Shown here: piece by piece, positions 1 through 64,000 of the stretch
How positions within the stretch are numbered: position 1 is the first letter of the stretch
Layout of the letters: every line of letters begins with the position of its first letter
Assembly: GCA_018604165.1 (NCBI GenBank)
Contig: CP075895.1
Span: 806,001 to 870,000, forward strand
Reading direction: 5' to 3'
Source: Chitinophagaceae bacterium LGM1
Lineage (GTDB): Bacteria; Bacteroidota; Bacteroidia; Chitinophagales; Chitinophagaceae
Length of the DNA: 64,000 bases
Notes under the pieces: model-generated
Told to the model about the DNA's origin: nothing
What the model saw: only the letters and a program-made list of their open reading frames with translations
The model's database searches: none
Made by a program: the position numbers and the translations under genes

Positions 1-918
1 CAATCCCAAATAGTTGACCTTTGCTACGGCAGGGTGCTGCTCCAGAAACTGTGCTACTTTTTCTGCATTGCCGCAATGCCTTTCCATACGTAACGAGAAT
101 GTGCGCAAACCGTTATTCAGCAAAAAAGCCTCAAACGAATTACTGTTGCCACCCAGCAGCCTGTGCGTTTTAGTAACAACCGTATTCATCTTTACAAGGT
201 CTTTGCCTATCAATATGCCACCTACAGCCGTACCATGTCCGTTCAGAAATTTGGTGGTTGAGTGCATTACAAAATCAACACCGTACTTAAATGGTTGTTG
301 CAGATAGGGTGTTGCAAACGTATTGTCTGCACACACTATCAGGTTGTTTGCCTTGCCTATAGCAGTCAGCACTTCCATATCCACACATTGCAGCGTAGGG
401 TTAGCAGGTGTTTCTATATACATCAGTTTGATGCTGCTATCTGCTTTAATAGCTGCATCTACGGCATCTGGTTGGTGAAAGTCAACAATCTTTGCGTGGA
501 TGTTGAGGTTGGGCAATATCTTATCAATCATCTCTTGCGTACCACCGTATAGCGAGTGATGGGTGATGATGGTATCACCCGCTTTCAGGTTGGCAAGCAG
601 CATGGTAGTAATAGCTGCCATGCCCGATGCATGGAGTATAGCTTTCAGTTGCAATGGCTTGCCTGTTTCGTCTTGCAGTTGATAGGCTTCCAACAGGGCT
701 ATTTTTTCTTCCACCTCGTTGGTAGTGGGGCTGCCGAAGCGGCCATATATATATCCTTGTTCCTCTCCCTTAAATACGGCTATACCCTGCTCTGCACTAT
801 CGAAAGTGTAGGTGCTGGTGGCATAAATAGGGGTGAGGTGCGCTCTGTTGTTTTCGGCTTTGTGCCCGCCATGAATACAGAGGGTATCAAAACCATTTGA
901 ATTATTTGCTTCGCTCAT
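1..918 (-). CDS. Cys/Met metabolism PLP-dependent enzyme (cystathionine gamma-synthase / methionine gamma-lyase type), 3' end outside window
   Basis: 306 codons are visible on the minus strand; the gene runs off the left edge, so the C-terminus is missing. The start is the ATG at 916-918 (MSEANNSNGFDTLCIHGG). Family features seen are the N-terminal TxxIHGG-type opening, a tyrosine-rich YGRFGSPT stretch, ASGMAAI near the cofactor phosphate site, SLYGGT, the D-x-T of CADNTFATPYLQ, and the PLP lysine in HSTTKFLNGHG. The family does gamma- or beta-elimination/replacement on sulfur amino acids in the cytoplasm. Sequence alone does not separate cystathionine gamma-synthase, gamma-lyase and O-acetylhomoserine sulfhydrylase. 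It diverges from the DinB gene and has its own promoter at 945-952. Confidence 0.9.
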   Translation of the reverse strand, partial: MSEANNSNGFDTLCIHGGHKAENNRAHLTPIYATSTYTFDSAEQGIAVFKGEEQGYIYGRFGSPTTNEVEEKIALLEAYQLQDETGKPLQLKAILHASGMAAITTMLLANLKAGDTIITHHSLYGGTQEMIDKILPNLNIHAKIVDFHQPDAVDAAIKADSSIKLMYIETPANPTLQCVDMEVLTAIGKANNLIVCADNTFATPYLQQPFKYGVDFVMHSTTKFLNGHGTAVGGILIGKDLVKMNTVVTKTHRLLGGNSNSFEAFLLNNGLRTFSLRMERHCGNAEKVAQFLEQHPAVAKVNYLGL

Positions 919-944
919 TGCAGCGGATGATTAATTTAGCAGTG

Positions 945-958
945 CAAAGGTACATTTA
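945..958. promoter_or_regulatory. overlapping divergent -7 elements
   Basis: On the minus strand 952-945 reads TACCTTTG, an exact match to the Bacteroidota -7 consensus TAnnTTTG, 26 bases before the PLP enzyme ATG. On the plus strand 951-958 reads TACATTTA, one mismatch, 4 bases before the DinB ATG at 963. The two elements overlap by two bases, so the two genes may compete for polymerase. This is consensus matching only. Confidence 0.5.
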
Positions 959-962
959 TAGT

Positions 963-1457
963 ATGAAACAGGCATTATTACAGTCGGCACAATATAATCT
1001 GTGGGCAAACAAGCTGATGCTCGATGCCATTCAGCAGCTAACCCCAGAACAGCTTGATATGATCATCACCAGCAGTTTCGACAGCATCCGTAAAACGGTA
1101 CAGCATTGCTACGCGGCAGAATATATATGGCTACAACGCCTGCAACTGGCAGAGCATCCCGTATGGGCAGGCAATGACAACAGCCAACCCATTGCCGAAG
1201 TGTGTGCCGCATGGCTGAATGTAAGCGAAGAATTGGTGCGCTTTGTAGAAAAGCAGTTTGACGATAAGGCGTTGGAACATGTAGTGCAATACTACAACCT
1301 GCAAAAACAGTTGTTTAAAACACCCGTGTATCAGGTATTGATACACGTTTTCAACCATGCTACCTACCACAGGGGGCAGCTGGTAACCATGCTACGCCAG
1401 GCAGGTTTTACCAAAATACCTGCTACAGACTACATCAAAATGATTTGGAAAAACTGA
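963..1457 (+). CDS. DinB family protein (four-helix metal-binding fold)
   Basis: 164 residues, a usual length for DinB/YfiT-type proteins. The sequence has the typical LLQSAQYNLWANKLML opening helix, a central histidine (IRKTVQHCYAAEYIW) and the C-terminal HVFNHATYHRGQ motif; these three histidines are the expected metal ligands. Family members are cytoplasmic metal-dependent thiol-type transferases or of unknown function, and DinB itself is damage-inducible in Bacillus. I chose ATG 963 rather than the upstream GTG/TTG-type codons because a -7-like element ends 4 bases before it, implying a leaderless transcript. It converges with the barrel gene at 1459 with one base between the two stops. 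Confidence 0.85.
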   Translation: MKQALLQSAQYNLWANKLMLDAIQQLTPEQLDMIITSSFDSIRKTVQHCYAAEYIWLQRLQLAEHPVWAGNDNSQPIAEVCAAWLNVSEELVRFVEKQFDDKALEHVVQYYNLQKQLFKTPVYQVLIHVFNHATYHRGQLVTMLRQAGFTKIPATDYIKMIWKN

Positions 1458-1458
1458 T

Positions 1459-2148
1459 TTAATAATACCGTTCCTTCATCAACGGTATGTTTATCTGGTA
1501 TGTAACAAGGAATTGCAGCAATTTGCCTTGCAAGGCATAGGGGCCGGTATTATTGATACCATCCACCCCATACTTAACAGGTTCAGGAAAAATATCTGTC
1601 GGTGTGTACAAAGCACGTACATTGATGGCCGACCTTGCCACCAAGCGAAACCCATACTCGAACCCCGCACCACACACAGCCACTACACGAGCACTGTTAT
1701 AATCGCTCTGCACGCCTATGTAGCCATTAGGTACTTTTTCTGTCATGTCGCTGAACTCGTAATACGCTGCACCTAACTGCAAGTAGGGCATAAAGCTTTG
1801 CTCCTCGTCTATCTCTACATAATAACCACTGCCAAGTGTAACGAGTGAGCGTATATGCTCGTAATAAAACTTTTGTACATCGGGTTGTTTAGTAGGCATG
1901 TTGAAACTAGATATACCCAATGTTGCATCAATCATGATATTAAAGCGTTGAGTAGTATAGTACCGCAGCCCTGCTATAAATTGAGGGGACAGCAATACAC
2001 GCCCGTCAGTTTTGTATGTAGTGACCTGCTTATTGCGCATAAACAAATCGTAACTGAAACCGCCACCCAGATAGGTATATAAAGACTGGGCACTTGCTAT
2101 CGGCGCAATGAATAACGCAGTAAACAATAAGAAAGCTATTCTACGCAT
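1459..2148 (-). CDS. outer-membrane beta-barrel family protein
   Basis: 229 residues starting with MRRIAFLLFTALFIAPIASAQ, a clear type I signal peptide ending AQ. An upstream ATG at 2190 would add 14 residues in front of the signal peptide and is unlikely. The mature part alternates polar and hydrophobic residues with many Tyr and Gly (TYLGGGFSYDLF, GLRYYTTQRFNIMIDATLG, GAGFEYGFRLVARS), as in small 8-stranded barrels of the OmpA-N/OMP_b-brl type. No OmpA peptidoglycan-binding domain follows. Likely located in the outer membrane; function unknown. It lies downstream of dnaK, separated by a terminator. Confidence 0.65.
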   Translation of the reverse strand: MRRIAFLLFTALFIAPIASAQSLYTYLGGGFSYDLFMRNKQVTTYKTDGRVLLSPQFIAGLRYYTTQRFNIMIDATLGISSFNMPTKQPDVQKFYYEHIRSLVTLGSGYYVEIDEEQSFMPYLQLGAAYYEFSDMTEKVPNGYIGVQSDYNSARVVAVCGAGFEYGFRLVARSAINVRALYTPTDIFPEPVKYGVDGINNTGPYALQGKLLQFLVTYQINIPLMKERYY

Positions 2149-2195
2149 ACACCTTAAACGTACACAAGGCAATAATATTTTACTGCACATAAATA

Positions 2196-2225
2196 AAACG
2201 GCAGTACTTATAAGTACCGCCGTTT
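2196..2225 (-). terminator. stem-loop after dnaK
   Basis: Near-perfect 30-base inverted repeat (arms AAACGGC-N-GTACTT and its complement, one internal mismatch) between the dnaK stop and the start of the barrel gene. It is most simply the dnaK terminator. Confidence 0.6.
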
Positions 2226-2268
2226 AAACATCATCAACTTATTCAAGCCCCTTTAGGGGTTGGGGTTG

Positions 2269-4164
2269 TTACTTTGTTTCTTCCACTACTTCCGCATCTA
2301 CTACATCATTATCATTGCTGTTGGCCTGGCCTTGTTCTGCACCACCTTCAGCACCTGCTTGTTGCTGTGCATTGTAGATGTGCTGGCTGGCTGCTTGCCA
2401 TGCGGTATTCAATTCTTCGGCTGCTTTGTCTATACCATCCATGTCTTCTGCTTTGTGGGCTTCTTTTAGCTTGGTTACAGCAGCTTCAATAGTTGTTTTT
2501 TCAGCATCTGGTATTTTATCGCCGTAGTCTTTCAGTTGTTTTTCAGAGTTGAAGACAAGTCCATCAGCCATGTTCAGCTTTTCTACACGCTCACGCACTG
2601 CTTTATCAGCTTCTTCATTGGCTTTAGCTTCATTCTTCATTTTTTCAATCTCTTCTTTGCTCAGGCCACTACCTGCTTCTATGCGTATGTTCTGTTGCTT
2701 ACCTGTGCCTTTGTCTTTAGCCGTTACATGCAATATACCATTCGCATCTATATCGAAGATAACTTCTACCTGAGGTACACCACGTGGTGCAGGCGGAATA
2801 CCATCCAGGATAAAGCGTCCCAGTGATTTGTTTTGGTTGGCCATCGGGCGTTCGCCTTGCAGTACGTTTATTTCTACACTTGGCTGGTTGTCGCTGGCGG
2901 TAGAGAATACTTCGCTCTTTTTAGTAGGTATGGTTGTGTTAGATTCAATCAACTTAGTCATTACACCACCCATTGTTTCAATACCTAAGCTCAGCGGTGT
3001 TACGTCCAGCAACAGTACATCTTTTACATCACCCGTCAACACACCACCTTGTATAGCAGCACCTATTGCTACTACCTCATCAGGGTTTACGCTGCGGTTT
3101 GGTTTTTTACCAAAGAATTTCTCAACTACTTCCTGCACTTTAGGTATGCGTGTGCTACCACCTACCAATATCACCTCATCTATTTCGTTTGGGTTCATAC
3201 CTGCATCTTTCAACGCTTTGCGGCATGGTTCCAGTGTGCGCTCTATCAGGCTGTCAGCCAGTTGTTCAAATTTTGCACGGCTCAGTTTGCGTACCAAGTG
3301 TTTTGGCACACCATCTACTGCTGTGATGTATGGTAGGTTGATTTCTGTTTCCTGAGAAGATGAAAGCTCTATTTTCGCTTTTTCCGAACCTTCTTTCAAA
3401 CGCTGCCAAGCCATCGGGTCTTTGCGCAGGTCTATCGCTTCGTCTTTCTTAAACTCATCAGCCAGCCAGTCCATGATAACTTTATCAAAGTCATCACCGC
3501 CAAGGTGTGTATCACCATTGGTTGATTTTACTTCAAATACACCATCACCCAGTTCCAGTACAGATACGTCAAACGTACCACCACCAAGGTCGAACACGGC
3601 TATCTTGCTGTCTTTGTGTTGTTTATCCAAGCCATAAGCCAATGCTGCTGCTGTAGGCTCGTTGATGATACGACGTACATTAAGGCCTGCAATCTCACCT
3701 GCTTCTTTAGTAGCCTGGCGTTGCGCATCGTTGAAGTAGGCAGGTACGGTGATAACCGCTTCTTTTACTTCCTGTCCCAGAAAGTCTTCAGCCGTTTTCT
3801 TCATTTTCTGCAATATCATCGCGCTTATTTCCTGCGGCGTGTACATGCGGCCTTCAATCTCTACACGTGGCGTATTGTTGTCGCCTTTCACAATCTTGTA
3901 GGAATTGTGGGACATCTCGCCCGTTACCTCATCGTAACGGCGACCCATATATCGCTTGATGGACATGATGGTATTCATGGGGTTGGTGATAGCCTGGCGT
4001 TTGGCAGGGTCGCCTACTTTTCGTTCACCGTTTTTCAAAAAAGCTACTACCGATGGGGTGGTGCGGCGACCTTCGTCGTTCGCAATCACCACTGGTTCGT
4101 TGCCTTCCATTACAGAAACACAAGAGTTGGTAGTACCTAAGTCAATGCCGATAATCTTACTCAT
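2269..4164 (-). CDS. dnaK: molecular chaperone DnaK (Hsp70)
   Basis: 631 residues, full length. ATPase domain motifs are present: [14 protein letters not shown] at the N-terminus, [39 protein letters not shown] and [11 protein letters not shown]. The interdomain linker reads [15 protein letters not shown]. The substrate-binding domain ([15 protein letters not shown]) and the helical lid follow, ending with a Gln/Gly/Asn-rich tail and the conserved acidic [10 protein letters not shown]-terminus. Cytoplasmic ATP-driven folding chaperone working with DnaJ and GrpE, neither of which is adjacent. Transcribed alone leftward, with a terminator at 2196-2225. Confidence 0.99.
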
Positions 4165-4278
4165 AGTCTTTTTTTATTATATCGTTTTGTTATTTACGCT
4201 TGTTAAGAAATTATTGTCAATAGATATGCCAGTCGCGCATTGTCGGCAATATTGGCAGTTGGTATGACAGCATGAAAG

Positions 4279-4314
4279 AAAAATGCCCTAATGAACTAAC
4301 ATTAAGGCATTTTT
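4279..4314 (-). terminator. terminator of the lipoprotein gene at 4342
   Basis: Inverted repeat with arms of about 14 bases (AAATGCCCTAATG / CATTAAGGCATTT, one mismatch) with a 5-6 base loop, flanked by A/T runs on both sides. It lies just past the stop of the leftward gene at 4342. Confidence 0.65.
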
Positions 4315-4341
4315 GAATAATTATATGTGAAATATTGTCAA

Positions 4342-5418
4342 TTAATCAGTTGTCCGACCTACAATATTAAGGGATTTGGTTATAGAGTTTAGTTTTATAG
4401 AATCTAAAGTTACCTCATCAATAGCAGCGTTGCGATATGTGGCCAATGCACGAGATGCGATGATACCATACGCATTACTACCTATCATGTTTGAGTAAAT
4501 AGGTTTGATCTGGTCGCCCAAGAGGCTACTATTTTGTACTTGTGCTATATTGGTATATGTATACAATTCATTGCTGCCTGCATATACAAATATGTCACAA
4601 CTGTCTATCAAACGTTGCGTATTTGCAGGTGCAGGACCAAAAGCATCATACAGAAAGCCATAAAAACCTGTATTCAACGTCTCGAGCTTGAACTCTTGTG
4701 ATCCGTTTTTTACATCTTTGGCAAACGTATAGTCTGCACTGCGCCTTTTTCTTTCACCTGTACCGATGTTTACTTCAACAATGTTAAAACGTAAGATGCC
4801 TTCTATCATACGAGCATTACGTGGTGTAGTACCGTAGAGTGTATATTTTGCCTGAAAAGCAGTTCTTGCAAACGAGAGTTTCAGGTCGCCTTTAGTAAAG
4901 TCATCTATGTAGAAATTTTGTGCATTCTTGCTTCTGGCACCGTTTACTACCATAAAGAAGTGGCTTGAGTCAACAGCACCTGTGTTGTTATTTTTTACAA
5001 CCAGTCTGTATTTATAATAAGGGTTCAACGAGTCAATTTTTAGTTTATAAGCCTTAGAAGGGTTATTGAAAAAGCCCTGGCTTCCCGCGGCATCTTTGGG
5101 ATAGCCTTGAGCAGACATATCCTGAATGAATTCGAGGCTCACACTACGTCGGAATGTATTATTATCATTATATTCTTTTATCACTACATCCAGATTTTTA
5201 AAATAGCTACTATCCGGCTCTTTGGCCATATCAATAGAGCTTTTGTTATTGTCAAGAAAAGCCTTTTGTATGCGTATATAATGTGCAGTATCTGCACTAT
5301 TCAGCATACCATATGCCACCATAATATCCTGGTATGGTGCAGCTATTTCAAAGTCTTCTTTACAGGATGTAGTGCCAAGTATACCGGCAACCAAAATTAA
5401 ATAAATTATTTTTTTCAT
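4342..5418 (-). CDS. lipoprotein of unknown function
   Basis: 358 residues from the ATG at 5418. The N-terminus MKKIIYLILVAGILGTTSC ends in a lipobox with Cys19, so the product is probably lipid-anchored. An upstream ATG at 5445 would put 9 extra residues before the signal. After Cys comes KEDFEIAAPYQD and a beta-rich body (YKYRLVVKNNN, SHFFMVVNGA). The layout is like the large DUF4249-type periplasmic/outer-membrane lipoproteins of Bacteroidota, but I cannot assign it to that family with certainty. It is monocistronic with its own terminator. Confidence 0.7.
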   Translation of the reverse strand: MKKIIYLILVAGILGTTSCKEDFEIAAPYQDIMVAYGMLNSADTAHYIRIQKAFLDNNKSSIDMAKEPDSSYFKNLDVVIKEYNDNNTFRRSVSLEFIQDMSAQGYPKDAAGSQGFFNNPSKAYKLKIDSLNPYYKYRLVVKNNNTGAVDSSHFFMVVNGARSKNAQNFYIDDFTKGDLKLSFARTAFQAKYTLYGTTPRNARMIEGILRFNIVEVNIGTGERKRRSADYTFAKDVKNGSQEFKLETLNTGFYGFLYDAFGPAPANTQRLIDSCDIFVYAGSNELYTYTNIAQVQNSSLLGDQIKPIYSNMIGSNAYGIIASRALATYRNAAIDEVTLDSIKLNSITKSLNIVGRTTD

Positions 5419-5798
5419 ATACGTGAGCCTGAAACAGGCACTCAAAGATAGGGCTTTAGCCGATAGTTTGATGATTGTTCATATTTATGATATTAGATTG
5501 ACAATCCACAAGCTGATATTTACCATTTATCTGCTTATCGAAATTGTTTCTATAGATGCCATATAACATGATTTATCAATTATTTTATGTATATTTGTAA
5601 TAATAAAAAAGTCATCCTTGAAAACCAACTACCGATACAAACAACTATTCTACAACGTTGCCCAGGATTTTGTCATCTTCTTTCCGCTGGCAGCAACAAA
5701 ATTTTGAAAAAACCGATTTTTTGCAACAAAACGCAACAAATAACATTTCGGCTAATATTATCGCCATCTTATAAAAATGTACATTTACACCCTTAATT
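5419..5798. other. 380-base intergenic region upstream of prfB
   Basis: No convincing gene: the short ORFs here are AT-rich and lack a family signature. A perfect -7 consensus TATATTTG lies at 5589-5596 on the plus strand, 200 bases before prfB, without a clear TTTG box 19-22 bases upstream. It may give a long prfB leader or start a small RNA. The rest is the upstream region of the leftward lipoprotein gene and of prfB. Confidence 0.4.
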
Positions 5799-6887
5799 AT
5801 GACACAGGAATACCTGAAAGAGATGCGCGAGCGGGTACAGCACCTGCATCGCTTTTTGAAAGTGGATGACCGCAATGCCAAGGTAGAAAACGACCGTACC
5901 CTCACCCTCGCCCCCGGCTTTTGGGACGATAATACGCGTGCTACGGGCATACTTAAAGAAATAAAAATCAATAAATACTGGATAGATCTTTGGACATCTG
6001 TCAATACAGCCGTTGAAGATTTTTCCATCCTCTTCGATTTTTGGAAAGAAGGTGCTGCCAGTGAGGAAGAAACACAAGAAGCATACAATAAAGCACTGAA
6101 AGCCATAGACGACCTCGAATTCAAATCTACCCTCAACCAGCCTGAAGACGAAATGCCTGCCGTGATGGTAATAAACAGTGGTGCAGGGGGTACAGAAAGT
6201 CAGGACTGGGCAGAGATGTTGCTACGTATGTACCGTATGTATGGCGAAAAACAAGGCTGGAAACTGGCTGAGATTGATGTACAGTACGGCGATGGAGCAG
6301 GCATCAAACAAGCTACAATAGAGTTTGACGGTGAATTTGCTTATGGGTTACTGAAAGCTGAAAGTGGTGTCCACCGCTTGGTGCGCATATCGCCATTTGA
6401 TAGCAATGCACGCAGGCATACATCATTCGCATCTGTGTTTGTTTACCCGTTGGTAGATGATAGTATAGAGATAGAAGTGAGCCCGGCAGATTTGGAATGG
6501 GAGTTTTACCGTGCAGGTGGTAAGGGCGGGCAAAACGTAAATAAGGTGGAAACTGCCGTGCGCCTGAAACACATACCAAGCGGCATCATCGTAGAGTGTC
6601 AGCAGGCACGTACACAGGGCGAAAACCGCGAGAAAGCACTCACTATGTTGAAAAGCCGCTTGTACGAAGAAGAACTACGCAAGCGCGAAGAGCTGAAAAA
6701 CGCCACTAACAGCAGCAAGAAAAAAATTGAATGGGGTTCACAGATACGCTCTTATGTGTTCCACCCGTATAAGATGATAAAAGACCACCGTACAGACTAT
6801 GAAGTAGGCAACGTAGGCCCTGTGATGGATGGTGAAATTGACGACTTCATCAAAGCATACCTGATGAGTTTTAAAGAAGAGGTGTGA
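5799..6887 (+). CDS. prfB: peptide chain release factor 2
   Basis: 362 residues. It promotes translation termination at UGA/UAA on the ribosome. Domain 2 contains the tripeptide anticodon-like SPF ([13 protein letters not shown]). Domain 3 carries GGQ in [17 protein letters not shown], needed for peptidyl-tRNA hydrolysis. The reading frame is continuous: at the usual programmed +1 frameshift position (after about residue 20) the codons are TTT TTG AAA, with no in-frame TGA. The final TGA overlaps the next gene's GTG start (shared GTGA), indicating translational coupling to the ABC exporter. Confidence 0.97.
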
Positions 6888-8644
6888 GTAACGACGCTAA
6901 AAAAATATTCGACCTAAGTCTTTTACGACGCATCTTTTCTTTTGCGTCGCCCTACAAGCGTAGCCTGTACATATCTATGGCTATGTCTGTAGTCTTGGCA
7001 GGATTATCTCCACTACGCCCTTACCTCATACAGCTATCGGTTGATAAGTATATTGCCAACCACATGCTGCAAATGCTCATCAATATCAGCATCATACAGT
7101 TGGTGGTGTTATTGATTGAAAACGGTCTTAGATTTTGGTTTTTGTATCGTATCAACTGGTTGGGGCAGGCTGTCATCAACGATATGCGCAAAACAGTGTT
7201 TCAAAAAATACTGTTTCAAAATATTGGTTACTACGACCGCACGCCCATAGGTACACTTACTACCCGTACAATAAACGATGTAGAAGCCGTAAATGATGTG
7301 TTCTCTGAGGGTATAATATCAATCATAGCAGATGTACTCACCATTATTGCCATCATGGTTATTATGTTTGTAACAGACTGGCGACTGACACTGGTATGTC
7401 TTGCTCCATTTCCCATACTGATACTTGCCACTTACTGGTTTAAAGAAGCAGTGAATAAGTCTTTCCAACGAGTGCGGAATGCTGTTGCAGCACTCAATGC
7501 TTTCGTGCAGGAACATATTGTAGGTATGTACATTGTGCAGGCTTTTGCTGCAGAGAAACATGAGATGGATAAATTCAAAACCATCAACAAAGAACACCGT
7601 GACGCCAACATAAAAGCCATCTTTGCATACTCCGTTTTCTTCCCTGTGGTAGAGATAATACTTGCCATGTCAATGGGCTTACTGGTATGGTGGGGTGCAC
7701 ACCGTATGCTCGATTATAGCGTTACGCCCGGGGTGGTAATTGCATTTGTCATGTACCTTAACCTGCTCTTCCGTCCACTCCGGATGATGGCTGATAAATT
7801 TAATGTACTGCAAATGGGTATGATTGCAGGTGAACGTGTATTTACTGTGCTTGACAGCAATGAACACCTCGCATCAAACGGCGATGTACAAGCCGACAGC
7901 ATACAGGGGGCGGTCAGTTTCCAAAACGTACACTTCAGCTACAAGCAAGGTACACCTGTATTGAAAGGTGTTTCGTTTGATATACCTGCCGGTAAAACAT
8001 TAGCTGTGGTAGGCCATACAGGTGCTGGCAAAACATCCATCATCAGCATCCTCAACAGGCTCTACGAAACAGAAAGTGGTAACATACTGATTGATGGTAT
8101 AGACCTGAAAGAATATGACATATACAGTTTACGCAATCATATTGGTATAGTACTGCAAGATGTATTCCTATTTTCGGGTACTATTGTGGATAACATCACA
8201 CTCCGCAATGCGGATATACCTAGAGAAAAAGTAGAGGCTGTATGTAAGCTATTAGGCATACACAACTTCATCATGAGCCTGCCTGATGGTTACGACTTCA
8301 ATGTAATGGAGCGTGGCAATACCTTATCGCAAGGGCAAAGACAACTATTATCATTCGCAAGGGCATTGTTGTACAATCCGTCTATTTTGATATTGGACGA
8401 AGCCACTTCTTCTGTTGATAGTGAAAGCGAACAACTGATACAACAGGCTATTGATAAGATGATTACAGGGCGCACATCCATTGTCATTGCACACCGTCTT
8501 TCCACCATCCGTCGTGCACATGAAATCATCGTAATGGACAAAGGCCAAATCATAGAGCGTGGCAACCACCAATCGCTGATTGCAGGACAAGGCGAATACT
8601 ACAAGCTATATACTGCTGTAGAGAGGCAGAAAGTCCCTGTTTAA
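6884..8644 (+). CDS. ABC transporter, fused permease and ATPase (MsbA/LmrA-type half transporter)
   Basis: 586 residues. The N-terminal half (about 1-320) has six predicted membrane helices of the type-1 exporter fold. The ATPase half has Walker [11 protein letters not shown]-loop [12 protein letters not shown], signature LSQGQRQ, Walker [13 protein letters not shown] and switch His in [10 protein letters not shown] homodimeric exporter of lipids or hydrophobic compounds in the inner membrane is likely; the substrate is not deducible. The start is GTG at 6884 overlapping the prfB stop by 4 bases. The two are probably co-transcribed. Confidence 0.93.
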
Positions 8645-8672
8645 GGGTGCAGTAAAATAATTTGTATAAAAA

Positions 8673-8719
8673 TTTGCGTAACTGAATGGTTACACATATA
8701 TTTGTAACCGAATAGTTAC
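8673..8719 (+). promoter_or_regulatory. promoter with twin palindromic operators for the ArsR-type gene
   Basis: TTTG at 8673-8676, 20 bases, then the -7 element TATATTTG at 8697-8704. Two 16-base palindromes of form GTAAC-N6-GTTAC lie at 8678-8693 (GTAACTGAATGGTTAC) and 8704-8719 (GTAACCGAATAGTTAC), 26 bp apart. The first fills the spacer, the second covers the predicted start point near 8709. A larger dyad joins the two. This placement predicts repression by the product of the next gene. Confidence 0.75.
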
Positions 8720-8726
8720 GCAATAT

Positions 8727-9056
8727 ATGAGACGAGATGTTTTCCAGGCTATAGCCGACCCCACAAGGCGTGAGATAATAACACTGCTGGCGCATGACAC
8801 AATGAACCTGAATGCAGTGGCAGACAACTTCAACATCAGCCGCCCTGCCATATCCAAGCACATCAAAATACTGACGGAGTGTGGTTTGATAATGATTGAG
8901 CAGGAAGGACGTGAAAGATATTGCCATGCAAACCTGAAAAAGCTGCAAGAGGTGTATGATTGGACATCACATTTCAGTGCATTCTGGGATAAGAAACTGA
9001 GTGCTTTAAAATCGTTTGTAGAAGACGACTATAATAAGATTAAAAAAAGAAAATAA
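8727..9056 (+). CDS. ArsR-family winged-helix transcriptional regulator
   Basis: 109 residues. The opening FQAIADPTRREIITLLA and the recognition region NISRPAISKHIKILTECGLI followed by the wing EGRERYCHANL are typical of the ArsR subgroup paired with SRPBCC proteins. The usual metal-binding CxC of arsenic/cadmium sensors is absent. Probably an autorepressor binding the GTAAC-N6-GTTAC operators upstream. Followed after 23 bases by the SRPBCC gene, the usual two-gene arrangement in Bacteroidota and actinobacteria. The ligand is unknown. Confidence 0.92.
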   Translation: MRRDVFQAIADPTRREIITLLAHDTMNLNAVADNFNISRPAISKHIKILTECGLIMIEQEGRERYCHANLKKLQEVYDWTSHFSAFWDKKLSALKSFVEDDYNKIKKRK

Positions 9057-9079
9057 ATAAATTAAAAAAACAATTAATT

Positions 9080-9526
9080 ATGACAACGACACAGCAAGTT
9101 ACAGGTACGCCTCTCATCAAAGAGGTTGTAATCAATGCGCCCGCATCAAAAGTATGGGAAGCCATTACAGACAAAAAGAAAATGAAAGAGTGGTATTTCG
9201 ACATGTCTGACTTCAAACCCGAAGTAGGCTTTGAATTTACTTTTACTGGCTGCGACAAAGAAGATGTAAAGTTTGTTCACTTGTGCCAAATTACTGAAGT
9301 GATACCTAACAAAAAACTATCGCATAGCTGGCGATATGAAGATTACCCGGGAGATTCTATCGTAACATGGGAGTTGCAGGAAGAAGATGGTAAAACACAT
9401 GTGAAGCTGACGCACACAGGACTTGATAGCATTAGTGGTCACCCAAGTTTGGCACGTAATAGCTTCGATGAGGGTTGGACATCATTGGTACAAACAGCTT
9501 TAAAGAATTATGCAGAAAGAGCATAG
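9080..9526 (+). CDS. SRPBCC (AHSA1-like, START-fold) domain protein
   Basis: 148 residues. The family opening IKEVVINAPASKVWEAITDKKKMKEWYFDM, the GFEFTFTG strand, the LSHSWRYEDYPGDSIVTWEL strand pair and the C-terminal helix with GWTSLVQTALKNYAE match activator-of-Hsp90-ATPase-homology-1-like proteins. The fold makes a hydrophobic ligand cavity. Cytoplasmic; likely co-regulated with the ArsR-like gene and perhaps handling or sensing the same small molecule (inference). It ends at a strong bidirectional terminator. Confidence 0.9.
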   Translation: MTTTQQVTGTPLIKEVVINAPASKVWEAITDKKKMKEWYFDMSDFKPEVGFEFTFTGCDKEDVKFVHLCQITEVIPNKKLSHSWRYEDYPGDSIVTWELQEEDGKTHVKLTHTGLDSISGHPSLARNSFDEGWTSLVQTALKNYAERA

Positions 9527-9529
9527 ATT

Positions 9530-9561
9530 GATAAGAGCCTCGTAATTACGAGGCTCTTATC
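9530..9561. terminator. bidirectional terminator
   Basis: Perfect 32-base palindrome (arms GATAAGAGCCTCGTAA and complement) located between the convergent SRPBCC and hydrolase genes. Its last base is the first base of the hydrolase stop codon complement. Confidence 0.8.
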
Positions 9562-10970
9562 TACTTCACCCGCTTATCCAACCAATCACTAACCGTCTGC
9601 AAAGCAAGGGGTGATATTGTTTCTTCAAGTGTACCGTATTCTTGTACTGTACATTTATTGCAGGTTTGGAAGAGGTGGTTGAGACCGGGTAGTTCTTTCA
9701 CGTCGTATTGTTTCGTTTTGCTCTTAGCTAACGATTGTTTTATTCCTTCAAGGTTCGATTTTGGTAGTACTTGCAAATCTTTTTCGCCATTTAGTGCCAG
9801 CACCTTGCAGCTTAGTTTTTGCAGGGTGGGTTGCGGGTCGTATTTGAGGAAGTAGTTGAACCATGCATCATGGTATATTTTCATGAACTCGTTTACAAAT
9901 TTCTTTTCACTCTCAAAGTCAGCAATATCTACCAAGGCTATGGCTTCTTTCGATGCCGTACTCTTCCAAGCTGTTGTTACCTGTATCATTTTGTTTTGCG
10001 CTTCCTCACCGGTTGATGCAGATATGATAGACTGCTCTATACCTCTGTACAACTTACGGTATTCGGCTACTACATTTTCGCCCACACCACCTGCCTGCAT
10101 CACGGCTGCACTCTGGTCTTCCATCAGTTCATAAATCTTAACACCAGGCCCCGCCATCAGTACTATGAAGTCAATGTCTTTTCTCTCTGCAGCTACCATG
10201 GGAGCTATCATACCACCCTCGCTATGCCCCATCATGCCTATCTTTTTTGTGTTTACCTCTTTGCGGGTTTTCAGATAGTCAATAGCTGCATGTGCATCTT
10301 TAGCAAAGTCGGCACTGGTAGCTTTTTTTCTGTCACCAGTTGTTTGTGCTACGCCTCTATCATCCACACGCAATACCACATAACCTTTTTTCGTCAGATA
10401 GTCGGCTATCACTGCAAATGGTTTATGCCCCATCAGTTCTTCATCCCTGTTTTGCGGACCAGAGCCGCTGATGAGCAGCACAGCAGGATATGTTTTACCA
10501 CCAGCTGGTATGGTAATAGTAGCACCATAGCTGATGCTGCCGTCCGCATTTTTAAATGTTACATCTTCGCTCAGATAGCCATACGGTGGCTTGGGTGTTT
10601 GCGGCCTGCTCAGTTCAGTTGGTTTAGCGGTACGCTTCATTACTAATGGCAGTTTCATACCACCTTGTTTCCATACGCCTTTTATCTCATTATCTTTCAG
10701 TAAGCCAGCGTATTGTATGCCAGCATTGCTCAGGTCGAACAGCACACTATCGCCACTCATACTGGTATTGGCAACGGGTATGCCTGTAACACCTTGGTCG
10801 GGGCTATCCATTGTTGCAGATAATTTACCATCTGCTTGTTTTACACGAAATACCAAACGCACTTTCTGCCCTACGTTCATTTCACCTTCCCAACTTCCTA
10901 TTAGGGTGTTTTGTGCGAATGCACTGTATGTGATCAACTGCAATAAGAGGAGTGCTAAGGATTTTTTCAT
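9561..10970 (-). CDS. secreted alpha/beta hydrolase
   Basis: 469 residues with signal peptide MKKSLALLLLQLITYSAFAQ. An N-terminal beta-rich domain (about 21-115, IGSWEGEMNVGQKVRLVFRV) is followed by the alpha/beta hydrolase core. The core has the oxyanion strand AVLLISGSGPQNRD, the nucleophile elbow GHSEGG with Ser, the acid region LALNGEKDLQV and a late His in PGLNHLFQ. It probably hydrolyses ester or peptide bonds in the periplasm or outside; the substrate is unknown. The domain pairing is common in Bacteroidota exported hydrolases. Confidence 0.88.
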   Translation of the reverse strand: MKKSLALLLLQLITYSAFAQNTLIGSWEGEMNVGQKVRLVFRVKQADGKLSATMDSPDQGVTGIPVANTSMSGDSVLFDLSNAGIQYAGLLKDNEIKGVWKQGGMKLPLVMKRTAKPTELSRPQTPKPPYGYLSEDVTFKNADGSISYGATITIPAGGKTYPAVLLISGSGPQNRDEELMGHKPFAVIADYLTKKGYVVLRVDDRGVAQTTGDRKKATSADFAKDAHAAIDYLKTRKEVNTKKIGMMGHSEGGMIAPMVAAERKDIDFIVLMAGPGVKIYELMEDQSAAVMQAGGVGENVVAEYRKLYRGIEQSIISASTGEEAQNKMIQVTTAWKSTASKEAIALVDIADFESEKKFVNEFMKIYHDAWFNYFLKYDPQPTLQKLSCKVLALNGEKDLQVLPKSNLEGIKQSLAKSKTKQYDVKELPGLNHLFQTCNKCTVQEYGTLEETISPLALQTVSDWLDKRVK

Positions 10971-11018
10971 TGTATTGTATTAACACACAATATTAATGCT
11001 TGTTTTTTTCAATACTAA

Positions 11019-11045
11019 AAAAGGCTCACCATAAGCGAGCCTTTT
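11019..11045 (-). terminator. terminator after fbp
   Basis: Stem AAAAGGCTC / GAGCCTTTT with a 9-base loop, 19 bases past the fbp stop. The A run on the left gives a U-tract for the minus strand. Confidence 0.75.
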
Positions 11046-11063
11046 AACAATATATGTGTTGTA

Positions 11064-12086
11064 CTATGCTACGGGCGTGGCTGCATTTTCAAACTCCAAT
11101 GCTTTCTCTACCATATTTTTTGACCCTATGTAGATGGGAACACGTTGGTGTAATTCCGTAGGCGTTACTTCCAACACAGTGCTATAACCTGTGCTAGCCA
11201 AACCACCTGCTGCCTCTACAAGGAAAGCCATCGGGTTGCACTCGTATTGTAAACGTAGCTTGCCGTTGGGGTTGCTCTTATCTGCCGGATACATAAAGAT
11301 GCCCCCTTTGATGAGGGTGCGGTGCATATCGGCTACCATACTGCCTATATAGCGTTGAGAATACGGGCGGCCTTCTTCCTTGTTGTTTTCCATACAGTAG
11401 TTCAGGAAGTTTTTAGTGCCATCATGATACTTCACTGTATTACCCTGATTGATAGAATATATCTTTCCTTTTTCAGGGCATTTCATATTAGGATGACTCA
11501 GGCAAAACTCACCAATAGACGGCTCGAGTGTAAAGCCGTTAATACTTGCTTTAGTAGCATATACCAGCATGGTGCTGCTGCCATATATCACATAACCTGC
11601 TGCCATCAGTTTATTGCCCGGTTGCAGAAAATCTGCTGCAGTACATGGTTTGCCTAATTCGCTAGCACGACGGTAGATAGAAAATATGGTGCCTATCGGC
11701 GCATTCACATCTATATTAGAAGAGCCATCCAGCGGGTCGAACAGTACAACGTATTTTGAATTGACAGACCACTCATCGTTGAAACTGATGAAGTCGTCAT
11801 TTTCTTCAGATGCTATACCTGCGCAGTCGGCACTGTTTTGTAGTACGTTTATCAGTGTTTCGTCTGCATATATATCCAGCTTCATTTGTTCCTCGCCCTG
11901 CACATTGGTAGCACCGTGCTTGCCCAGTATGTCAACAAGGCCAGCCTTCAGTACTTGTTTATTTATCAGTTTGCAGGCAAGGCCTATATCCCTCAACAAG
12001 GCAGAGAGTTCGCCCGTAGCTTGCGGAAATTTTCTTGTTTCGCGGATGGTGAACTCATCCAACGTCATCAATTTTTTCGGATTCAT
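11064..12086 (-). CDS. fbp: class 1 fructose-1,6-bisphosphatase
   Basis: 340 residues. Key motifs are the metal-site EEN (ASEENDDF), FDPLDGSSNIDVNAPIGTIFSIY, the YGSSTMLVY strand and NPMAFLVEAAGG near the C-terminus. It removes the 1-phosphate from fructose 1,6-bisphosphate in gluconeogenesis. The -7 element TATCTTTG at 12098-12091 ends 4 bases before the ATG at 12086, implying a leaderless mRNA. If the true transcript start is slightly further in, Met7 (12068) is the alternative start. Divergent from corA; transcribed alone. Confidence 0.97.
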   Translation of the reverse strand: MNPKKLMTLDEFTIRETRKFPQATGELSALLRDIGLACKLINKQVLKAGLVDILGKHGATNVQGEEQMKLDIYADETLINVLQNSADCAGIASEENDDFISFNDEWSVNSKYVVLFDPLDGSSNIDVNAPIGTIFSIYRRASELGKPCTAADFLQPGNKLMAAGYVIYGSSTMLVYATKASINGFTLEPSIGEFCLSHPNMKCPEKGKIYSINQGNTVKYHDGTKNFLNYCMENNKEEGRPYSQRYIGSMVADMHRTLIKGGIFMYPADKSNPNGKLRLQYECNPMAFLVEAAGGLASTGYSTVLEVTPTELHQRVPIYIGSKNMVEKALEFENAATPVA

Positions 12087-12215
12087 GCAGCAAAGATAAA
12101 GCCCATGTGCGCACCCTCAAAGCATAAGAAAATATATTTTATTATATGTATCTCTTGCAGAAAAGACCTAGCATTTACAGCCTGCTACAGGCAGGGATTT
12201 ATAAGGGGCTTTTAT

Positions 12216-12223
12216 TACCTTTG
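12216..12223 (+). promoter_or_regulatory. -7 element upstream of corA
   Basis: TACCTTTG matches TAnnTTTG exactly, 32 bases before the corA ATG. No clear TTTG box was found at the -33 position. Confidence 0.45.
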
Positions 12224-12255
12224 AAATACATTTTTAAACACCCCCTGCCGGAGCA

Positions 12256-13197
12256 ATGGTTCAATACTTCAAAAACATCAACCGCCAGACGCTGGAAATA
12301 CAGCAACCAGAGGGTGCCAACTGGATAAATGTTACGCCGCCCTTTCAGGAAAACGAGATTGACAACCTCTCTCGCTCCCTTACTATACCGCGCGATTTAC
12401 TGACCGATACACTGGATATTGAAGAGCGTGCCCGTTACGAAATTGAAGACGGTGTAAAACTCATCATCCTTAAAACACCTGTTGACAATAAATCGCTCAA
12501 CGAGGGCGATGCTGATTATGTTACCATCCCCATATCCATCATCATCAATGAGCGCAATCAGGTAGTAACGGTCAACTCTTTTGAAAATGTAGCCATCCGC
12601 CGCTTCTTGAATACGTTTGCCAAACGCCACCCCGAACGCCCCAACATGATGGTGCTGAAGATTTTTGAGAAAGTGGTGATGGACTTTATGGAGGTGTTGA
12701 AAGAAATAAACCACAGCCGCAATATACTGGAGCAAAAACTATACGACAGCAACCGTAACGAGGAATTGCTGTACCTGATGCGTGTGCAAAAAAGCCTTGT
12801 ATATTTTGTTACCGCATTGCGTAGTAATGAGTTGCTGCTGATGAAAATGGAACGTACCAACTTTCTGCATTGCGATGAAGAAGAGCGTGAGTTTTTGGGC
12901 GATTTGATAGTAGAGTTTTCGCAAGCCTTGGAGATGGCAAATACATATACCAACATCCTTAGCAGTACGATGGATGCTTTTGCCAGCATCATCAACAATA
13001 ACATGAACCTTGTTATTAAACGCCTCACCAGCATCACGATTATGATTTCAATACCTACGCTTATAGCCAGTTTGTTTGGTATGAACGTAGAGATACCTTT
13101 CGCGCATGGTACGTACAGCTTCTACCTGCCTATACTGATAGCCCTGCTGGTATCTGTACTGGTGGTATTTTACTTCAATAAGAAGCGCTGGTTTTGA
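12256..13197 (+). CDS. corA: CorA-family magnesium/divalent-cation transporter
   Basis: 313 residues. A large N-terminal cytoplasmic domain, a long stalk helix (RNILEQKLYDSNRNEELLYLM onward) and two C-terminal membrane helices. The pore signature GMN is in SLFGMNVEIP at the end of the first helix, and the C-terminus is basic (FYFNKKRWF). CorA forms an inner-membrane homopentamer importing Mg2+ (also Co2+/Ni2+). The last base of its TGA is the A of the next gene's ATG, so the nudix gene is translationally coupled. Confidence 0.93.
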   Translation: MVQYFKNINRQTLEIQQPEGANWINVTPPFQENEIDNLSRSLTIPRDLLTDTLDIEERARYEIEDGVKLIILKTPVDNKSLNEGDADYVTIPISIIINERNQVVTVNSFENVAIRRFLNTFAKRHPERPNMMVLKIFEKVVMDFMEVLKEINHSRNILEQKLYDSNRNEELLYLMRVQKSLVYFVTALRSNELLLMKMERTNFLHCDEEEREFLGDLIVEFSQALEMANTYTNILSSTMDAFASIINNNMNLVIKRLTSITIMISIPTLIASLFGMNVEIPFAHGTYSFYLPILIALLVSVLVVFYFNKKRWF

Positions 13198-13610
13198 TGC
13201 AGGTCGCCAAACGTTTCAATATACGGGTCTATGGTTTGTGGCTGCACAACGGGCAGGTGCTGGTAAATGAAGAACTGATACGTGGGCGAAAAGTCATTAA
13301 GTTTCCAGGTGGTGGGTTGGATTGGGGCGAGGGTACTATAGCCTGCCTGCAACGCGAATGGATGGAAGAACTGAATCTTGAGATTGAAGTTCTTTCACAT
13401 TTTTATACAACAGACTTTTTTCAGCCATCTGCTTTTGATGATTCGCAAGTCATCAGTATTTACTACCTCGTTCGTAGCGATGCAACGGCTGCCATCACCA
13501 ACAACGTACCCGAAGAACGCACCTACTGGCTATCCTTAAGCGATATTAATGATGATACTTTTACCCTGCCGATAGATAAAGTGGTGGGGAAGATGCTGAT
13601 AGGTAAGTAA
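13197..13610 (+). CDS. NUDIX hydrolase
   Basis: 137 residues from the ATG at 13197, which overlaps the corA stop by one base; the in-frame TTG three bases earlier is less likely. The nudix helix reads GGGLDWGEGTIACLQREWMEEL, fitting Gx5Ex7REUxEExGU except that the late Gly is Asn. The catalytic REXXEE glutamates are intact. The family hydrolyses nucleoside diphosphates linked to another moiety; the substrate cannot be told. Overlap with corA suggests one operon. Confidence 0.88.
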   Translation: MQVAKRFNIRVYGLWLHNGQVLVNEELIRGRKVIKFPGGGLDWGEGTIACLQREWMEELNLEIEVLSHFYTTDFFQPSAFDDSQVISIYYLVRSDATAAITNNVPEERTYWLSLSDINDDTFTLPIDKVVGKMLIGK

Positions 13611-13613
13611 CCT

Positions 13614-15254
13614 TTAAGGCATAGCAGCTATTAATCGTTTAGTATAATCGTGATGCGGTTGTTGTAATACTTGTGTAGCATCGCCCGCTTCTACAATATG
13701 CCCTGCCTGCATCACCATTACTCGGTGGCTGATGTAGTGTACTACGTTCAGGTCGTGAGAGATGAAGAGGTAGGTTAGGTTGAATTCTCTTTGCAAGTCT
13801 TTCAGCAGATTCAGTATCTGTGCTTGTACACTTACGTCCAGTGCAGATACACTCTCATCACATATCAGCAGTTGCGGGCGTAGCGCCAATGCACGCGCAA
13901 TTCCTATGCGCTGTCGTTGCCCCCCGCTAAACTGGTGGGCATAACGCTTCATACTATCGGCAGGTAGCTGCACCATATCCAGCAGGCGTTGTGCTTCTTT
14001 TTTCAATTCGCTGTGTGGTACTATACTGTGCGTACGCATAGGTTCCATCAGCATATCACCAACCGTCATGCGTGGATTGAGTGATGCGTAGGGGTCTTGA
14101 AATATCATCTGTATCTGCCTGCGTATGCGCACCCATTCTTTTTGCGGTAGGGTGGCAAGGTCTTCGTTATTGAAGACGATTTGCCCCTCGTGTACAGGCA
14201 ATAAACCCATCAGGCTGCGGCTGATGGTACTTTTGCCGCAACCGCTTTCGCCTACCAAGCCCAGTACTTCGCCACGCTTCAGTTCAAAGCTTACATCATC
14301 CACTGCTTTGAAATAGTTGACAGGTCTGCCCAGCCAGTCTTTGTTTTCGGTGAACCATACGCGCAGGTTGTTTACTTGCAGCATCGTATTGCCAATGGGG
14401 GCATCTGTATTATAAATAGTTGCAGGTGGTTCGTCCTGCAAAAAATCTGCTACTATGGGCAGGCGTTTTCCTTTATTATTTGCGTTGGGCTTGCAAGCCA
14501 GCAGTGCTTTGGTATAAGCATGTTGCGGGTTGTGCAATACATGGGCAGCGTTACCATATTCCATCACTTCCCCTTTGTACATCACAAGCACATCATCTGC
14601 TATTTGTGCTGCGAGCGACAGGTCGTGCGTAATGAATATCATGGCAGTGTGGTGTTCTGCCTGTAGTTCTTTCATCAACGCTATCACTTCTTGCTGCACA
14701 GTAACATCTAATGCGGTAGTAGGCTCATCTGCAATCAATAGCACAGGGTTGTTGCACATAGCCATCGCAATCATCACCCGCTGTTTCTGACCGCCCGATA
14801 GTTGGTGCGGATAGCGCTCGTACAGTTTTTCGGGGTTGGGTAGCTGCACTTTGCACAGCCAGTCTATGGCTTGTTGTTTGGCAGTGGCTTTGTCTATTGA
14901 CTGGTGTGTAAGCATGGCTTCTGCCAGTTGCTTGCCTATTTTCATTACAGGGTTCAGCGAGCTCATAGGCTCTTGAAAGACCATGCCCATCGCTTTGCCA
15001 CGTAGCTGCTGCCACAATGCATTGTTGGCATCAGAAAGGTTATGTTCTTGTAATTGCAAATTGCCTTGCACTCTCGCCTCTTTGGGCAATAAGCCCATCA
15101 ACGATAATGCAGTAAGCGATTTGCCACTACCACTCTCGCCCACAATAGCCAACGTTTTGCCCTGCTCAATAGCAAATGAAATGCCATTGACGGCGATAAA
15201 ATCGCCAAAGGATATTTTGAGGTTAGCGGCTTGTATGATGTGGTTTGTGTTCAA
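13614..15254 (-). CDS. dual-ATPase ABC protein of oligopeptide/nickel type (YejF/GsiA-like)
   Basis: 546 residues with two complete ABC domains in tandem. Domain 1 has Walker A GESGSGKS (about 39-46), signature LSGGQKQRV and Walker B LLIADEPTTALD. Domain 2 has GESGCGKST, FSGGQRQRIGIARAL and LLICDESVSALD. The linker carries the oligo_HPY-like stretch HAYTKALLACKP used by peptide importers. It would energise an inner-membrane dipeptide/oligopeptide importer, but no permease or binding-protein genes are nearby. Three bases separate its stop from the next upstream gene's stop region, and it is 4 bases from the nudix stop (convergent). Confidence 0.92.
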   Translation of the reverse strand: MNTNHIIQAANLKISFGDFIAVNGISFAIEQGKTLAIVGESGSGKSLTALSLMGLLPKEARVQGNLQLQEHNLSDANNALWQQLRGKAMGMVFQEPMSSLNPVMKIGKQLAEAMLTHQSIDKATAKQQAIDWLCKVQLPNPEKLYERYPHQLSGGQKQRVMIAMAMCNNPVLLIADEPTTALDVTVQQEVIALMKELQAEHHTAMIFITHDLSLAAQIADDVLVMYKGEVMEYGNAAHVLHNPQHAYTKALLACKPNANNKGKRLPIVADFLQDEPPATIYNTDAPIGNTMLQVNNLRVWFTENKDWLGRPVNYFKAVDDVSFELKRGEVLGLVGESGCGKSTISRSLMGLLPVHEGQIVFNNEDLATLPQKEWVRIRRQIQMIFQDPYASLNPRMTVGDMLMEPMRTHSIVPHSELKKEAQRLLDMVQLPADSMKRYAHQFSGGQRQRIGIARALALRPQLLICDESVSALDVSVQAQILNLLKDLQREFNLTYLFISHDLNVVHYISHRVMVMQAGHIVEAGDATQVLQQPHHDYTKRLIAAMP

Positions 15255-15257
15255 TAT

Positions 15258-16028
15258 TTAAAACTTCAAATGCTTTACTGTATGCCCGTTGTTGATGAGT
15301 TGTTTCAGTGAGTCTATGCCTATGCTCAGGTGGGCATCTACGTATTTTTTGGTAACGCGCGTATCGCTAGCGGCTGTTTTTACACCCTCGGGTATCATCG
15401 GTTGGTCGGACACGAGGAGCAATGCACCTGTTGGTATTTTGTTGTAAAAGCCAACTGAAAAAATAGTGGCGGTTTCCATATCTATAGCCATAGCGCGTAT
15501 GCGGCGCAGGTATTCTTTAAAGTCTTCATCATGCTCCCACACGCGGCGGTTGGTAGTATATACACTACCCGTCCAGTAGTCGCGGGCATGGTCGCGGATG
15601 GTGGTAGATATGGCTTTCTGCAAGGCAAATGCAGGTAGGGCAGGTACTTCGGGCGGAAAGTAATCGTTGCTCGTACCCTCGCCCCGTATAGCGGCAATGG
15701 GCAGTATCAGGTCGCCCACTTTATTTTTCTTCTTCAATCCGCCACACTTACCGAGAAACAACACTGCTTTGGGCTCAATGGCTTTCAGTAAGTCCATCAT
15801 GGTAGCGGCACTGGCACTACCCATACCAAAGTTGATGATGGTAATACCGTCGGCAGTAGCGCAGGGCATCGGCTTATCAGCACCCACAACTTTTACATTG
15901 TGCATCTCTGCAAAGCGGGTAACATAATTGCTGAAATTGCAGAGCAGTATATATTGCCCGAAGTCTTTCAACGCCATGCCCGTATAGCGTGGCAGCCAGT
16001 TCCGTACAATCTCGTCTTTCGTCTTCAT
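15258..16028 (-). CDS. amn: AMP nucleosidase
   Basis: 256 residues. It resembles the Bacteroidota-type AMP nucleosidase of the PNP/UDP phosphorylase superfamily: TADGITIINFGMGSASAATMMDL, LFLGKCGGLKKKN, the GEGTSNDYFPPEVPALP loop, and AIDMETATIFSVG. It cleaves AMP to adenine and ribose 5-phosphate, regulating the adenylate pool. I use ATG 16028 (MKTKDEIVRNWLPRY), which aligns with the family start; the longer frame to 16112 adds an atypical 28-residue extension. The dual-ATPase gene follows after 3 bases, so they are probably co-transcribed. Confidence 0.92.
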   Translation of the reverse strand: MKTKDEIVRNWLPRYTGMALKDFGQYILLCNFSNYVTRFAEMHNVKVVGADKPMPCATADGITIINFGMGSASAATMMDLLKAIEPKAVLFLGKCGGLKKKNKVGDLILPIAAIRGEGTSNDYFPPEVPALPAFALQKAISTTIRDHARDYWTGSVYTTNRRVWEHDEDFKEYLRRIRAMAIDMETATIFSVGFYNKIPTGALLLVSDQPMIPEGVKTAASDTRVTKKYVDAHLSIGIDSLKQLINNGHTVKHLKF

Positions 16029-16144
16029 CTTACTTAAAGTTACGAAATATGCCACAGACAAGACAGCTATGGATTTGTTATAAAATTGTAGTGATATTTG
16101 GCAGCATTGCATGAAAGCAGGGCTATTTTGTATTTTGCCGCACT

Positions 16145-16540
16145 ATGCTGATGAAGATTATCAATGGTTTTTTCGCGCTGCTGTTTATACTATCCGCCGC
16201 ATTGCAGTACAACGACCCCGACCCGTATGTATGGATGCCTTTGTACCTGACGGGTGCCTATTTGTGCATACAGGCCATTAGGGGGCGTTACCCACGTGTG
16301 TTGTATGTGGTAGCTATGTGTGTGTATGCAGTATATGCATTGTACCTGATGTTTGACACTACGGGTGTGCTGAACTGGTTTAATAAGCATGACGCGGAAA
16401 ATATTGCACAAAGCATGAAGGCTACGAAGCCCTATATAGAGGAAACCCGAGAATTCTTCGGGCTGGTATTGCTGATGCTGGTATTGGGTTTGAATATGCT
16501 AATGTTCGGGTGGAAGAGTAAGAGAAAAAAACATGCGTAA
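16145..16540 (+). CDS. TMEM220-family membrane protein
   Basis: 131 residues with four hydrophobic segments (about 5-20, 28-46, 51-69 and 105-122). The hallmark ALQYNDPDPYVWMPLYL after the first helix is that of the transmembrane-220 family, found in animals and in Bacteroidota. No biochemical function is established. The C-terminus is strongly basic (WKSKRKKHA), probably cytoplasmic. It stands alone between amn (divergent) and uvrA. Confidence 0.8.
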   Translation: MLMKIINGFFALLFILSAALQYNDPDPYVWMPLYLTGAYLCIQAIRGRYPRVLYVVAMCVYAVYALYLMFDTTGVLNWFNKHDAENIAQSMKATKPYIEETREFFGLVLLMLVLGLNMLMFGWKSKRKKHA

Positions 16541-16603
16541 AGCGTATATACATACATAAAAAACACCTATCCGTCAACTAAACCATCTACCAACTGTTAT
16601 CAT

Positions 16604-16611
16604 TAGATTTG
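16604..16611 (+). promoter_or_regulatory. -7 element of uvrA
   Basis: TAGATTTG, an exact TAnnTTTG, ends 11 bases before the uvrA ATG, giving a leader of only about 6-7 bases if the start point is 4-5 bases beyond the G. Confidence 0.5.
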
Positions 16612-16622
16612 CTTTCTCTCTT

Positions 16623-19445
16623 ATGGCAAAGAAAGTAACCACATTAAGCAACGAATTATATACTTCTATGCAAGCGTCCTTGCTTGCACAAGATGACAGC
16701 ATCTTCATCAAAGGGGCGCGTATGCACAACCTGAAGAATGTAGATGTAGCCATCCCGCGCAACAAATTGGTAGTGGTAACAGGTGTGAGTGGCAGTGGCA
16801 AAAGCAGCCTGACGATGGATACCCTCTTTGCGGAAGGGCAACGCCGCTATGCAGAGAGCCTGAGTGCATACGCCCGTCAGTTTCTGATGCGGATGGACAA
16901 ACCCGATGTAGATTATATACGCGGTATATGCCCTGCCATTGCCATAGAGCAGAAAGTTACCACCCGCACACCACGCAGCACCGTCGGTAGTATGACGGAG
17001 ATATACGATTATCTGCGCCTGCTTTTTGCTCGTGTGGGTAAAACCTATTCGCCAGTAAGTGGCAACGAAGTGAAGAAAGACAGTGTAAGTGATGTGGTGG
17101 ATTATGTGCAGAAACTGGCACACGGAGCTAAAGTACAAATCATAGTACCACTCGTAACCCGCTATGGGCGTAGCGTGAATGAGGAACTGAACATACTGCT
17201 GCAAAAAGGTTTCAGCCGTGTACATGCCAAAGGCGAAGACAAACCGATACGCATAGAAGAAGTACTGAGTGGGGATGTAACATTGCCCAAGAAAGATATT
17301 TATCTGCTGATAGACCGCATCGTTACCAAAGAATTTGATGAAGACGACCTGCACCGCTTGGCGGATAGTATCCAAACCGCTTTTTACGAAAGTGAGGGGG
17401 AATGTACGCTGGAAATAGATGGTAAGAAGATGATGCACTTCAACAACCGCTTTGAGGCGGATGGTATGGTGTTTGAAGAGCCAACGCCCAACCTGTTTTC
17501 GTTCAACAATCCGTATGGTGCATGCCCGCAATGCGAGGGCTTTGGTATGGTGTTGGGGTTGGACGAAGACTTGGTAATACCCGACAAGCGATTGAGCGTG
17601 TATGAAGGAGCAGTAGCCCCTTGGAAAGGGGAGAAGATGGGCGAGTGGTTGCAATCTTTTATACGCACGGCAGTGAAGTATGATTTCCCTATCCACAAAC
17701 CCATCATGGAATTGAACGAGAGCGAACTGGAACTATTGTGGCAAGGAAACAGTAAAGTAAACGGCATCCGCGATTTCTTTACGATGGTAGAGCAGAACCT
17801 TTACAAAGTACAGTATCGGGTATTGCAGGCACGTTACAGAGGGCGTACTACCTGCCCCAGTTGCAGGGGTATGCGCTTGCGCAAAGAAGCGTTTTATGTA
17901 AAGATAGCGGACCATCACATCGGCAACCTGATGCTGATGCCATCTGCCGACCTGGCACAGTGGTTTGATAAACTGAAGCTGAACGAACATGATGCGCAAA
18001 TAGCCAAACGCATACTGATAGAAATACACCAACGCCTGAAAACATTGCTGGATGTAGGGCTAGGCTACCTGACGCTGAACCGCCTTGCCAATACGCTGAG
18101 TGGTGGCGAGAGCCAGCGCATACAGCTTACTAAGTTTTTGGGCAGCAACCTGACTGACTCGCTCTACATACTTGACGAGCCCAGTATTGGCTTGCACAGC
18201 CGCGATACAGAGCGTTTGATAAACGTGCTGAAACACCTGCGCGACCTTGGCAATACAGTAGTAGTAGTAGAGCACGATGAGATGATGATGCGCGAGGCAG
18301 ACTATATAATAGACATGGGTCCACTTGCCAGTCACTTGGGTGGAGAGGTGGTAGCTGCCGGTCCATACAAGGAATTGATAAAAAATAAGATGAGCCTTAC
18401 CGGGCTATACCTGAGTGGTGCTATGCAGATAGAAACTCCTGCTACTAAACGCCAGCCCAAAGGCAGCATACGATTAGAGGGCTGCCGACAGCACAATCTG
18501 AAAGATGTGAATGTAGATTTTCCACTGAATGTGATGTGTGTGGTAACCGGGGTGAGTGGTAGCGGTAAAACAACGCTGGTAAAATCTACCTTGTACCCTG
18601 CGCTGATGAAACATTTTGGCGAGGGGGTAGAGCGACCGGGCATACACAAATTCTTAGGTGGCGATATTAATAAGATAGCCCATGTAGAAATGATAGACCA
18701 GAACCCGATTGGTAAATCATCGCGCAGCAACCCTGTTACCTATATCAAAGCATGGGACGAAGTGCGCAAGCTGTTTGCCAAACAACAGCTATCAAAAATG
18801 CGTGGCTTTGCGGAGAAACATTTTTCTTTCAATACAGATGGCGGGCGTTGCGATACCTGCAAGGGTGAGGGTGAGGTGATTGTGGAGATGCAGTTTCTGG
18901 CAGATGTACACCTGCTATGCGAAAGCTGCAAGGGCAAACGTTTTAAAGACGAAGTGCTGGAAGTAACCTACCGCACCAAGAGTGTATTTGATGTACTGGA
19001 AATGAGTGTGGACGAAGCCATCGAATTTTTTAAAGACGAAAAGAAAATAGCATCTGCCCTGCAACCGTTGAGCGATGTGGGTTTAGGATATGTAAAACTA
19101 GGGCAGAGTAGCGATACCCTGAGTGGTGGTGAGGCACAGCGTGTAAAACTGGCATCGTTCCTAGGTAAGGGAGCAGCGAAAGAAAAAGTCTTGTTCATAT
19201 TCGACGAGCCTACAACGGGTTTGCATTTTCACGACATCAAAAAACTGCTCGGCTCTTTTGATGCACTGATAGAACAAGGGCATAGCATCCTGGTAATAGA
19301 ACACAACACCGATGTAATAAAATGTGCCGACTGGGTAATAGATATGGGCCCGGAAGGTGGTGCAGGCGGCGGCCAACTACTCTATGCAGGCCCACCCGAA
19401 GGCTTGAAGAAAGTAAAGGAAAGCTATACGGGGAAGTATATTTAA
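16623..19445 (+). CDS. uvrA: excinuclease ABC subunit A
   Basis: 940 residues, normal length. It has two ABC modules: Walker A GVSGSGKSS (54-62) and GVSGSGKTT (about residue 640), and signatures NTLSGGESQRIQL and DTLSGGEAQRVKL. Zinc-module cysteine pairs are CPQCEGFG, CPSCRG, and CDTCKG with CESCKG. The N-terminal DTLFAEGQRRYAESLSAYARQFL stretch is conserved. UvrA dimers scan DNA for bulky lesions and load UvrB in nucleotide excision repair. Length and the UvrB-binding region PRSTVGSMTEIYDYLR favour true UvrA over the UvrA2 class. Monocistronic. Confidence 0.96.
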   Translation: MAKKVTTLSNELYTSMQASLLAQDDSIFIKGARMHNLKNVDVAIPRNKLVVVTGVSGSGKSSLTMDTLFAEGQRRYAESLSAYARQFLMRMDKPDVDYIRGICPAIAIEQKVTTRTPRSTVGSMTEIYDYLRLLFARVGKTYSPVSGNEVKKDSVSDVVDYVQKLAHGAKVQIIVPLVTRYGRSVNEELNILLQKGFSRVHAKGEDKPIRIEEVLSGDVTLPKKDIYLLIDRIVTKEFDEDDLHRLADSIQTAFYESEGECTLEIDGKKMMHFNNRFEADGMVFEEPTPNLFSFNNPYGACPQCEGFGMVLGLDEDLVIPDKRLSVYEGAVAPWKGEKMGEWLQSFIRTAVKYDFPIHKPIMELNESELELLWQGNSKVNGIRDFFTMVEQNLYKVQYRVLQARYRGRTTCPSCRGMRLRKEAFYVKIADHHIGNLMLMPSADLAQWFDKLKLNEHDAQIAKRILIEIHQRLKTLLDVGLGYLTLNRLANTLSGGESQRIQLTKFLGSNLTDSLYILDEPSIGLHSRDTERLINVLKHLRDLGNTVVVVEHDEMMMREADYIIDMGPLASHLGGEVVAAGPYKELIKNKMSLTGLYLSGAMQIETPATKRQPKGSIRLEGCRQHNLKDVNVDFPLNVMCVVTGVSGSGKTTLVKSTLYPALMKHFGEGVERPGIHKFLGGDINKIAHVEMIDQNPIGKSSRSNPVTYIKAWDEVRKLFAKQQLSKMRGFAEKHFSFNTDGGRCDTCKGEGEVIVEMQFLADVHLLCESCKGKRFKDEVLEVTYRTKSVFDVLEMSVDEAIEFFKDEKKIASALQPLSDVGLGYVKLGQSSDTLSGGEAQRVKLASFLGKGAAKEKVLFIFDEPTTGLHFHDIKKLLGSFDALIEQGHSILVIEHNTDVIKCADWVIDMGPEGGAGGGQLLYAGPPEGLKKVKESYTGKYI

Positions 19446-19507
19446 TTTTTTTAATACAATATGGAAACACTTAATAATAATAAAGACTCTCCATAAACAT
19501 TTCTATT

Positions 19508-19825
19508 ATGACAGTATTATTCTTTTACAAAAACAAGGGTATACTTATACCTGTGTATTTTATATTGTGCTTTATTTTTTCATTAATTGTCTTTGCTAAT
19601 CTTCTAAGAATTAATGCAGGATTTACTTCTTGTATTGGTTTTTTGTTGACTGCTGGCTGGACTTATGCAACTCGCAACGATTATTATAAAAATAAAGAAG
19701 GTGTTAAAGTAAAAGTTGACATTAAAAATGAATTTTTCTGGATATCGATGAACATTTGGTATAAAATATTCCTGGTTGGGTCACTAATATGCTTTATCAT
19801 AGGTATTCGTCAAATTTTTCAATAA
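19508..19825 (+). CDS. small membrane protein, unknown
   Basis: 105 residues. Hydrophobic segments near 12-33, 38-52 and 85-101 suggest three membrane spans; the middle loop is charged (NDYYKNKEGVKVKVDIKNE). No family recognised. It is more AT-rich than uvrA and the cupin gene on either side. It follows uvrA by 62 bases and precedes the cupin gene by 15, so it may belong to a small operon with the cupin. Confidence 0.55.
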   Translation: MTVLFFYKNKGILIPVYFILCFIFSLIVFANLLRINAGFTSCIGFLLTAGWTYATRNDYYKNKEGVKVKVDIKNEFFWISMNIWYKIFLVGSLICFIIGIRQIFQ

Positions 19826-19840
19826 GAAAACTTCATACTC

Positions 19841-20200
19841 ATGCACAAAATAAACCTCTCTGAAAAACTGGCGTTGTTTTCAGAACACTGGAGCCCGAAG
19901 ATAGTGGGTGAGCTGAATGGGCAGCACGTAAAGCTTGTCAAGTTCAAAGGCGAATTTGTATGGCACAAGCATGATGATGAAGATGAATTATTTTATGTGT
20001 TACAGGGTAGTTTCCGTATGGAGTTCAGGGATAAAACCGTAGTGCTGCATGAGGGTGATATGCTGATAGTACCCAAAGGAATAGAACACCGTCCCGTAGC
20101 AGACGAAGAAGTAAGCGTAATGCTCTTTGAACCTGCGACTACACTCAACACAGGCGATGCAGAAAGTACACTGACAAAAGAGAAACTGGATTGGATATGA
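19841..20200 (+). CDS. single-domain cupin protein
   Basis: 119 residues. Cupin motif 1 is present as WHKHDDEDELFYVLQGSFRMEF (metal-binding His, His, Glu) and motif 2 as GDMLIVPKGIEHRPVADEEVSVMLFEP (His). A small beta-barrel metalloprotein of the cytoplasm; enzymatic or binding role not deducible. It ends 5 bases from the stop of the convergent GtrA gene. Confidence 0.88.
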   Translation: MHKINLSEKLALFSEHWSPKIVGELNGQHVKLVKFKGEFVWHKHDDEDELFYVLQGSFRMEFRDKTVVLHEGDMLIVPKGIEHRPVADEEVSVMLFEPATTLNTGDAESTLTKEKLDWI

Positions 20201-20205
20201 TAATC

Positions 20206-20709
20206 CTACTCTACCACAGCCGTATCTGGCTTTACCTTAAAGGTAAAGTTCCGCTGCGATACGTAGCTGAAAATGGCTACTAATCCGGTAGTGAGAATTT
20301 TTGATGGGGTGGCAAACCATCCAAAGCCATCTACAAACAACTTCAGGAATACATAGTTGAGTACTATGCACATAGCTACTAATACCGCGTAGCGAAATAG
20401 CTGGATGCGACCTTTGATGTTCGATTCGGGGAAAACAAGGTATTTAGAAAGCGCAAACCCAAGCGGGAAGCTGATGGAAAACGAAATGATGAAAGCGAAA
20501 ATATGCGCTGCAATATGCAGGTCGGCTATGTGTACCGTCTGCTTATGCAGTACAAAATTGTAGCTAAACCAGTAGATGATAATATCCAATGAGGTATTAG
20601 AGCCCCCGCAGGCAAGGTAGCGGAAGGTTTGCTTATTTATCCACCGAGAGAAGGGGGGATGAAAAAAGTCAATAAAGTTTAATATGGCACGCCTGTTATT
20701 GCCGTTCAC
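20206..20709 (-). CDS. GtrA-family membrane protein
   Basis: 167 residues with four hydrophobic helices. The family opening FRYLACGGSNTSLDIIIYWFSYN, the central SFPLGFALSKYLVFPES and the C-terminal FSYVSQRNFTFK (RNFTF is diagnostic) identify GtrA-like proteins, thought to move polyprenyl-phosphate-linked sugars across the inner membrane or to assist glycan synthesis. The start is GTG at 20709; there is no nearby ATG. It is the last gene of the leftward run murF-134aa-BtrH-like-gtrA, after a 64-base gap. Confidence 0.85.
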   Translation of the reverse strand: MNGNNRRAILNFIDFFHPPFSRWINKQTFRYLACGGSNTSLDIIIYWFSYNFVLHKQTVHIADLHIAAHIFAFIISFSISFPLGFALSKYLVFPESNIKGRIQLFRYAVLVAMCIVLNYVFLKLFVDGFGWFATPSKILTTGLVAIFSYVSQRNFTFKVKPDTAVVE

Positions 20710-20773
20710 ACAGAGGACAATTAGCTGACAAAAATAGCGATAATTTTTTACTCAGGTATTAAATGATATTATG

Positions 20774-21778
20774 TTACCACTTGATTTTCTGCATACGACC
20801 AAATAAATCGCGCTCTTTTTCGCCGCAAACACGTAGTAGGTCGCTGAGTTCGTCATAAGAAACAAGGTCAGACTTACGGTCTTTCATCAAGCGGGCAGCA
20901 TGGTAGGCAAAATTGCGCCAGTCGTCGCCTATTTTAGTTAGTTCGGCTGAAAACGATTGTAAATCATCTCTTCGCAGCATTGCACCTGCTTCCTGCAAAA
21001 AAGCAGCGTACAGAAAACGGAAACCCGCACCGCCCGTACCTATTTCTTCCTGCATACGTATTACGTTGCCCAAATAAAGGGATGCTTTGCGTGGAGTTAG
21101 TTTTTGCGGGTATTTCTTTATCTGCTTAGCCAGTAAAAAAATGGCTTTGTTGCCAAACCAGGGTAAGGGTGGCGATAACATGAAAAAGCAGGTTTGCTTA
21201 ATGCCGGCCTGTATGGCTTTGGTGAAATCTACCTGTTGTGGTACGTTTTTTACATAATACATAAAGCCCTTAGGCTCCGGTGTGCCTTTTGCAAAGCGGG
21301 CTTTGGCAAGGTCTTCGGGTAGTATCGTTGTTACATCTTCCAGTATCGGATCGCTGACAAGGTATTGGTTGTTTTCTTTGCCATATACTACCAGATTGTG
21401 CGCATTAAAGTGGAAACGAAACGCCTCAGGCAAATAAGGCAGATAATACACACTGCTAAGCATACCAGCGGGTTTGCCACTTGCCAATACTTCATCTAAT
21501 GCCTGATTGGCACGTTCGGGGGTACGGAAACGCTGCGTGTGCATATCAACACCCAAGCGTTGTGTAGTACGTTTGAAGATAGCACCTGGCCAAGTGCGGA
21601 AAGTAGTACCAGGTGTGCCACTCACTTTTACAAATGGCAGATGGGCAAAGAATAAACCAGCACCTATGCCAAATGCCATAGGCTCGCTGATGTTGATGCC
21701 AGCATGCCTTAATAGATTGGCTGTAACCCCACTCTCGCAATGGGCATGTTGGTAATGCTTGTATGGTAAAGTACTCAT
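20774..21778 (-). CDS. BtrH N-terminal / DUF4872 domain protein
   Basis: 334 residues. The N-terminal part opens with HAHCESGVTANLLRHAG, carrying the Cys of the BtrH_N (butirosin biosynthesis protein H) fold, and continues with a papain-like His-containing strand (FNAHNLVVYGKENNQYLVSDPI). The remainder matches the DUF4872-type helical region. BtrH transfers an acyl chain from a carrier protein to an amine in butirosin synthesis; Bacteroidota homologues are uncharacterised. It follows the 134-residue gene by 28 bases and lies in a run that starts with murF. The acyltransferase role is inference from the family. Confidence 0.82.
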   Translation of the reverse strand: MSTLPYKHYQHAHCESGVTANLLRHAGINISEPMAFGIGAGLFFAHLPFVKVSGTPGTTFRTWPGAIFKRTTQRLGVDMHTQRFRTPERANQALDEVLASGKPAGMLSSVYYLPYLPEAFRFHFNAHNLVVYGKENNQYLVSDPILEDVTTILPEDLAKARFAKGTPEPKGFMYYVKNVPQQVDFTKAIQAGIKQTCFFMLSPPLPWFGNKAIFLLAKQIKKYPQKLTPRKASLYLGNVIRMQEEIGTGGAGFRFLYAAFLQEAGAMLRRDDLQSFSAELTKIGDDWRNFAYHAARLMKDRKSDLVSYDELSDLLRVCGEKERDLFGRMQKIKW

Positions 21779-21806
21779 GTAGTTTGTGTAAGAATGGGGT
21801 AAACGA

Positions 21807-22211
21807 TTATTTTCCGAAGTTTTTCAATTCATCAACCGAGATGTTGAATACAGCAGCATATTTAGCCAGCATAGCAGGGCTCAGGTTACTAAATACAGAT
21901 GGCTTGAAGTGGCGTTTCACCTGCCATTGCCATTTGCCAACATATTTTGCCAACAACGATACTTCCATCAGGTTCTTTTGCATATAGTATGCAATCGGGC
22001 TCAGTTCGCCACGCTTTACTTTTTCTTCGGTTTCTGCCAGTTCTTCATCTACCGCATCCCAAGCCTGTTTGGTGGCTATGTTTTCTGCTTCCCAACCTGC
22101 AGAGGTGATGCCAGTGTACTTGCCATCGTTATCAACGGCATACATCAGCTTGTGTATTTTATCGCCCTCTTTAAAGTCGCGTTTATCCTGCGGTACTTCG
22201 TTTGCTTTCAT
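21807..22211 (-). CDS. conserved-looking small protein of unknown function
   Basis: 134 residues from ATG 22211 (MKANEVPQDKRDFKEGDKIHKLMYAVDN); the longer frame to 22313 would overlap murF and has no family-like extension. It is charged and helical, rich in Lys/Glu in the middle (DEELAETEEKVKRGE). The C-terminal NLSPAMLAKYAAVFNISVDELKNFGK looks like the last helices of an XRE-type helix-turn-helix unit, but no complete HTH is apparent. Not recognised. Sandwiched between murF (34 bases) and the BtrH-like gene (28 bases), probably one transcript. Confidence 0.65.
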   Translation of the reverse strand: MKANEVPQDKRDFKEGDKIHKLMYAVDNDGKYTGITSAGWEAENIATKQAWDAVDEELAETEEKVKRGELSPIAYYMQKNLMEVSLLAKYVGKWQWQVKRHFKPSVFSNLSPAMLAKYAAVFNISVDELKNFGK

Positions 22212-22245
22212 TGCAAAATATTTGCTGACAGTGAAATTAGTATAA

Positions 22246-23529
22246 TTATGATAAAGCATCCAGCAGCACTTCCATCTTACTACCGCGTGAACCTTTAATG
22301 AGGATGGCAGCATTGGCTGGTAGGTGTTGCTTTACATAAGCTGCAGCATCTGCAGATGTTTGAAAGTGCGGGTAGCTATGCGTAATGCCATCAAACTCTT
22401 TGCCTACCAGTATCACATTGCTCCAATTGTATTGTTGCACCAGTTGCACCAGTTCTGCATGTTCTTTAGCTTCTTCTGTTCCCATTTCTTTCATACCGCC
22501 TATCCATAGCATTTTGTTAGAGAGTTGTGTACCTGCAAAGTTGGTAATAGCAGCGCGCATACTGGTGGGGTTGGCATTGTACGCATCCAGTATAATTTTA
22601 TTGCTGCCTTTTTGTACCCATTGAGAACGGCTATTGTCGGGGTTGTATGTTTCGATAGCTTGTTTTATTAAATCAATATCAATACCAAAATGTAAACCAA
22701 CTGCTATAGCTACCATAGCATTGGGGAAGTTGTAATCGCCAACTAATTGTGTGTCTATTGTAGTACTAACAGGTTTATTAACTGCTACGGATAAGAATAC
22801 GTCTTTCATTACGGCTTGCCCTACATAGTCTGCATCTGCACTTCCATAGCTTACTTGATTGCTAATGCCCGCACTCATGCCTATAAGGTAATCGAGGTCT
22901 GTATTGCGAAAGATGATGCCATTATTATCGCGAATGAAATCGTACAGCTCACCCTTGCCTTTGCGTACACCTTCTATACCACCAAAGCCTTCTATATGTG
23001 CTTTGCCGCAATTGGTGATGATGGCGTGTGTTGGTAGCGCTATCTTACAATAGCTTTGAATTTCTTTCTGGTGATTCGCGCCCATTTCTATCACTGCCAT
23101 CTGTGCATCTGGCTTTATTTTCAGCAGTGTCAGCGGCACACCTATGTGGTTGTTCAGGTTGCCCTCTGTAGCATAAGTTATATACTGCTGTTGCAACACA
23201 GTAGTTACCAATTCTTTGGTGGTTGTTTTGCCGTTAGAGCCTGTGATGGCTATGAAGGGTATATTTAATTGTAGGCGATGATATTTTGCTAATTGTTGTA
23301 ATGCTGTCAATACATCCTCTACTAGTAAATAGCGCTCGTCAATAGCATATTCATGTTCGTCAATTACAGCATAGGCAGCACCGGCATCTAATGCGTGTTT
23401 GGCAAAAGCATTGCCGTTAAAATTGGGGCCTTTCAGTGCAAAGAATATATCACCCTGCTTTAGTTTGCGGGTATCTGTTTGTACAGAAGGATGTTGTTTG
23501 TAAATATTGTATAAAGCTGGTGTTTCCAA
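22246..23529 (-). CDS. murF: UDP-N-acetylmuramoyl-tripeptide--D-alanyl-D-alanine ligase
   Basis: 427 residues. N-terminal substrate-binding domain with SVQTDTRKLKQGDIFFALKG; ATP loop ITGSNGKTTTKELV; central EMGANHQKEI and NCGKAHIEGFGG; C-terminal DAYNANPTSM and the late IGGMKEMG. It adds D-Ala-D-Ala to UDP-MurNAc-tripeptide in peptidoglycan precursor synthesis in the cytoplasm. The start codon is TTG at 23529, since no ATG lies at a family-consistent place. It lies outside any dcw-type cell-wall cluster. A strong terminator at 23553-23588 separates it from gldJ. Confidence 0.95.
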   Translation of the reverse strand: METPALYNIYKQHPSVQTDTRKLKQGDIFFALKGPNFNGNAFAKHALDAGAAYAVIDEHEYAIDERYLLVEDVLTALQQLAKYHRLQLNIPFIAITGSNGKTTTKELVTTVLQQQYITYATEGNLNNHIGVPLTLLKIKPDAQMAVIEMGANHQKEIQSYCKIALPTHAIITNCGKAHIEGFGGIEGVRKGKGELYDFIRDNNGIIFRNTDLDYLIGMSAGISNQVSYGSADADYVGQAVMKDVFLSVAVNKPVSTTIDTQLVGDYNFPNAMVAIAVGLHFGIDIDLIKQAIETYNPDNSRSQWVQKGSNKIILDAYNANPTSMRAAITNFAGTQLSNKMLWIGGMKEMGTEEAKEHAELVQLVQQYNWSNVILVGKEFDGITHSYPHFQTSADAAAYVKQHLPANAAILIKGSRGSKMEVLLDALS

Positions 23530-23552
23530 AGCCTGCTTGTTTAGGGTATAAA

Positions 23553-23588
23553 AATAACAAACCCCTTCGGAAGAAGGGGTTTGTTATT
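23553..23588 (-). terminator. terminator after gldJ
   Basis: 16-bp perfect stem (AATAACAAACCCCTTC and complement) with a 4-base loop, 18 bases past the gldJ stop. It insulates murF from gldJ. Confidence 0.85.
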
Positions 23589-23605
23589 ATGAAAAGAAAC
23601 TATAA

Positions 23606-25138
23606 TTATTTGCGAGGAGGACGACCACCTTTTTTACCGAAGTAGTTACCAGCTCTTTCGTCATTGCGACCGTTAGGAGAACCGAGACGATCCATTACAC
23701 AACGGAAACCAATAGAGGCACTTGATTGCTTAGCCTGCATAAAGCGGCGAGTGCCCGGAGACATCCAATAAGCACGGTCGTTCCAAGAAGCACCTTTGTA
23801 TATTTTAGAATCGTTGTTTACCAACGTATTCATACCGTAATTGTAAACAAACTGAGAAGCACTGTCACCGTCCTGATAGTTACGCAAGTCTGCCGTATTA
23901 CCATCAAAAATTTCTTTTGCCATTACTTCATCATCAGTCAATATGCGTTTCGATAAATGACCCAAGCTGTCTTTTTCATCCAGTTGATTGTCTTCTGCTA
24001 TACGCTTGTAAGTGTCGTATACATTACCACGATAAGGACGGAAATCGTTCAAATCGCTTGTATATGGACGATAAGTATCCAATACCCACTCAGAAACGTT
24101 GCCTGCCATATTGTACAAGCCGTAAGAGTTTGGCTGATATGAATAGATAGGAGCAGGAATGTCTGCATTATCATTCAAACCACCTGCAAGACCCATTGCA
24201 TCACCTTTGCCGCGTTTGAAGTTGCCAAGGAACTGACCTTGATAAGAGTTGCGGATGCCATAACGAGTAGTATAAGCATCACCCCAAGGATATACGTTAC
24301 GGTCTGTAATTACTTCTTCACCACGACGACGCCCTGTTTCGCGTTCCGGGTTGTTGCCTATGTTTGCAACGGCAGCATATTCCCATTCAGCTTCTGTCGG
24401 GAGGCGGTAGTTTGGCAGCAGATAGCCGTCAGAATATCGCATATTACGTTTGCCTGCACCCTGAGGGTCAAGGTCGCGCTTGCGATTTCTGCCTGGTGTA
24501 CCATCGTACTGACCATTGGTGTATGTTTCAGAGTCGAAGATATCTTCGTTCACCTGAGTTGGATTCTTTTTCAGGAAACCGTTTTTGATGAGGATATACT
24601 CATTAACACGGTCACTGCGCCATTTAGCAAATTCATTTGCCTGATTCCAACTAACACCTACTACAGGATAGTAGTTGTAAGCCGCATGGCGGAAATAATA
24701 TTGAACCAATGGTTCGTTGTAAGACAGAGCCTTGCGCCAGCAAGTAGTGTCGGGCAATGCCTTGGCTATAACTTCGGGATAGTCAGAACCGTAAGAACGA
24801 TACATCCAGTAGATGTACTCACGGTAGTGAACGTTTGCCACCTCTGTTTCGTCCATATAGAACGAAGAAACAGAAACGGTACGCGGGATGTTGTTGCGTT
24901 CTACGGTCAGGTCTTCTTCAGTTTGACCCATTGTAAAGCGTCCACCTTCAACGAAGGTAAGGCCGGGGCCTGTTTGCTGGCCAGGATAATTGGCCACATC
25001 AAAACCACCGAGGCGCGGGTCATTATAATCCCAGCCGGTTGTCTGCGAAACACCGACATTTTGTTTAGAAGAGCAAGCTGTAAGAAAGGTAGCTGTCCCG
25101 ATGCAAAGCAAGCTCACGCCGATGAGAGTTCTTTTCAT
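23606..25138 (-). CDS. gldJ: gliding-motility lipoprotein GldJ (formylglycine-generating-enzyme fold)
   Basis: 510 residues. Signal/lipobox MKRTLIGVSLLCIGTATFLTAC gives a lipidated Cys. The segment GPGLTFVEGGRFTMGQ, then SFYMDETEVANVHYREYI and later YRLPTEAEWEYAA and GNVSEWVLDTYRP, is the sulfatase-modifying-factor fold used by GldJ/GldK. The ATGW-like opening TTGWDYNDPRLGGF and the spacing favour GldJ. It acts at the outer-membrane side of the type IX secretion/gliding machine and stabilises the other Gld proteins. Divergent from porU across 262 bases; the gldJ-porU-porV neighbourhood is also found in Flavobacterium. C-terminus ends in basic GKKGGRPPRK. Confidence 0.9.
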   Translation of the reverse strand: MKRTLIGVSLLCIGTATFLTACSSKQNVGVSQTTGWDYNDPRLGGFDVANYPGQQTGPGLTFVEGGRFTMGQTEEDLTVERNNIPRTVSVSSFYMDETEVANVHYREYIYWMYRSYGSDYPEVIAKALPDTTCWRKALSYNEPLVQYYFRHAAYNYYPVVGVSWNQANEFAKWRSDRVNEYILIKNGFLKKNPTQVNEDIFDSETYTNGQYDGTPGRNRKRDLDPQGAGKRNMRYSDGYLLPNYRLPTEAEWEYAAVANIGNNPERETGRRRGEEVITDRNVYPWGDAYTTRYGIRNSYQGQFLGNFKRGKGDAMGLAGGLNDNADIPAPIYSYQPNSYGLYNMAGNVSEWVLDTYRPYTSDLNDFRPYRGNVYDTYKRIAEDNQLDEKDSLGHLSKRILTDDEVMAKEIFDGNTADLRNYQDGDSASQFVYNYGMNTLVNNDSKIYKGASWNDRAYWMSPGTRRFMQAKQSSASIGFRCVMDRLGSPNGRNDERAGNYFGKKGGRPPRK

Positions 25139-25354
25139 AATCAGAGAAAAATATTTACGACGAATTGGTTCAACAATTTGTTAAAAGTTGTTACAATGAT
25201 AGAGCATTCTTTTCATAAAGTCAAGCATCCGAAACTTATAATCTTAAAATAATCCTTTTTGAGTAAATAATTCGTATTTTATAATATCTTATCAGGTTTT
25301 ACGTTAAGATTACATTATTGTGGCTTTTTACGCCGTCAAAAGCTGTCAAACCCT

Positions 25355-25362
25355 TAAATTTG
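25355..25362 (+). promoter_or_regulatory. -7 element of porU
   Basis: TAAATTTG, an exact TAnnTTTG, lies 8 bases before the first ATG (25371) and 38 before the preferred ATG (25401). The position argues for the downstream start. Confidence 0.5.
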
Positions 25363-25400
25363 AGTAATATATGAATAGCCCAATCCAGTGTGTTTATAGA

Positions 25401-28400
25401 ATGAAAAAACTACTTATAACTACAACGTGCATTTTAAGTTTTGTAAGTGCTTTTGCAGGTGCAAAATATGATGTAAATGTGTTGCCGTCGAACATTAGTA
25501 ATGGCTACATTGTAAAAAAGATATGGCTGGATTCATATTCCGTTCCTACTATAGAAGTAGAACGTCTGATATATAAGCCTGTAGCACAGTTGCCAGCAGA
25601 CGCTTTGCCGGTAACTGACCCACAATGCGATATCGTTTTAGGGAAAGAACGCAAACGCCCATTTGCACTAATAAGAATACCTGTATATAAAAATGAAGCT
25701 GATGGTATCAAGCAGTTAGTATCTGCAACGTTGGACGTAACTGAAAGTACTGAGACACTTCCGGCAACAGCATTAAAAACTACATCGGCAAATTCTCCAT
25801 TAGCATCAGGAGATTGGTATAAGGTAGCAATAGCAGATGACGGACTATACAAGATTGATTATGCCTTTCTCAGCACAAAAGCCGGTATTAGCGGCACTAT
25901 CCCATCTGCACAGATAAGGGTGTTTGGTAATGGTGGCAATATGTTGCCAGAAGATAATGCCAAGCCACGTAAAGACGACCTTACAGAAACAGCCATTTGG
26001 ATGAATGACGGGGGGGATGGCTCGTTCGGTCCAGGCGATTATTTCATGTTTTATGCTGTAGGCCCGACAGGTTGGGTTTTAGATGCACCTAATGGCATTT
26101 TTACACACATTAAAAACCTGTATGAAGACAAAGGTTATTACTTCATTAATCTGAATGGTGCTAATGGCAAACGCATAGGTAAGCAAGGTACACCGCCAGC
26201 ACCCAATGCATTTGTAAGTAGTTATAATGATTACAAACTACATGAACAAGACCTCTTCAACCCAGCAAAGTATGGTAAAAACTGGGTAGGTGAAGATATG
26301 AGCAATAAGCCAGGCGCATCGCTCACCAGAAGTTTTGAGTTTGATTTAGGAACATTGGCTGGAGACGCCGGATACCGAATAGCTCTTGCTTCAAGGTGTA
26401 CGGAAGCACCGAATAACTTTACGATAACGCGTAATGGTGCTAACATTGGCAACTATACGCTCGACAGGGCAGCTTATAATGATGATGTCGCACCTTTGAC
26501 ATATGAAGTAAAATTAGTGAAACTGCAAGGTGCGGGAGGTAAAAATACCATCAGCATTACATATAACCCTGCAAACAACGAAGGCACAGGTTATGTAGAC
26601 TTTATTGAAATTAATACCCGCAGGCAATTAATGTTTGAAGCAGACGCTTTTACTTTCAGAGACATTAACAGCGTAGCAGCAGGTAATGCTGCATCTTTCA
26701 GCATTGGCAATGCTGATGGTGCTACACAAGTGTGGGATGTTACTGATATGCATGAACCAATACAGATGAGTGGCAATTTGTCTGGTAATACATATACTTT
26801 CAGTAATAACGCACAGTCTTTGAGGCAATATGCAGCAACGAAAGGGGGGAATGCACCTGCACCGGAATTTGTTGGTAAAATACCCAATCAAAACCTGCAC
26901 GGCGAGGCTCAGACAGATTATATTATCGTATCCAACAGCAATTTTCTGCAAGCAGCCAATGAATTAGCAGATTTTCATAAACAACGTAGCAAACTGCGAG
27001 TATTGGTTACAACGCCGGAGCTCATATATAACGAGTTTTCTTCGGGTGGACAAGACATCAGTGCTATACGCGATTTTGTAAAGATGTTTTATGACAGGGC
27101 TGGTACAGATACTACCCAAATGCCCAAATATCTATTATTACTTGGAGATGCATCGTATGATTATAGAAACAGGCTCAGCAACAATACCAATTACGTGCCT
27201 ACGTTTGAGTCGGCACAATCTTTTGACAAAATAGGCAGCTATAGTGGTGATGATTTTTTTGGGTTTCTTGACGACAATGAAAATATAGAAGCTACAAACA
27301 TTGCTAATACGCTGGATGTTGGTATGGGAAGGTTTCCGGTAAAATCGCTTGATGAAGCACTTGCTATGGTGAATAAGATAAAAGCGTATAAAAGCCCTGC
27401 ATCACTTGGTGCATGGCGTTTAAGTACCACTTTCGTAACTGATAATGAAGATATTGCTGGTGAACATATGGATGATGGTGAAATTATGGAGGCAATAATA
27501 GAAAAACGTAGTAATCTGTATAACAGCACCAAAGTATATCAGGATGCAATCCCATTTATCTCTACACCAGGTGGGTTGCGTGCACCGCAAGCAAATAAAA
27601 TGATAAATGATCAGGTATTTAAAGGTACGCTGTTGCTAAACTATAGCGGCCATGGCAACATAGACGTATTGTCTGCAGAACGTATTGTGACGCAAGATGA
27701 TTATAACAAATGGGATAACCTACACAAGATGCCTGTAATGATAACAGCAACCTGCGATTTTGGTCAATTTGACCAGCCTCAGTTTGTGTCTGCAGGTGAG
27801 CAATTGGTGCTTAAAAAAGACGGTGGTGCAATAGGCTCACTCACTACAACACAATTAGTGTATCAGGCACCTAATCGAATAATCAATAAAGACTTTCTCG
27901 AAGCACAGTTTAGTAGGGTAAACGGCAAGTGGAATACGTTTGGTGATGCGTTGCGTATTGGTAAAAACAAAACATATAGTGATGCATCCACTTCATCATC
28001 TTATATTGTAAACTTCAGGAAATTTGCTTTGTTGGGAGACCCCGCATTGACACCCAACTTCCCTGAATATTACATACAATTGGAAAGTATTAATGATGGC
28101 GTTACGGGGTTGGCGGTTAACACAATATCTGCTTTGGGTAGTTACGCATTGCATGGCAAAGTAACAAATGCTTCCGGCGCACTGCTAAGTAGCTTTACGG
28201 GCAGGCTGAATGTGGTGATTTTTGACAAGCCACGCACTGTTAAAACACTTACAGACATCAATAAAACTTTCAAACAGCGCAATAACATTATATACAGAGG
28301 GCGTGCAACTGTTACGAATGGCAAATTCTCTGTTTACTTTATTGCTCCCAAGGATATTAACTACGAAATAGGTAAAGGCAAAATCAGTCTCTATGCAGAG

Positions 28401-29135
28401 AATGGTGAAACAGATGCTGCAGGTGCAGATACATCCTATAATATTGGTGGTTATTCAGACAATCCGATATTGGAGAATAATCCACCTGTAGTGCGCCCCT
28501 ATATTGGCGACAGTTTGTTTAAAAATGGCGGACTGACAGGTAGCAACCCATTGCTCTTTGCAATACTTGAAGACGAAACAGGCATCAACGTATCGGGCAA
28601 TGCCGTAGGGCACGATTTGGTGGGTATACTGGATGATAATGCAGAAGCGCCTTATGTGATGAATGACTATTATGAAACGGAATCAAACACATATAAAAGA
28701 GGCTATGTAAACTTCCCATTGTATGATATACCTGAAGGCAGACACAGGATGCGTGTCAAAGCTTGGGATGTAAACAACAATTCGGGAGAGGGTACAGTTG
28801 ATTTTGAGGTGGCAAATGGCAGTATAATGAAGGTAAGGAAACTTATGAATTACCCCAATCCATTCAAACATAGAACGACCTTTGTTTTTGAGCACAATCA
28901 CCCAGACGAAAGCCTGTATGCAGAAATAAATATATACGCTATGGATGGCAGGTTGGTTAAAACACTGCGTCAACAATTTGATGCAGGCAATGGTGCCAGC
29001 AGGGAGTTGACCTGGGATGGTGCAGATAATAACGGTGCTTTGCTTCAATCAGGCGTATACCTATATAAAATATCTATAGCATCAGAGAATGGAGCCAGAG
29101 ATATGGCATACCAAAAACTGGTGATAACCCGTTAA
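25401..29135 (+). CDS. porU: PorU, type IX secretion system C-terminal signal peptidase (C25 family)
   Basis: 1244 residues from ATG 25401, which starts a signal peptide MKKLLITTTCILSFVSAFAG; ATG 25371 would precede it by 10 residues. The gingipain-type C25 domain spans roughly residues 500-900: FVKMFYDRAG, LLLLGDASYDYRN, the catalytic His region LLNYSGHGNIDVLSAERI and the nucleophile region MITATCDFGQFDQPQ. A long beta region follows, ending in a type-A-like CTD with NYPNPFKHRTTFVFEHN and YLYKISIASENGARDMAYQKLVI. It removes CTDs of T9SS cargo and attaches cargo to lipopolysaccharide at the cell surface. PorV is next. Confidence 0.94.
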   Translation: MKKLLITTTCILSFVSAFAGAKYDVNVLPSNISNGYIVKKIWLDSYSVPTIEVERLIYKPVAQLPADALPVTDPQCDIVLGKERKRPFALIRIPVYKNEADGIKQLVSATLDVTESTETLPATALKTTSANSPLASGDWYKVAIADDGLYKIDYAFLSTKAGISGTIPSAQIRVFGNGGNMLPEDNAKPRKDDLTETAIWMNDGGDGSFGPGDYFMFYAVGPTGWVLDAPNGIFTHIKNLYEDKGYYFINLNGANGKRIGKQGTPPAPNAFVSSYNDYKLHEQDLFNPAKYGKNWVGEDMSNKPGASLTRSFEFDLGTLAGDAGYRIALASRCTEAPNNFTITRNGANIGNYTLDRAAYNDDVAPLTYEVKLVKLQGAGGKNTISITYNPANNEGTGYVDFIEINTRRQLMFEADAFTFRDINSVAAGNAASFSIGNADGATQVWDVTDMHEPIQMSGNLSGNTYTFSNNAQSLRQYAATKGGNAPAPEFVGKIPNQNLHGEAQTDYIIVSNSNFLQAANELADFHKQRSKLRVLVTTPELIYNEFSSGGQDISAIRDFVKMFYDRAGTDTTQMPKYLLLLGDASYDYRNRLSNNTNYVPTFESAQSFDKIGSYSGDDFFGFLDDNENIEATNIANTLDVGMGRFPVKSLDEALAMVNKIKAYKSPASLGAWRLSTTFVTDNEDIAGEHMDDGEIMEAIIEKRSNLYNSTKVYQDAIPFISTPGGLRAPQANKMINDQVFKGTLLLNYSGHGNIDVLSAERIVTQDDYNKWDNLHKMPVMITATCDFGQFDQPQFVSAGEQLVLKKDGGAIGSLTTTQLVYQAPNRIINKDFLEAQFSRVNGKWNTFGDALRIGKNKTYSDASTSSSYIVNFRKFALLGDPALTPNFPEYYIQLESINDGVTGLAVNTISALGSYALHGKVTNASGALLSSFTGRLNVVIFDKPRTVKTLTDINKTFKQRNNIIYRGRATVTNGKFSVYFIAPKDINYEIGKGKISLYAENGETDAAGADTSYNIGGYSDNPILENNPPVVRPYIGDSLFKNGGLTGSNPLLFAILEDETGINVSGNAVGHDLVGILDDNAEAPYVMNDYYETESNTYKRGYVNFPLYDIPEGRHRMRVKAWDVNNNSGEGTVDFEVANGSIMKVRKLMNYPNPFKHRTTFVFEHNHPDESLYAEINIYAMDGRLVKTLRQQFDAGNGASRELTWDGADNNGALLQSGVYLYKISIASENGARDMAYQKLVITR

Positions 29136-29186
29136 TAATCATGTTAAGTATCTTATCTTAGCATTTTACAGGTAATTTTTATATAA

Positions 29187-29217
29187 TTTGCCCGAAACAC
29201 GAAATAAGATACCTTTG
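29187..29217 (+). promoter_or_regulatory. porV promoter
   Basis: TTTG at 29187-29190, 19-base spacer, TACCTTTG at 29210-29217: full Bacteroidota -33/-7 pair. The predicted start is near 29222, leader about 24 bases. It would allow porV expression separately from porU. Confidence 0.65.
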
Positions 29218-29245
29218 CAAAACTTTAAAATAAATTGTAATTAGA

Positions 29246-30442
29246 ATGGCAAAACGCTTTGCTTTAATTGGATTAGGTTTGGCATTAACCCTTAATGCTT
29301 CAGCACAGACAAGCCTTAGCGGACAAAGTACCGTAAACACCGTAACTACTGCAGTACCTTTCTTACGTATTTCGCCAGATGCGCGCGCAGGTGCGATGGG
29401 TGATGTTGGTATTGCAACTACTGCAGATGCAAACGCACAATACTGGAATGTTGCCAAGTTGCCTTTCGCAGAAAGAAAATATGGTATTTCAGCTACGTAT
29501 ACACCTTGGCTAAAGGATATAGTACCTGATATATTTCTGGCTTACATTTCAGGTTATTCAAAATTCGGAGAGAAGACACCACAAGCTATAAGTTTTGGTT
29601 TTCGTTACTTTTCGTTGGGAGAGATTAACTACACTAACAACTTAGGCGACCCTGTAGGTACGGGCAAGCCAAACGAATTTGCATTTGATCTTGGTTATTC
29701 TCGTCAGTTATCTCCTAATTTGTCAACAGGTCTTAGCTTCCGATACATACATTCTGCCATCGCATCGGGTTTAGTAACCAACTCTGTAGGTATAGACTAC
29801 AAACCAGGTAATGCATTTGGTGCAGACTTGGGTGTGTACTATAACAAAACAAAAGATATAGATGATTTTCGTAGTGGTACCTTCAGCTTCGGTGCTGTAT
29901 TGAGCAATGTAGGTTCTAAAATAGCGTACAGCTCTACCCGTCGCGATTTCATTCCTATCAACTTAGGTTTGGGTGCTGCTTATACTTACAAAATGGATGA
30001 GTATAATAAAATCACAGCCGCGCTGGATTTGAATAAATTATTGGTACCTACACCACAGGATACTTCTACAACACCAGGTGTAAAGAAGTATGCAATACCT
30101 GAAAAAACTGTAGTGTCTGGTATGATTGGCTCATTTGGTGACGCACCGGGTGGCTTTAGCGAAGAGCTTAAAGAATGGCAAGCATCTTTAGGACTTGAGT
30201 ATTGGTATCAAAACCAGTTTGCAGTACGTGCCGGTTACTTTTACGAAAATAAAGACAAAGGCGACCGTAGGTATTTTACATGCGGCTTGGGTGTACGTTA
30301 CAATGTATTTAATCTGAACTTTGCATACCTGATACCATCTGGTAGTGGTATAAACAGAAACCCACTCTCAAACACATTGCGCTTCTCGCTGATGTTTGAG
30401 TTTGATAAACTGAAAAAAGAAGAAACAACTACTACTGAATAA
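29246..30442 (+). CDS. porV: PorV (LptO), type IX secretion outer-membrane protein
   Basis: 398 residues. Signal peptide MAKRFALIGLGLALTLNASAQ, then the PorV hallmark TTAVPFLRISPDARAGAMGDVGIATTADANAQYWNVAKLPF, and a FadL-like 14-strand barrel ending in LRFSLMFEFDKL. PorV shuttles CTD cargo from the Sov translocon to the PorU attachment complex at the outer membrane. It follows porU by 110 bases, has its own promoter, and ends at a strong terminator shared with the convergent ABC-F gene. Confidence 0.94.
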   Translation: MAKRFALIGLGLALTLNASAQTSLSGQSTVNTVTTAVPFLRISPDARAGAMGDVGIATTADANAQYWNVAKLPFAERKYGISATYTPWLKDIVPDIFLAYISGYSKFGEKTPQAISFGFRYFSLGEINYTNNLGDPVGTGKPNEFAFDLGYSRQLSPNLSTGLSFRYIHSAIASGLVTNSVGIDYKPGNAFGADLGVYYNKTKDIDDFRSGTFSFGAVLSNVGSKIAYSSTRRDFIPINLGLGAAYTYKMDEYNKITAALDLNKLLVPTPQDTSTTPGVKKYAIPEKTVVSGMIGSFGDAPGGFSEELKEWQASLGLEYWYQNQFAVRAGYFYENKDKGDRRYFTCGLGVRYNVFNLNFAYLIPSGSGINRNPLSNTLRFSLMFEFDKLKKEETTTTE

Positions 30443-30462
30443 ACTTCGGGGTAAAAATACAT

Positions 30463-30495
30463 AATAAATAGCCACGCAATGCGTGGCTATTTATT
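30463..30495. terminator. bidirectional terminator
   Basis: 16-base arms (AATAAATAGCCACGCA / complement) with a minimal loop lie between porV and the convergent ABC-F gene and overlap the latter's stop codon. Confidence 0.85.
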
Positions 30496-32380
30496 ATTGT
30501 GCCAGTTCGCTAAGTTCTAACCAGCGCATTTCTTTTTCTTCAAGTAGGTTTGTTATTTCCGTAATGCGTTTGCTGAGTTTGTCAAGTTCTACATACGCTA
30601 TTGTACCAATACTCATCTTCTCAGTTATCTCGGCTTTCTCTTTTTCCAATGCCGGAATATCTTTTTCTAACTGTTCAAACTCGCGTTTTTCGTTAAAGGA
30701 TAGTTTCTTTTTTTCTTTAGGTTTAACAGCTTCAGTTGATGTGGTTTGTACAATTTGCTCCTGTTGTTTTTTCTTTTGTTCTTCTTCTTTTTGTGCAATG
30801 CGGTAGAGTGTGTAATTGCCGGGGAAGTCGCGTATCAAACCATCACCTTCAAAAACAAAGAGGTGGTCAACAAGCCTGTCCATAAAATACCTGTCGTGCG
30901 ATACGATGAGCAGGCAGCCCTGATATTCGCTCAAAAACTGCTCTAGTACCGAAAGTGTTGGTAGGTCTAGGTCGTTGGTTGGTTCATCGAGTATCAAAAA
31001 GTTTGGGTTGCGGAACAGTATGGATAATAGTTGCAGGCGTTTCTTTTCGCCACCGCTTAGCTTGCTCAGGTATGTGTATTGCTGCTCTGGCGGAAAGAGG
31101 AATAGTTGCAGAAACTGTGCGGCAGTGATGGTACCACCACCAGCCAACGGAAAACTTTCGGCAATGTTTTTTACATACTCTATCACGCGCATATCTTCTT
31201 TTATCTCCAACCATTGCTGAGAGAAGTTGCCGAATATGACCGTATCGCCAATGTTTATTTTACCGCTATCTGCAGGCTCTAATCCTTGCAGCATTTGCAG
31301 AAAGGTAGATTTACCAGCTCCGTTTTTACCCACCACACCAATACGGTCACCTTTTTTGAAAGTATAATCAAAACCCTTTAGCAATACTTTATCGCCATAG
31401 CTTTTATATACTTTTTTCAGTTCTGCAATTTTACCACCCAAGCGGTTCATCTTCATTTGCAGTTCTACCTTACTGTCTTCAATGCGCTGTTTGGCTCGTG
31501 CTTCCACATCGTAGAAGTTATCTATTCGGCTACGTGCTTTGGTGTTGCGTGCTTTGGGTTGCTTGCGCATCCACTCCAGTTCTTTGCGGTATTCGTTGCG
31601 AGCTTTGTCTATGCTTGCCTGCTGGCTTTCTACACGGGCTGCTTTTTTCTCAATATAGTTTTCGTAGTCGCCTTTGTATTCAAACAGTGTGCTGCCGTCC
31701 AGTTCCCAAATCTCTTCGCATACAGCATCCAGAAAGTAGCGGTCGTGGCTTACCATCAGCAGGGTTACATTTTCCTGATTCAGGTAATGCTCCAGCCACT
31801 CTACCATTTCTACATCCAGATGGTTGGTAGGTTCGTCCATTATCAGCAATACGTGCTTGTGTTCAAAGCCGATGTCTATAAGTGTTTGTGCCAATGCTAC
31901 GCGCTTCCGTTGCCCACCAGACAGGGTTTTTACAGGCTGGTCGAGGTGGTGGATATTCAGTTTGCCTAGTATCTGTTTTACTTTGGCTTCAAAGTCCCAC
32001 GCACCCAGTTCATCAATCTTACCTAATGCTTCCGATAGTGCCACGGGGTCTTTGTCTTCACTATCGAGTACGCGTTCATAATCTCGCAGAGCTTCTGCTA
32101 CAGGGTGTTTGAAGTGAAATATATTGTCAACAACCGATAGCTCTTCATTGAATTTTGGTTCTTGTTCAAACAATGCAACTGTTACGTCTTTGTGTATCCA
32201 TACAGTGCCGCCATCGGGTTGGTCTTTGCCTGCCAAGATTTTCAGCAAGGTAGATTTGCCGCTGCCGTTTTTGGCAACCAGTGCAATCTTATCGCCCTCG
32301 CTGATGTGGAAAGTGATGTTTTGAAAAAGTGGTTTTACGCCGAAGGATTTACTGATACCCTCTGCCGAAACATAATGCAT
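30494..32380 (-). CDS. ABC-F family ATPase, Uup-like
   Basis: 628 residues, two ABC domains without membrane spans. Domain 1: Walker A AKNGSGKST, signature LSGGQRKRVALA, Walker B LLIMDEPTNHLD. Linker (P-site tRNA interacting motif region) includes MRKQPKARNTKARSRIDNFYD, typical of Uup. Domain 2: GKNGAGKST, LSGGEKKRLQL, FLILDEPTNDLD. A C-terminal coiled coil starts around residue 540 (KEEEQKKKQQEQ onward, then FEQLEKDIPALEKEKAEI). ABC-F proteins act on the ribosome or, for Uup, on DNA structures. -7 element TAATTTTG at 32392-32385 ends 4 bases before the ATG, implying a leaderless transcript. Confidence 0.93.
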   Translation of the reverse strand: MHYVSAEGISKSFGVKPLFQNITFHISEGDKIALVAKNGSGKSTLLKILAGKDQPDGGTVWIHKDVTVALFEQEPKFNEELSVVDNIFHFKHPVAEALRDYERVLDSEDKDPVALSEALGKIDELGAWDFEAKVKQILGKLNIHHLDQPVKTLSGGQRKRVALAQTLIDIGFEHKHVLLIMDEPTNHLDVEMVEWLEHYLNQENVTLLMVSHDRYFLDAVCEEIWELDGSTLFEYKGDYENYIEKKAARVESQQASIDKARNEYRKELEWMRKQPKARNTKARSRIDNFYDVEARAKQRIEDSKVELQMKMNRLGGKIAELKKVYKSYGDKVLLKGFDYTFKKGDRIGVVGKNGAGKSTFLQMLQGLEPADSGKINIGDTVIFGNFSQQWLEIKEDMRVIEYVKNIAESFPLAGGGTITAAQFLQLFLFPPEQQYTYLSKLSGGEKKRLQLLSILFRNPNFLILDEPTNDLDLPTLSVLEQFLSEYQGCLLIVSHDRYFMDRLVDHLFVFEGDGLIRDFPGNYTLYRIAQKEEEQKKKQQEQIVQTTSTEAVKPKEKKKLSFNEKREFEQLEKDIPALEKEKAEITEKMSIGTIAYVELDKLSKRITEITNLLEEKEMRWLELSELAQ

Positions 32381-32503
32381 GGCGCAAAATTAACCTCAAT
32401 AGCCGAACTGCCATTATTTTATTTGCAATATTGATGCCGTTGCTTGTAGGTGTGATATAAAAAAATTATTTTCATGCATCTAAAAAATGAATCCTGAAAT
32501 AAT

Positions 32504-33640
32504 ATGGTAATAGGCGTATTGAAGGAACAGGCACCCGAAACCCGTGTTTCGTTAGTGCCCGAGGTGGTAGCCGCATTGGTAAAGATGAATGTGCAGGTGT
32601 ATGTAGAAACAGGTGCCGGAGAAACAGCGTTTCACAACGACAAGAGCTATACAGATGCAGGTGCGGTGATAAAGGATAAGGCCAACGTTGCAGCAGAAGC
32701 TGATTTATTATTGTCTATCCATGCTGATAACCTGCCAGATAACACAAAACAAGGTGCCGTGTTGATGGGTGTTTATCAACCACTATTCAATGCACAGCAG
32801 ATGCAGCAATGGGCAGCAAAAGGTTATTCGGTTTTTAGTATGGATACTATACCACGTACTACCCGTGCGCAAGCTATGGACGTATTAAGCTCTCAGGCAA
32901 ACATAGCGGGGTATAAAGCCGTATTGTTGGCAGCCTTTCAGTATTGCAGGTATTTCCCCATGTTTATGACGGCAGCAGGCAGCATACCGCCAGCCAAAGT
33001 ATTGATATTGGGTGCGGGTGTAGCCGGCTTGCAGGCAATAGCTACATCACGCAGGCTGGGTGCTGTGGTAGAGGTGTTTGATACACGCCCTGCTGTGAAG
33101 GAAGAAGTAATGAGTCTGGGTGCAAAATTTGTAGAGGTAGAAGGTGCTGCAGATGCATCTAAAGCGGGTGGCTATGCCGTAGAGCAAAGCGAAGACTTCC
33201 AGCGCAGGCAGAAGGAAAAAATACACGAGCATGCAAAGAAGGCAGATATCATCATCACAACAGCACAAATACCTGGAAAGAAAGCCCCAATACTCATAAC
33301 CAAAGAAATGATAGAAGATATGCGTGCAGGGTCGGTGATAATAGATATAGCTTCTGTAACAGGTGGTAATACAGACCTGACAAAAGATAAAGAAACCGTC
33401 ATGCACAATGGTGTAAGCATTATCGGTAATTCGGCATTGGCAGCAACAGCTTCTGCAGATGCCAGTAAAGTATATGCTAAAAACGTACTGAATTTTCTGA
33501 AACTGATAATAGATAAAGAGGGCAATATGAACCTGAATTTTGAAGATGATATTGTGAAAGGAACCTGTATAGCAACAGGCGGCAACATCACCAACGAAAG
33601 AATACAATCATTATTAAGTCCACAAACAGCAAACGCATAA
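32504..33640 (+). CDS. pntA: NAD(P) transhydrogenase subunit alpha part 1
   Basis: 378 residues, the NAD(H)-binding domain I. Features: opening GVLKEQAPETRVSLVPEVV, the Rossmann motif VLILGAGVAGLQAIATSRRLGA, DTRPAVKEEVMSLGA and AQIPGKKAPILIT. With the next two genes it forms the proton-translocating transhydrogenase, which uses the proton motive force to reduce NADP+ with NADH. Three-gene split form, as in many Bacteroidota and Rhodospirillum. 7 bases before the next gene. Confidence 0.95.
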   Translation: MVIGVLKEQAPETRVSLVPEVVAALVKMNVQVYVETGAGETAFHNDKSYTDAGAVIKDKANVAAEADLLLSIHADNLPDNTKQGAVLMGVYQPLFNAQQMQQWAAKGYSVFSMDTIPRTTRAQAMDVLSSQANIAGYKAVLLAAFQYCRYFPMFMTAAGSIPPAKVLILGAGVAGLQAIATSRRLGAVVEVFDTRPAVKEEVMSLGAKFVEVEGAADASKAGGYAVEQSEDFQRRQKEKIHEHAKKADIIITTAQIPGKKAPILITKEMIEDMRAGSVIIDIASVTGGNTDLTKDKETVMHNGVSIIGNSALAATASADASKVYAKNVLNFLKLIIDKEGNMNLNFEDDIVKGTCIATGGNITNERIQSLLSPQTANA

Positions 33641-33647
33641 ATAGACT

Positions 33648-33977
33648 ATGGAATTTATTATACAATTATTTGCAGACCCTGCAACCTACAGGTTGCTGAC
33701 GATTGTCATACTATCTATTTTTCTAGGTATAGAAGTGATATCGCGTGTGCCATCTGTACTGCACACACCGCTAATGAGTGGCGCGAATGCGATACACGGT
33801 GTGGTAATCATCGGTGCCATCATAGTAATGGGACAAGCGCATAGCGATGATTACTTGGCACTTATACTTGGCTTCTTGTCGGTAGTATTAGGCACATTGA
33901 ATGTGGTAGGTGGCTTTGTAGTTACAGACAGGATGCTTGAAATGTTTGATAAGAAGAAAAAAATGAAGAAAGGTTAA
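33648..33977 (+). CDS. NAD(P) transhydrogenase subunit alpha part 2 (membrane)
   Basis: 109 residues with three or four hydrophobic helices. VISRVPSVLHTPLMSGANAIHGVVIIGAI is the conserved membrane stretch of the transhydrogenase alpha C-terminal part; GTLNVVGGFVVTDRMLEMF is the final helix. Part of the proton channel (domain II). Between part 1 (7 bases) and the beta subunit (50 bases) in one operon. Often called pntA2/pntAB. Confidence 0.95.
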   Translation: MEFIIQLFADPATYRLLTIVILSIFLGIEVISRVPSVLHTPLMSGANAIHGVVIIGAIIVMGQAHSDDYLALILGFLSVVLGTLNVVGGFVVTDRMLEMFDKKKKMKKG

Positions 33978-34027
33978 TTCCAATATTGTTTTGGAGTTTG
34001 GTATTTAAAATTTGGAATTTTTAAGAC

Positions 34028-35470
34028 ATGCTAGATATATTATTACCACTTAGTTATCTGATAGGTTCGATAACATTTATCATAGGCCTGAAGATGCTTT
34101 CTCACCCAGATAGCGCACGCAAGGGTAATCTTGTGGCGGCTGTTGGTATGACGATTGCCATACTGGCAACTATCTTTTTGTACACCGACGAGAATGGGAA
34201 TAAACTTGGCAACTATGTATGGATATTTGGTGGGCTGATAATAGGTACTGTAGTTGGTACGTTGGCAGCTAAGAAAGTACAGATGACTGCCATGCCCGAA
34301 ATGGTGAGCCTTTTCAATGGTATGGGTGGTGCGTGTGCAATGCTCATTTCTATTATTGAATTCAAACACCACACTTCTATACCTGTTGATTTGTATGAAG
34401 AAGCAGGCACATCTGTATTGAAAATGATACCGGGTACATTGTTTATCACCATCATTGTAGGTATGGTGATAGGTAGTGTGTCATTTGCAGGTAGTATTAT
34501 AGCATGGGGTAAACTGAATGGTAAAATCAAAGATTTTTCTTTCAACGGGCAGCATATAGTAAACCTGTTGTTGTTAGGTGTCATTACCGCACTTACTGTA
34601 TATGTGGTAGCTGTTCGTCCTGAAACAACTATTATGTTGTTTTATGTTATACTGGTCATATCGTTGCTGTATGGTGTGATGTTTGTATTCCCCATCGGTG
34701 GTGCGGATATGCCTGTGGTGATATCATTGCTCAATTCATTTACAGGTGTAGCTGCCGCGTTTGGTGGGTTTCTTTACAATAATCCTGTAATGCTGACAGG
34801 TGGTATATTAGTTGGTTCGGCAGGTACGATACTGACCATCCTGATGTGTAAAGCCATGAACCGTTCGCTAAAGAATGTATTGATTGGTTCGTTTGGCGGT
34901 GGTGCAAAAGCTGGTCCTGCCGGTGCAAAAGAACAAGGCAATTACAAAGAAATTTCGCTGAATGATACCGCTGTGCTGATGGCCTATGCATCGAAAGTGA
35001 TGATAATACCTGGCTATGGATTGGCGGTAGCACAAGCACAGCACGTGTGCCATGAGTTGGAAAAAATATTACAAGAAAAAGGTGTAGAGGTAGCGTATGG
35101 TATCCATCCCGTTGCAGGGCGTATGCCAGGACACATGAACGTATTGCTGGCAGAGGCAGATGTGCCGTATGAAAAACTGCTGGAAATGGAAGATGCTAAC
35201 GACCAAATGGCAAGTACAAGTGTAGTAATGATATTAGGTGCTAACGACGTGGTAAACCCTGCTGCCAAAGAAGACCCGAGCAGCCCGATATATGGTATGC
35301 CAATACTGGAAGTAGAAAAGGCAGAGCATGTGATAGTAAATAAACGCAGTATGAAGCCGGGCTATGCGGGTATAGAAAACGAACTATTCTTCCGCCCGAA
35401 AACGTCTATGCTGTTTGGTGATGCCAAAAAAGTGCTACAGGATTTGGTGTCTGAATTGAAACAGGTATAA
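34028..35470 (+). CDS. pntB: NAD(P) transhydrogenase subunit beta
   Basis: 480 residues. The N-terminal two thirds are membrane helices (domain II). The C-terminal third is the NADP(H)-binding domain III: MIIPGYGLAVAQAQHVCHEL (GxGxxV-like), IHPVAGRMPGHMNVLLAEA, LGANDVVNPAAKEDPSSPIYGMPIL and VNKRSMKPGYAGIENELFF. It completes the energy-linked transhydrogenase with the two preceding genes. A hairpin terminator lies 130 bases beyond the stop. Confidence 0.96.
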   Translation: MLDILLPLSYLIGSITFIIGLKMLSHPDSARKGNLVAAVGMTIAILATIFLYTDENGNKLGNYVWIFGGLIIGTVVGTLAAKKVQMTAMPEMVSLFNGMGGACAMLISIIEFKHHTSIPVDLYEEAGTSVLKMIPGTLFITIIVGMVIGSVSFAGSIIAWGKLNGKIKDFSFNGQHIVNLLLLGVITALTVYVVAVRPETTIMLFYVILVISLLYGVMFVFPIGGADMPVVISLLNSFTGVAAAFGGFLYNNPVMLTGGILVGSAGTILTILMCKAMNRSLKNVLIGSFGGGAKAGPAGAKEQGNYKEISLNDTAVLMAYASKVMIIPGYGLAVAQAQHVCHELEKILQEKGVEVAYGIHPVAGRMPGHMNVLLAEADVPYEKLLEMEDANDQMASTSVVMILGANDVVNPAAKEDPSSPIYGMPILEVEKAEHVIVNKRSMKPGYAGIENELFFRPKTSMLFGDAKKVLQDLVSELKQV

Positions 35471-35599
35471 TATAAGCCCAAGTACAGCAAATACTAAATG
35501 ACGTTGTTGCTATCATTTTGGGGGATGGTTTAATCTTTGCTGATTACCAACCCTAAACACACAAATATTTGTGTAGTTTAGTAATGTCTTATTAAAACA

Positions 35600-35632
35600 A
35601 CAGGCTGTCTTAATATTTTTAAGACAGCCTGT
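35600..35632 (+). terminator. stem-loop between pntB and the next gene
   Basis: Arms ACAGGCTGTCTTAA / TTAAGACAGCCTGT, perfect 14 bp, loop of 5. It ends 18 bases before the ATG at 35650, so it is either a late pntB terminator or a leader hairpin of the downstream gene. No long U-tract follows. Confidence 0.55.
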
Positions 35633-35649
35633 ATTATCATGATAATAAA

Positions 35650-37083
35650 ATGAAACAAGTAATATTATTTTTCTGTGGCATTCTAAGCATTGCAAATACA
35701 GGTTTGGCACAATGTTTTGTGTTAAAAGCAAATATGAATGACTGTGCATTATGCGTATCAGGCAGTGCAAATTTTAGTCCTGCGAAAACAGGATTGCCGG
35801 CTTTTGCTGTTTTCCCCATATCAAGCAGGGAAGATAGTGCAGACATTGAGTATGCGGGTAAGTTTTCTGTACGTGGCATAAAGCTTTTGTTCAACGATAG
35901 CTGGAATGAAAAACTACAGTGCGACCAAAGCCTGTCTTGCATTTTTGGGCTAAATAAAGAGGGTAAAACAGTTTATACATCATCACTTAAATCAATAGAC
36001 TCTGTACAACTTAATACCTTCCTGCTAAACAATGCACCTGAAAAGAGTACAACTCTTGTACAGAGGGATTCTTTATTATATACAAAAAATGAGCTTGGTA
36101 CTATTAAGATATTGAATGCCGCGGACAAACAGTTAATAAAAACCTTGCGCTTTGCAGATTTCGACCTTCAATTGCTTGCCAACAAGATGTCTATAGCAGA
36201 AAAGCAAAGGTTTGAGCAATACGGCAACATCATTAATAAAAAAACAAGCACTTTTCTAGGTAAATTTCAAAATTTCAGGATTAATAATAACGGTGATTTA
36301 TTTGTAAAGGTATTATTTCACAATACCAGAGATAGCCTGACTACAAATATTACAGACGAGCACGCTATTGCGCATTATGATGGAAGGGGCAATATTAAAG
36401 ATGTTTACCTGATAGAATTGACTGAAGGTGTATCTTTAAATGACATTGATTTTTTAATGGCTAATGATGATACCTTCTATGCAGTAACTTACGATTATAA
36501 GAAGCGTATTGACCGTCAAGAGCCAACAAGCGAAATTAATTTTATTGGCCGCTATGTGAAAAAAAAGGGGAATTATCGGTTCTCAGGCTTTCTGCCGTAT
36601 AAGATACCCTATATATACCAGTTGAAATTCGGGTATTCTTATTTAGGTTCTGGCACTTCCACATACCCTTTGTTTACCGCTAAATTTTCTAATGAAATAT
36701 ATAATGTAAAAACAAACCAATCGGTATTTATTATAGATAGTGCAAAATACATGGCAGGTATAGATACATCATCTTTCGACCCTGAAAAATCTATTGAAAC
36801 ACATGAAAAGTTGGATGTGCGTGGTGTAAGACCAGTATTTGGTCAGGCAGATTTATATTCGTTACCTTATTTATACGACGGCAAACTGTATATTAATTAT
36901 TACACAACTAACCTTACAAAAAAACATACTTATTATTGGGGGAAAGCAACGGTAGCTGGCAAGCCCATTGTATCTGTGTCTGCAAGGACAGGACTTAATA
37001 TGTTTTCTGTTATCTATGCTGAAAAAGATAAAACATGGAAATCGATAGCTATACCTATGAGTCTTTTCTATCCTGAGAAATGA
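35650..37083 (+). CDS. secreted protein of unknown function
   Basis: 477 residues with signal peptide MKQVILFFCGILSIANTGLAQ. Right after the predicted cleavage site lies a short Cys-rich segment (CFVLKANMNDCALCVSG) with a CxxC. The remainder is beta-rich with repeated Asp/Asn/Tyr strands (NISNDGDLFVKVLFHN-like, HAIAHYDGRGNIKDVYLI, DIDFLMANDDTFYAV), resembling periplasmic propeller-type proteins, but I recognise no family. AT-rich relative to pnt genes. It ends at a good terminator at 37113-37139. Confidence 0.6.
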   Translation: MKQVILFFCGILSIANTGLAQCFVLKANMNDCALCVSGSANFSPAKTGLPAFAVFPISSREDSADIEYAGKFSVRGIKLLFNDSWNEKLQCDQSLSCIFGLNKEGKTVYTSSLKSIDSVQLNTFLLNNAPEKSTTLVQRDSLLYTKNELGTIKILNAADKQLIKTLRFADFDLQLLANKMSIAEKQRFEQYGNIINKKTSTFLGKFQNFRINNNGDLFVKVLFHNTRDSLTTNITDEHAIAHYDGRGNIKDVYLIELTEGVSLNDIDFLMANDDTFYAVTYDYKKRIDRQEPTSEINFIGRYVKKKGNYRFSGFLPYKIPYIYQLKFGYSYLGSGTSTYPLFTAKFSNEIYNVKTNQSVFIIDSAKYMAGIDTSSFDPEKSIETHEKLDVRGVRPVFGQADLYSLPYLYDGKLYINYYTTNLTKKHTYYWGKATVAGKPIVSVSARTGLNMFSVIYAEKDKTWKSIAIPMSLFYPEK

Positions 37084-37112
37084 GGCTAGTTCTTGAAAGC
37101 ATTTACATATTG

Positions 37113-37139
37113 AAGCGTTGCTATTCAACGCTTTTTTTG
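37113..37139 (+). terminator. terminator of the 35650 gene
   Basis: Stem AAGCGTTG / CAACGCTT, loop of 5, followed by a T run: a textbook intrinsic terminator. Confidence 0.8.
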
Positions 37140-37164
37140 TGTAAAACTGAATAGGCTATATTTG
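37136..37164 (+). promoter_or_regulatory. promoter of the first EGF-type lipoprotein gene
   Basis: TTTG at 37136-37139 (inside the terminator T-tract), 17-base spacer, TATATTTG at 37157-37164, only 5 bases before the ATG at 37170. Predicts a leaderless mRNA. Confidence 0.5.
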
Positions 37165-37169
37165 TTGTG

Positions 37170-37703
37170 ATGAAGCAAAGGGTATTCACGGTTTTGATGA
37201 GTTGTATGATAGCATGGCTGGTGCTGCACGATGCTTGTGTGAAAGATAAATGCAGGGTGGTAGTGTGTGATAATGGTGGCGTTTGTGTAGGTGGCGTTTG
37301 TGCCTGCCCCGGCGGGTATGAGGGAACAACATGCAGCAAAACATGGAATGAAAAATTTGCAGGTAGATGGCAAGTGGCCGATAGTGTTGCCAGAGATAAT
37401 ATTGTTAGGTATAAATACGAGATAACAAACAATATCGGCAATAGCAGGGATAGCTTTTATATAACAGGATTTGCAGACACCGCTTCCATACAGATAATGT
37501 GTACAAGACAAGCTTACAGAATATTCAAAATACCAGAGCAGAAAATTGACACGTTTTTAATATTGAAAAGCGGTACAGGAACACTTGATTCTGTAACCGG
37601 GCAGATAAAAGGGAGCTATGCCTACTTACGCAAAACACCCATCAGCAATACAGCAACTAAAGACACAACCGTGACGGTGTTTTTTTCGTGGCGCAGGCAA
37701 TAA
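37170..37703 (+). CDS. EGF-module lipoprotein-like protein (copy 1)
   Basis: 177 residues. The start is ATG 37170; the GTG just before it is also in frame. Hydrophobic N-terminus MKQRVFTVLMSCMIAWLVLHDAC with a possible lipobox Cys23. Residues about 28-55 form a compact EGF-like module with six cysteines: CRVVVCDNGGVCVGG, CACPGGYEGTTC. The remaining beta-rich domain (KFAGRWQVADSV onward) resembles a calycin-type single domain. Probably lipid-anchored and facing the periplasm or outside. Same layout as the next gene, which argues for duplication. Function unknown. Confidence 0.7.
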   Translation: MKQRVFTVLMSCMIAWLVLHDACVKDKCRVVVCDNGGVCVGGVCACPGGYEGTTCSKTWNEKFAGRWQVADSVARDNIVRYKYEITNNIGNSRDSFYITGFADTASIQIMCTRQAYRIFKIPEQKIDTFLILKSGTGTLDSVTGQIKGSYAYLRKTPISNTATKDTTVTVFFSWRRQ

Positions 37704-37734
37704 GATGTAAATTTGAAATAACGAAGAAATAGAA

Positions 37735-38343
37735 ATGAAAGGTATATTGAAGTTAAGCGGTACGGTTTTTACAACTATATTATGCTTTTTGCTGGTGGCT
37801 TATACGGCCTGTAAGAAAAAAACTACCAGCAGCCCCTCAGGGCCATGTACAGGTATTGTGTGCCAAAACAACGGTACGTGTTTGAATGGTGAATGTCAAT
37901 GCATACCCGGGTATGAAGGGTTGTCTTGCGAGAAAGCATCCAATAGCCGCTATCTTGGTAAATGGAATGTTACGGAAAAGATTATCGGCAGCAGTAAAAA
38001 CGACAATAAAAACAAAACAAAGAATTATGTACTTACCATTGCAAAGGGGGAGTATAATCTCGATTTACTTTTCAATAACCTTAGTAATGTTTACAATGGT
38101 GTAAAAGCCGTATTCAGCCGTAAGTATAATGGTACGCAGGTAGAATACGATAGTAACCTGAAGTTTATTTTAAACATCAACCAACCTGTTGAAGGCTCAG
38201 CGAATAATGCCATCATTTCGATAGGTGCAGGCAGTGTAAATGATTTTGGTACTGATTTGACAGCTACTTTCCATGTATCATATAAAGAAGGCAGCATAGT
38301 AGTTGTTGATACTATTGATTTGTCTGCAACCATTGTGCCTTAA
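37735..38343 (+). CDS. EGF-module lipoprotein (copy 2)
   Basis: 202 residues. N-terminus MKGILKLSGTVFTTILCFLLVAYTAC with lipobox Cys26. A Ser/Pro linker is followed by an EGF-like module with six cysteines (CTGIVCQNNGTCLNG, CQCIPGYEGLSC) and then a beta-rich domain beginning RYLGKWNVTEK. The GRW/GKW start of the C-terminal domain matches the preceding gene, so the two are tandem paralogues separated by 31 bases and likely co-transcribed. EGF modules are uncommon in bacteria. Function unknown. Confidence 0.75.
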   Translation: MKGILKLSGTVFTTILCFLLVAYTACKKKTTSSPSGPCTGIVCQNNGTCLNGECQCIPGYEGLSCEKASNSRYLGKWNVTEKIIGSSKNDNKNKTKNYVLTIAKGEYNLDLLFNNLSNVYNGVKAVFSRKYNGTQVEYDSNLKFILNINQPVEGSANNAIISIGAGSVNDFGTDLTATFHVSYKEGSIVVVDTIDLSATIVP

Positions 38344-38395
38344 TACAAGCGGCACAAAGCAAAAAGTTTTATATTTATCATATACCCTAAAAAAA

Positions 38396-38426
38396 TTTGC
38401 AAAAATCATTTTGTTACCTACTTTTG
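38396..38426 (+). promoter_or_regulatory. promoter of the tRNA cluster
   Basis: TTTG at 38396-38399, 19-base spacer, TACTTTTG at 38419-38426 (exact TAnnTTTG). The predicted start near 38431 lies about 50 bases before the first tRNA. Confidence 0.7.
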
Positions 38427-38482
38427 CAATCCCGATTTCGGTCGGAAATGTTCTTTGATAATTTTTTTACAGAAAATTATAA

Positions 38483-38555
38483 GCCGCTTTAGCTCAGATG
38501 GTAGAGCAACTGATTTGTAATCAGTAGGTCGCTGGTTCGATTCCGGCAAGCGGCT
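38483..38555 (+). tRNA. tRNA-Thr (anticodon TGT)
   Basis: 73 bases. Acceptor arms GCCGCTT / AAGCGGC with discriminator T, D-arm GCTCAGATGGTAGAGC, anticodon loop TTTGTAA, T-arm GCTGG TTCGATT CCGGC. The 3' CCA is not encoded. First of four tRNAs in one transcript. Confidence 0.97.
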
Positions 38556-38588
38556 CTAAAGTAGTTCTTTACGATATTTAGTGAAATT

Positions 38589-38671
38589 GGGCAGATGGCC
38601 GAGTGGCTAAAGGCGACAGACTGTAAATCTGTTCTCTCACGAGTACGGAGGTTCGAATCCTTCTCTGCCCA
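38589..38671 (+). tRNA. tRNA-Tyr (anticodon GTA)
   Basis: 83 bases with the long variable arm expected of bacterial tRNA-Tyr. Acceptor GGGCAGA / TCTGCCC, discriminator A, anticodon loop CTGTAAA. Confidence 0.97.
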
Positions 38672-38682
38672 CTCTAGTTGAA

Positions 38683-38710
38683 ACAGTATGCAATTCACAT
38701 TGCATACTGT
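38683..38710 (+). other. perfect hairpin in the tRNA-Tyr / tRNA-Gly spacer
   Basis: Arms ACAGTATGCAAT / ATTGCATACTGT, 12 bp, loop TCAC, no U-tract behind it. More likely an RNA-processing or stability element of the tRNA precursor than a terminator (inference). Confidence 0.55.
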
Positions 38711-38724
38711 CAAAACTTGTATTA

Positions 38725-38797
38725 GCGGGAGTAGCTCAGCTGGTAGAGCGACAGTCTTCCAAACTGTAGGTCGCGGGTTCGAATCTCGTCTCCCGCT
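38725..38797 (+). tRNA. tRNA-Gly (anticodon TCC)
   Basis: 73 bases. Acceptor GCGGGAG / CTCCCGC, discriminator T, anticodon loop CTTCCAA, T-arm loop TTCGAAT. Confidence 0.97.
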
Positions 38798-38824
38798 CTC
38801 ATTAGCATCTTTGATTTGATTGCA

Positions 38825-38896
<72 letters not shown>

Positions 38897-38945
38897 CTCT
38901 TTATTTTTTCCTTTTTATTTTATTGTTTATATATGTTTGCTCTGT

Positions 38946-39968
38946 ATGCAAGCATTACGTCGTTTCTTATTCAGGGAGCATAATCTGGTTTTTGCATTTT
39001 GCATGGCCATTATAGTTGGTCCAGCAATTAATATATTATTTGCTTACGACCTTGCCTTGTACCCGGATACAGATACATATCTGGGGTTAGCAGAATTTGA
39101 TTTTGCCCAAAGTCCTGTAAGGCGTTTCAGGATATTGGTTCCTATAGCGGCAACGTGCATTCATAAAGTAACGCTGGGATTGTTTAACAAATTGGCACCT
39201 GCATATTTTACTGGAGATTTCAGTTTGCCTTTTTCTTTTTTCCTTATTAACACATCATTAATGGCATACTTCGGTGTGCTGATATACAAGTATTGCAGGG
39301 CTTATGGTTTATCTGTAGTGTTATCACTACTGTCATTGCTCGTAATGCTCTCATGCAGATACACGCCCTATTTTGCTGCCTTGCCGATAGTGGACTCGTT
39401 GTTCTTTATTACAGTAGCTATGACTCTTGCAGGTATCAAACTACGAAATACCCGCATGTTGTTAGTAGCTATATTTTTAGGGCCGTTTGCAAAGGAGTCA
39501 TTCATTTTTATCGCGCCACTGATTTTCTTTTATAGCCATTTGCCCAAAAGAAAATCGGCGATATACTTATTATTGTCAGGGGCTATTGTCGTTTTATTCA
39601 GGTATGTTTATGAACAGCTTGCACCATTACCAGGCAATGCGTTTGCAACAGATGTGAGTCATTTGAATAATATACCGATATACTTAAAAACATTGCTGTG
39701 TTTTAATGGTTTATATAAAGTAGTATCAAATCTTTTTTTGTGGTTGGCAGTACCCATAGTAGCATACTTGTGCATACCGGGTTATTTTAAAAGGTTTTTC
39801 AGCAAGGTGGATTGGCTGATTTTTTGGTTCATGGTATCGATACTGTTGCAGATGCTATTATCCGGCTCGCTGGAGCGGATGTTTTACGTAGCCATGCCTG
39901 TCTTGTGCTTGTGGGTGGGGCTTTCAGCAAACGAATTGAAAAAACAATATATGAGCGTGGAAAAATAA
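38946..39968 (+). CDS. polytopic membrane protein, possibly GT-C-type glycosyltransferase
   Basis: 340 residues from ATG 38946; an in-frame TTG lies 9 bases upstream. About nine to ten hydrophobic helices. The first extramembrane loop carries acidic residues after helix 1 (YDLALYPDTDTYLG), the position of the catalytic acid in GT-C lipid-linked sugar transferases, followed by arginine-rich SPVRRFRILVPI. No family recognised with certainty. A -7 element TATGTTTG (38932-38939) ends 6 bases before the ATG. It sits between the tRNA cluster and tuf, where most Bacteroidota have no gene. Confidence 0.7.
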   Translation: MQALRRFLFREHNLVFAFCMAIIVGPAINILFAYDLALYPDTDTYLGLAEFDFAQSPVRRFRILVPIAATCIHKVTLGLFNKLAPAYFTGDFSLPFSFFLINTSLMAYFGVLIYKYCRAYGLSVVLSLLSLLVMLSCRYTPYFAALPIVDSLFFITVAMTLAGIKLRNTRMLLVAIFLGPFAKESFIFIAPLIFFYSHLPKRKSAIYLLLSGAIVVLFRYVYEQLAPLPGNAFATDVSHLNNIPIYLKTLLCFNGLYKVVSNLFLWLAVPIVAYLCIPGYFKRFFSKVDWLIFWFMVSILLQMLLSGSLERMFYVAMPVLCLWVGLSANELKKQYMSVEK

Positions 39969-39991
39969 ATTTATTTGAATCAAAAATAACT

Positions 39992-39999
39992 TATATTTG
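39992..39999 (+). promoter_or_regulatory. -7 element of tuf
   Basis: TATATTTG, exact consensus, 48 bases before the tuf ATG. The TTTG at 39974-39977 is only 14 bases upstream, closer than usual, so the -33 box is uncertain. Confidence 0.55.
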
Positions 40000-40047
40000 C
40001 ACACTTTTTAGAAAAAGAGAAATTCAAATTTTTAAACAACAATAACA

Positions 40048-41235
40048 ATGGCAAAAGAGACGTTCAAGCGGGAAAAACCCCACGTAAACATTGGTACCAT
40101 TGGCCACGTGGACCATGGTAAAACTACATTGACTGCGGCTATAACTACTATCCTGGCAAACAAGGGTTTGGCAGAGAAAAAAGGTTACGACGAGATTGAT
40201 GCTGCTCCTGAAGAAAAAGAGCGCGGTATCACTATTAATACGGCACACGTAGAGTATCAGACTGCTAATCGCCACTATGCGCACGTTGACTGTCCTGGTC
40301 ACGCTGACTATGTGAAGAACATGATTACAGGTGCTGCTCAGATGGACGGTGCTATCCTGGTGGTTGCTGCTACGGATGGTCCTATGCCACAAACTAAAGA
40401 ACACATACTGTTGGCTCGTCAGGTAGGCGTTCCTCGTATCGTTGTTTTCATGAACAAAGTTGACTTGGTTGATGATGCTGAAATCCTTGACCTGGTTGAA
40501 ATGGAAATCCGCGAATTGCTGAGCAAATACGAATACGATGGTGATAACACACCAATCATCAAAGGTTCTGCTACAGGTGCATTGGCTGGTGAAGACAAAT
40601 GGGTTGCTGCAGTTGACGAACTGATGAATGCAGTTGACGAATACATCCCATTGCCTCCTCGTCCGGTTGATCAAGCGTTCCTGATGTCTGTAGAAGACGT
40701 ATTTACGATCACTGGTCGTGGTACAGTTGCTACAGGCCGTATCGAGCGTGGTATCATCAAAGTAGGTGAGAACGTAGAAATCGTTGGTTTCAACGATGCT
40801 CCTCTGTCTTCTACTTGTACTGGTGTTGAGATGTTCAAAAAACTACTTGACCAAGGTCAGGCTGGCGATAACGCCGGTATCCTGTTGCGTGGTATTGAGA
40901 AGAAAGATATCCGTCGTGGTATGGTTATCTGCGCTCCTAAGAGCATCACTCCGCACACAGAATTCAAAGGTGAAGTGTACGTACTGAGCAAAGAAGAAGG
41001 TGGTCGTCACACGCCATTCTTTAACAAATACCGTCCTCAGTTCTATTTCCGTACTACAGACGTTACAGGTGAGTGTAAACTGCCTGACGGTGTAGAAATG
41101 GTAATGCCTGGCGATAACGTGAACATGCACGTACAGCTCATTGCTCCTATAGCGATGGAAAAAGGTCTGAAATTCGCGATACGCGAAGGTGGCCGTACAG
41201 TAGGTGCCGGACAGGTAACTGAAATTATCAAGTAA
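40048..41235 (+). CDS. tuf: elongation factor Tu
   Basis: 395 residues. GTPase motifs GHVDHGKT (19-26), [26 protein letters not shown] and NKVDLVD, switch 1 region [11 protein letters not shown], and the domain 2-3 stretch [14 protein letters not shown]. It delivers aminoacyl-tRNA to the ribosome. Codon choice is visibly more biased (many CGT, GGT, GTT) than in neighbouring genes, as expected for a very highly expressed gene. It has its own promoter and a strong terminator. Confidence 0.99.
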
Positions 41236-41259
41236 TCAACTTACATTGATATAAAATTG

Positions 41260-41286
41260 AAACAGCCCCGATATTCGGGGCTGTTT
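41260..41286 (+). terminator. tuf terminator
   Basis: Stem AACAGCCCCGA / TCGGGGCTGTT with a short loop and a following T-rich run, 25 bases after the tuf stop. Confidence 0.85.
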
Positions 41287-41329
41287 TGTTGTTGTAATAA
41301 TTCGATATTTGCCTGAAGTAATAAATGAT

Positions 41330-42399
41330 ATGGCTGATAACACGCAAACAATCTACCTCAACACTGCCGCTTGCGGCCTTGTGCCAGCCACTACTGTAGC
41401 TGCTGCTAATGAGCTATACAAAGTGCTGGAAACAAATAGCAGTACACGTGCTGAGCAATGGCGTTTTGAAGAGGAGCAGGCCATCAGGCAGCAGATAGCT
41501 GATTTTCTGCATACAGAGGTAGAAACTATTGCGATGGTACACAATTTTTCCTGGGCTATGAATGCCGTTGTGCAATCGCTGAAAGGGTATTGCTCTATAA
41601 GCACGATTACCCTTCGCTGCTGGAGCCTTTCCGCATTAATGGGTTTGATATAACATGGGTAGATGCCCCAGATGGGTTTAATATTGATGTAGAAGCAATT
41701 GAGCAAGCGGTTAATAAGAGATTGGTTGATATTGTCGCCATCAGCCATGTGCAGTGGACATCGGGCTATCTGCTCGATTTGCAGCGCATCAGCGATGTGT
41801 GTAAGGCAAATGGGGTATTGTTTTTTGTAGATGCTACCCAAAGTATGGGTGCGCAATCAATAGACCTGAGCCAAGTGCATATAGATGTATTTGCAGCCAG
41901 TAATTATAAATGGATGAATGCGGGCTTTGGTACTGGGGTGTTGAGTATTAAAAGCAGCTTCCTGCAACGATACCTGCCCGTAGTAGCTGGTAACAATAGC
42001 TATAGGATGATAGACGGTTTAATGCAATACCGCCCCTCTATCCTTAGCTACGAACCCGGACACCCAAATATGTTTGGGCTAACGGTACTACGTGCTGCCA
42101 TACAGCATAAAATGGAAATGGGGGTTGAAAATATTACTCGCCACAATGCCGCACTAATGGATATGCTGCTGAAAGGGCTGCACAACCTGCCAGTAAACCC
42201 TGTAGGCAAACTAACAATGGAAAACAGGGCAGCTTTTGTATTGCTGAAAGACGAGAACGGATTGGGAGATTGGCTAAAACAGCATGGCATCATCGTAACA
42301 CAACGCAACGGGCTATTGCGCATCAGTACCCATTATTATAATACGGAGGGTGATGTGATGACGTTTATAGAATGTATTAATAAGTTTTACAATTCTTAA
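41330..42399 (+). pseudogene. class-V aminotransferase (selenocysteine lyase/isopenicillin-N-epimerase type), frameshifted
   Basis: Two frames together give one class-V PLP enzyme. Frame 1 from ATG 41330 encodes NTAACGLVPATT and MVHNFSWAMNAVVQSLKG. Frame 2 from about 41587 encodes VLLYKHDYPSLLEPF, SHVQWTSGYLLDLQ, FFVDATQSMGA and the PLP-lysine region AASNYKWMNAGFGTG through to the end. They meet at the GGG at 41585-41587; one extra G would restore an open frame (SLKGVLLYKHDYP). So it is a one-base deletion or a sequencing error. It lies between tuf and tRNA-Trp, an unusual site. Full-length product would be about 356 residues. Confidence 0.8.
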
Positions 42400-42429
42400 T
42401 ATCTAATATGTAGTGTGCAACCTATTATT

Positions 42430-42463
42430 TTTGGGAAAATTGAACGGAATTTCCTTATTTTTG
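42430..42463 (+). promoter_or_regulatory. promoter of tRNA-Trp-secE-nusG
   Basis: TTTG at 42430-42433, 22-base spacer, TATTTTTG at 42456-42463. Predicted start near 42468, directly at the base of the hairpin at 42469. Confidence 0.6.
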
Positions 42464-42468
42464 CATTC

Positions 42469-42493
42469 GCCCCTCTCAAGGGGGCTTTTTTTT
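42469..42493 (+). terminator. terminator-like hairpin immediately before tRNA-Trp
   Basis: GCCCCT CTCAA GGGGGC followed by eight T residues. It could end transcripts of the upstream aminotransferase, or, because a promoter lies right before it, act as a leader attenuator. The tRNA begins one base after the T-run. Confidence 0.65.
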
Positions 42494-42564
42494 ACGGGCA
42501 TAGTTCAACGGTAGAATAGAGGTCTCCAAAACCTTAGATCGTGGTTCGAATCCGCGTGCCCGTG
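42494..42564 (+). tRNA. tRNA-Trp (anticodon CCA)
   Basis: 71 bases. Acceptor ACGGGCA / TGCCCGT, discriminator G, anticodon loop CTCCAAA, T-arm CGTGG TTCGAAT CCGCG. Linked to secE-nusG as in other Bacteroidota. Confidence 0.95.
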
Positions 42565-42669
42565 CTGAAATTTTGGTTAATTGGTTGACTTGTTAACTCG
42601 TTAATCAGTATTAATAACATTAAAAACACCGGGTAATCTGGATAATCAGGCAAATCCCGGTTGAGTATT

Positions 42670-42867
42670 ATGGCAAAATTCGGTACTTATATTCAGGAAG
42701 CGTATGATGAGCTGGTACACAAAGTGAGCTGGCCATCGTGGAGCGAATTGCAGCAGACTACCGCCATCGTGTTGGTGGGTTTGCTCATTACTACCGCCAT
42801 CATTTGGGGTATGGACAAGGCTTCTGAAGCTTTGTTGTCTGTTTTATACGGAATTTTAGGTAAGTAA
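42670..42867 (+). CDS. secE: preprotein translocase subunit SecE
   Basis: 65 residues from ATG 42670 (a TTG 9 bases earlier is in frame). Short single-span form: amphipathic helix EAYDELVHKVSWPSWSELQQTT with the conserved KVSWPS, then one membrane helix (AIVLVGLLITTAIIWGMD). It clamps SecY in the inner-membrane translocon. 14 bases before nusG. Confidence 0.93.
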   Translation: MAKFGTYIQEAYDELVHKVSWPSWSELQQTTAIVLVGLLITTAIIWGMDKASEALLSVLYGILGK

Positions 42868-42881
42868 AGCACTATATAAAA

Positions 42882-43445
42882 ATGGCTGAAACTACTATAC
42901 AGCAGGAATCGAAGTGGTATGTACTGCGCGTTATCAGCGGCAAAGAGAAAAAAGCCAAAGAATACGTAGATAAAGAGGTAAAGATACATGGTTGGGGTGC
43001 CGCCATACATCAGGTATTGTGTCCTGTTGAAAAAGTCTTCAAAGTGCAGGCAGGCAAAAAAGTGTTGCGCGAAAAGATACTGTATCCGGGTTATCTGATG
43101 CTGGAAGCAGCTGACGGTAAACTGACAGATGATATGATACAGACTATCAAAAATGTATCGGGTGTTATACACTTCCTTGGCAAAGACCATCCAACATCAT
43201 TACGCAAAAGCGAGGTGAACAAGATGTTTGGTAAGATGGACGAAGTGAGCGAGCAAGGAATAGGTTATGCAGAGCCATACATTGTTGGCGAAACAGTACG
43301 CATAACAGATGGTCCGTTCAACGACTTTAATGGTACGGTAGAAGAAGTAAACGAAGAGAAGAAGAAACTGAAAGTAGTTGTAAAGATATTTGGCCGTGCT
43401 ACGCCTGTAGAGCTCAACTACATGCAGGTAGAGAAAATAGCATAA
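42882..43445 (+). CDS. nusG: transcription termination/antitermination factor NusG
   Basis: 187 residues. NGN domain opening [21 protein letters not shown] and the C-terminal KOW domain [40 protein letters not shown]. It binds RNA polymerase and couples with Rho or ribosomal S10. In most bacteria nusG is followed by rplK; here a strong terminator follows at once and the next gene is on the other strand. Confidence 0.96.
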
Positions 43446-43468
43446 GGCTACTTATAAGATATATGTAC

Positions 43469-43500
43469 AAAGCGCTGTAACAATGTTACAGCGCTTTTTT
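43469..43500 (+). terminator. nusG terminator
   Basis: 13-bp perfect stem AAAGCGCTGTAAC / GTTACAGCGCTTT, 3-base loop, then T-run. It closes the tRNA-Trp-secE-nusG operon. Confidence 0.9.
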
Positions 43501-43511
43501 ATGTAAAATTG

Positions 43512-44144
43512 TTAGCTGTATTTTATTACTATCGCCTCGATAGTATCTACCAGGTTCTCACATTTTTCGAGCAGTACCTGTAGTATGTCGTAGTGTTCCA
43601 TCCATTTAATGATGTCAACAACATTGGTATTAGTGGGGAATAATCCTGTAATGGCAGCATCTATACGATTGTCGCAAGTATTGATGATTTTACGCATTTC
43701 CCTGCAAGGAGCTTCCAGTTTAGAAAGGTTGCTTTTATTACTAAGCGATTTCACAGCATCAGTAAGTAATAAAATCAAACGCTTGTATTCGCCCGCCACA
43801 TATTGGGTAGTATTGCCGGGGTTGGTAAGCCCGTAATTATTCAGTTGCCTAACTGTGCCATAAGTAAGGTCGGCTACATCATCAAGATTAGTAGCCAGCA
43901 TGTGTATGTCTTCCCTGTCGAACGGTGTAATGAAATTCCTACCCAATTCATGAAACAGCTTGCGGGTAGAAACATCTATGCTTTTCTCAAGTTCATCCAG
44001 CTTCGCAAGGTTTTGCTGCATAAGGCCGTTGCCAGCGCAGATGGTTTCATAAAAGACTTTACCCATCACCACAAGGTTGTCTGATGCTTCATTAAACAAC
44101 TTGTAAAACTTTTGCCCGTCGGGCATAAATAACTTTTGCAGCAT
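43512..44144 (-). CDS. DUF47 (PhoU-like) protein
   Basis: 210 residues, all-helical. Typical features: FYKLFNEASDNLVVMGKVFYE opening, LDELEKSIDVSTRKLFHELGRNFITPFDREDIHMLATNLDDVADL with the acidic metal-binding E/D pattern, and the C-terminal VDTIEAIVIKYS. Members usually neighbour a PiT low-affinity phosphate transporter and modulate it. No PiT gene is adjacent here. TTAA repeats at 11-bp period lie about 70-95 bases upstream (44213-44238). Confidence 0.85.
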   Translation of the reverse strand: MLQKLFMPDGQKFYKLFNEASDNLVVMGKVFYETICAGNGLMQQNLAKLDELEKSIDVSTRKLFHELGRNFITPFDREDIHMLATNLDDVADLTYGTVRQLNNYGLTNPGNTTQYVAGEYKRLILLLTDAVKSLSNKSNLSKLEAPCREMRKIINTCDNRIDAAITGLFPTNTNVVDIIKWMEHYDILQVLLEKCENLVDTIEAIVIKYS

Positions 44145-44212
44145 AGCCTTATCACAATCTTTGCAACAAAAATATCGTGCATACTGCCTTTAAAATATAG
44201 CAGGACAGAGGC

Positions 44213-44238
44213 TTAATATTAACTTAATACTGTGTTAA
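44213..44238 (-). promoter_or_regulatory. 11-bp-phased TTAA repeats upstream of the DUF47 gene
   Basis: On the minus strand TTAACACAGTA, TTAAGTTAATA and TTAAG follow each other at an 11-bp period (TTAA at 44238-44235, 44227-44224 and 44216-44213). The layout resembles the direct-repeat boxes of PhoB/PhoP-type response regulators. The protein that binds it is unknown. Confidence 0.45.
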
Positions 44239-44243
44239 CACAA

Positions 44244-44272
44244 CAAAAGTCTGCATATAATGCAGACTTTTG
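44244..44272 (-). terminator. terminator after the rhodanese-thioredoxin gene
   Basis: 12-bp perfect stem CAAAAGTCTGCA / TGCAGACTTTTG, loop of 5, located 25 bases past the stop of the gene at 44298. Confidence 0.7.
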
Positions 44273-44297
44273 CTATTTGAATAGTGTCTCCAATAAG

Positions 44298-45011
44298 TTA
44301 TTTGATGCTTTTCAGCTTGGCAATCATATCTTCACGGCTTACATAACCAACATTGTGCCAGACTAATTGTTTGTTTTTGTAGATAAATAGGGTGGGTAGT
44401 GCATCTACATGCAGTTGTGTGGCTAAAGTTGAGTGAATATCTGCATCAATGCGAACTACATTAACGGTTGCAGCCATATCTTTTGAAATCTCATTCAGAT
44501 AAGGTTCCATTTTTTTGCATGGACCACACCATGTAGCAAAGAAGTCAATCAATACAATCTTGTCAGTATTAAGCAATGCCTCAAATTCCTGTTGAGTCAT
44601 ACCTGCCGCTTTTGCTGTACCACCTTCTTCAGGCAAACCTTCTGCTCTCCATTTCAGTATGCCACCTTTCATTTCATACACCTGTTTGAAACCGTTTTTG
44701 CGCATCACGTTTGCTGCAGAAGCACTACGGCTACCTGCAAGGCAATAAACATATACAGGTTTCGATTTGTTGAGCTTAGCAATTTCAGTATCAAAATTAC
44801 CACCGTTCCAGTCTATATTCATTGCCCCTGCCAGGTGCCCTTCGGCATACTCGGCTGGTGTACGCACATCCAGCAGTATCTTGTTTGTTTCAGCTTCCAT
44901 TTTTTGTTTAAACTCAGTTGCAGTCAACTCATTGTTAGCAACAGCCTGTTGGCATGATGTGGTTGTAAGAATGCTGATTATAGCTATTATTATTGCAAAT
45001 ACTTTTTTCAT
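44298..45011 (-). CDS. lipoprotein with rhodanese and thioredoxin domains
   Basis: 237 residues from ATG 45011. Signal/lipobox MKKVFAIIIAIISILTTTSC. Rhodanese domain about 30-125: ILLDVRTPAEYAEGHLAGAMNIDW and the active-site loop YCLAGSRSA with Cys. Thioredoxin domain about 140-237: VLIDFFATWCGPCKKMEPYL with both redox cysteines and the cis-Pro in VDALPTLFIYKN. A periplasmic fusion joining sulfur-transfer and disulfide chemistry. It closes a leftward group with a free thioredoxin and a small Cys-containing membrane protein. Confidence 0.9.
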   Translation of the reverse strand: MKKVFAIIIAIISILTTTSCQQAVANNELTATEFKQKMEAETNKILLDVRTPAEYAEGHLAGAMNIDWNGGNFDTEIAKLNKSKPVYVYCLAGSRSASAANVMRKNGFKQVYEMKGGILKWRAEGLPEEGGTAKAAGMTQQEFEALLNTDKIVLIDFFATWCGPCKKMEPYLNEISKDMAATVNVVRIDADIHSTLATQLHVDALPTLFIYKNKQLVWHNVGYVSREDMIAKLKSIK

Positions 45012-45144
45012 ATTATACTGTTGATACAACTGCTAATTCGGACGTAAAGATAATCTTTGATTTGATAGAGTTTGGTATTGGGCTATCGTTACAGACTTTT
45101 TAATGGTGCACATTTTATAAAGCTATCTCAATCTAATAGTCTTA

Positions 45145-45444
45145 TTATTGATATTGCTCAATTATCTCTATTAGTTTATTGGCATGTAACACACCACTTT
45201 GTCTCCATTTTACTTGACCGTTTTTAAACAACATCAATGTAGGTACGCCCGATATGTTGTAACTATTTGCAATGGATGGATTTTTATCTACGTCTATCTT
45301 AATGATGGTGGCAGTATTACCAATAGCATGTTTTAATTCATGCAGTATGGGAGCCATCATTTTGCAAGGGCCGCACCACTCAGCATAAAAGTCTATTAAT
45401 ACAGGCTTTTCTGAATTGATTAATGTTGAAAATTTTGTTGACAT
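45145..45444 (-). CDS. thioredoxin
   Basis: 99 residues, a minimal thioredoxin. [20 protein letters not shown] has the WCGPC active site; cis-Pro in [12 protein letters not shown]. No signal peptide, so cytoplasmic. 8 bases downstream of the 83-residue membrane-protein gene, with which it is probably co-transcribed. Likely a specialised partner rather than the main trxA (inference). Confidence 0.93.
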
Positions 45445-45452
45445 GGTTCTTG

Positions 45453-45704
45453 TTATTTCACTTCTTTAGAAATTATTTTATCTGATGGAGTGTTTGTTTT
45501 AAGATTATTATGTTTTGGCACACAACTTTCACCGTAACATCCAGTATTTGTAATGACCTGATATAAGAATAGTAACGATAACATACCTATTAAGTAGTCT
45601 TTCATTATTGCTGCTTGCACAGCAAATACAATGCTGAAAAATAGCCGTAGTATTCTAATAAAATGCCATCCTGATGATAGCTTTTCCTTTAAATTGGTAA
45701 GCAT
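45453..45704 (-). CDS. small membrane protein with GCxGxxC motif
   Basis: 83 residues. Two hydrophobic segments (about 16-33 and 38-52) and then [11 protein letters not shown], a pair of cysteines at the end of the second helix. Bacteroidota proteins of this kind commonly sit beside a thioredoxin and carry a related GCCG-type motif (from memory of the family). The cysteines may be the target of the adjacent thioredoxins. Function unknown. AT-rich. Confidence 0.65.
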
Positions 45705-45720
45705 TATTGTTTGTATTTTT

Positions 45721-45950
45721 TATGGCTAGACCCGGACGAATGTAGTAAAGCAATATCTTACGTTCTTCGTCGGCACGCATTACACGTATGTACGGTAAGC
45801 ATTATTGGAATAGCGCGTTTGTAAGCGTTCTCATTCATTATCATCTCACCTTCCTGGTACGATTTTATAGTGCCTATTTCATACAATGCATCGCTGGTTT
45901 TTTTTACATAGCAGTAAGTCCTGCGGCCCATTTATTAATTCCTGCATCTT
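45721..45950 (-). pseudogene. decayed Crp/Fnr-family regulator fragment
   Basis: In two different minus-strand frames the pieces SDALYEIGTIKSYQEGEMIM / NENAYKRAIPIMLT and, shifted, IRVMRADEERKILLYYIRPG align with the cyclic-nucleotide-binding-type N-terminal domain of Fnr-like proteins. A possible start piece MQELINGPQDLLLCKK lies upstream. There is at least one frameshift between pieces and the fragment ends before the C-terminal HTH, so it cannot make a working regulator. It sits directly upstream of the thioredoxin group, which such a regulator may once have controlled. Confidence 0.6.
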
Positions 45951-45955
45951 GTTTC

Positions 45956-47005
45956 TCAGCCTTTTCTGCTTAATAGAATATTTATTGATTTACCTTCTTC
46001 AAGATAATCGGTTACAATTTTCAGTATGGCTACAAATGGTATAAATAATACCATGCCTGCAATACCCCAGATAATGCCCCCCAATATGATGGCAACTAAT
46101 GTAGCCCATGTGCTGACATTAAGCTGAGCACCTACTACACGTGGGAATATTACATTGGCTTCAAGGTATTGTACAAAAGAAAAAACAGCTATTACCGCTA
46201 AAGGATAAAATATGGAGTCTTTTGTAAGGAATGCAATGGAAATAGGCAGCAAGGCACTAATGATGATGCCGATATATGGTACTATTGTCATAATAGCGGT
46301 AAGCATGCCAAATAATATGGCGTGTTTGATGCCAAGGGCTAATAGACCAACACTATTTAACACTCCGACAATGATGTATACCATTATCATCCCTTTGATG
46401 TATTTATAATAGGTTTGTGTTGTTTCGGCGAGTATATTATCCAGTTTGTTATACCTTTCTTTGCCTGCTACACTTTTTACAAACTGTACGAATGTATGTC
46501 TGTGGTATAAAAACAGTGCAGCATATATGGGTATTATAAATAAGGAAAAAAAAGTAGATGCTGTAGCTGAAAAAGTAGATGCAATATAGCCACCAATACC
46601 TTTCTTAATATTTGATAAAAACATCTCTATCCACTCATTTTGCATGGCAATAGAAATGCTCCATTTATCTTCCATCCAGCTTTGTAGTTGAGGAAGTAGC
46701 AGTTGTAGTTTGTCAATGATGAAAGGCATGTCTTGCCTGAAGAGGCTTAGCTGCCAAAACAATAACCATACTAATGTGAGAAAAGAAAGAATCACCAAAG
46801 ACAGACTGATACCAATAGCCAATCCTTTGCCTACACCTTTTCTTTCCATATTTACACAAACCGGAAACATAACCATAGCAATCAGCAAGCCCATAAACAT
46901 GGGTACAAACAGGCTTTTGCCCCAGTATAATACTAAGCTACAGCCTAATACGACTACAGTGTATTTATACAATCTATCAATTATCCTAACTGGTTCTTTA
47001 ATCAT
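45956..47005 (-). CDS. AI-2E family transporter (YdiK/PerM type)
   Basis: 349 residues with about eight membrane helices: a pair at the N-terminus (TVVVLGCSLVLYWGKSLF, PMFMGLLIAMVMFPV), one at about 65-85, a middle soluble/amphipathic part, and a cluster at the C-terminus. The family motif LEANVIFPRVVGAQLNVSTW plus GGIIWGIAGMVLFIPFVAILKIV is clearly present. Members export AI-2 or other small molecules, or act as Na+/H+ antiporters; the substrate cannot be told from sequence. Last core-like gene before the AT-rich island. Confidence 0.9.
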   Translation of the reverse strand: MIKEPVRIIDRLYKYTVVVLGCSLVLYWGKSLFVPMFMGLLIAMVMFPVCVNMERKGVGKGLAIGISLSLVILSFLTLVWLLFWQLSLFRQDMPFIIDKLQLLLPQLQSWMEDKWSISIAMQNEWIEMFLSNIKKGIGGYIASTFSATASTFFSLFIIPIYAALFLYHRHTFVQFVKSVAGKERYNKLDNILAETTQTYYKYIKGMIMVYIIVGVLNSVGLLALGIKHAILFGMLTAIMTIVPYIGIIISALLPISIAFLTKDSIFYPLAVIAVFSFVQYLEANVIFPRVVGAQLNVSTWATLVAIILGGIIWGIAGMVLFIPFVAILKIVTDYLEEGKSINILLSRKG

Positions 47006-47145
47006 AACTATCCATTTTCGGTTATTATGCGCTCAAGAATAGTATATTAAAATTACATCTTTCAGGACTTTTTACCCTAACTATTACTCTGTTTGCTCGT
47101 ATTAAATTCAGTCGGTAACTTTCCATTCAGCCTGAAATTTGAATT

Positions 47146-47513
47146 ATGAGTTTAACACAACAGAAATGCTATTTGTTAGGGTTGATATGTGGTAGGGGAC
47201 ACATATACATAAAAGACATGAAAGTAATAGTAGAGTTTGTAGATAAAAATTCAACTATATCAGGAATAGCACATTGCCCAAAATGTGGCTGGCTTGCAAC
47301 GGAAAAAAGACAGGTAACCCCGATAAAGAGCTTTTTTGCAAGAGTTGTGAAAGTATTGTTACTAAGTCTGTTAAAAAGATATATGAACAGAAAAACTCAA
47401 CAATTCAGTCAATCAGAATTGTAATTATACCATATTTAGAAAGTTACTATCAACTATGCTCATTCGAATTAGTTGGTAACGACCATATGACTAGAAATAG
47501 GTTATTGGAATAA
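47146..47513 (+). pseudogene. zinc-ribbon protein with LAGLIDADG-like opening, interrupted by a one-base shift
   Basis: Frame 1 from ATG 47146 gives SLTQQKCYLLGLICGRGHI, reminiscent of the first LAGLIDADG helix, then ISGIAHCPKCGWLATEK. At the six-A run 47303-47308 the frame breaks. The -1 frame continues with KTGNPDKELFCKSCESIV and on to RNRLLE at 47513. One added A gives a 122-residue protein with a complete CPKC...CKSC zinc ribbon, so the break is a recent slip, phase variation or a sequencing error. First ORF of the AT-rich restriction-modification island. Family not recognised. Confidence 0.55.
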
Positions 47514-47544
47514 CGACAATTTAGAAATTCAAAAACTATAACAA

Positions 47545-48042
47545 GTGAATAAAGTAGAATTTACAGCGCGATTAAGTCAATGGTTGTTAGAATTTATGAA
47601 TACAAACTATTCCAGCGACTATAATATAGAAGTATTATCACCAGCTTCTAACATATCAAAAATAGCTAACGAATGGCTAAAACGAATTGATGGTTATACA
47701 TCATTTGATTTTAGTGTTGATTTGTTAGGGCTCTTGGAAAATAAATACACCATGGCTGTAGAAGTAATATTACTTAATAGGTCTGTTTCGGCAATTAGTT
47801 TGAAAGAGATTGGAGTTATGAATTGTTATAGCAAACTTGTTAAGCCCAAACATGCTTTTATAGTATCATTAAAAGGGTTGCCAGAGGAAATCAATCTAAT
47901 ATTATTGAATAGTGAATTAGAGAAAAAACTATTAAAGATTTCGGATGGATTAAACATAAATGTTTTCAAGTGGAATGAAGAACACGATTGCGTTGATTTA
48001 ATGACAGTATTTCCAATTAATCTTAGGGGCATTTTTATATGA
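47545..48042 (+). CDS. island protein, possibly degenerate PD-(D/E)XK-like
   Basis: 165 residues, GTG start. Part SFDFSVDLLGLLENKYTMAVEVILLNRS could supply D59 and E73 of a PD-(D/E)XK core, but the usual ExK lysine is Ile, so activity is doubtful. The strand after it, KPKHAFIVSLKG, fits the fold. The stop overlaps the start of the next gene (ATGA), so it is translationally coupled to the nuclease-like ORF at 48039. Could be a specificity or partner subunit. AT-rich. No family recognised. Confidence 0.6.
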   Translation: MNKVEFTARLSQWLLEFMNTNYSSDYNIEVLSPASNISKIANEWLKRIDGYTSFDFSVDLLGLLENKYTMAVEVILLNRSVSAISLKEIGVMNCYSKLVKPKHAFIVSLKGLPEEINLILLNSELEKKLLKISDGLNINVFKWNEEHDCVDLMTVFPINLRGIFI

Positions 48043-48656
48043 GTTTCAAAGAAAGACTTGAATTAGCTCAACGAATGGATAAGGGTATTATTTCCTTATT
48101 TAAAAGAAATGGGTTCATTGTAGAAAAAACCGGCTATGAGCAATTTGTCTCTGATGCTACGAAAGCACGTTTTAGGTCTGTTCATAATAACCCAACAGTA
48201 ACCTTTCTTCGTTATTTACCTGATTGGTTTGTTTGGCAAAATGATCAATACTTTTTCGTTGAATTAAAAGTTATGGACTCCCCAATTAAACATGTTGGTA
48301 GGGTAAAGGAGATGCAAGTAAAAAGCGGCTACACTGATTTGAGTAGCGAAAATATTGGAGCAGTAGAAACTGCTGCAATTAACAACTATAATAGATTAAG
48401 TTCTCTTGGAATTCAAATACTCGTTGTTGTTTACTGTACATTTAACCCTCGACTATTATTTGCAGAATGGGAACAAAATCTTGTAAAATTTCACAATGAT
48501 AATGTTAGAATTGGTGAGGGAAATGCAAGTTTTACCCCATACACAAATATTCATGTAGATAGAATGAGGACATTGTATGACTTTTTTGCAGAAGAACTTA
48601 ACATTACAATCCCAGAAGAGACAAAAAATGGATTGATAGAATACTTAAAAAGCTAA
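48039..48656 (+). CDS. PD-(D/E)XK nuclease-like protein, probable restriction endonuclease subunit
   Basis: 205 residues. The core motif is visible: P61-D62 in RYLPDWFVWQ, then 12 residues to E75-L-K77 in YFFVELKVMD, the D-x(n)-ExK signature of restriction nucleases. The helical N-terminus (RLELAQRMDKGIISLFKRNGF) and the later strand IQILVVVYC complete a plausible nuclease fold. It overlaps the preceding ORF by 4 bases and precedes the next by 6, and lies opposite two methyltransferase genes. Restriction activity is inference from motif and context. Confidence 0.72.
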   Translation: MSFKERLELAQRMDKGIISLFKRNGFIVEKTGYEQFVSDATKARFRSVHNNPTVTFLRYLPDWFVWQNDQYFFVELKVMDSPIKHVGRVKEMQVKSGYTDLSSENIGAVETAAINNYNRLSSLGIQILVVVYCTFNPRLLFAEWEQNLVKFHNDNVRIGEGNASFTPYTNIHVDRMRTLYDFFAEELNITIPEETKNGLIEYLKS

Positions 48657-48662
48657 CTAAAC

Positions 48663-49220
48663 ATGGATGCTAATTACTGGAAAGACGGTTACAAGGATTC
48701 ATGGCCTATTAGTGCCAAGAAAGAGGAGTTTATTAAAAATTTAATTGAAATGGGAACAGGATATACCGTCCATCTTATAGGGATGGGGGCGGGAACTACA
48801 TCATACATTCCCGGAAATGCTGCCGATAATAAGTTTATTAAAGGAGATGCAGACCTGTACGTTGAATATGCAGACTCTTTTGTTGAAGTAACAGGGCCAA
48901 ACATAAAAATGCCAGCACAAGCAACTCTCTGGATACGACCTGACAAAATTGAAAATAGCATAAAAAAATTAAGTGAGGGAAAGGGCAAACTACACGTTGT
49001 TACCCATGTTCAAGATATAAAGGAAAGTGGAGAAAAGTCGGTTCGCGGAGTAATAATTGATAGCCATTTTGCAGAACGATATAGAAATGGAGAATTCAAA
49101 ATCGTTAAGCCCTTCATTAATGGGAGAACAGAGACTTATGCTGAAATCCAATATAATGATCCTGCTGTAATAAGCTTTGAGACTGTAATTGCCGAGCTAA
49201 AAAAAGCAGCGTCTACTTAA
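48663..49220 (+). CDS. island protein, possible second nuclease-like subunit
   Basis: 185 residues. GDADLYVEYADSFVEVTGPN has D64 followed 11 residues later by E75-V-T77, a PD-(D/E)XK-like layout in which the lysine is Thr. The repeated Gly patch IGMGAGTTSYIPGN precedes it. No family assigned. Its 3' end overlaps the convergent methyltransferase gene by 8 bases. Same tight spacing as the other plus-strand island ORFs, so likely one operon and perhaps one complex with the 48039 product. Confidence 0.55.
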   Translation: MDANYWKDGYKDSWPISAKKEEFIKNLIEMGTGYTVHLIGMGAGTTSYIPGNAADNKFIKGDADLYVEYADSFVEVTGPNIKMPAQATLWIRPDKIENSIKKLSEGKGKLHVVTHVQDIKESGEKSVRGVIIDSHFAERYRNGEFKIVKPFINGRTETYAEIQYNDPAVISFETVIAELKKAAST

Positions 49221-50049
49221 CTTTGCCATTTTTGACCTTTTTCTCGGTGTGTTCTCTCTTCCAAAATATGCAAAGAAACTCATGAACTTTATTTACCCTA
49301 AAAACCCATGGATAACCAAGAGTTTTCATGTTGTTATACTCATGTTGCCTGTCCCAGATAATAATATCCTCTAATTCAAATCCAATTTCAGTCATCATTC
49401 TTGAAATGTCAATGTGTAATGGGTAAAACTTGTCTTTTTTTCGTAGGTCCATTACATTAATTACACAACGCTTATTGGTTTTGAGTACTCTATACACTTC
49501 ACTATAAACCTCTTTAAGATTATCTATAAATTCATTATAATCTGAAATATTGCCTATATCAGTTTTTGAGTCTGAATAATTCCTTACTTCTTTGTTATCA
49601 ACAGTTCTTTTTTGATTGAGTATATCCCAATACGGGGGAGAACTCACAGACAAGTCAACACTTTCTGATGGTAGTTTTTTCAGTGTTTTTCTGTTGTCGC
49701 CAACTAAAATCTTTTGCTTATAACCTTTACTAACATTTAATTCTTTCAGTTGATTTTTTAAACGACCTTCTGCTATGGATACGTATTCTTCATTTAATTC
49801 GCATCCAATACCTGCTCTCTTTGTATTATTACAAGCTATTAGTGATGTGCCTATGCCCAAAAATGGGTCAAGCATTGTTTCGCCATCTTCTTTCGTATAA
49901 ATATTAATAAGTCGCTCAACCAATTGAGCAGGAAATAAAGCAGGATGTTTTAAGCTATTCTCCTGTTTAGATTTTCTAATGTCTCTCCAAATTGAAAAAG
50001 AATAGTTTAACCATTCCTTTCCTGTTAAGTTATTCATTTTCTGAGCCAT
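49213..50049 (-). CDS. site-specific DNA methyltransferase, SPPY type (N4-cytosine or N6-adenine)
   Basis: 278 residues. Motif X HPALFPAQLVERLI, motif I DPFLGIGTS (61-69), motif II region GIGCELNEEYV and catalytic motif IV SPPYW (137-141) appear in that order. SPPY is common in m4C enzymes but occurs in m6A enzymes, so the modified base is open. It transfers methyl from S-adenosylmethionine to an exocyclic amino group and would protect against the convergent nuclease genes. Its start overlaps the 3' end of the other methyltransferase by 20 bases. Confidence 0.88.
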   Translation of the reverse strand: MAQKMNNLTGKEWLNYSFSIWRDIRKSKQENSLKHPALFPAQLVERLINIYTKEDGETMLDPFLGIGTSLIACNNTKRAGIGCELNEEYVSIAEGRLKNQLKELNVSKGYKQKILVGDNRKTLKKLPSESVDLSVSSPPYWDILNQKRTVDNKEVRNYSDSKTDIGNISDYNEFIDNLKEVYSEVYRVLKTNKRCVINVMDLRKKDKFYPLHIDISRMMTEIGFELEDIIIWDRQHEYNNMKTLGYPWVFRVNKVHEFLCIFWKREHTEKKVKNGKVK

Positions 50050-51631
50050 AATAATTCTTACTACTTAATGTTTCTTTTAAACAATTCTCTATGATTTTAA
50101 TTTCTTCATTATTTAATCCATAAACCTCATATACTACCTTATTTAAGTCGATAAATAAATTCTGATAATCTATTCCCCTGTCTCCATTAAGTTTTAATAT
50201 AGCATCAACAATTTTTGAAACTTTCTTAATTATTTCTGCGTTCGGTAATACAATTGGTAGTTGACCAATGTATTGCCTGTCAGTATGCATCGTAAAATTT
50301 GAGCTCAAAAAAATAATATGAAGTAAGAAAAAATTTGAAAAGTTAGAATTGATAATCCCCAATAGAAACTTCAAATCGACTTTTGTTGATATGATATTTG
50401 TTACTGTATCAATATTTAACTCATCAGCATCACTGATAGTTGCAGTTATACCACCTTCCTTTGAACATAGATTTTGAAGAATAATTTTCTCATTTCTTAG
50501 CCGATGTATTTTATTGTTGTCTTTTATTTTTCTTAAATCAAGATACAGAGGATACTTAATTTTAAATTTACCAATTGAGTCCCCTCTATAGGTTGTTATA
50601 AAACCTTTTTGAGGCTCCTTACTAATCGCCTTATCTTTTGAACTAACATTTATTCCTCTGAATATATTGCCATCACATATCGAGTCAAGAGTTGTTTTAA
50701 TGTTTAAAAACTTGTTAGCTAGTTTAATTATTGATTTCTCACGATAAACGGGATAAATATCACTACCGATAAGCGTTTGTTGTTTTATCTGATAAGTAGT
50801 TTTATTTTCTAAAGGTTGGTTATTTTTATGTATGCCTATTGAAATATTATTTTGATAATTTGATGGCTTAGATTTTTGAATTATCAAAATAACTTGATCA
50901 CCTCTAACATCCTTGAAATAGTGTCCTAAATCGAATATTTCTTTAATTGTAAAATTAGCTGCGAGATACGTTCTCAAATTCAAAAATGAGTCGACTCTCA
51001 AAATTCCTTTTGGTAATACGAAACCAAGATATCCCCCCCCTTTTAAGTATTGTAATCCCTTGACAATAATCAATGATGCAGAATTTACAATTCCATTTAA
51101 TATTGGTTTAAATGTTTCGTAACTGGGGTTATAATCTTTCTTTGCTAATAAATGTTGGTATGGGGGGTTGCCGATTACTATGTCAAATCCACCCTCTGAA
51201 TATATTTCTGGAAATAATTCCCATAGTTCTGAATTAATTGTATTAGCGCAGATAAAATTGCGTTCATTAACGTAATCTGAATTTGATGAGATATTTTCTA
51301 CACATAGTTTTAGGGCATTTGGATCTATATCTATCCCATAAATATTCTTGCAGTTATTATTATTAAATGACAAGGCTGAAATTAAAAAGGCACCAGCACC
51401 GGATGTAGGGTCAAGTATTTTTGAATTTTCGTTTATTGGAATTTTATTGAAAATATATTTTACTAACTCTTGGTGTGTATAAAACTGACCAAGTTTTTTT
51501 CTTTCATGATGCTTTACATTTTTCTCGAAAAAATTACTAAAAGGATCTTTTATCCCATTAATATGAATGGAATACGATATATCCTCTTGAATGGTTTGAG
51601 GAAATTTAACATCTATTGCTTTTTTCGACAT
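50030..51631 (-). CDS. N6-adenine DNA methyltransferase with C-terminal recognition region
   Basis: 533 residues. Motif X GQFYT (49-53), motif I LDPTSGAGAF (73-82), motif II YGIDIDPNAL and catalytic NPPY (155-158) mark a gamma-class m6A enzyme. The C-terminal half (about 290-533, with IINSNFSNFFLLHI and YIGQLPIVLP) resembles the TaqI/Eco57I-like target-recognition region. No N-terminal nuclease domain is present, so it is not a fused type IIG enzyme. First gene of a leftward pair with the SPPY enzyme. Two unlike methyltransferases suggest an asymmetric target site. Confidence 0.9.
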   Translation of the reverse strand: MSKKAIDVKFPQTIQEDISYSIHINGIKDPFSNFFEKNVKHHERKKLGQFYTHQELVKYIFNKIPINENSKILDPTSGAGAFLISALSFNNNNCKNIYGIDIDPNALKLCVENISSNSDYVNERNFICANTINSELWELFPEIYSEGGFDIVIGNPPYQHLLAKKDYNPSYETFKPILNGIVNSASLIIVKGLQYLKGGGYLGFVLPKGILRVDSFLNLRTYLAANFTIKEIFDLGHYFKDVRGDQVILIIQKSKPSNYQNNISIGIHKNNQPLENKTTYQIKQQTLIGSDIYPVYREKSIIKLANKFLNIKTTLDSICDGNIFRGINVSSKDKAISKEPQKGFITTYRGDSIGKFKIKYPLYLDLRKIKDNNKIHRLRNEKIILQNLCSKEGGITATISDADELNIDTVTNIISTKVDLKFLLGIINSNFSNFFLLHIIFLSSNFTMHTDRQYIGQLPIVLPNAEIIKKVSKIVDAILKLNGDRGIDYQNLFIDLNKVVYEVYGLNNEEIKIIENCLKETLSSKNYYGSENE

Positions 51632-52036
51632 GCTAGTGAAATCAAAACTAACTATAATAATTTATAACGTTTCAATCGAAATTTTTGGTTGGTATATTCA
51701 CTGGACTATAGAGTTGTAATAAATTATTAAGGTATATTGAATAGTAAAAAATACACTCGTCTTGAAGTTTGTTTCCACATAGAAACTGTGTCAATATTTT
51801 AGCTTTGTAACCTGCTAATATTTTTTGCTTTCTCTATCTCTTTTTTCTCTACAGCAATTTTACCATGGTTTGATACCACTTTTGTGGACGGGTACTATAA
51901 AAGCTAGCCTGTATTTCTTCTATTTGAGGGAACCAATTAGTTAGCCTGACATTTGGCCTACCATAAGTTTTAGCTCACAAATTTTATACGCTTTGGAAGT
52001 AGAGTTTTCTCTCCTCATAATCAGTTGTAACGGTAA
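51632..52036. other. 405-base AT-rich spacer with an unidentified gene fragment
   Basis: No intact gene. On the minus strand 51974-51849 a 41-codon open stretch reads RPNVRLTNWFPQIEEIQASF then RPQKWYQTMVKLL and a stop, bounded upstream by a stop. It looks like the end of a lost gene, family unknown. The stretch next to 51632 should also hold the methyltransferase promoter; no exact TAnnTTTG was identified there. Confidence 0.35.
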
Positions 52037-52303
52037 GGTTATTGGTCAGGTGAAATTTATAAAGCAACAAGAACCAATAAAGTTGATATTAATACGCACA
52101 AACAATACAAACTTGTTAGTGCTCACACTGCAAGAAGGTCATTTTGCACGAACATGTATTTAAGAGATATACCTATCCCGACTATCATGGCATTATCAGG
52201 TCAGATGACACAAGAAAACTTCCTAAAATATATCAAAGCAGATAATCAGAAACACGCTGAAATTTTAAAAAGGAAATACGAAGAAGGGAATAAAAAAGAT
52301 TAA
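52037..52303 (+). pseudogene. C-terminal relic of a tyrosine recombinase (integrase)
   Basis: 88 residues open from a stop codon at 52034-52036 to the TAA at 52301-52303, with no start. It has the catalytic HxxR in SAHTARRSFCTNMYL, the box IMALSGQMTQENFLKYI with the nucleophile Tyr, and a typical basic tail. The usual SGH has become SGQ, so one catalytic His is also lost. The N-terminal and middle parts are gone. Position between the restriction-modification genes and tRNA-Val fits a former mobile island. Confidence 0.75.
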
Positions 52304-52330
52304 TCAATTATTGTCCTGTTCTAAAAAATT

Positions 52331-52363
52331 TAAACGTCAATAGGTAACTCCTATTGACGTTTA
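52331..52363. terminator. bidirectional terminator
   Basis: 14-base perfect arms TAAACGTCAATAGG / CCTATTGACGTTTA, 5-base loop, followed by a T run. It lies between the integrase relic and the convergent small Pro-rich gene. Confidence 0.75.
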
Positions 52364-52368
52364 AATTT

Positions 52369-52494
52369 TTAATATCTTCCCTTCGGTTTCGGAGAACTTG
52401 GTTTTGGAGTAGATGGAGGGTTATTCCCTCTACCGCCGCCTGATGGTTTTCCAGTAGTGCTTGGAGCATTAGATGGTTTTGAACCTTTTGCCAT
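52369..52494 (-). CDS. small Pro/Ser/Gly-rich basic protein
   Basis: 41 residues from ATG 52494, MAKGSKPSNAPSTTGKPSG and then a GGGRGNNPPS / PKPSSPKPKGRY tail. Low complexity, strongly basic, probably disordered. Similar short proteins occur in Bacteroidota without known role (from memory). The longer frame to 52560 adds an ordinary-looking 22-residue extension and is less likely. Followed by a terminator, which supports real expression. Confidence 0.5.
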   Translation of the reverse strand: MAKGSKPSNAPSTTGKPSGGGRGNNPPSTPKPSSPKPKGRY

Positions 52495-52574
52495 AGTGTA
52501 AATTTTATATACTGAATTTACTGAAATATGAGCAATCTGCCACTTATTCTGCCACCTCAAAAGCTACTAAAACA

Positions 52575-52600
52575 AAAAAGTCGCTCTGGGAGCGACTTTT
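52575..52600 (-). terminator. terminator after tRNA-Val
   Basis: Stem AAAAGTCGCTC / GAGCGACTTTT with a 3-base loop, 13 bases past the tRNA 3' end, with a poly-A on the left giving a U-tract for the minus strand. Confidence 0.8.
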
Positions 52601-52613
52601 AAACTTTATTCTG

Positions 52614-52688
52614 TGGAAGCACACGGGATCGAACCGCGGACCCTCTGCTTGTAAGGCAGATGCTCTGAACCAGCTGAGCTATGCTTCC
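52614..52688 (-). tRNA. tRNA-Val (anticodon TAC)
   Basis: 75 bases on the minus strand. Acceptor GGAAGCA / TGCTTCC, discriminator A, D-arm GCTCAGCTGGTTCAGAGC, anticodon loop CTTACAA, T-loop TTCGATC. Adjacent to the integrase relic, so a candidate attachment site of the island, though I found no second copy of its 3' end in the window. Confidence 0.95.
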
Positions 52689-52844
52689 TTATCTTGTTCC
52701 CCTATTCGGAAACGGAGTGCAAATATAGCAGAGCTTTCCTTTTTCTCCAAAGGCTTTTTCAAAAAAAAATCATTCATATATGTTGTGCAGCCTGTGTAAT
52801 AGGCTTTGCTTTAGTATTTTCGCAGCCTGATAAACAGATACGAT

Positions 52845-53663
52845 ATGCAAACACAATGGCAGACAATGATTGAGGCGGCTTACCAAAACCGCGAATTGTT
52901 GAAAGAAGAAACATATAAAGATGCCGTTCGCGCTGTGATAGAAGAGGTAGATAAAGGTCGCTTGCGTGTTGCATCTCCTACAGAGAGTGGTTGGCAAGTA
53001 AACCAATGGGTGAAGCAGGCGATACTCTTATACTTCGGCATACAGCCCATGCAAACATGGAATGTAGAACCATTTGAGTTTTATGATAAAATGCTGCTGA
53101 AGAAAGATTATGCATCGCTGGGTGTACGGGCTGTGCCACATGCAGTGGCGCGCTATGGCGCGTATGTAGCCAGGAATGTGGTGTTGATGCCATCGTATGT
53201 AAACATCGGCGCGTTTGTAGATGAGGGTACAATGGTAGATACATGGGCTACTGTAGGCTCTTGTGCACAGATAGGTAAGGGTGTTCACCTGAGTGGTGGT
53301 GTAGGTATTGGTGGTGTATTAGAGCCGTTACAGGCATCGCCAGTGGTTATCGAAGACGGCTGCTTTATTGGTTCGCGCTGTATAGTGGTAGAGGGTGTTA
53401 TAGTTGAGAAAGAAGCGGTGCTGGGTGCTAATGTAGTTTTAACGCAATCAACCAAAATAATAGACGTTAGCGGCAGCGAACCTATAGAATACAAAGGCCG
53501 TGTACCTGCACGTAGCGTGGTGATACCCGGCAGCTATACTAAAAAGTTCCCTGCAGGCGAATATCAGGTAAGCTGTGCGTTAATAATCGGGCAACGCAAA
53601 GCATCAACAGATCTGAAAACGAGCCTGAACGATGCATTGCGCGAGTTTAACGTTTCCGTGTAA
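52845..53663 (+). CDS. dapD: 2,3,4,5-tetrahydropyridine-2,6-dicarboxylate N-succinyltransferase
   Basis: 272 residues. N-terminal helical domain (about 1-100), then a left-handed beta-helix of hexapeptide repeats: YVNIGAFVDEGTMVDTWATVGSCAQIGKGVHLSGGVGIGGVLEP, VIEDGCFIGSRCIVVEGVIVEKEAVLGANVVL. It succinylates tetrahydrodipicolinate in the lysine/meso-diaminopimelate pathway. First gene of a possible two-gene unit with the MscS gene 23 bases downstream. Confidence 0.97.
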   Translation: MQTQWQTMIEAAYQNRELLKEETYKDAVRAVIEEVDKGRLRVASPTESGWQVNQWVKQAILLYFGIQPMQTWNVEPFEFYDKMLLKKDYASLGVRAVPHAVARYGAYVARNVVLMPSYVNIGAFVDEGTMVDTWATVGSCAQIGKGVHLSGGVGIGGVLEPLQASPVVIEDGCFIGSRCIVVEGVIVEKEAVLGANVVLTQSTKIIDVSGSEPIEYKGRVPARSVVIPGSYTKKFPAGEYQVSCALIIGQRKASTDLKTSLNDALREFNVSV

Positions 53664-53686
53664 TATAAATAGCGAAATTAGCCACC

Positions 53687-54868
53687 ATGTACCTGATGCT
53701 ACTTGCCATCAACTGGCAGAATATAGAATCGAAAATAGGGGGTGAGAAAATATCTGACCTGCTATGGTGTGCAGGTATTATTCTGGCTACTCTGTTAGTA
53801 AAAAAGCCACTCGCAAGGTTTATAGCTAAGCTCATATCGTCTGTTACCAACAGATTTACTGACAAGAAGCACGGGGCTGTTTTTTGCAGGCTGATACAAA
53901 ACCCATTGGAAGCATTGCTGCAAACCGTGTTGTTTTATATAGCCATCAGCCAGTTGCATGTGTTGCTAAACAGCCTGTTGCTGCACCGCATGAAAGGCAA
54001 GAGCGAGGCATTGTCTATACACTTCGGTGATATTGTTGACCATGTATTCCTTTTATTAGTTATTCTGTTTGCTACACTCACACTATCGCGCATACTCGAT
54101 TTTATATACCATGTGCAGATGGACGAAGCACATGAAATAGAAAATAAAGAGCGGCAGCAACTATTGCCTATACTAAAAGATGTACTGAAAGTAGTATTGT
54201 GGACGATTGGCGCATTTTGGGTATTAGGTACCGTGTTTCATGTCAACATCCCTGCACTCATTACAGGCTTGGGTATTGGTGGTGTGGCTATTGCACTTGC
54301 GGCTAAAGAAAGTATTGAAAATCTGTTTGGTGCATTTACGATACTTACCGACAAGCCATTCAAGGTTGGGGATATCATAAAGCTGGGTAATGCAGAAGGC
54401 ACGGTAGAGCGTATTGGTTTCCGTAGTACACGGTTGCGCACTACAGATGGTTCTGCTATTATTATACCTAACAAAAAGTTGGTGTACGAAAACCTTGAAA
54501 ACCTGTCGAACAGGTATAGCCGTAGGGTGAAGCTGGTGATAAATGTTAAGTATGGCGTGGGGCACGATACCTTGCAGCAAATAGTAAAAGACATCAGGGC
54601 ATCGCTACAACATACATTATATGTTACAGCACCGTTAGAGATATTAATTGATGGTTTTTCTGAAAATGTATTTCAGTTAGTAATATCATACGGGTTGCCT
54701 GCACCATTACCTGATGGTGCAGAGTTACAAGACATCAAGCATCAGGTGAATATGAATATATATGCTGTTTTGGTAAAGCATAAAGCCTATCCCATAGGCG
54801 AAACGGATAATATTACCATTAACAATGTGCTGGATGAAGAAACCGAAGACAAACCTGCCGAAGAATAG
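53687..54868 (+). CDS. small-conductance mechanosensitive channel (MscS family)
   Basis: 393 residues. About four membrane helices (about 25-45, 75-95, 120-145, 170-200). The pore helix GLGIGGVAIALAAKESIENLFGAFTILTDKPFKVGD is the MscS signature, followed by the beta domain (GTVERIGFRSTRLRTTDGSAIIIPNKK) and the alpha/beta C-terminal domain. It opens on membrane tension to release solutes at osmotic downshock. The acidic tail EETEDKPAEE is likely flexible. Possibly co-transcribed with dapD. Confidence 0.93.
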   Translation: MYLMLLAINWQNIESKIGGEKISDLLWCAGIILATLLVKKPLARFIAKLISSVTNRFTDKKHGAVFCRLIQNPLEALLQTVLFYIAISQLHVLLNSLLLHRMKGKSEALSIHFGDIVDHVFLLLVILFATLTLSRILDFIYHVQMDEAHEIENKERQQLLPILKDVLKVVLWTIGAFWVLGTVFHVNIPALITGLGIGGVAIALAAKESIENLFGAFTILTDKPFKVGDIIKLGNAEGTVERIGFRSTRLRTTDGSAIIIPNKKLVYENLENLSNRYSRRVKLVINVKYGVGHDTLQQIVKDIRASLQHTLYVTAPLEILIDGFSENVFQLVISYGLPAPLPDGAELQDIKHQVNMNIYAVLVKHKAYPIGETDNITINNVLDEETEDKPAEE

Positions 54869-54937
54869 TTAAAGTATTGATTGCCATTACTTTGTATCTA
54901 TTATCAAACAGTTACTCTTTCCAATTTTGAGCTATAT

Positions 54938-55021
54938 GTTAACTGCTCGTTAACCGCTTGTCAATACGGGGTTAACAAGGCTTGTTTATTTGGTCATCGG
55001 GCGCTGATGATAGCACCTTTG
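54938..55021 (+). promoter_or_regulatory. four tandem 11-bp repeats plus promoter (copy A)
   Basis: Units GTTAACTGCTC, GTTAACCGCTT, GTCAATACGGG, GTTAACAAGGC run head to tail from 54938. Then TTTG at 54989-54992, 21 bases, and CACCTTTG at 55014-55021. Nearly the same arrangement, with identical spacings, precedes the gene at 58741. Predicted start near 55026, leader about 50 bases. Regulator unknown; direct 11-bp repeats are typical of OmpR/PhoB-family targets. Confidence 0.7.
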
Positions 55022-55076
55022 TGTCATCAAAAGCAAATAACTAAATCAAACAACTAACAAACAAAAACGAATTAAA

Positions 55077-55628
55077 ATGAAAAAAGTAATCGCAATCATC
55101 GCTCTGGGTATCACTGGTTTTGCTGCTAACGCACAAGCTCCATCTTCTACTGCTACACAGACAGTTAACCTGAATCTAAGCAACGCAATCGAATTGACAT
55201 TCACAGGGTCTGGTACTGCTACAGGTGCTGCTGTTAACCTGGCTTTCAACACTGTAAACGATTATGCAAACGGTGTTACTTCTTCTGAACAAATGTTGCG
55301 TGTACGTTCAAACCGCCGTTTCGGTGTAACAGTTCGTACCAATAATGCAAACTTTACGTATAGTGGTGCTGTATCTCCTGCCCCTGTAATGCCTGTTTCT
55401 GGTGTTTTAGGGCTGATGGTATCTGCCAACAGCACAGGCGGTGCTATCGCTTCACCTTTCAGCAACACTGCTTATGCAGGTCTTACATCAGCAGCTCAAA
55501 ACCTGATAACAAATGCTGCAAATGGTGGCAACCAAACTTTCGGTGTACGTTATGAAGCTGAACCTGGTTTTGCTTACCCTGCAGGTACATATACTGTGGA
55601 TGTGGTGTATACTGCTACACAGCTTTAA
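55077..55628 (+). CDS. small secreted beta-rich surface protein
   Basis: 183 residues. Signal peptide MKKVIAIIALGITGFAANAQ. The mature protein is rich in Thr, Asn, Ala and Val and nearly free of Cys and Lys, with strands such as TQTVNLNLSNAIELTFTG, RFGVTVRTNNANFTYSG and the end YPAGTYTVDVVYTATQL, resembling pilin/adhesin subunits or WxL/SCPU-type surface domains. Codon choice (CGT, GGT, CTG, GTT-rich) is unusually biased, suggesting high expression. Controlled by the 11-bp-repeat promoter and ended by a terminator. It precedes the large Ig/barrel protein with which it may form a surface structure (inference). Confidence 0.7.
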   Translation: MKKVIAIIALGITGFAANAQAPSSTATQTVNLNLSNAIELTFTGSGTATGAAVNLAFNTVNDYANGVTSSEQMLRVRSNRRFGVTVRTNNANFTYSGAVSPAPVMPVSGVLGLMVSANSTGGAIASPFSNTAYAGLTSAAQNLITNAANGGNQTFGVRYEAEPGFAYPAGTYTVDVVYTATQL

Positions 55629-55655
55629 TTTGTCTCTCTCTTATCCCTTATACAG

Positions 55656-55683
55656 AAGGGCCCTTTATAGGGCTCTTTTTTTT
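55656..55683 (+). terminator. terminator after the secreted subunit gene
   Basis: GGGCCCT / AGGGCTC stem with a G-T pair and 4-base loop, then eight T residues. It separates the abundant small protein from the large downstream gene and may set their ratio. Confidence 0.75.
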
Positions 55684-55828
55684 AATTCACAATATGTAGA
55701 ATAATGTGTATTACTGCATATACACCTGCTAATCATTGCCCGCTTTTCCGTATTTTGGCGCAACAGAGGACTGTATTGTTGCATGTATTACCAGAAAATG
55801 CTTTTTGGTTAATGCTACAACCCATTTA

Positions 55829-58603
55829 ATGACAGCAAGCAAAACATACAAATTGCATAAGGCATTATTGATAATGTCTTTATTAGTGTCGCTTTGCTGC
55901 TATCGTGCAACAGCCCAATTAAGTAAAACCATCTACAAAACAGCTATACTGAATGATACGCTCGTTGCAAAAGGCAATCGCGATTTCATGTTCAACACTA
56001 TTAATATCACCAACCTTACGGATAAAAAAATCAGTATAATCGTAAATGTATTTGCCCCTGAAGGGTGGGACATGGTGACGCAAAAGCTGATTACCATAAG
56101 CCTCAATGAGAATGAGCAAACCAGTATACCCATAAGGCTGGTACCCGCAAAATCAAAAACTGCTGTATGGCAAACGGTGCGTATAGAATACAGGCTGAAC
56201 GATGGTTTGGAAAAACTGATTGATACTTTCAGGGTACGGGTAAAGGAGTTTACAAAATTCAAAGCCGACTTGCCATTATCAAACTATGCATTAGCAGGCT
56301 ATGAAAAAAACATAAAATTTCCTGTGTACCTGAAAAACTCTGGTAATACGATAAATAAATATATACTCACCTTTTCCAATCATTTTCTGAGCCTCGATTA
56401 TAAAAAAGATATCAGTCTGGAACCAGGCAAGGATACCACCTTCATGCTACCTATACACATTACCGAAAGGCAGTGGTCGCAATTGCGTAGAGAAGATATA
56501 AAAGTACAGGTAGGTGTAGAGGGTGGCGAAACAATGAACCTGAACCAAGTCATTACGCGCGTGGGTAGTACGTTGAAAGATAATAAATCTGCTTATCTCG
56601 ATATGCCATTGCAGGTAGAGGTAGGCTCTACTTATCAGGGAGAAGAAGATTTTCAATACTATGGCGCATTACACGGCTCGCTGGATTTGGGCAATCAGGA
56701 TAAGGTGTCATTAGACCTGAGGAGCAAAACGCTGACACAAGGACAGGCAATAGACAACAGCATCATTAAGGTAGATTATACAGGTTATAAATGGAGTGCA
56801 TCCGCAGGTAACATCAACGAGTTGACAGATTTCTATATGGACGGCTACGGAGCGAAAGTTGGCAGAAACTGGAAAGACAGGGATAGGGTAGATGTGTATG
56901 GTTTGCTGAAAAGCCGTGCAGGTAACAGCAAGCTGGGTGGTATGAATTATATATATGGCGGGCTGAGGCATAACATCATTGCTAATGGTGGGCTGAGTGC
57001 CAATTTTGATGTTGACAGAAAACTCAATAGCTACTTAGTAAAGCAAGGTGGCGAATGGAAATTTGCAGAGAATGGTAAGCTATTGGTAAATGCAGGTGTT
57101 GGTATGGAGCAATCTACTGCTAAACTGGTAGCTGGCGCAAAAAATACACAAATAGGTACATCTGCAGGCTACACATTGCAATGGGAAACAAAGCATTTAG
57201 GGCTTACGTCTACAGTGTTGTTAAACAGCAATACTTACCCCGGCATCTTCAAAGGGCAGCGTATGCAGAGCCACGATGCTCGTTACATTATGGGCAAGAG
57301 TTTTGTGGGTGGCTTTTATGATTATAGCTTACGCAAATCAAATTTTTATCAGGATACCGCTTTGTTTGAAAATGTCTTTAATCTGCAAACACAAACCTAT
57401 GGTGCGCGTGTTGGTACAGGCTTTAAAGGTGCCAATTTTGTTGTGTCAGCAGCAGACCAATTGCAAATACAAAGCGATACAGGCGATTTTGCACAATACA
57501 GGTTTCGGTATCTGAACCTGAATGCTTCTTTTTTGTTGTTCAAGCGTTTGTTCCTTACAATGAATAGCTACTACGGACAAGGTACCATAGTGGGTAAAGA
57601 AGCACAAACTGCTACTATCATCAGTAGCAACCAGGGCAATATACAATACCGTTGGGTAGGTGCAGCCTTGCGGTACGATAAAGGTCCGTATTACTACCAC
57701 GAGTTTACTGCATACATAAAAGCACCCGAACAATATGAACGTATTATCATCAGTCCTTTTTTAGAGTTGGGGTTATTTAAAAATTCACTGAACATCCGTT
57801 CGCAACTCAACTATGCCAAAACACTCCCTGGTGGTATTGAAACATCCAACCTGCTTACCAATATATTGTATGCCAATGCCAAGCACGGCTTCGACTTCAA
57901 CATTATAGGCATACTACCCATCAAGCAATTAGACAGGCGGCCATTCATTACCACATCGTTAAGGGTTCGATTGCATACACCCTTTGTTGCTATGCGCAAG
58001 TATTACAACCTGAAGATGGTATTGTTTAAGGATACCGATAACGATGCTGAAATGGATCCGGGAGAAGAACCTATTGAAGGGCAGATGTTATCCATAAAAG
58101 GAAGCAGGTTTATTACAGATGATAAAGGAACTATCTTATTCAAAAACGTAGATAAAGGAGAGTATAAAATAGACTTCGGATTTGCCAGCAAAGTGCGTGG
58201 TTGGGTACCGAGTGGTGGGCCTGTACAGATGTTTCAGTTAACTGGTAATAAGACATTCTTTATACCCTACAAAGCCAGTAAAATATTAAACGGTAAGTTG
58301 AACCTTGAGATGGACGATAAATCAAATCTGTCGTTTAAGCTGTCTAATATTAAGGTAACGGCGCGCATAGTAAACAAAGCAGACACAATTGAGTATTCAA
58401 CACTTACCAGTGAAAATGGAGATTTCTATTTCAATCTGCCCGGTGGCGTATATACTGTATCGCTAAGCCAGGTGGCCTTCGATGACAACTTCCGCCCAAC
58501 AGAATTCTCTCAACAGGTAGACCTTGCTATTAATAACGAGAAAACTATTTACTTCTACATCAAGCAGCGCAAGCGTAGCATCAACATCAAAAAGCGCGAT
58601 TAA
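55829..58603 (+). CDS. large outer-membrane protein: Ig-like, beta-barrel and Cna-B-like domains
   Basis: 924 residues from ATG 55829, giving signal region MTASKTYKLHKALLIMSLLV ending RATAQ; the frame is open upstream to 55736. About 30-250: two Ig-like domains of NEW3/chaperone type (INITNLTDKKISIIVNVFAPEGW, FPVYLKNSGNTINKYILTFSN). About 270-760: long run of amphipathic strands with Tyr/Gly turns, probably a barrel (LDLGNQDKVSLDLRSKT, FDFNIIGILPIK). About 770-915: two prealbumin-like domains, the first with a Ca-binding-like DTDNDAEMDPGEEP loop. Layout suggests an usher-like or anchoring outer-membrane partner of the 55077 protein. No family assigned. Confidence 0.6.
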   Translation: MTASKTYKLHKALLIMSLLVSLCCYRATAQLSKTIYKTAILNDTLVAKGNRDFMFNTINITNLTDKKISIIVNVFAPEGWDMVTQKLITISLNENEQTSIPIRLVPAKSKTAVWQTVRIEYRLNDGLEKLIDTFRVRVKEFTKFKADLPLSNYALAGYEKNIKFPVYLKNSGNTINKYILTFSNHFLSLDYKKDISLEPGKDTTFMLPIHITERQWSQLRREDIKVQVGVEGGETMNLNQVITRVGSTLKDNKSAYLDMPLQVEVGSTYQGEEDFQYYGALHGSLDLGNQDKVSLDLRSKTLTQGQAIDNSIIKVDYTGYKWSASAGNINELTDFYMDGYGAKVGRNWKDRDRVDVYGLLKSRAGNSKLGGMNYIYGGLRHNIIANGGLSANFDVDRKLNSYLVKQGGEWKFAENGKLLVNAGVGMEQSTAKLVAGAKNTQIGTSAGYTLQWETKHLGLTSTVLLNSNTYPGIFKGQRMQSHDARYIMGKSFVGGFYDYSLRKSNFYQDTALFENVFNLQTQTYGARVGTGFKGANFVVSAADQLQIQSDTGDFAQYRFRYLNLNASFLLFKRLFLTMNSYYGQGTIVGKEAQTATIISSNQGNIQYRWVGAALRYDKGPYYYHEFTAYIKAPEQYERIIISPFLELGLFKNSLNIRSQLNYAKTLPGGIETSNLLTNILYANAKHGFDFNIIGILPIKQLDRRPFITTSLRVRLHTPFVAMRKYYNLKMVLFKDTDNDAEMDPGEEPIEGQMLSIKGSRFITDDKGTILFKNVDKGEYKIDFGFASKVRGWVPSGGPVQMFQLTGNKTFFIPYKASKILNGKLNLEMDDKSNLSFKLSNIKVTARIVNKADTIEYSTLTSENGDFYFNLPGGVYTVSLSQVAFDDNFRPTEFSQQVDLAINNEKTIYFYIKQRKRSINIKKRD

Positions 58604-58625
58604 CAATACCACAATCTCAATCAAT

Positions 58626-58709
58626 GTTAATTGCTTGTTAACCGCTTGCAAAACGGGCGTTAACAAAGGCATGTTTTTTGCACTATAGAGGTTGTATAAA
58701 GCATATTTG
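58626..58709 (+). promoter_or_regulatory. four tandem 11-bp repeats plus promoter (copy B)
   Basis: Units GTTAATTGCTT, GTTAACCGCTT, GCAAAACGGGC, GTTAACAAAGG start at 58626. TTTG at 58677-58680, 21 bases, CATATTTG at 58702-58709. All spacings equal those of copy A, and both are followed by TCATCAAA. Predicted start near 58714, leader about 27 bases. Confidence 0.7.
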
Positions 58710-58740
58710 TATCATCAAACAAACAACAAAACATTTTTTT

Positions 58741-59010
58741 ATGAACAACCAAGAGAGAAAAATTGCAGCATTTGCCCGTATGGCGCAATTTGTTGTAAAA
58801 AAACAAGTAAGGGAACATGCCCTCAATTCGTACGATTATCTGGGTAGTATGATTAACAACATGCAGTACATCAACGTTACATTGATGACAGCTGCCATCA
58901 ACATCATCAAAAAAATACGCGATGATAAAGATGTTGATATGGATAACGTTACCAGCGAGTTTCGTAAAATTATACATACATCTGTAGAACAGTATACTTT
59001 GAAAGTATAA
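58741..59010 (+). CDS. small helical protein, unknown
   Basis: 89 residues from ATG 58741, after a leader rich in CAAACAAACAACAAA. Opening MNNQERKIAAFARMAQFVVKK, then helical segments with alternating charge; no signal peptide, so cytoplasmic, and no membrane segment. No family recognised. It shares its promoter architecture with the secreted protein gene at 55077, so the two should respond to the same signal; it could be a regulator or assembly factor (inference). Followed by a terminator. Confidence 0.65.
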   Translation: MNNQERKIAAFARMAQFVVKKQVREHALNSYDYLGSMINNMQYINVTLMTAAINIIKKIRDDKDVDMDNVTSEFRKIIHTSVEQYTLKV

Positions 59011-59029
59011 TCTGCAACATGTAATTCAT

Positions 59030-59064
59030 AAAACTAAAGCCCTGCAACAGCAGGGCTTTAGTTT
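59030..59064 (+). terminator. bidirectional-type terminator
   Basis: Arms AAACTAAAGCCCTG / CAGGGCTTTAGTTT, 6-base loop, between the 89-residue gene and the convergent aminotransferase. Confidence 0.85.
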
Positions 59065-59083
59065 TATAGCTATGTAAAGATTA

Positions 59084-60274
59084 TTATTGGTTGTAAGCTT
59101 TCAACGCCATTTCAAGGCAATCCATCGCACCGTTAATATCATCGGTATTCAGTACATAAGCCAGCCTCACCTCATTACGGCCTTTGCCCGGTGTTGCATA
59201 GAAGCCTGCTGCTGGTGCCATCATTACAGTTGCACCATTATGTGCAAACTCTTCCAACAACCACTGGCAAAATTTTTCACTATCATCAACAGGTAGTTGG
59301 GCTATAGCATAAAATGCACCGCCCGGCATAGGGCATTTTACACCTTGCATAGCTTGCAGGCGGGTTACTAACAAGTCGCGGCGTTTGTTATATTCTGCAT
59401 GTACTTCGTTGAAATAATCGGCGGGTAAATCAACGGCCGCCTCGCCCAGTATTTGTGCAAACGAAGGCGGGCTCAGGCGTGCTTGTGCAAATTTCATGGC
59501 AGCATCCAGTACTTGCTGATTTTTGGTTACAAAAGCACCTATGCGGCCACCACATGCGCTATATCTTTTAGATATCGTATCCATCAATATAGCGTGTTCT
59601 TCCAGCCCTTCCAGCGATAAAGCTGAAATATGTTGTTTGCCATCATAACAAAATTCGCGGTATGCTTCATCGCTAAAAAGAAACAAATCGTGCTTCAGGC
59701 ATATTTCTTTCAGTATTTCCAATTCTGCACGGCTATACAAGTAGCCTGTAGGGTTATTCGGGTTACATATCATGATGGCTTTTGTCTTGGTTGTAACCGC
59801 TTTCTCAAAAGCCTCAATAGGCGGTAATGCAAAGCCATCGTCAATAGTAGATGGTATGGGTACAACTTTTACACCAGCACTGGTTGCAAAGCCATTGTAG
59901 TTGGCATAAAAAGGCTCGGGAATAATTATTTCATCACCCGGATCCATACAACTCATAATAGCAAACAAAATAGCTTCAGAGCCACCAGTGGTTACTATTA
60001 CCTGATTATGATTGATGTGCACGTCATTGCGTTGATAATATTCTACCAGCTTTTTGCGATAGCTTTCAAAGCCTGCACTATGGCTGTATTCCAGCACCTT
60101 CATATCCACATGGCGCACAGCATCCAGTATAGCTTTGGGTGTTTCTATATCGGGCTGCCCAATGTTTAGGTGGTACACTTTAGTACCTCTTTTTTTAGCA
60201 GTTTCTGCAAATGGCACCAACTTTCTGATGGGCGAAGGGGGCATCAATGCCCCGCGATGTGAAATTACCGGCAT
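59084..60274 (-). CDS. class I/II pyridoxal-phosphate aminotransferase
   Basis: 396 residues. Typical of the aspartate-aminotransferase-like Ib subgroup: VYHLNIGQPDIETP, GSEAILFAIM, NPNNPTGYLYSRAELE, SDEAYREFCYDG, the PLP-lysine region MDTISKRYSACGGRIG and the late FYATPGKGRNEVRLAYVLN with Arg. It transfers amino groups between an amino acid and a 2-oxo acid; the substrate is uncertain. -7 element TATTTTTG at 60286-60279 ends 4 bases before the ATG, implying a leaderless mRNA. Confidence 0.92.
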   Translation of the reverse strand: MPVISHRGALMPPSPIRKLVPFAETAKKRGTKVYHLNIGQPDIETPKAILDAVRHVDMKVLEYSHSAGFESYRKKLVEYYQRNDVHINHNQVIVTTGGSEAILFAIMSCMDPGDEIIIPEPFYANYNGFATSAGVKVVPIPSTIDDGFALPPIEAFEKAVTTKTKAIMICNPNNPTGYLYSRAELEILKEICLKHDLFLFSDEAYREFCYDGKQHISALSLEGLEEHAILMDTISKRYSACGGRIGAFVTKNQQVLDAAMKFAQARLSPPSFAQILGEAAVDLPADYFNEVHAEYNKRRDLLVTRLQAMQGVKCPMPGGAFYAIAQLPVDDSEKFCQWLLEEFAHNGATVMMAPAAGFYATPGKGRNEVRLAYVLNTDDINGAMDCLEMALKAYNQ

Positions 60275-60319
60275 GCCGCAAAAATAGAAAACAACACGCG
60301 TATTTGGCTATGTAGCTAA

Positions 60320-60352
60320 TAAAATAGCCACACAATTTGTGTGGCTATTTTT
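60320..60352 (-). terminator. terminator after the DUF1573 pair
   Basis: Stem AAAATAGCCACAC / GTGTGGCTATTTT with a 5-base loop, 25 bases past the stop at 60377. Confidence 0.8.
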
Positions 60353-60376
60353 TATCTGAGTGATTAATTCTAAAAC

Positions 60377-60787
60377 CTAACTTTTTGGTTCTGGTTCTTT
60401 AGCATTCACCACGGTACCTTTTATCTTCAGTTCAAAGCGTTCTTTACCACCTTGTCCAGGCGCGTTCGATTTAATGTAGATATACTTACTGAAGGGCGAA
60501 ACACGGCCTTGTGTGTTATATTCTACTGTTATCTTGCCATTTTGCCCCGGCAATATTGGTTGCTTGGGCCAGCTTGGCTTTGTACAGCCACAGTCTGCCG
60601 TTGCATCATATATTATCAAAGGCTCTTTACCGGTATTGGTAAATTCAAAATCATATTTCACGGTAGGGCCTTCTTTAATAGTGCCGAAGTCGTGTGCTTC
60701 TGTTTTGAATTTAAATTGCGGCCCATTCTGTGCATTTACTGCAAATGCAGCAAACACAAACATCACCAAAGCTAAAACCTGTTTCAT
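60377..60787 (-). CDS. DUF1573 protein (copy 2)
   Basis: 136 residues, signal peptide MKQVLALVMFVFAAFAVNAQ. A single Ig-like ASH/DUF1573 domain: HDFGTIKEGPTVKYDFEFTNTGKEPLIIYDATADCGCTKPSWPKQPILPGQNGKI, with the conserved C-G-C after the fourth strand. Periplasmic; role unknown. A close paralogue of the next upstream gene, 29 bases away, and likely co-transcribed with it. Confidence 0.9.
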   Translation of the reverse strand: MKQVLALVMFVFAAFAVNAQNGPQFKFKTEAHDFGTIKEGPTVKYDFEFTNTGKEPLIIYDATADCGCTKPSWPKQPILPGQNGKITVEYNTQGRVSPFSKYIYIKSNAPGQGGKERFELKIKGTVVNAKEPEPKS

Positions 60788-60816
60788 ATCAATCCTTATT
60801 CAGTCTTATTATTCAA

Positions 60817-61344
60817 TTAGTTTGCTTTCATCATAGACTTGTTGGCAGGCACAGAAGACTCAGGTGCTTTTTCAACAGTGCCTTTGATAGTCAATACTTT
60901 TACACCAGCATTTGATGTAACTGTGATAGCCTTGTTAAATGCACCCGGGCGGCCTGCAGAGTGATATACTGCTTTGATGACACTCTTTTTGCCTGGCAAT
61001 ACTGGCTCTTTAGACCATTCAGGAGCGGTACAACCGCAGGAGGCTGTTACAGCACTCAATATAATTGGCTCTTTACCAGTGTTCTTAAATTCGAATTTAT
61101 ATTCCGCATCTGGCCCTTCAGCTATAGTACCGAAGTCGTGTAATTCTTTTTTGAATTCCAGATTTTCGGGTTTTAGTGAGGTTGCAGGTGCTGCAGCTTG
61201 TACAGCTGTTGGTTGTTGGTTTGCCGGCGAAGCAACAGTTGTTGCAGCAGCTGTACCATGATTATGACCGGCATGGTTATCTTGTGCTACTGCAAAACCA
61301 CATGCCAATACTACGAAACCAAAAGAAAGTAATATCTTTTTCAT
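60817..61344 (-). CDS. DUF1573 protein (copy 1) with His/Ala/Gln-rich linker
   Basis: 175 residues. Signal peptide MKKILLSFGFVVLACGFAVAQ, then DNHAGHNHG and an Ala/Gln/Pro-rich linker (to about residue 60) not found in the paralogue. The DUF1573 domain has ELHDFGTIAEGPDAEYKFEFKNTGKEPI and TASCGCTAPEW. The His-rich start could bind metal (inference). Promoter -7 element TATATTTG at 61380-61373, giving a leader of about 24 bases. First gene of the pair. Confidence 0.9.
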   Translation of the reverse strand: MKKILLSFGFVVLACGFAVAQDNHAGHNHGTAAATTVASPANQQPTAVQAAAPATSLKPENLEFKKELHDFGTIAEGPDAEYKFEFKNTGKEPIILSAVTASCGCTAPEWSKEPVLPGKKSVIKAVYHSAGRPGAFNKAITVTSNAGVKVLTIKGTVEKAPESSVPANKSMMKAN

Positions 61345-61414
61345 TTTAATTAATTGTTTTAAATGACTAATACAAATATAGTACCTAAGACGTAAATATG
61401 GGGGTAGAAAGTTT

Positions 61415-61463
61415 GTTAAAACACGTTAAAACACAGTTAAACAGTATTTCAATCGTATTTTTG
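61415..61463 (+). promoter_or_regulatory. GTTAAA direct repeats and -7 element before the GT9 gene
   Basis: GTTAAAACAC, GTTAAAACACA and GTTAAACAGTA follow each other (starts 61415, 61425, 61436; period 10-11), then TATTTTTG at 61456-61463. The repeats cover the -33 region, so a regulator bound there would touch polymerase. The ATG is 10 bases past the -7 element. Confidence 0.5.
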
Positions 61464-61473
61464 CAGGGTTTTT

Positions 61474-62475
61474 ATGAAATTTTTGATAATCCAGACGGCT
61501 TTTATAGGGGATGTGGTATTGGCTACAGCCCTTGTAGAAAAGCTGCGGATACAATTTCCGAATGCCCAGATTGACTTTATGCTGCGCAAAGACAATGACG
61601 GGCTGCTGAAAAACCATCCTTATATCCACAAACTATACGTTTGGGATAAAAAGCAAGGCAAATACAAACACCTTTGGCAAATAGCCCGTATGGTGAGGAA
61701 AGAACGATATGATTATATCATCAACCCGCATCGTTTTGCAGCCTCGGGTTTTGTAACATGGTTTTCGGGTGCGAGCAACAAAATAGGATTTGATAAAAAC
61801 CCATTCTCATTTACCTACAAGCGTAGCCTGCCTCATGCTGTGGCTACAGACGACACCAGTCCCATACACGAAATAGCACGCAACCAGCAACTGATAGCCG
61901 ACATCACAGACGACAAACCTGCAATGCCTGCCATGTATCCTTCGGCAGAAGACTACAACATTGTTGCGCCTTACCAATCCGTACAATATATATGCATGGC
62001 ACCATCGTCAGTATGGTTCAGCAAGCGTATGCCGATAGATAAATGGGTGGCATTGGCGGATAAACTGCCACATAGTTATCGGATATACTTGATAGCAGGC
62101 CCGGAAGATAAAATCCTGTGCGATGACATCATCCGCCAGTCTGCCAACCCGAATATGGAAAACCTGGCGGGTAAACTGAGTTTCCTGCAATCGGCAGCTT
62201 TGATGCAAAAAGCTGTTATGAATTACAGCAACGACTCTGCACCCATACATTTTGCCTCTGCCGTTAATGCACCTGTTACCGCTATATTCTGTTCTACTTC
62301 CCCGCGTTACGGTTTCGGCCCGTTGAGTGACGTAAATAAGGTGGTAGAAGTGGAAGGGCTGGATTGTAAACCTTGTTCTTTGCATGGATTGGCAGTATGT
62401 CCGAAAGGACATTTTAAATGCGGAAAAGATTTGGACGTTGATACATTACTATGGTGGAATTTGAAGCAGATATAA
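61474..62475 (+). CDS. glycosyltransferase family 9 protein (heptosyltransferase-like)
   Basis: 333 residues. N-terminal FLIIQTAFIGDVVLATALVEKLRIQFPNAQIDFML is the ADP-heptose:LPS heptosyltransferase opening. The C-terminal half has LIAGPEDKILCDDI, NLAGKLSFLQSAALMQKAV, the donor-site stretch NDSAPIHFASAVNAPVTAIFCSTSPRYGFGP and a Cys-rich C-terminus (CKPCSLHGLAVCPKGHFKC). Probably adds a sugar to the lipooligosaccharide core on the inner-membrane cytoplasmic face. It overlaps the following Sua5-type gene by 25 bases. Confidence 0.92.
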   Translation: MKFLIIQTAFIGDVVLATALVEKLRIQFPNAQIDFMLRKDNDGLLKNHPYIHKLYVWDKKQGKYKHLWQIARMVRKERYDYIINPHRFAASGFVTWFSGASNKIGFDKNPFSFTYKRSLPHAVATDDTSPIHEIARNQQLIADITDDKPAMPAMYPSAEDYNIVAPYQSVQYICMAPSSVWFSKRMPIDKWVALADKLPHSYRIYLIAGPEDKILCDDIIRQSANPNMENLAGKLSFLQSAALMQKAVMNYSNDSAPIHFASAVNAPVTAIFCSTSPRYGFGPLSDVNKVVEVEGLDCKPCSLHGLAVCPKGHFKCGKDLDVDTLLWWNLKQI

Positions 62476-63023
62476 AAGCATGTGTGCGCGTTTTGCAGCA
62501 AGGGGGTACCATATTGTACCCTACAGATACGGTATGGGGTATAGGCTGTAGTGCAGTTGACGAAGCGGCAGTTGATAAGGTTTTTAACCTGAAACTACGC
62601 CCCAAAGAAAAAAGCCTGATAGTGTTGTTGGCAGAAGCCAAAGACATTGTAGAATACGTAGCCGCACCACCGCCTGATATTATAGCTATTGTTGAGAGCT
62701 TCGAAACACCAACTACAGTAATATATGATGGTGCCATTGGCTTTGCAGATAACGTGGTGAATGAAAATGGCAGCATTGCCATACGCGTTACACACGACCC
62801 GTTTTGTAAAGCACTCATCAAACGTTTGCAACAACCTTTAGTATCAACATCTGCCAACATCAGCGGGCAACCAACACCTGCTACTTATAGTATGGTAGGT
62901 GCTGCCATCATACAAGGTGTAGATTATGTCGTACAATACAAACAAGCAGATGCCAGCATCAAGCAACCATCGCGCTTAGTGAAAATAGATGACGATGGAA
63001 ACCTCACCATCATTCGACCTTAA
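62451..63023 (+). CDS. Sua5/YciO/YrdC family threonylcarbamoyl-AMP synthase
   Basis: 190 residues. The family opening GGTILYPTDTVWGIGCSAVDEAAVDKVFNLKLRPKEKSLIVL and the later STSANISGQPTPATYSMVG place it in the YrdC family that makes threonylcarbamoyl-AMP for the t6A37 tRNA modification. It lacks the Sua5 C-terminal domain, so it is the TsaC-like short form. ATG at 62451 lies inside the end of the GT9 gene, with which it is translationally coupled; the CCA-adding enzyme gene follows 26 bases later, giving two tRNA-maturation genes in a row. Confidence 0.92.
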   Translation: MVEFEADIKACVRVLQQGGTILYPTDTVWGIGCSAVDEAAVDKVFNLKLRPKEKSLIVLLAEAKDIVEYVAAPPPDIIAIVESFETPTTVIYDGAIGFADNVVNENGSIAIRVTHDPFCKALIKRLQQPLVSTSANISGQPTPATYSMVGAAIIQGVDYVVQYKQADASIKQPSRLVKIDDDGNLTIIRP

Positions 63024-63049
63024 AATTAATAGTAGCTTTGCCAGCCTGT

Positions 63050-64000
63050 ATGGATATTCATTGCACACCCGAAGAGCTTGATTTGCTGCACCGCATAGGC
63101 GATGCGGCTGATGCTATGCGGGTGCCTTGTTACTTAGTTGGGGGCTTTGTGAGGGACAAACTATTGGGCAGAAACACAAAAGACGCCGACTTTGTATGTG
63201 TGGGCAATGGCATAGAACTGGCATATGCTGTAGCGGCGACCTATCCACACAACCCACAGGTAAACTTCTTTAAAAACTTCGGCACAGCTCATTTCAACCT
63301 TAATGGTTTTGATATAGAGTTTGTTGGCGCAAGGCGAGAGTCTTATAACAGAGATAGCCGCAAGCCAGATGTAGAACCCGGTACCATAGACGATGACCAG
63401 AAGCGTAGAGACTTTACCATTAATGCACTTGCCATCAGCCTGAATAAAAATGACTTTGGTACATTAATAGACCCTTTTGGTGGTGTTGAAGATTTGCATA
63501 ATAAAATATTACGTACACCTTTAGACCCCGACATTACATTTTCTGACGACCCGTTGCGGATGATGCGTTGCATACGCTTTGCCAATCAGTTAGGCTTCAG
63601 CATACTGCCCGAAACTTTCGAAGCAATCATACGCAATAAAGAACGTATCAAAATCATATCGGGCGAACGTATTGCAGATGAGTTGAATAAAATAATGCTG
63701 ACGGATAAACCATCTGTTGGGTTAGACCTTTTGTACCGTAGCGGCTTGCTCAAAGAATTCTTTTGGCAATTTACCGAGTTGGCAGGTACGGAGATGATAG
63801 ATGGCAAAGGGCATAAAGATAATTTTTACCACACACTACAAGTGATAGACAATGTAGCAGAACGCAGCAACGATTTATGGTTACGTTGGGCAGCCCTGTT
63901 GCACGATATTGCCAAGCCTGCTACCAAACGTTTCGAGCTGGGGCATGGATGGACGTTTCACGGACACGATGCGGTAGGTGAGCGTATGGTGCCGCGCATC
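63050..64000 (+). CDS. CCA tRNA nucleotidyltransferase / poly(A) polymerase, 3' end outside window
   Basis: 317 codons from ATG 63050 to the right edge; the gene continues beyond it. Motif GGFVRDKLLG and acidic DADFV form the metal-binding nucleotidyltransferase head; EFVGARRESYNRDSRKP, RRDFTINALA and DDPLRMMRCIRFANQLG follow in family order. The start of the HD domain is seen (HTLQVIDNVAE, LLHDIAKPATK). It adds or repairs the 3' CCA, consistent with the tRNA genes here lacking encoded CCA. Probably co-transcribed with the two preceding genes. Confidence 0.93.
   Translation, partial: MDIHCTPEELDLLHRIGDAADAMRVPCYLVGGFVRDKLLGRNTKDADFVCVGNGIELAYAVAATYPHNPQVNFFKNFGTAHFNLNGFDIEFVGARRESYNRDSRKPDVEPGTIDDDQKRRDFTINALAISLNKNDFGTLIDPFGGVEDLHNKILRTPLDPDITFSDDPLRMMRCIRFANQLGFSILPETFEAIIRNKERIKIISGERIADELNKIMLTDKPSVGLDLLYRSGLLKEFFWQFTELAGTEMIDGKGHKDNFYHTLQVIDNVAERSNDLWLRWAALLHDIAKPATKRFELGHGWTFHGHDAVGERMVPRI

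Follow-up and report, generated by a model that had tools for sequence, protein, structure and literature searches.

Two promoters in the window (the whole stretch of 64,000 nucleotides analysed here) carry the same array of four head-to-tail 11-bp units at the same distance from the same promoter boxes, and the array recurs elsewhere in the genome of Chitinophagaceae bacterium LGM1. We consider it probable that the array is a lineage-specific operator at which an OmpR/PhoB-type regulator, bound as two tandem dimers, activates a surface-fibre regulon. The computed basis of this reading comprises the sites, their fixed geometry and conservation, the gene set and predicted folds; we infer activation over repression, the regulator class, the dimer pairing and fibre assembly.

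With this finding, the many pilin copies of a little-studied lineage would become one defined regulon whose switch can be read. Bacteroidota may accordingly have a fibre system resembling chaperone-usher pili, and TLP-1-kind fibres gain a candidate source lineage. The array is further a clear example of sites limited largely to one genus, and its pilin copies exemplify the concerted evolution of dispersed promoter-gene cassettes.

A four-unit array with constant spacing to the promoter boxes

The units of array 1 are, in order, GTTAACTGCTC, GTTAACCGCTT, GTCAATACGGG and GTTAACAAGGC, and those of array 2 are GTTAATTGCTT, GTTAACCGCTT, GCAAAACGGGC and GTTAACAAAGG (Table 1). Both follow the scheme GTTAA, GTTAA, G..AA, GTTAA and share their spacing to TTTG and CAnnTTTG. 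Direct reading thus bears out the original prediction of four head-to-tail 11-bp units before both genes, as well as the 43 bases it gave from the start of unit 4 to the -7 box and its 21-base spacer between TTTG and CA. Its description of the third unit as degenerate needs refining, as this unit departs from GTTAA but keeps G..AA, mostly as GCAAA. In a multi-genome set of 162 sites, whose site score itself favoured G..AA at unit 3, it is GCAAA in 152 and GTTAA in only six.

Table 1 Features of the two promoters and adjoining genes
Feature	Position in window	Strand	Basis
Four-unit 11-bp array 1	54938..54981 (units at 54938, 54949, 54960, 54971)	+	Sequence, pattern scans
-33-type box TTTG, promoter 1	54989..54992	+	Sequence; fixed offset +51
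-7-type box CACCTTTG, promoter 1	55014..55021	+	Sequence; fixed offset +76
183-aa secreted pilin-like protein, multi-copy family	55077..55628	+	Sequence, homologues, predicted fold
Terminator-like hairpin and T run after pilin gene	55656..55685	+	Sequence reading
924-aa usher-like outer-membrane protein	55829..58603	+	Sequence, homologues, predicted fold
Four-unit 11-bp array 2	58626..58669 (units at 58626, 58637, 58648, 58659)	+	Sequence, pattern scans
-33-type box TTTG, promoter 2	58677..58680	+	Sequence
-7-type box CATATTTG, promoter 2	58702..58709	+	Sequence
89-aa protein; no signal peptide seen by eye	58741..59010	+	Sequence, homologues

The number of units bears on one alternative reader, a small BldC-like winged-helix protein that oligomerises head to tail on the repeats. 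BldC is described as binding in this way to variable numbers of direct repeats (PMC5859096). The reported BldC units measure 9 bp (PMC5859096) rather than 11 bp, and the variable repeat number contrasts with arrays that stop at four units in 155 of the 162 sites, so we regard this reader as very unlikely.

The four-unit pattern matches the window twice, both times exactly, against 0.01 matches expected (up to three mismatches, 100 shuffles). The whole genome holds 20 sites, 15 exact and five with two or three mismatches, all with an exact 11-bp period across the four units, and the reversed pattern has 0 matches genome-wide. A search on units 1 and 2 alone yielded 12 distinct sites that were read, with GTTAA at unit 4 in all 12 and G..AA at unit 3 in 11; a thirteenth place departs from G..AA at unit 3. 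No search pattern included the promoter boxes. TTTG (at least three of four letters) stands at +51 in 20/20 sites, exactly in 12, over a background of 7.4%, and YAnnTTTG (at least five of six letters) falls exactly at +76 in 17/20 and at +75 in an eighteenth site, with a background near 1.5% of positions. The window shuffles, the empty reversed control and the fixed box offsets lead us to reject a chance origin. A whole-genome scan had been proposed as the check on the motif, and the outcome that would have told against it, a motif occurring nowhere else, is contradicted by these 20 sites and those of the same genus. The two boxes at fixed offsets conform to the Bacteroidota primary-sigma promoter, reported as TTTG near -33 and TAnnTTTG at -7 (PMC7366714).

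The placement of the array also speaks to the direction of control. Unit 4 starts 18 bp upstream of the -33 box, which leaves the entire array upstream of that box, and the first letter of the -7 box is C in 15/20 sites and T in 3/20. Some OmpR-type proteins act as repressors, and the array might be an operator for repression instead; this we judge unlikely, since the whole array lies upstream and C in place of T suits activation. In the activation model that we prefer, the regulator would sit head to tail on the four units along one DNA face, as tandem dimers on units 1 and 2 and on units 3 and 4, with unit 3 as the weak half. The promoter immediately downstream is of the sigma-ABfr type, its -7 box is off consensus, and the bound regulator would activate it.

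Conservation and the spread of the array

The array recurs in same-genus relatives (the Flavipsychrobacter / IBVUCB1 group) and is rare elsewhere, and we conclude that the site system is largely confined to one genus. Across 18 promoter pairs matched by position with genome G006, which belongs to a second species, the repeat cores are identical at 346 of 360 positions (96%), the linkers at 306 of 432, the spacer between the boxes at 201 of 378 and the DNA upstream of the array at 309 of 684 (45%). Shared regulation, as originally proposed, is supported by the 20 sites, the same site in the genus, the base-level conservation of the repeats and the unrelated genes behind them.

The accompanying claim that gene duplication is not involved holds for the pair in the window, but 12 of the 20 sites stand before duplicated copies (paralogues) of the 183-residue secreted protein gene. 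In most of these pilin copies, homology sets in near the array and runs as far as the stop codon or terminator; the cassettes are dispersed, with unrelated flanks even at 95% identity. Of 11 pilin genes paired by position, 9 find their best match in a paralogue from their own genome. Most other array copies moved along with duplicated genes that undergo concerted evolution, and gene conversion could underlie much of the similarity among pilin promoters. These cassette limits and same-genome best matches would also be expected if the repeats were a by-product of promoter-plus-gene copying and gene conversion with little regulatory meaning. This reading is already disfavoured and seems highly improbable to us, as 8/20 sites serve non-pilin genes and the cores are kept between matched promoters while linkers and spacer change.

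G003 is the sole same-genus genome without strong arrays, so co-occurrence within the genus amounts to one contrast. Usher-like and chaperone genes are present in most array-bearing genomes tested and were not found in G003, G018, G028 and G035, all four without strong arrays. A pilin search found none in G018, G028 and G035; G003 was outside its listing. Two genomes count against the favoured explanation: G014 has 19 sites, yet its homologues of the 924-aa protein reach just 25-28% identity, and G030 has the chaperone and a 29% homologue of the 924-aa protein with zero sites.

Seven scan matches bear titles of other phyla. Five (L117, L122, L125, L129 and L144, titled Rhizobiales, Methanimicrococcus, Caedibacter, Clostridia and Chloroflexota) were set aside as chance or simple repeats by eye, with no pilin by tblastn. 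L119 and L143, under an Azovibrio title, carry pilins and are probably mis-binned. We found no published report of the four-unit array in the literature searched, a body that leaves out most subscription papers.

Genes behind the sites

The genes behind the roughly 20 sites are mostly cell-surface genes. Besides the 12 pilin paralogues, they include the 89-residue gene and a PID-CTERM/exosortase operon. A type IX cargo protein and a putative lipoprotein are also among them, and three small proteins plus a tandem-hairpin RNA complete the set. Homologues of the 89-aa protein share a stretch with the usher-like gene in relatives. An R3H function for it is doubtful given a weak match below the Pfam cut-off, and the R-x3-H letters are present in two and absent in two of four homologues read. 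No phosphate uptake or phosphatase gene was recognised behind the 20 sites, where proteins of 60, 89, 94, 98 and 194 residues carry no assignment, and we rejected a Pho regulon on this ground.

The 183-residue protein is predicted to adopt a pilin-type Ig-like fold, as in chaperone-usher subunits; its best structural matches are the subunits of the TLP-1a and TLP-1b filaments (PDB 9ikj, 9ikk), followed by chaperone-usher pilins. The TLP-1 filaments have no sequence match to the pilin, and profile and single-sequence searches of the PDB found no relative (none at E 1; in another search, ten at E 0.14 or worse). TLP-1 is a pond-water CryoSeek filament. The pond-water filaments of that work are described in a review as not conclusively identified (PMC12967142).

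The 924-aa protein has an Ig-like N-terminus, a β-barrel at about 258-718 and a carboxypeptidase-regulatory-like C-terminus, and is predicted to be an usher-like barrel. Ushers are 24-strand outer-membrane barrels with a plug. At E 0.1, 20 members of the 924-aa family together matched 23 Pfam families, and Usher is not one of them. Unrelated chains among the structural matches of both pilin and barrel count against the favoured explanation. A 265-aa chaperone-like family adjoins pilin and usher-like genes in other Bacteroidota and has a homologue here at 1,436,050-1,436,796 (E 1.1e-46). Of three members scanned, one matched PapD_N at E 0.021, and the same member scored better with a WxL-interacting-protein domain (E 4.4e-6, just under cut-off). 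A chaperone profile search found no relative, and the absence of an array at the chaperone gene itself counts against the model.

The predicted folds of the pilin and of the putative usher-like barrel match those of chaperone-usher pili (FimD/PapC ushers; CfaB, CsuA/B and Fim pilins), and a candidate PapD-like chaperone gene lies elsewhere in the genome. The system differs in lacking a Pfam Usher or pilin match, in its dispersed pilins, most with their own promoter, and in a barrel with added Ig-like and carboxypeptidase-regulatory-like domains. We propose that the regulon would build the cell surface through a dozen pilin-like subunits, the 89-residue companion and the PID-CTERM/exosortase operon, together with the type IX cargo protein, the putative lipoprotein and the tandem-hairpin RNA. 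The pilins would probably be assembled via the adjoining barrel and the putative chaperone encoded elsewhere, and one regulator probably turns on a family of hair-like surface fibres.

The tandem-hairpin RNA holds 7-11 CCGUAA-loop motifs in a row, many as short hairpins; an Rfam search of this stretch gave no match. A bolder and rather doubtful reading has one array-reading activator control both unrecognised Bacteroidota chaperone-usher-like pili with TLP-1-family subunits and a sponge RNA in the manner of CsrB. The CCGUAA-loop transcript would then soak up an RNA-binding protein, as CsrB does.

Candidate regulators and related sites

OmpR/PhoB regulators are known to target direct repeats, and a PhoP is reported to occupy runs of three or four of them (PMC4832192). 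The array has this direct-repeat form with a period of about 11 bp, and SphR, the cyanobacterial PhoB orthologue that binds at least three tandem CTTAACCT (PMC1906773), shares the period. The predicted OmpR/PhoB-type target thus fits in form, with LytTR and BldC-like proteins as alternatives, and an OmpR/PhoB-type response regulator is, on this analysis, the most likely class.

The genome encodes seven PF00486 genes over cut-off. Among them, the gene at 2,820,991-2,821,683 best fits the site distribution, if weakly: its product has counterparts of 74% identity or more in 13 of 14 same-genus relatives, against 49% in G003. Relatives of 58-66% in six genomes without a real regulon count against it. 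Against the favoured explanation in general, four of the seven regulators have recognition helices that are little changed in array-less genomes. No array lies near the OmpR or LytTR genes at 17 or more of 23 letters, nor did a second unit score find one when applied to the chaperone stretch and the seven OmpR loci. We therefore rejected autoregulation, and these genes offer no such clue to the regulator.

LytTR operators consist of two repeats 21-22 bp apart, and each half-site wants [TA][AC][CA] before GTT. Units 2 and 4, like units 1 and 3, are 22 bp apart with 11-bp units between, and the 2-4 pair comes near the LytTR spacing; GTTAA also resembles LytTR half-sites. The genome has six LytTR genes, one about 8 kb from a pilin/hairpin-RNA locus, and relatives of that gene sit within a few kb of such loci in stretches of two relatives. 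Binding by a LytTR-type regulator is nevertheless improbable: T precedes unit 1 in 20/20 sites, the bases preceding units 2 and 4 misfit the flank as well, and the strong unit 1 at 11 bp is left unexplained.

For the OmpR/PhoB-type reading, the nearest known site is the cyanobacterial SphR Pho box, with tandem CTTAACCT, 3-bp linkers and an 11-bp period, at which the PhoB orthologue acts as an activator (PMC1906773). Our array differs in its four units with a weak third, the Bacteroidota promoter downstream and the lack of recognised phosphate genes. PhoP of M. tuberculosis binds 7-bp motifs with a 4-bp spacer (11 bp) as tandem dimers, and three or four repeats more tightly (PMC4832192); sequence and lineage differ. 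The TAACTGA repeats of Beggiatoaceae and five Bacteroidetes are likewise short direct repeats before many genes with an uneven spread (PMC4679880). Those heptamers are reported mostly just before start codons, with a proposed post-transcriptional role (PMC4679880), whereas the units described here are spaced at 11 bp and lie upstream of the promoter.

A four-unit array shared by twenty promoters

Both window arrays, read directly from the sequence, carry units in the order GTTAAY, GTTAAC, G..AA, GTTAAC at a period of exactly 11 bp. TTTG follows at +51 and CAnnTTTG at +76, counted from the array's first base, which bears out the original observation of a common four-unit layout with the same spacing to both boxes. 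At up to three mismatches the pattern matches these two places only in the 64-kb window (shuffle mean 0.01, n = 100 shuffles). The proposed genome-wide scan, covering the single contig of 3,322,193 bases in which the window spans 806,001-870,000, yielded 20 own sites for the pattern GTTAAYNNNNNGTTAAYCNNTTGNNAANNNNNNGTTAA (15 exact, five with 2-3 mismatches) and none for a reversed control pattern. Searches naming only units 1 and 2 read out 12 distinct sites, with GTTAA as unit 4 in all 12 and G..AA as unit 3 in 11.

The promoter boxes were never included in any search pattern. TTTG (at least 3/4 letters) stands at +51 in 20/20 own sites (background 7.4%), and YAnnTTTG (at least 5/6 letters) at +76 in 17 and at +75 in one more (background about 1.5% of window positions). 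Of the 20 -7 boxes, 15 begin with C and three with T, so the one-off -7 box noted for the window pair is itself a trait of the whole set. Across all stretches examined, 155 of 162 distinct sites, which include a few chance arrays from unrelated genomes, are without an additional unit upstream; of the 162, 152 have G..AA as their third unit and six have GTTAA, the site score itself favoring G..AA.

Table: Coordinates of features (approximate where marked ~)
Feature	Window	Own genome	Examined stretch
First window array (start)	54938		
Pilin gene (183 residues), example of dispersed pilin genes in concert	55077-55628		
Usher-like gene (924 residues)	55829-58603		
Second window array (start)	58626		
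89-residue gene	58741-59010		
Pilin gene, second example in concert		342,153-342,698	
PapD-like chaperone gene and three short pilin-like genes		~1,435,385-1,437,879	L333 7386-9880
PID-CTERM pair and exosortase-like gene		~2,048,413-2,049,538	L288 8347-9472
Tandem CCGTAA-loop hairpins		~2,322,109-2,322,368	L293 8147-8406
Lead OmpR-type regulator gene		2,820,991-2,821,683	

Conservation and distribution

Fourteen of the 15 own stretches around sites pair with site stretches of the compared genome G006, with DNA identities of about 67-88%; the one at 2.50 Mb has no partner among the 14 G006 site stretches compared. Among 18 matched promoter pairs, two of which (2,474-2,475 kb) are weak positional matches with little flank aligned outside the cassettes, the -33 box is identical at 65/72 positions and the -7 box at 103/108, in contrast to the between-box spacer (201/378) and upstream DNA (309/684). 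This contrast is free of pattern selection. Linkers are identical at 306/432 positions and repeat cores at 346/360, the latter partly selected for because the G006 sites were found by pattern.

Matches with up to three mismatches occur in 23 of 59 genomes searched, own included; the reversed pattern gave one match in each of six genomes. The 23 comprise the own genome, all 14 same-genus relatives, G034 from another genus (eight sites, each with three mismatches) and seven others with 1-3 sites each. Thirteen of the relatives hold 7-26 sites and G003 just three, each with 2-3 mismatches. An exact scan of a collection of 84,980 species returned 83 stretches, of which 80 were examined by title. 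Seventy-three are titled Bacteroidetes/Bacteroidia, Chitinophagales, Flavipsychrobacter, Taibaiella, Bacteroides sp. or Chitinophagaceae IBVUCB1. Two of the other seven contain pilin genes and are probably mis-binned; the remaining five look like chance matches.

Genes behind the arrays

Paralogues of the 183-residue secreted protein, predicted to have a pilin-like fold, stand behind 12 of the 20 own sites. The remaining eight include one before the window's 89-residue gene and one before two PID-CTERM proteins (one above the NCBIfam cut-off, the second below) and an exosortase-like protein. The latter best matches XrtX (E 6.7e-38), under that model's cut-off and over the general exosortase/archaeosortase signature. 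Others precede a protein of 1040 residues that carries a type IX sorting domain, a 194-residue putative lipoprotein that was assigned by eye and gave no NCBIfam match, and three small proteins: one of 60 residues and a related pair of 94-98 residues. One heads a stretch with tandem hairpins and no convincing gene. Among 111 site instances (20 own loci and 80 of 83 scan stretches, some sites counted twice in overlapping stretches), 11 have no ORF and 70 of the other 100 fall in the pilin cluster.

A PapD-like chaperone gene surrounded by three short pilin-like genes, recognized by eye, lies at a locus with no array. In six stretches from other Bacteroidota (L318-L323), several pilin genes cluster with genes for a PapD-like protein and a large usher-like protein; four add a protein of ~478 residues, in one of them incomplete at the stretch end.

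Dispersed pilin cassettes

At most dispersed own pilin loci, homology begins close to unit 1, between a few and a few tens of bases away, and runs as far as the stop codon or the terminator (positions of about +690 to +757). The flanks are unrelated even where cassettes are 95% identical; three divergent members align in parts only. The proposal of conserved regulation rather than gene duplication therefore applies to the window pair but does not extend to the whole regulon, given its 12 sites on pilin paralogues and the cassette homology. The closest gene is a same-genome paralogue, not the G006 counterpart, in 9/11 position-matched pilin genes, or 7/9 when two weakly placed pairs are dropped; the two exceptions are divergent members. 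The dispersed pilin genes thus evolve in concert, and gene conversion would be the simplest cause.

Candidate regulators

The array geometry is that of OmpR/PhoB-type sites, and the expectation that direct 11-bp repeats are this family's target form fits an account that describes every known site as direct repeats (PMC4832192). The same source reports tighter binding of one PhoP to three or four consecutive repeats. The closest site is that described for SphR, with tandem CTTAACCT and 3-bp linkers (PMC1906773). Because the third unit is weak, we infer that units 1+2 and 3+4 may form two tandem dimers.

The regulator families listed were OmpR-type and LytTR. The comparison set for the seven own OmpR-type regulators comprised every OmpR-type gene of nine other genomes, plus two of the nine in G030. 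Four have counterparts at ~49-99% identity in genomes both with and without arrays (one absent from G018), with recognition helices little changed apart from several changes in one of them in G028 and G035. A fifth regulator has no counterpart in any of the five array-bearing genomes tested, and a sixth has one in just two of them. The regulator at 2,820,991 reaches at least 74% identity in 13/14 same-genus relatives but just 49% in G003, and its recognition helix is nearly identical across the five array-bearing genomes compared (G034 included) and differs in G018, G003 and G030. However, six genomes without a real regulon hold 58-66% relatives of it. Four of the six own LytTR genes likewise lack a counterpart above 56% in G003, so the OmpR candidate is not alone in showing the G003 contrast. 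The letters flanking the units do not suit LytTR, and a reader of that class is less likely. The OmpR-type regulator at 2,820,991 is a lead, suggested by sequence comparison, for the protein that may bind the array.

Tandem hairpins

Behind the site at 2,321,963 lie tandem CCGTAA-loop hairpins with a period of 33 bp, in a stretch with no clear gene and no Rfam match. The 563-nt hairpin stretch folds better than its own shuffles (z -2.2). Seven such clusters, including those at matching loci of the own genome and G006, occur in the stretches examined; an array scoring 21-23/23 precedes each of them by 167-321 nt. Since nearly all long stretches were chosen for arrays or pilus genes, only strand and distance are informative here. 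Stems of at least 4 bp flank 33/58 CCGTAA motifs in the clusters (7-11 motifs each) versus 36/589 elsewhere, and stem letters vary on both sides. We speculate that the hairpin transcript could act as a sponge RNA. In the loci examined, 21 of 110 pilin genes are followed, ~36-48 nt past the stop, by a terminator-like hairpin with the same CCGTAA loop.
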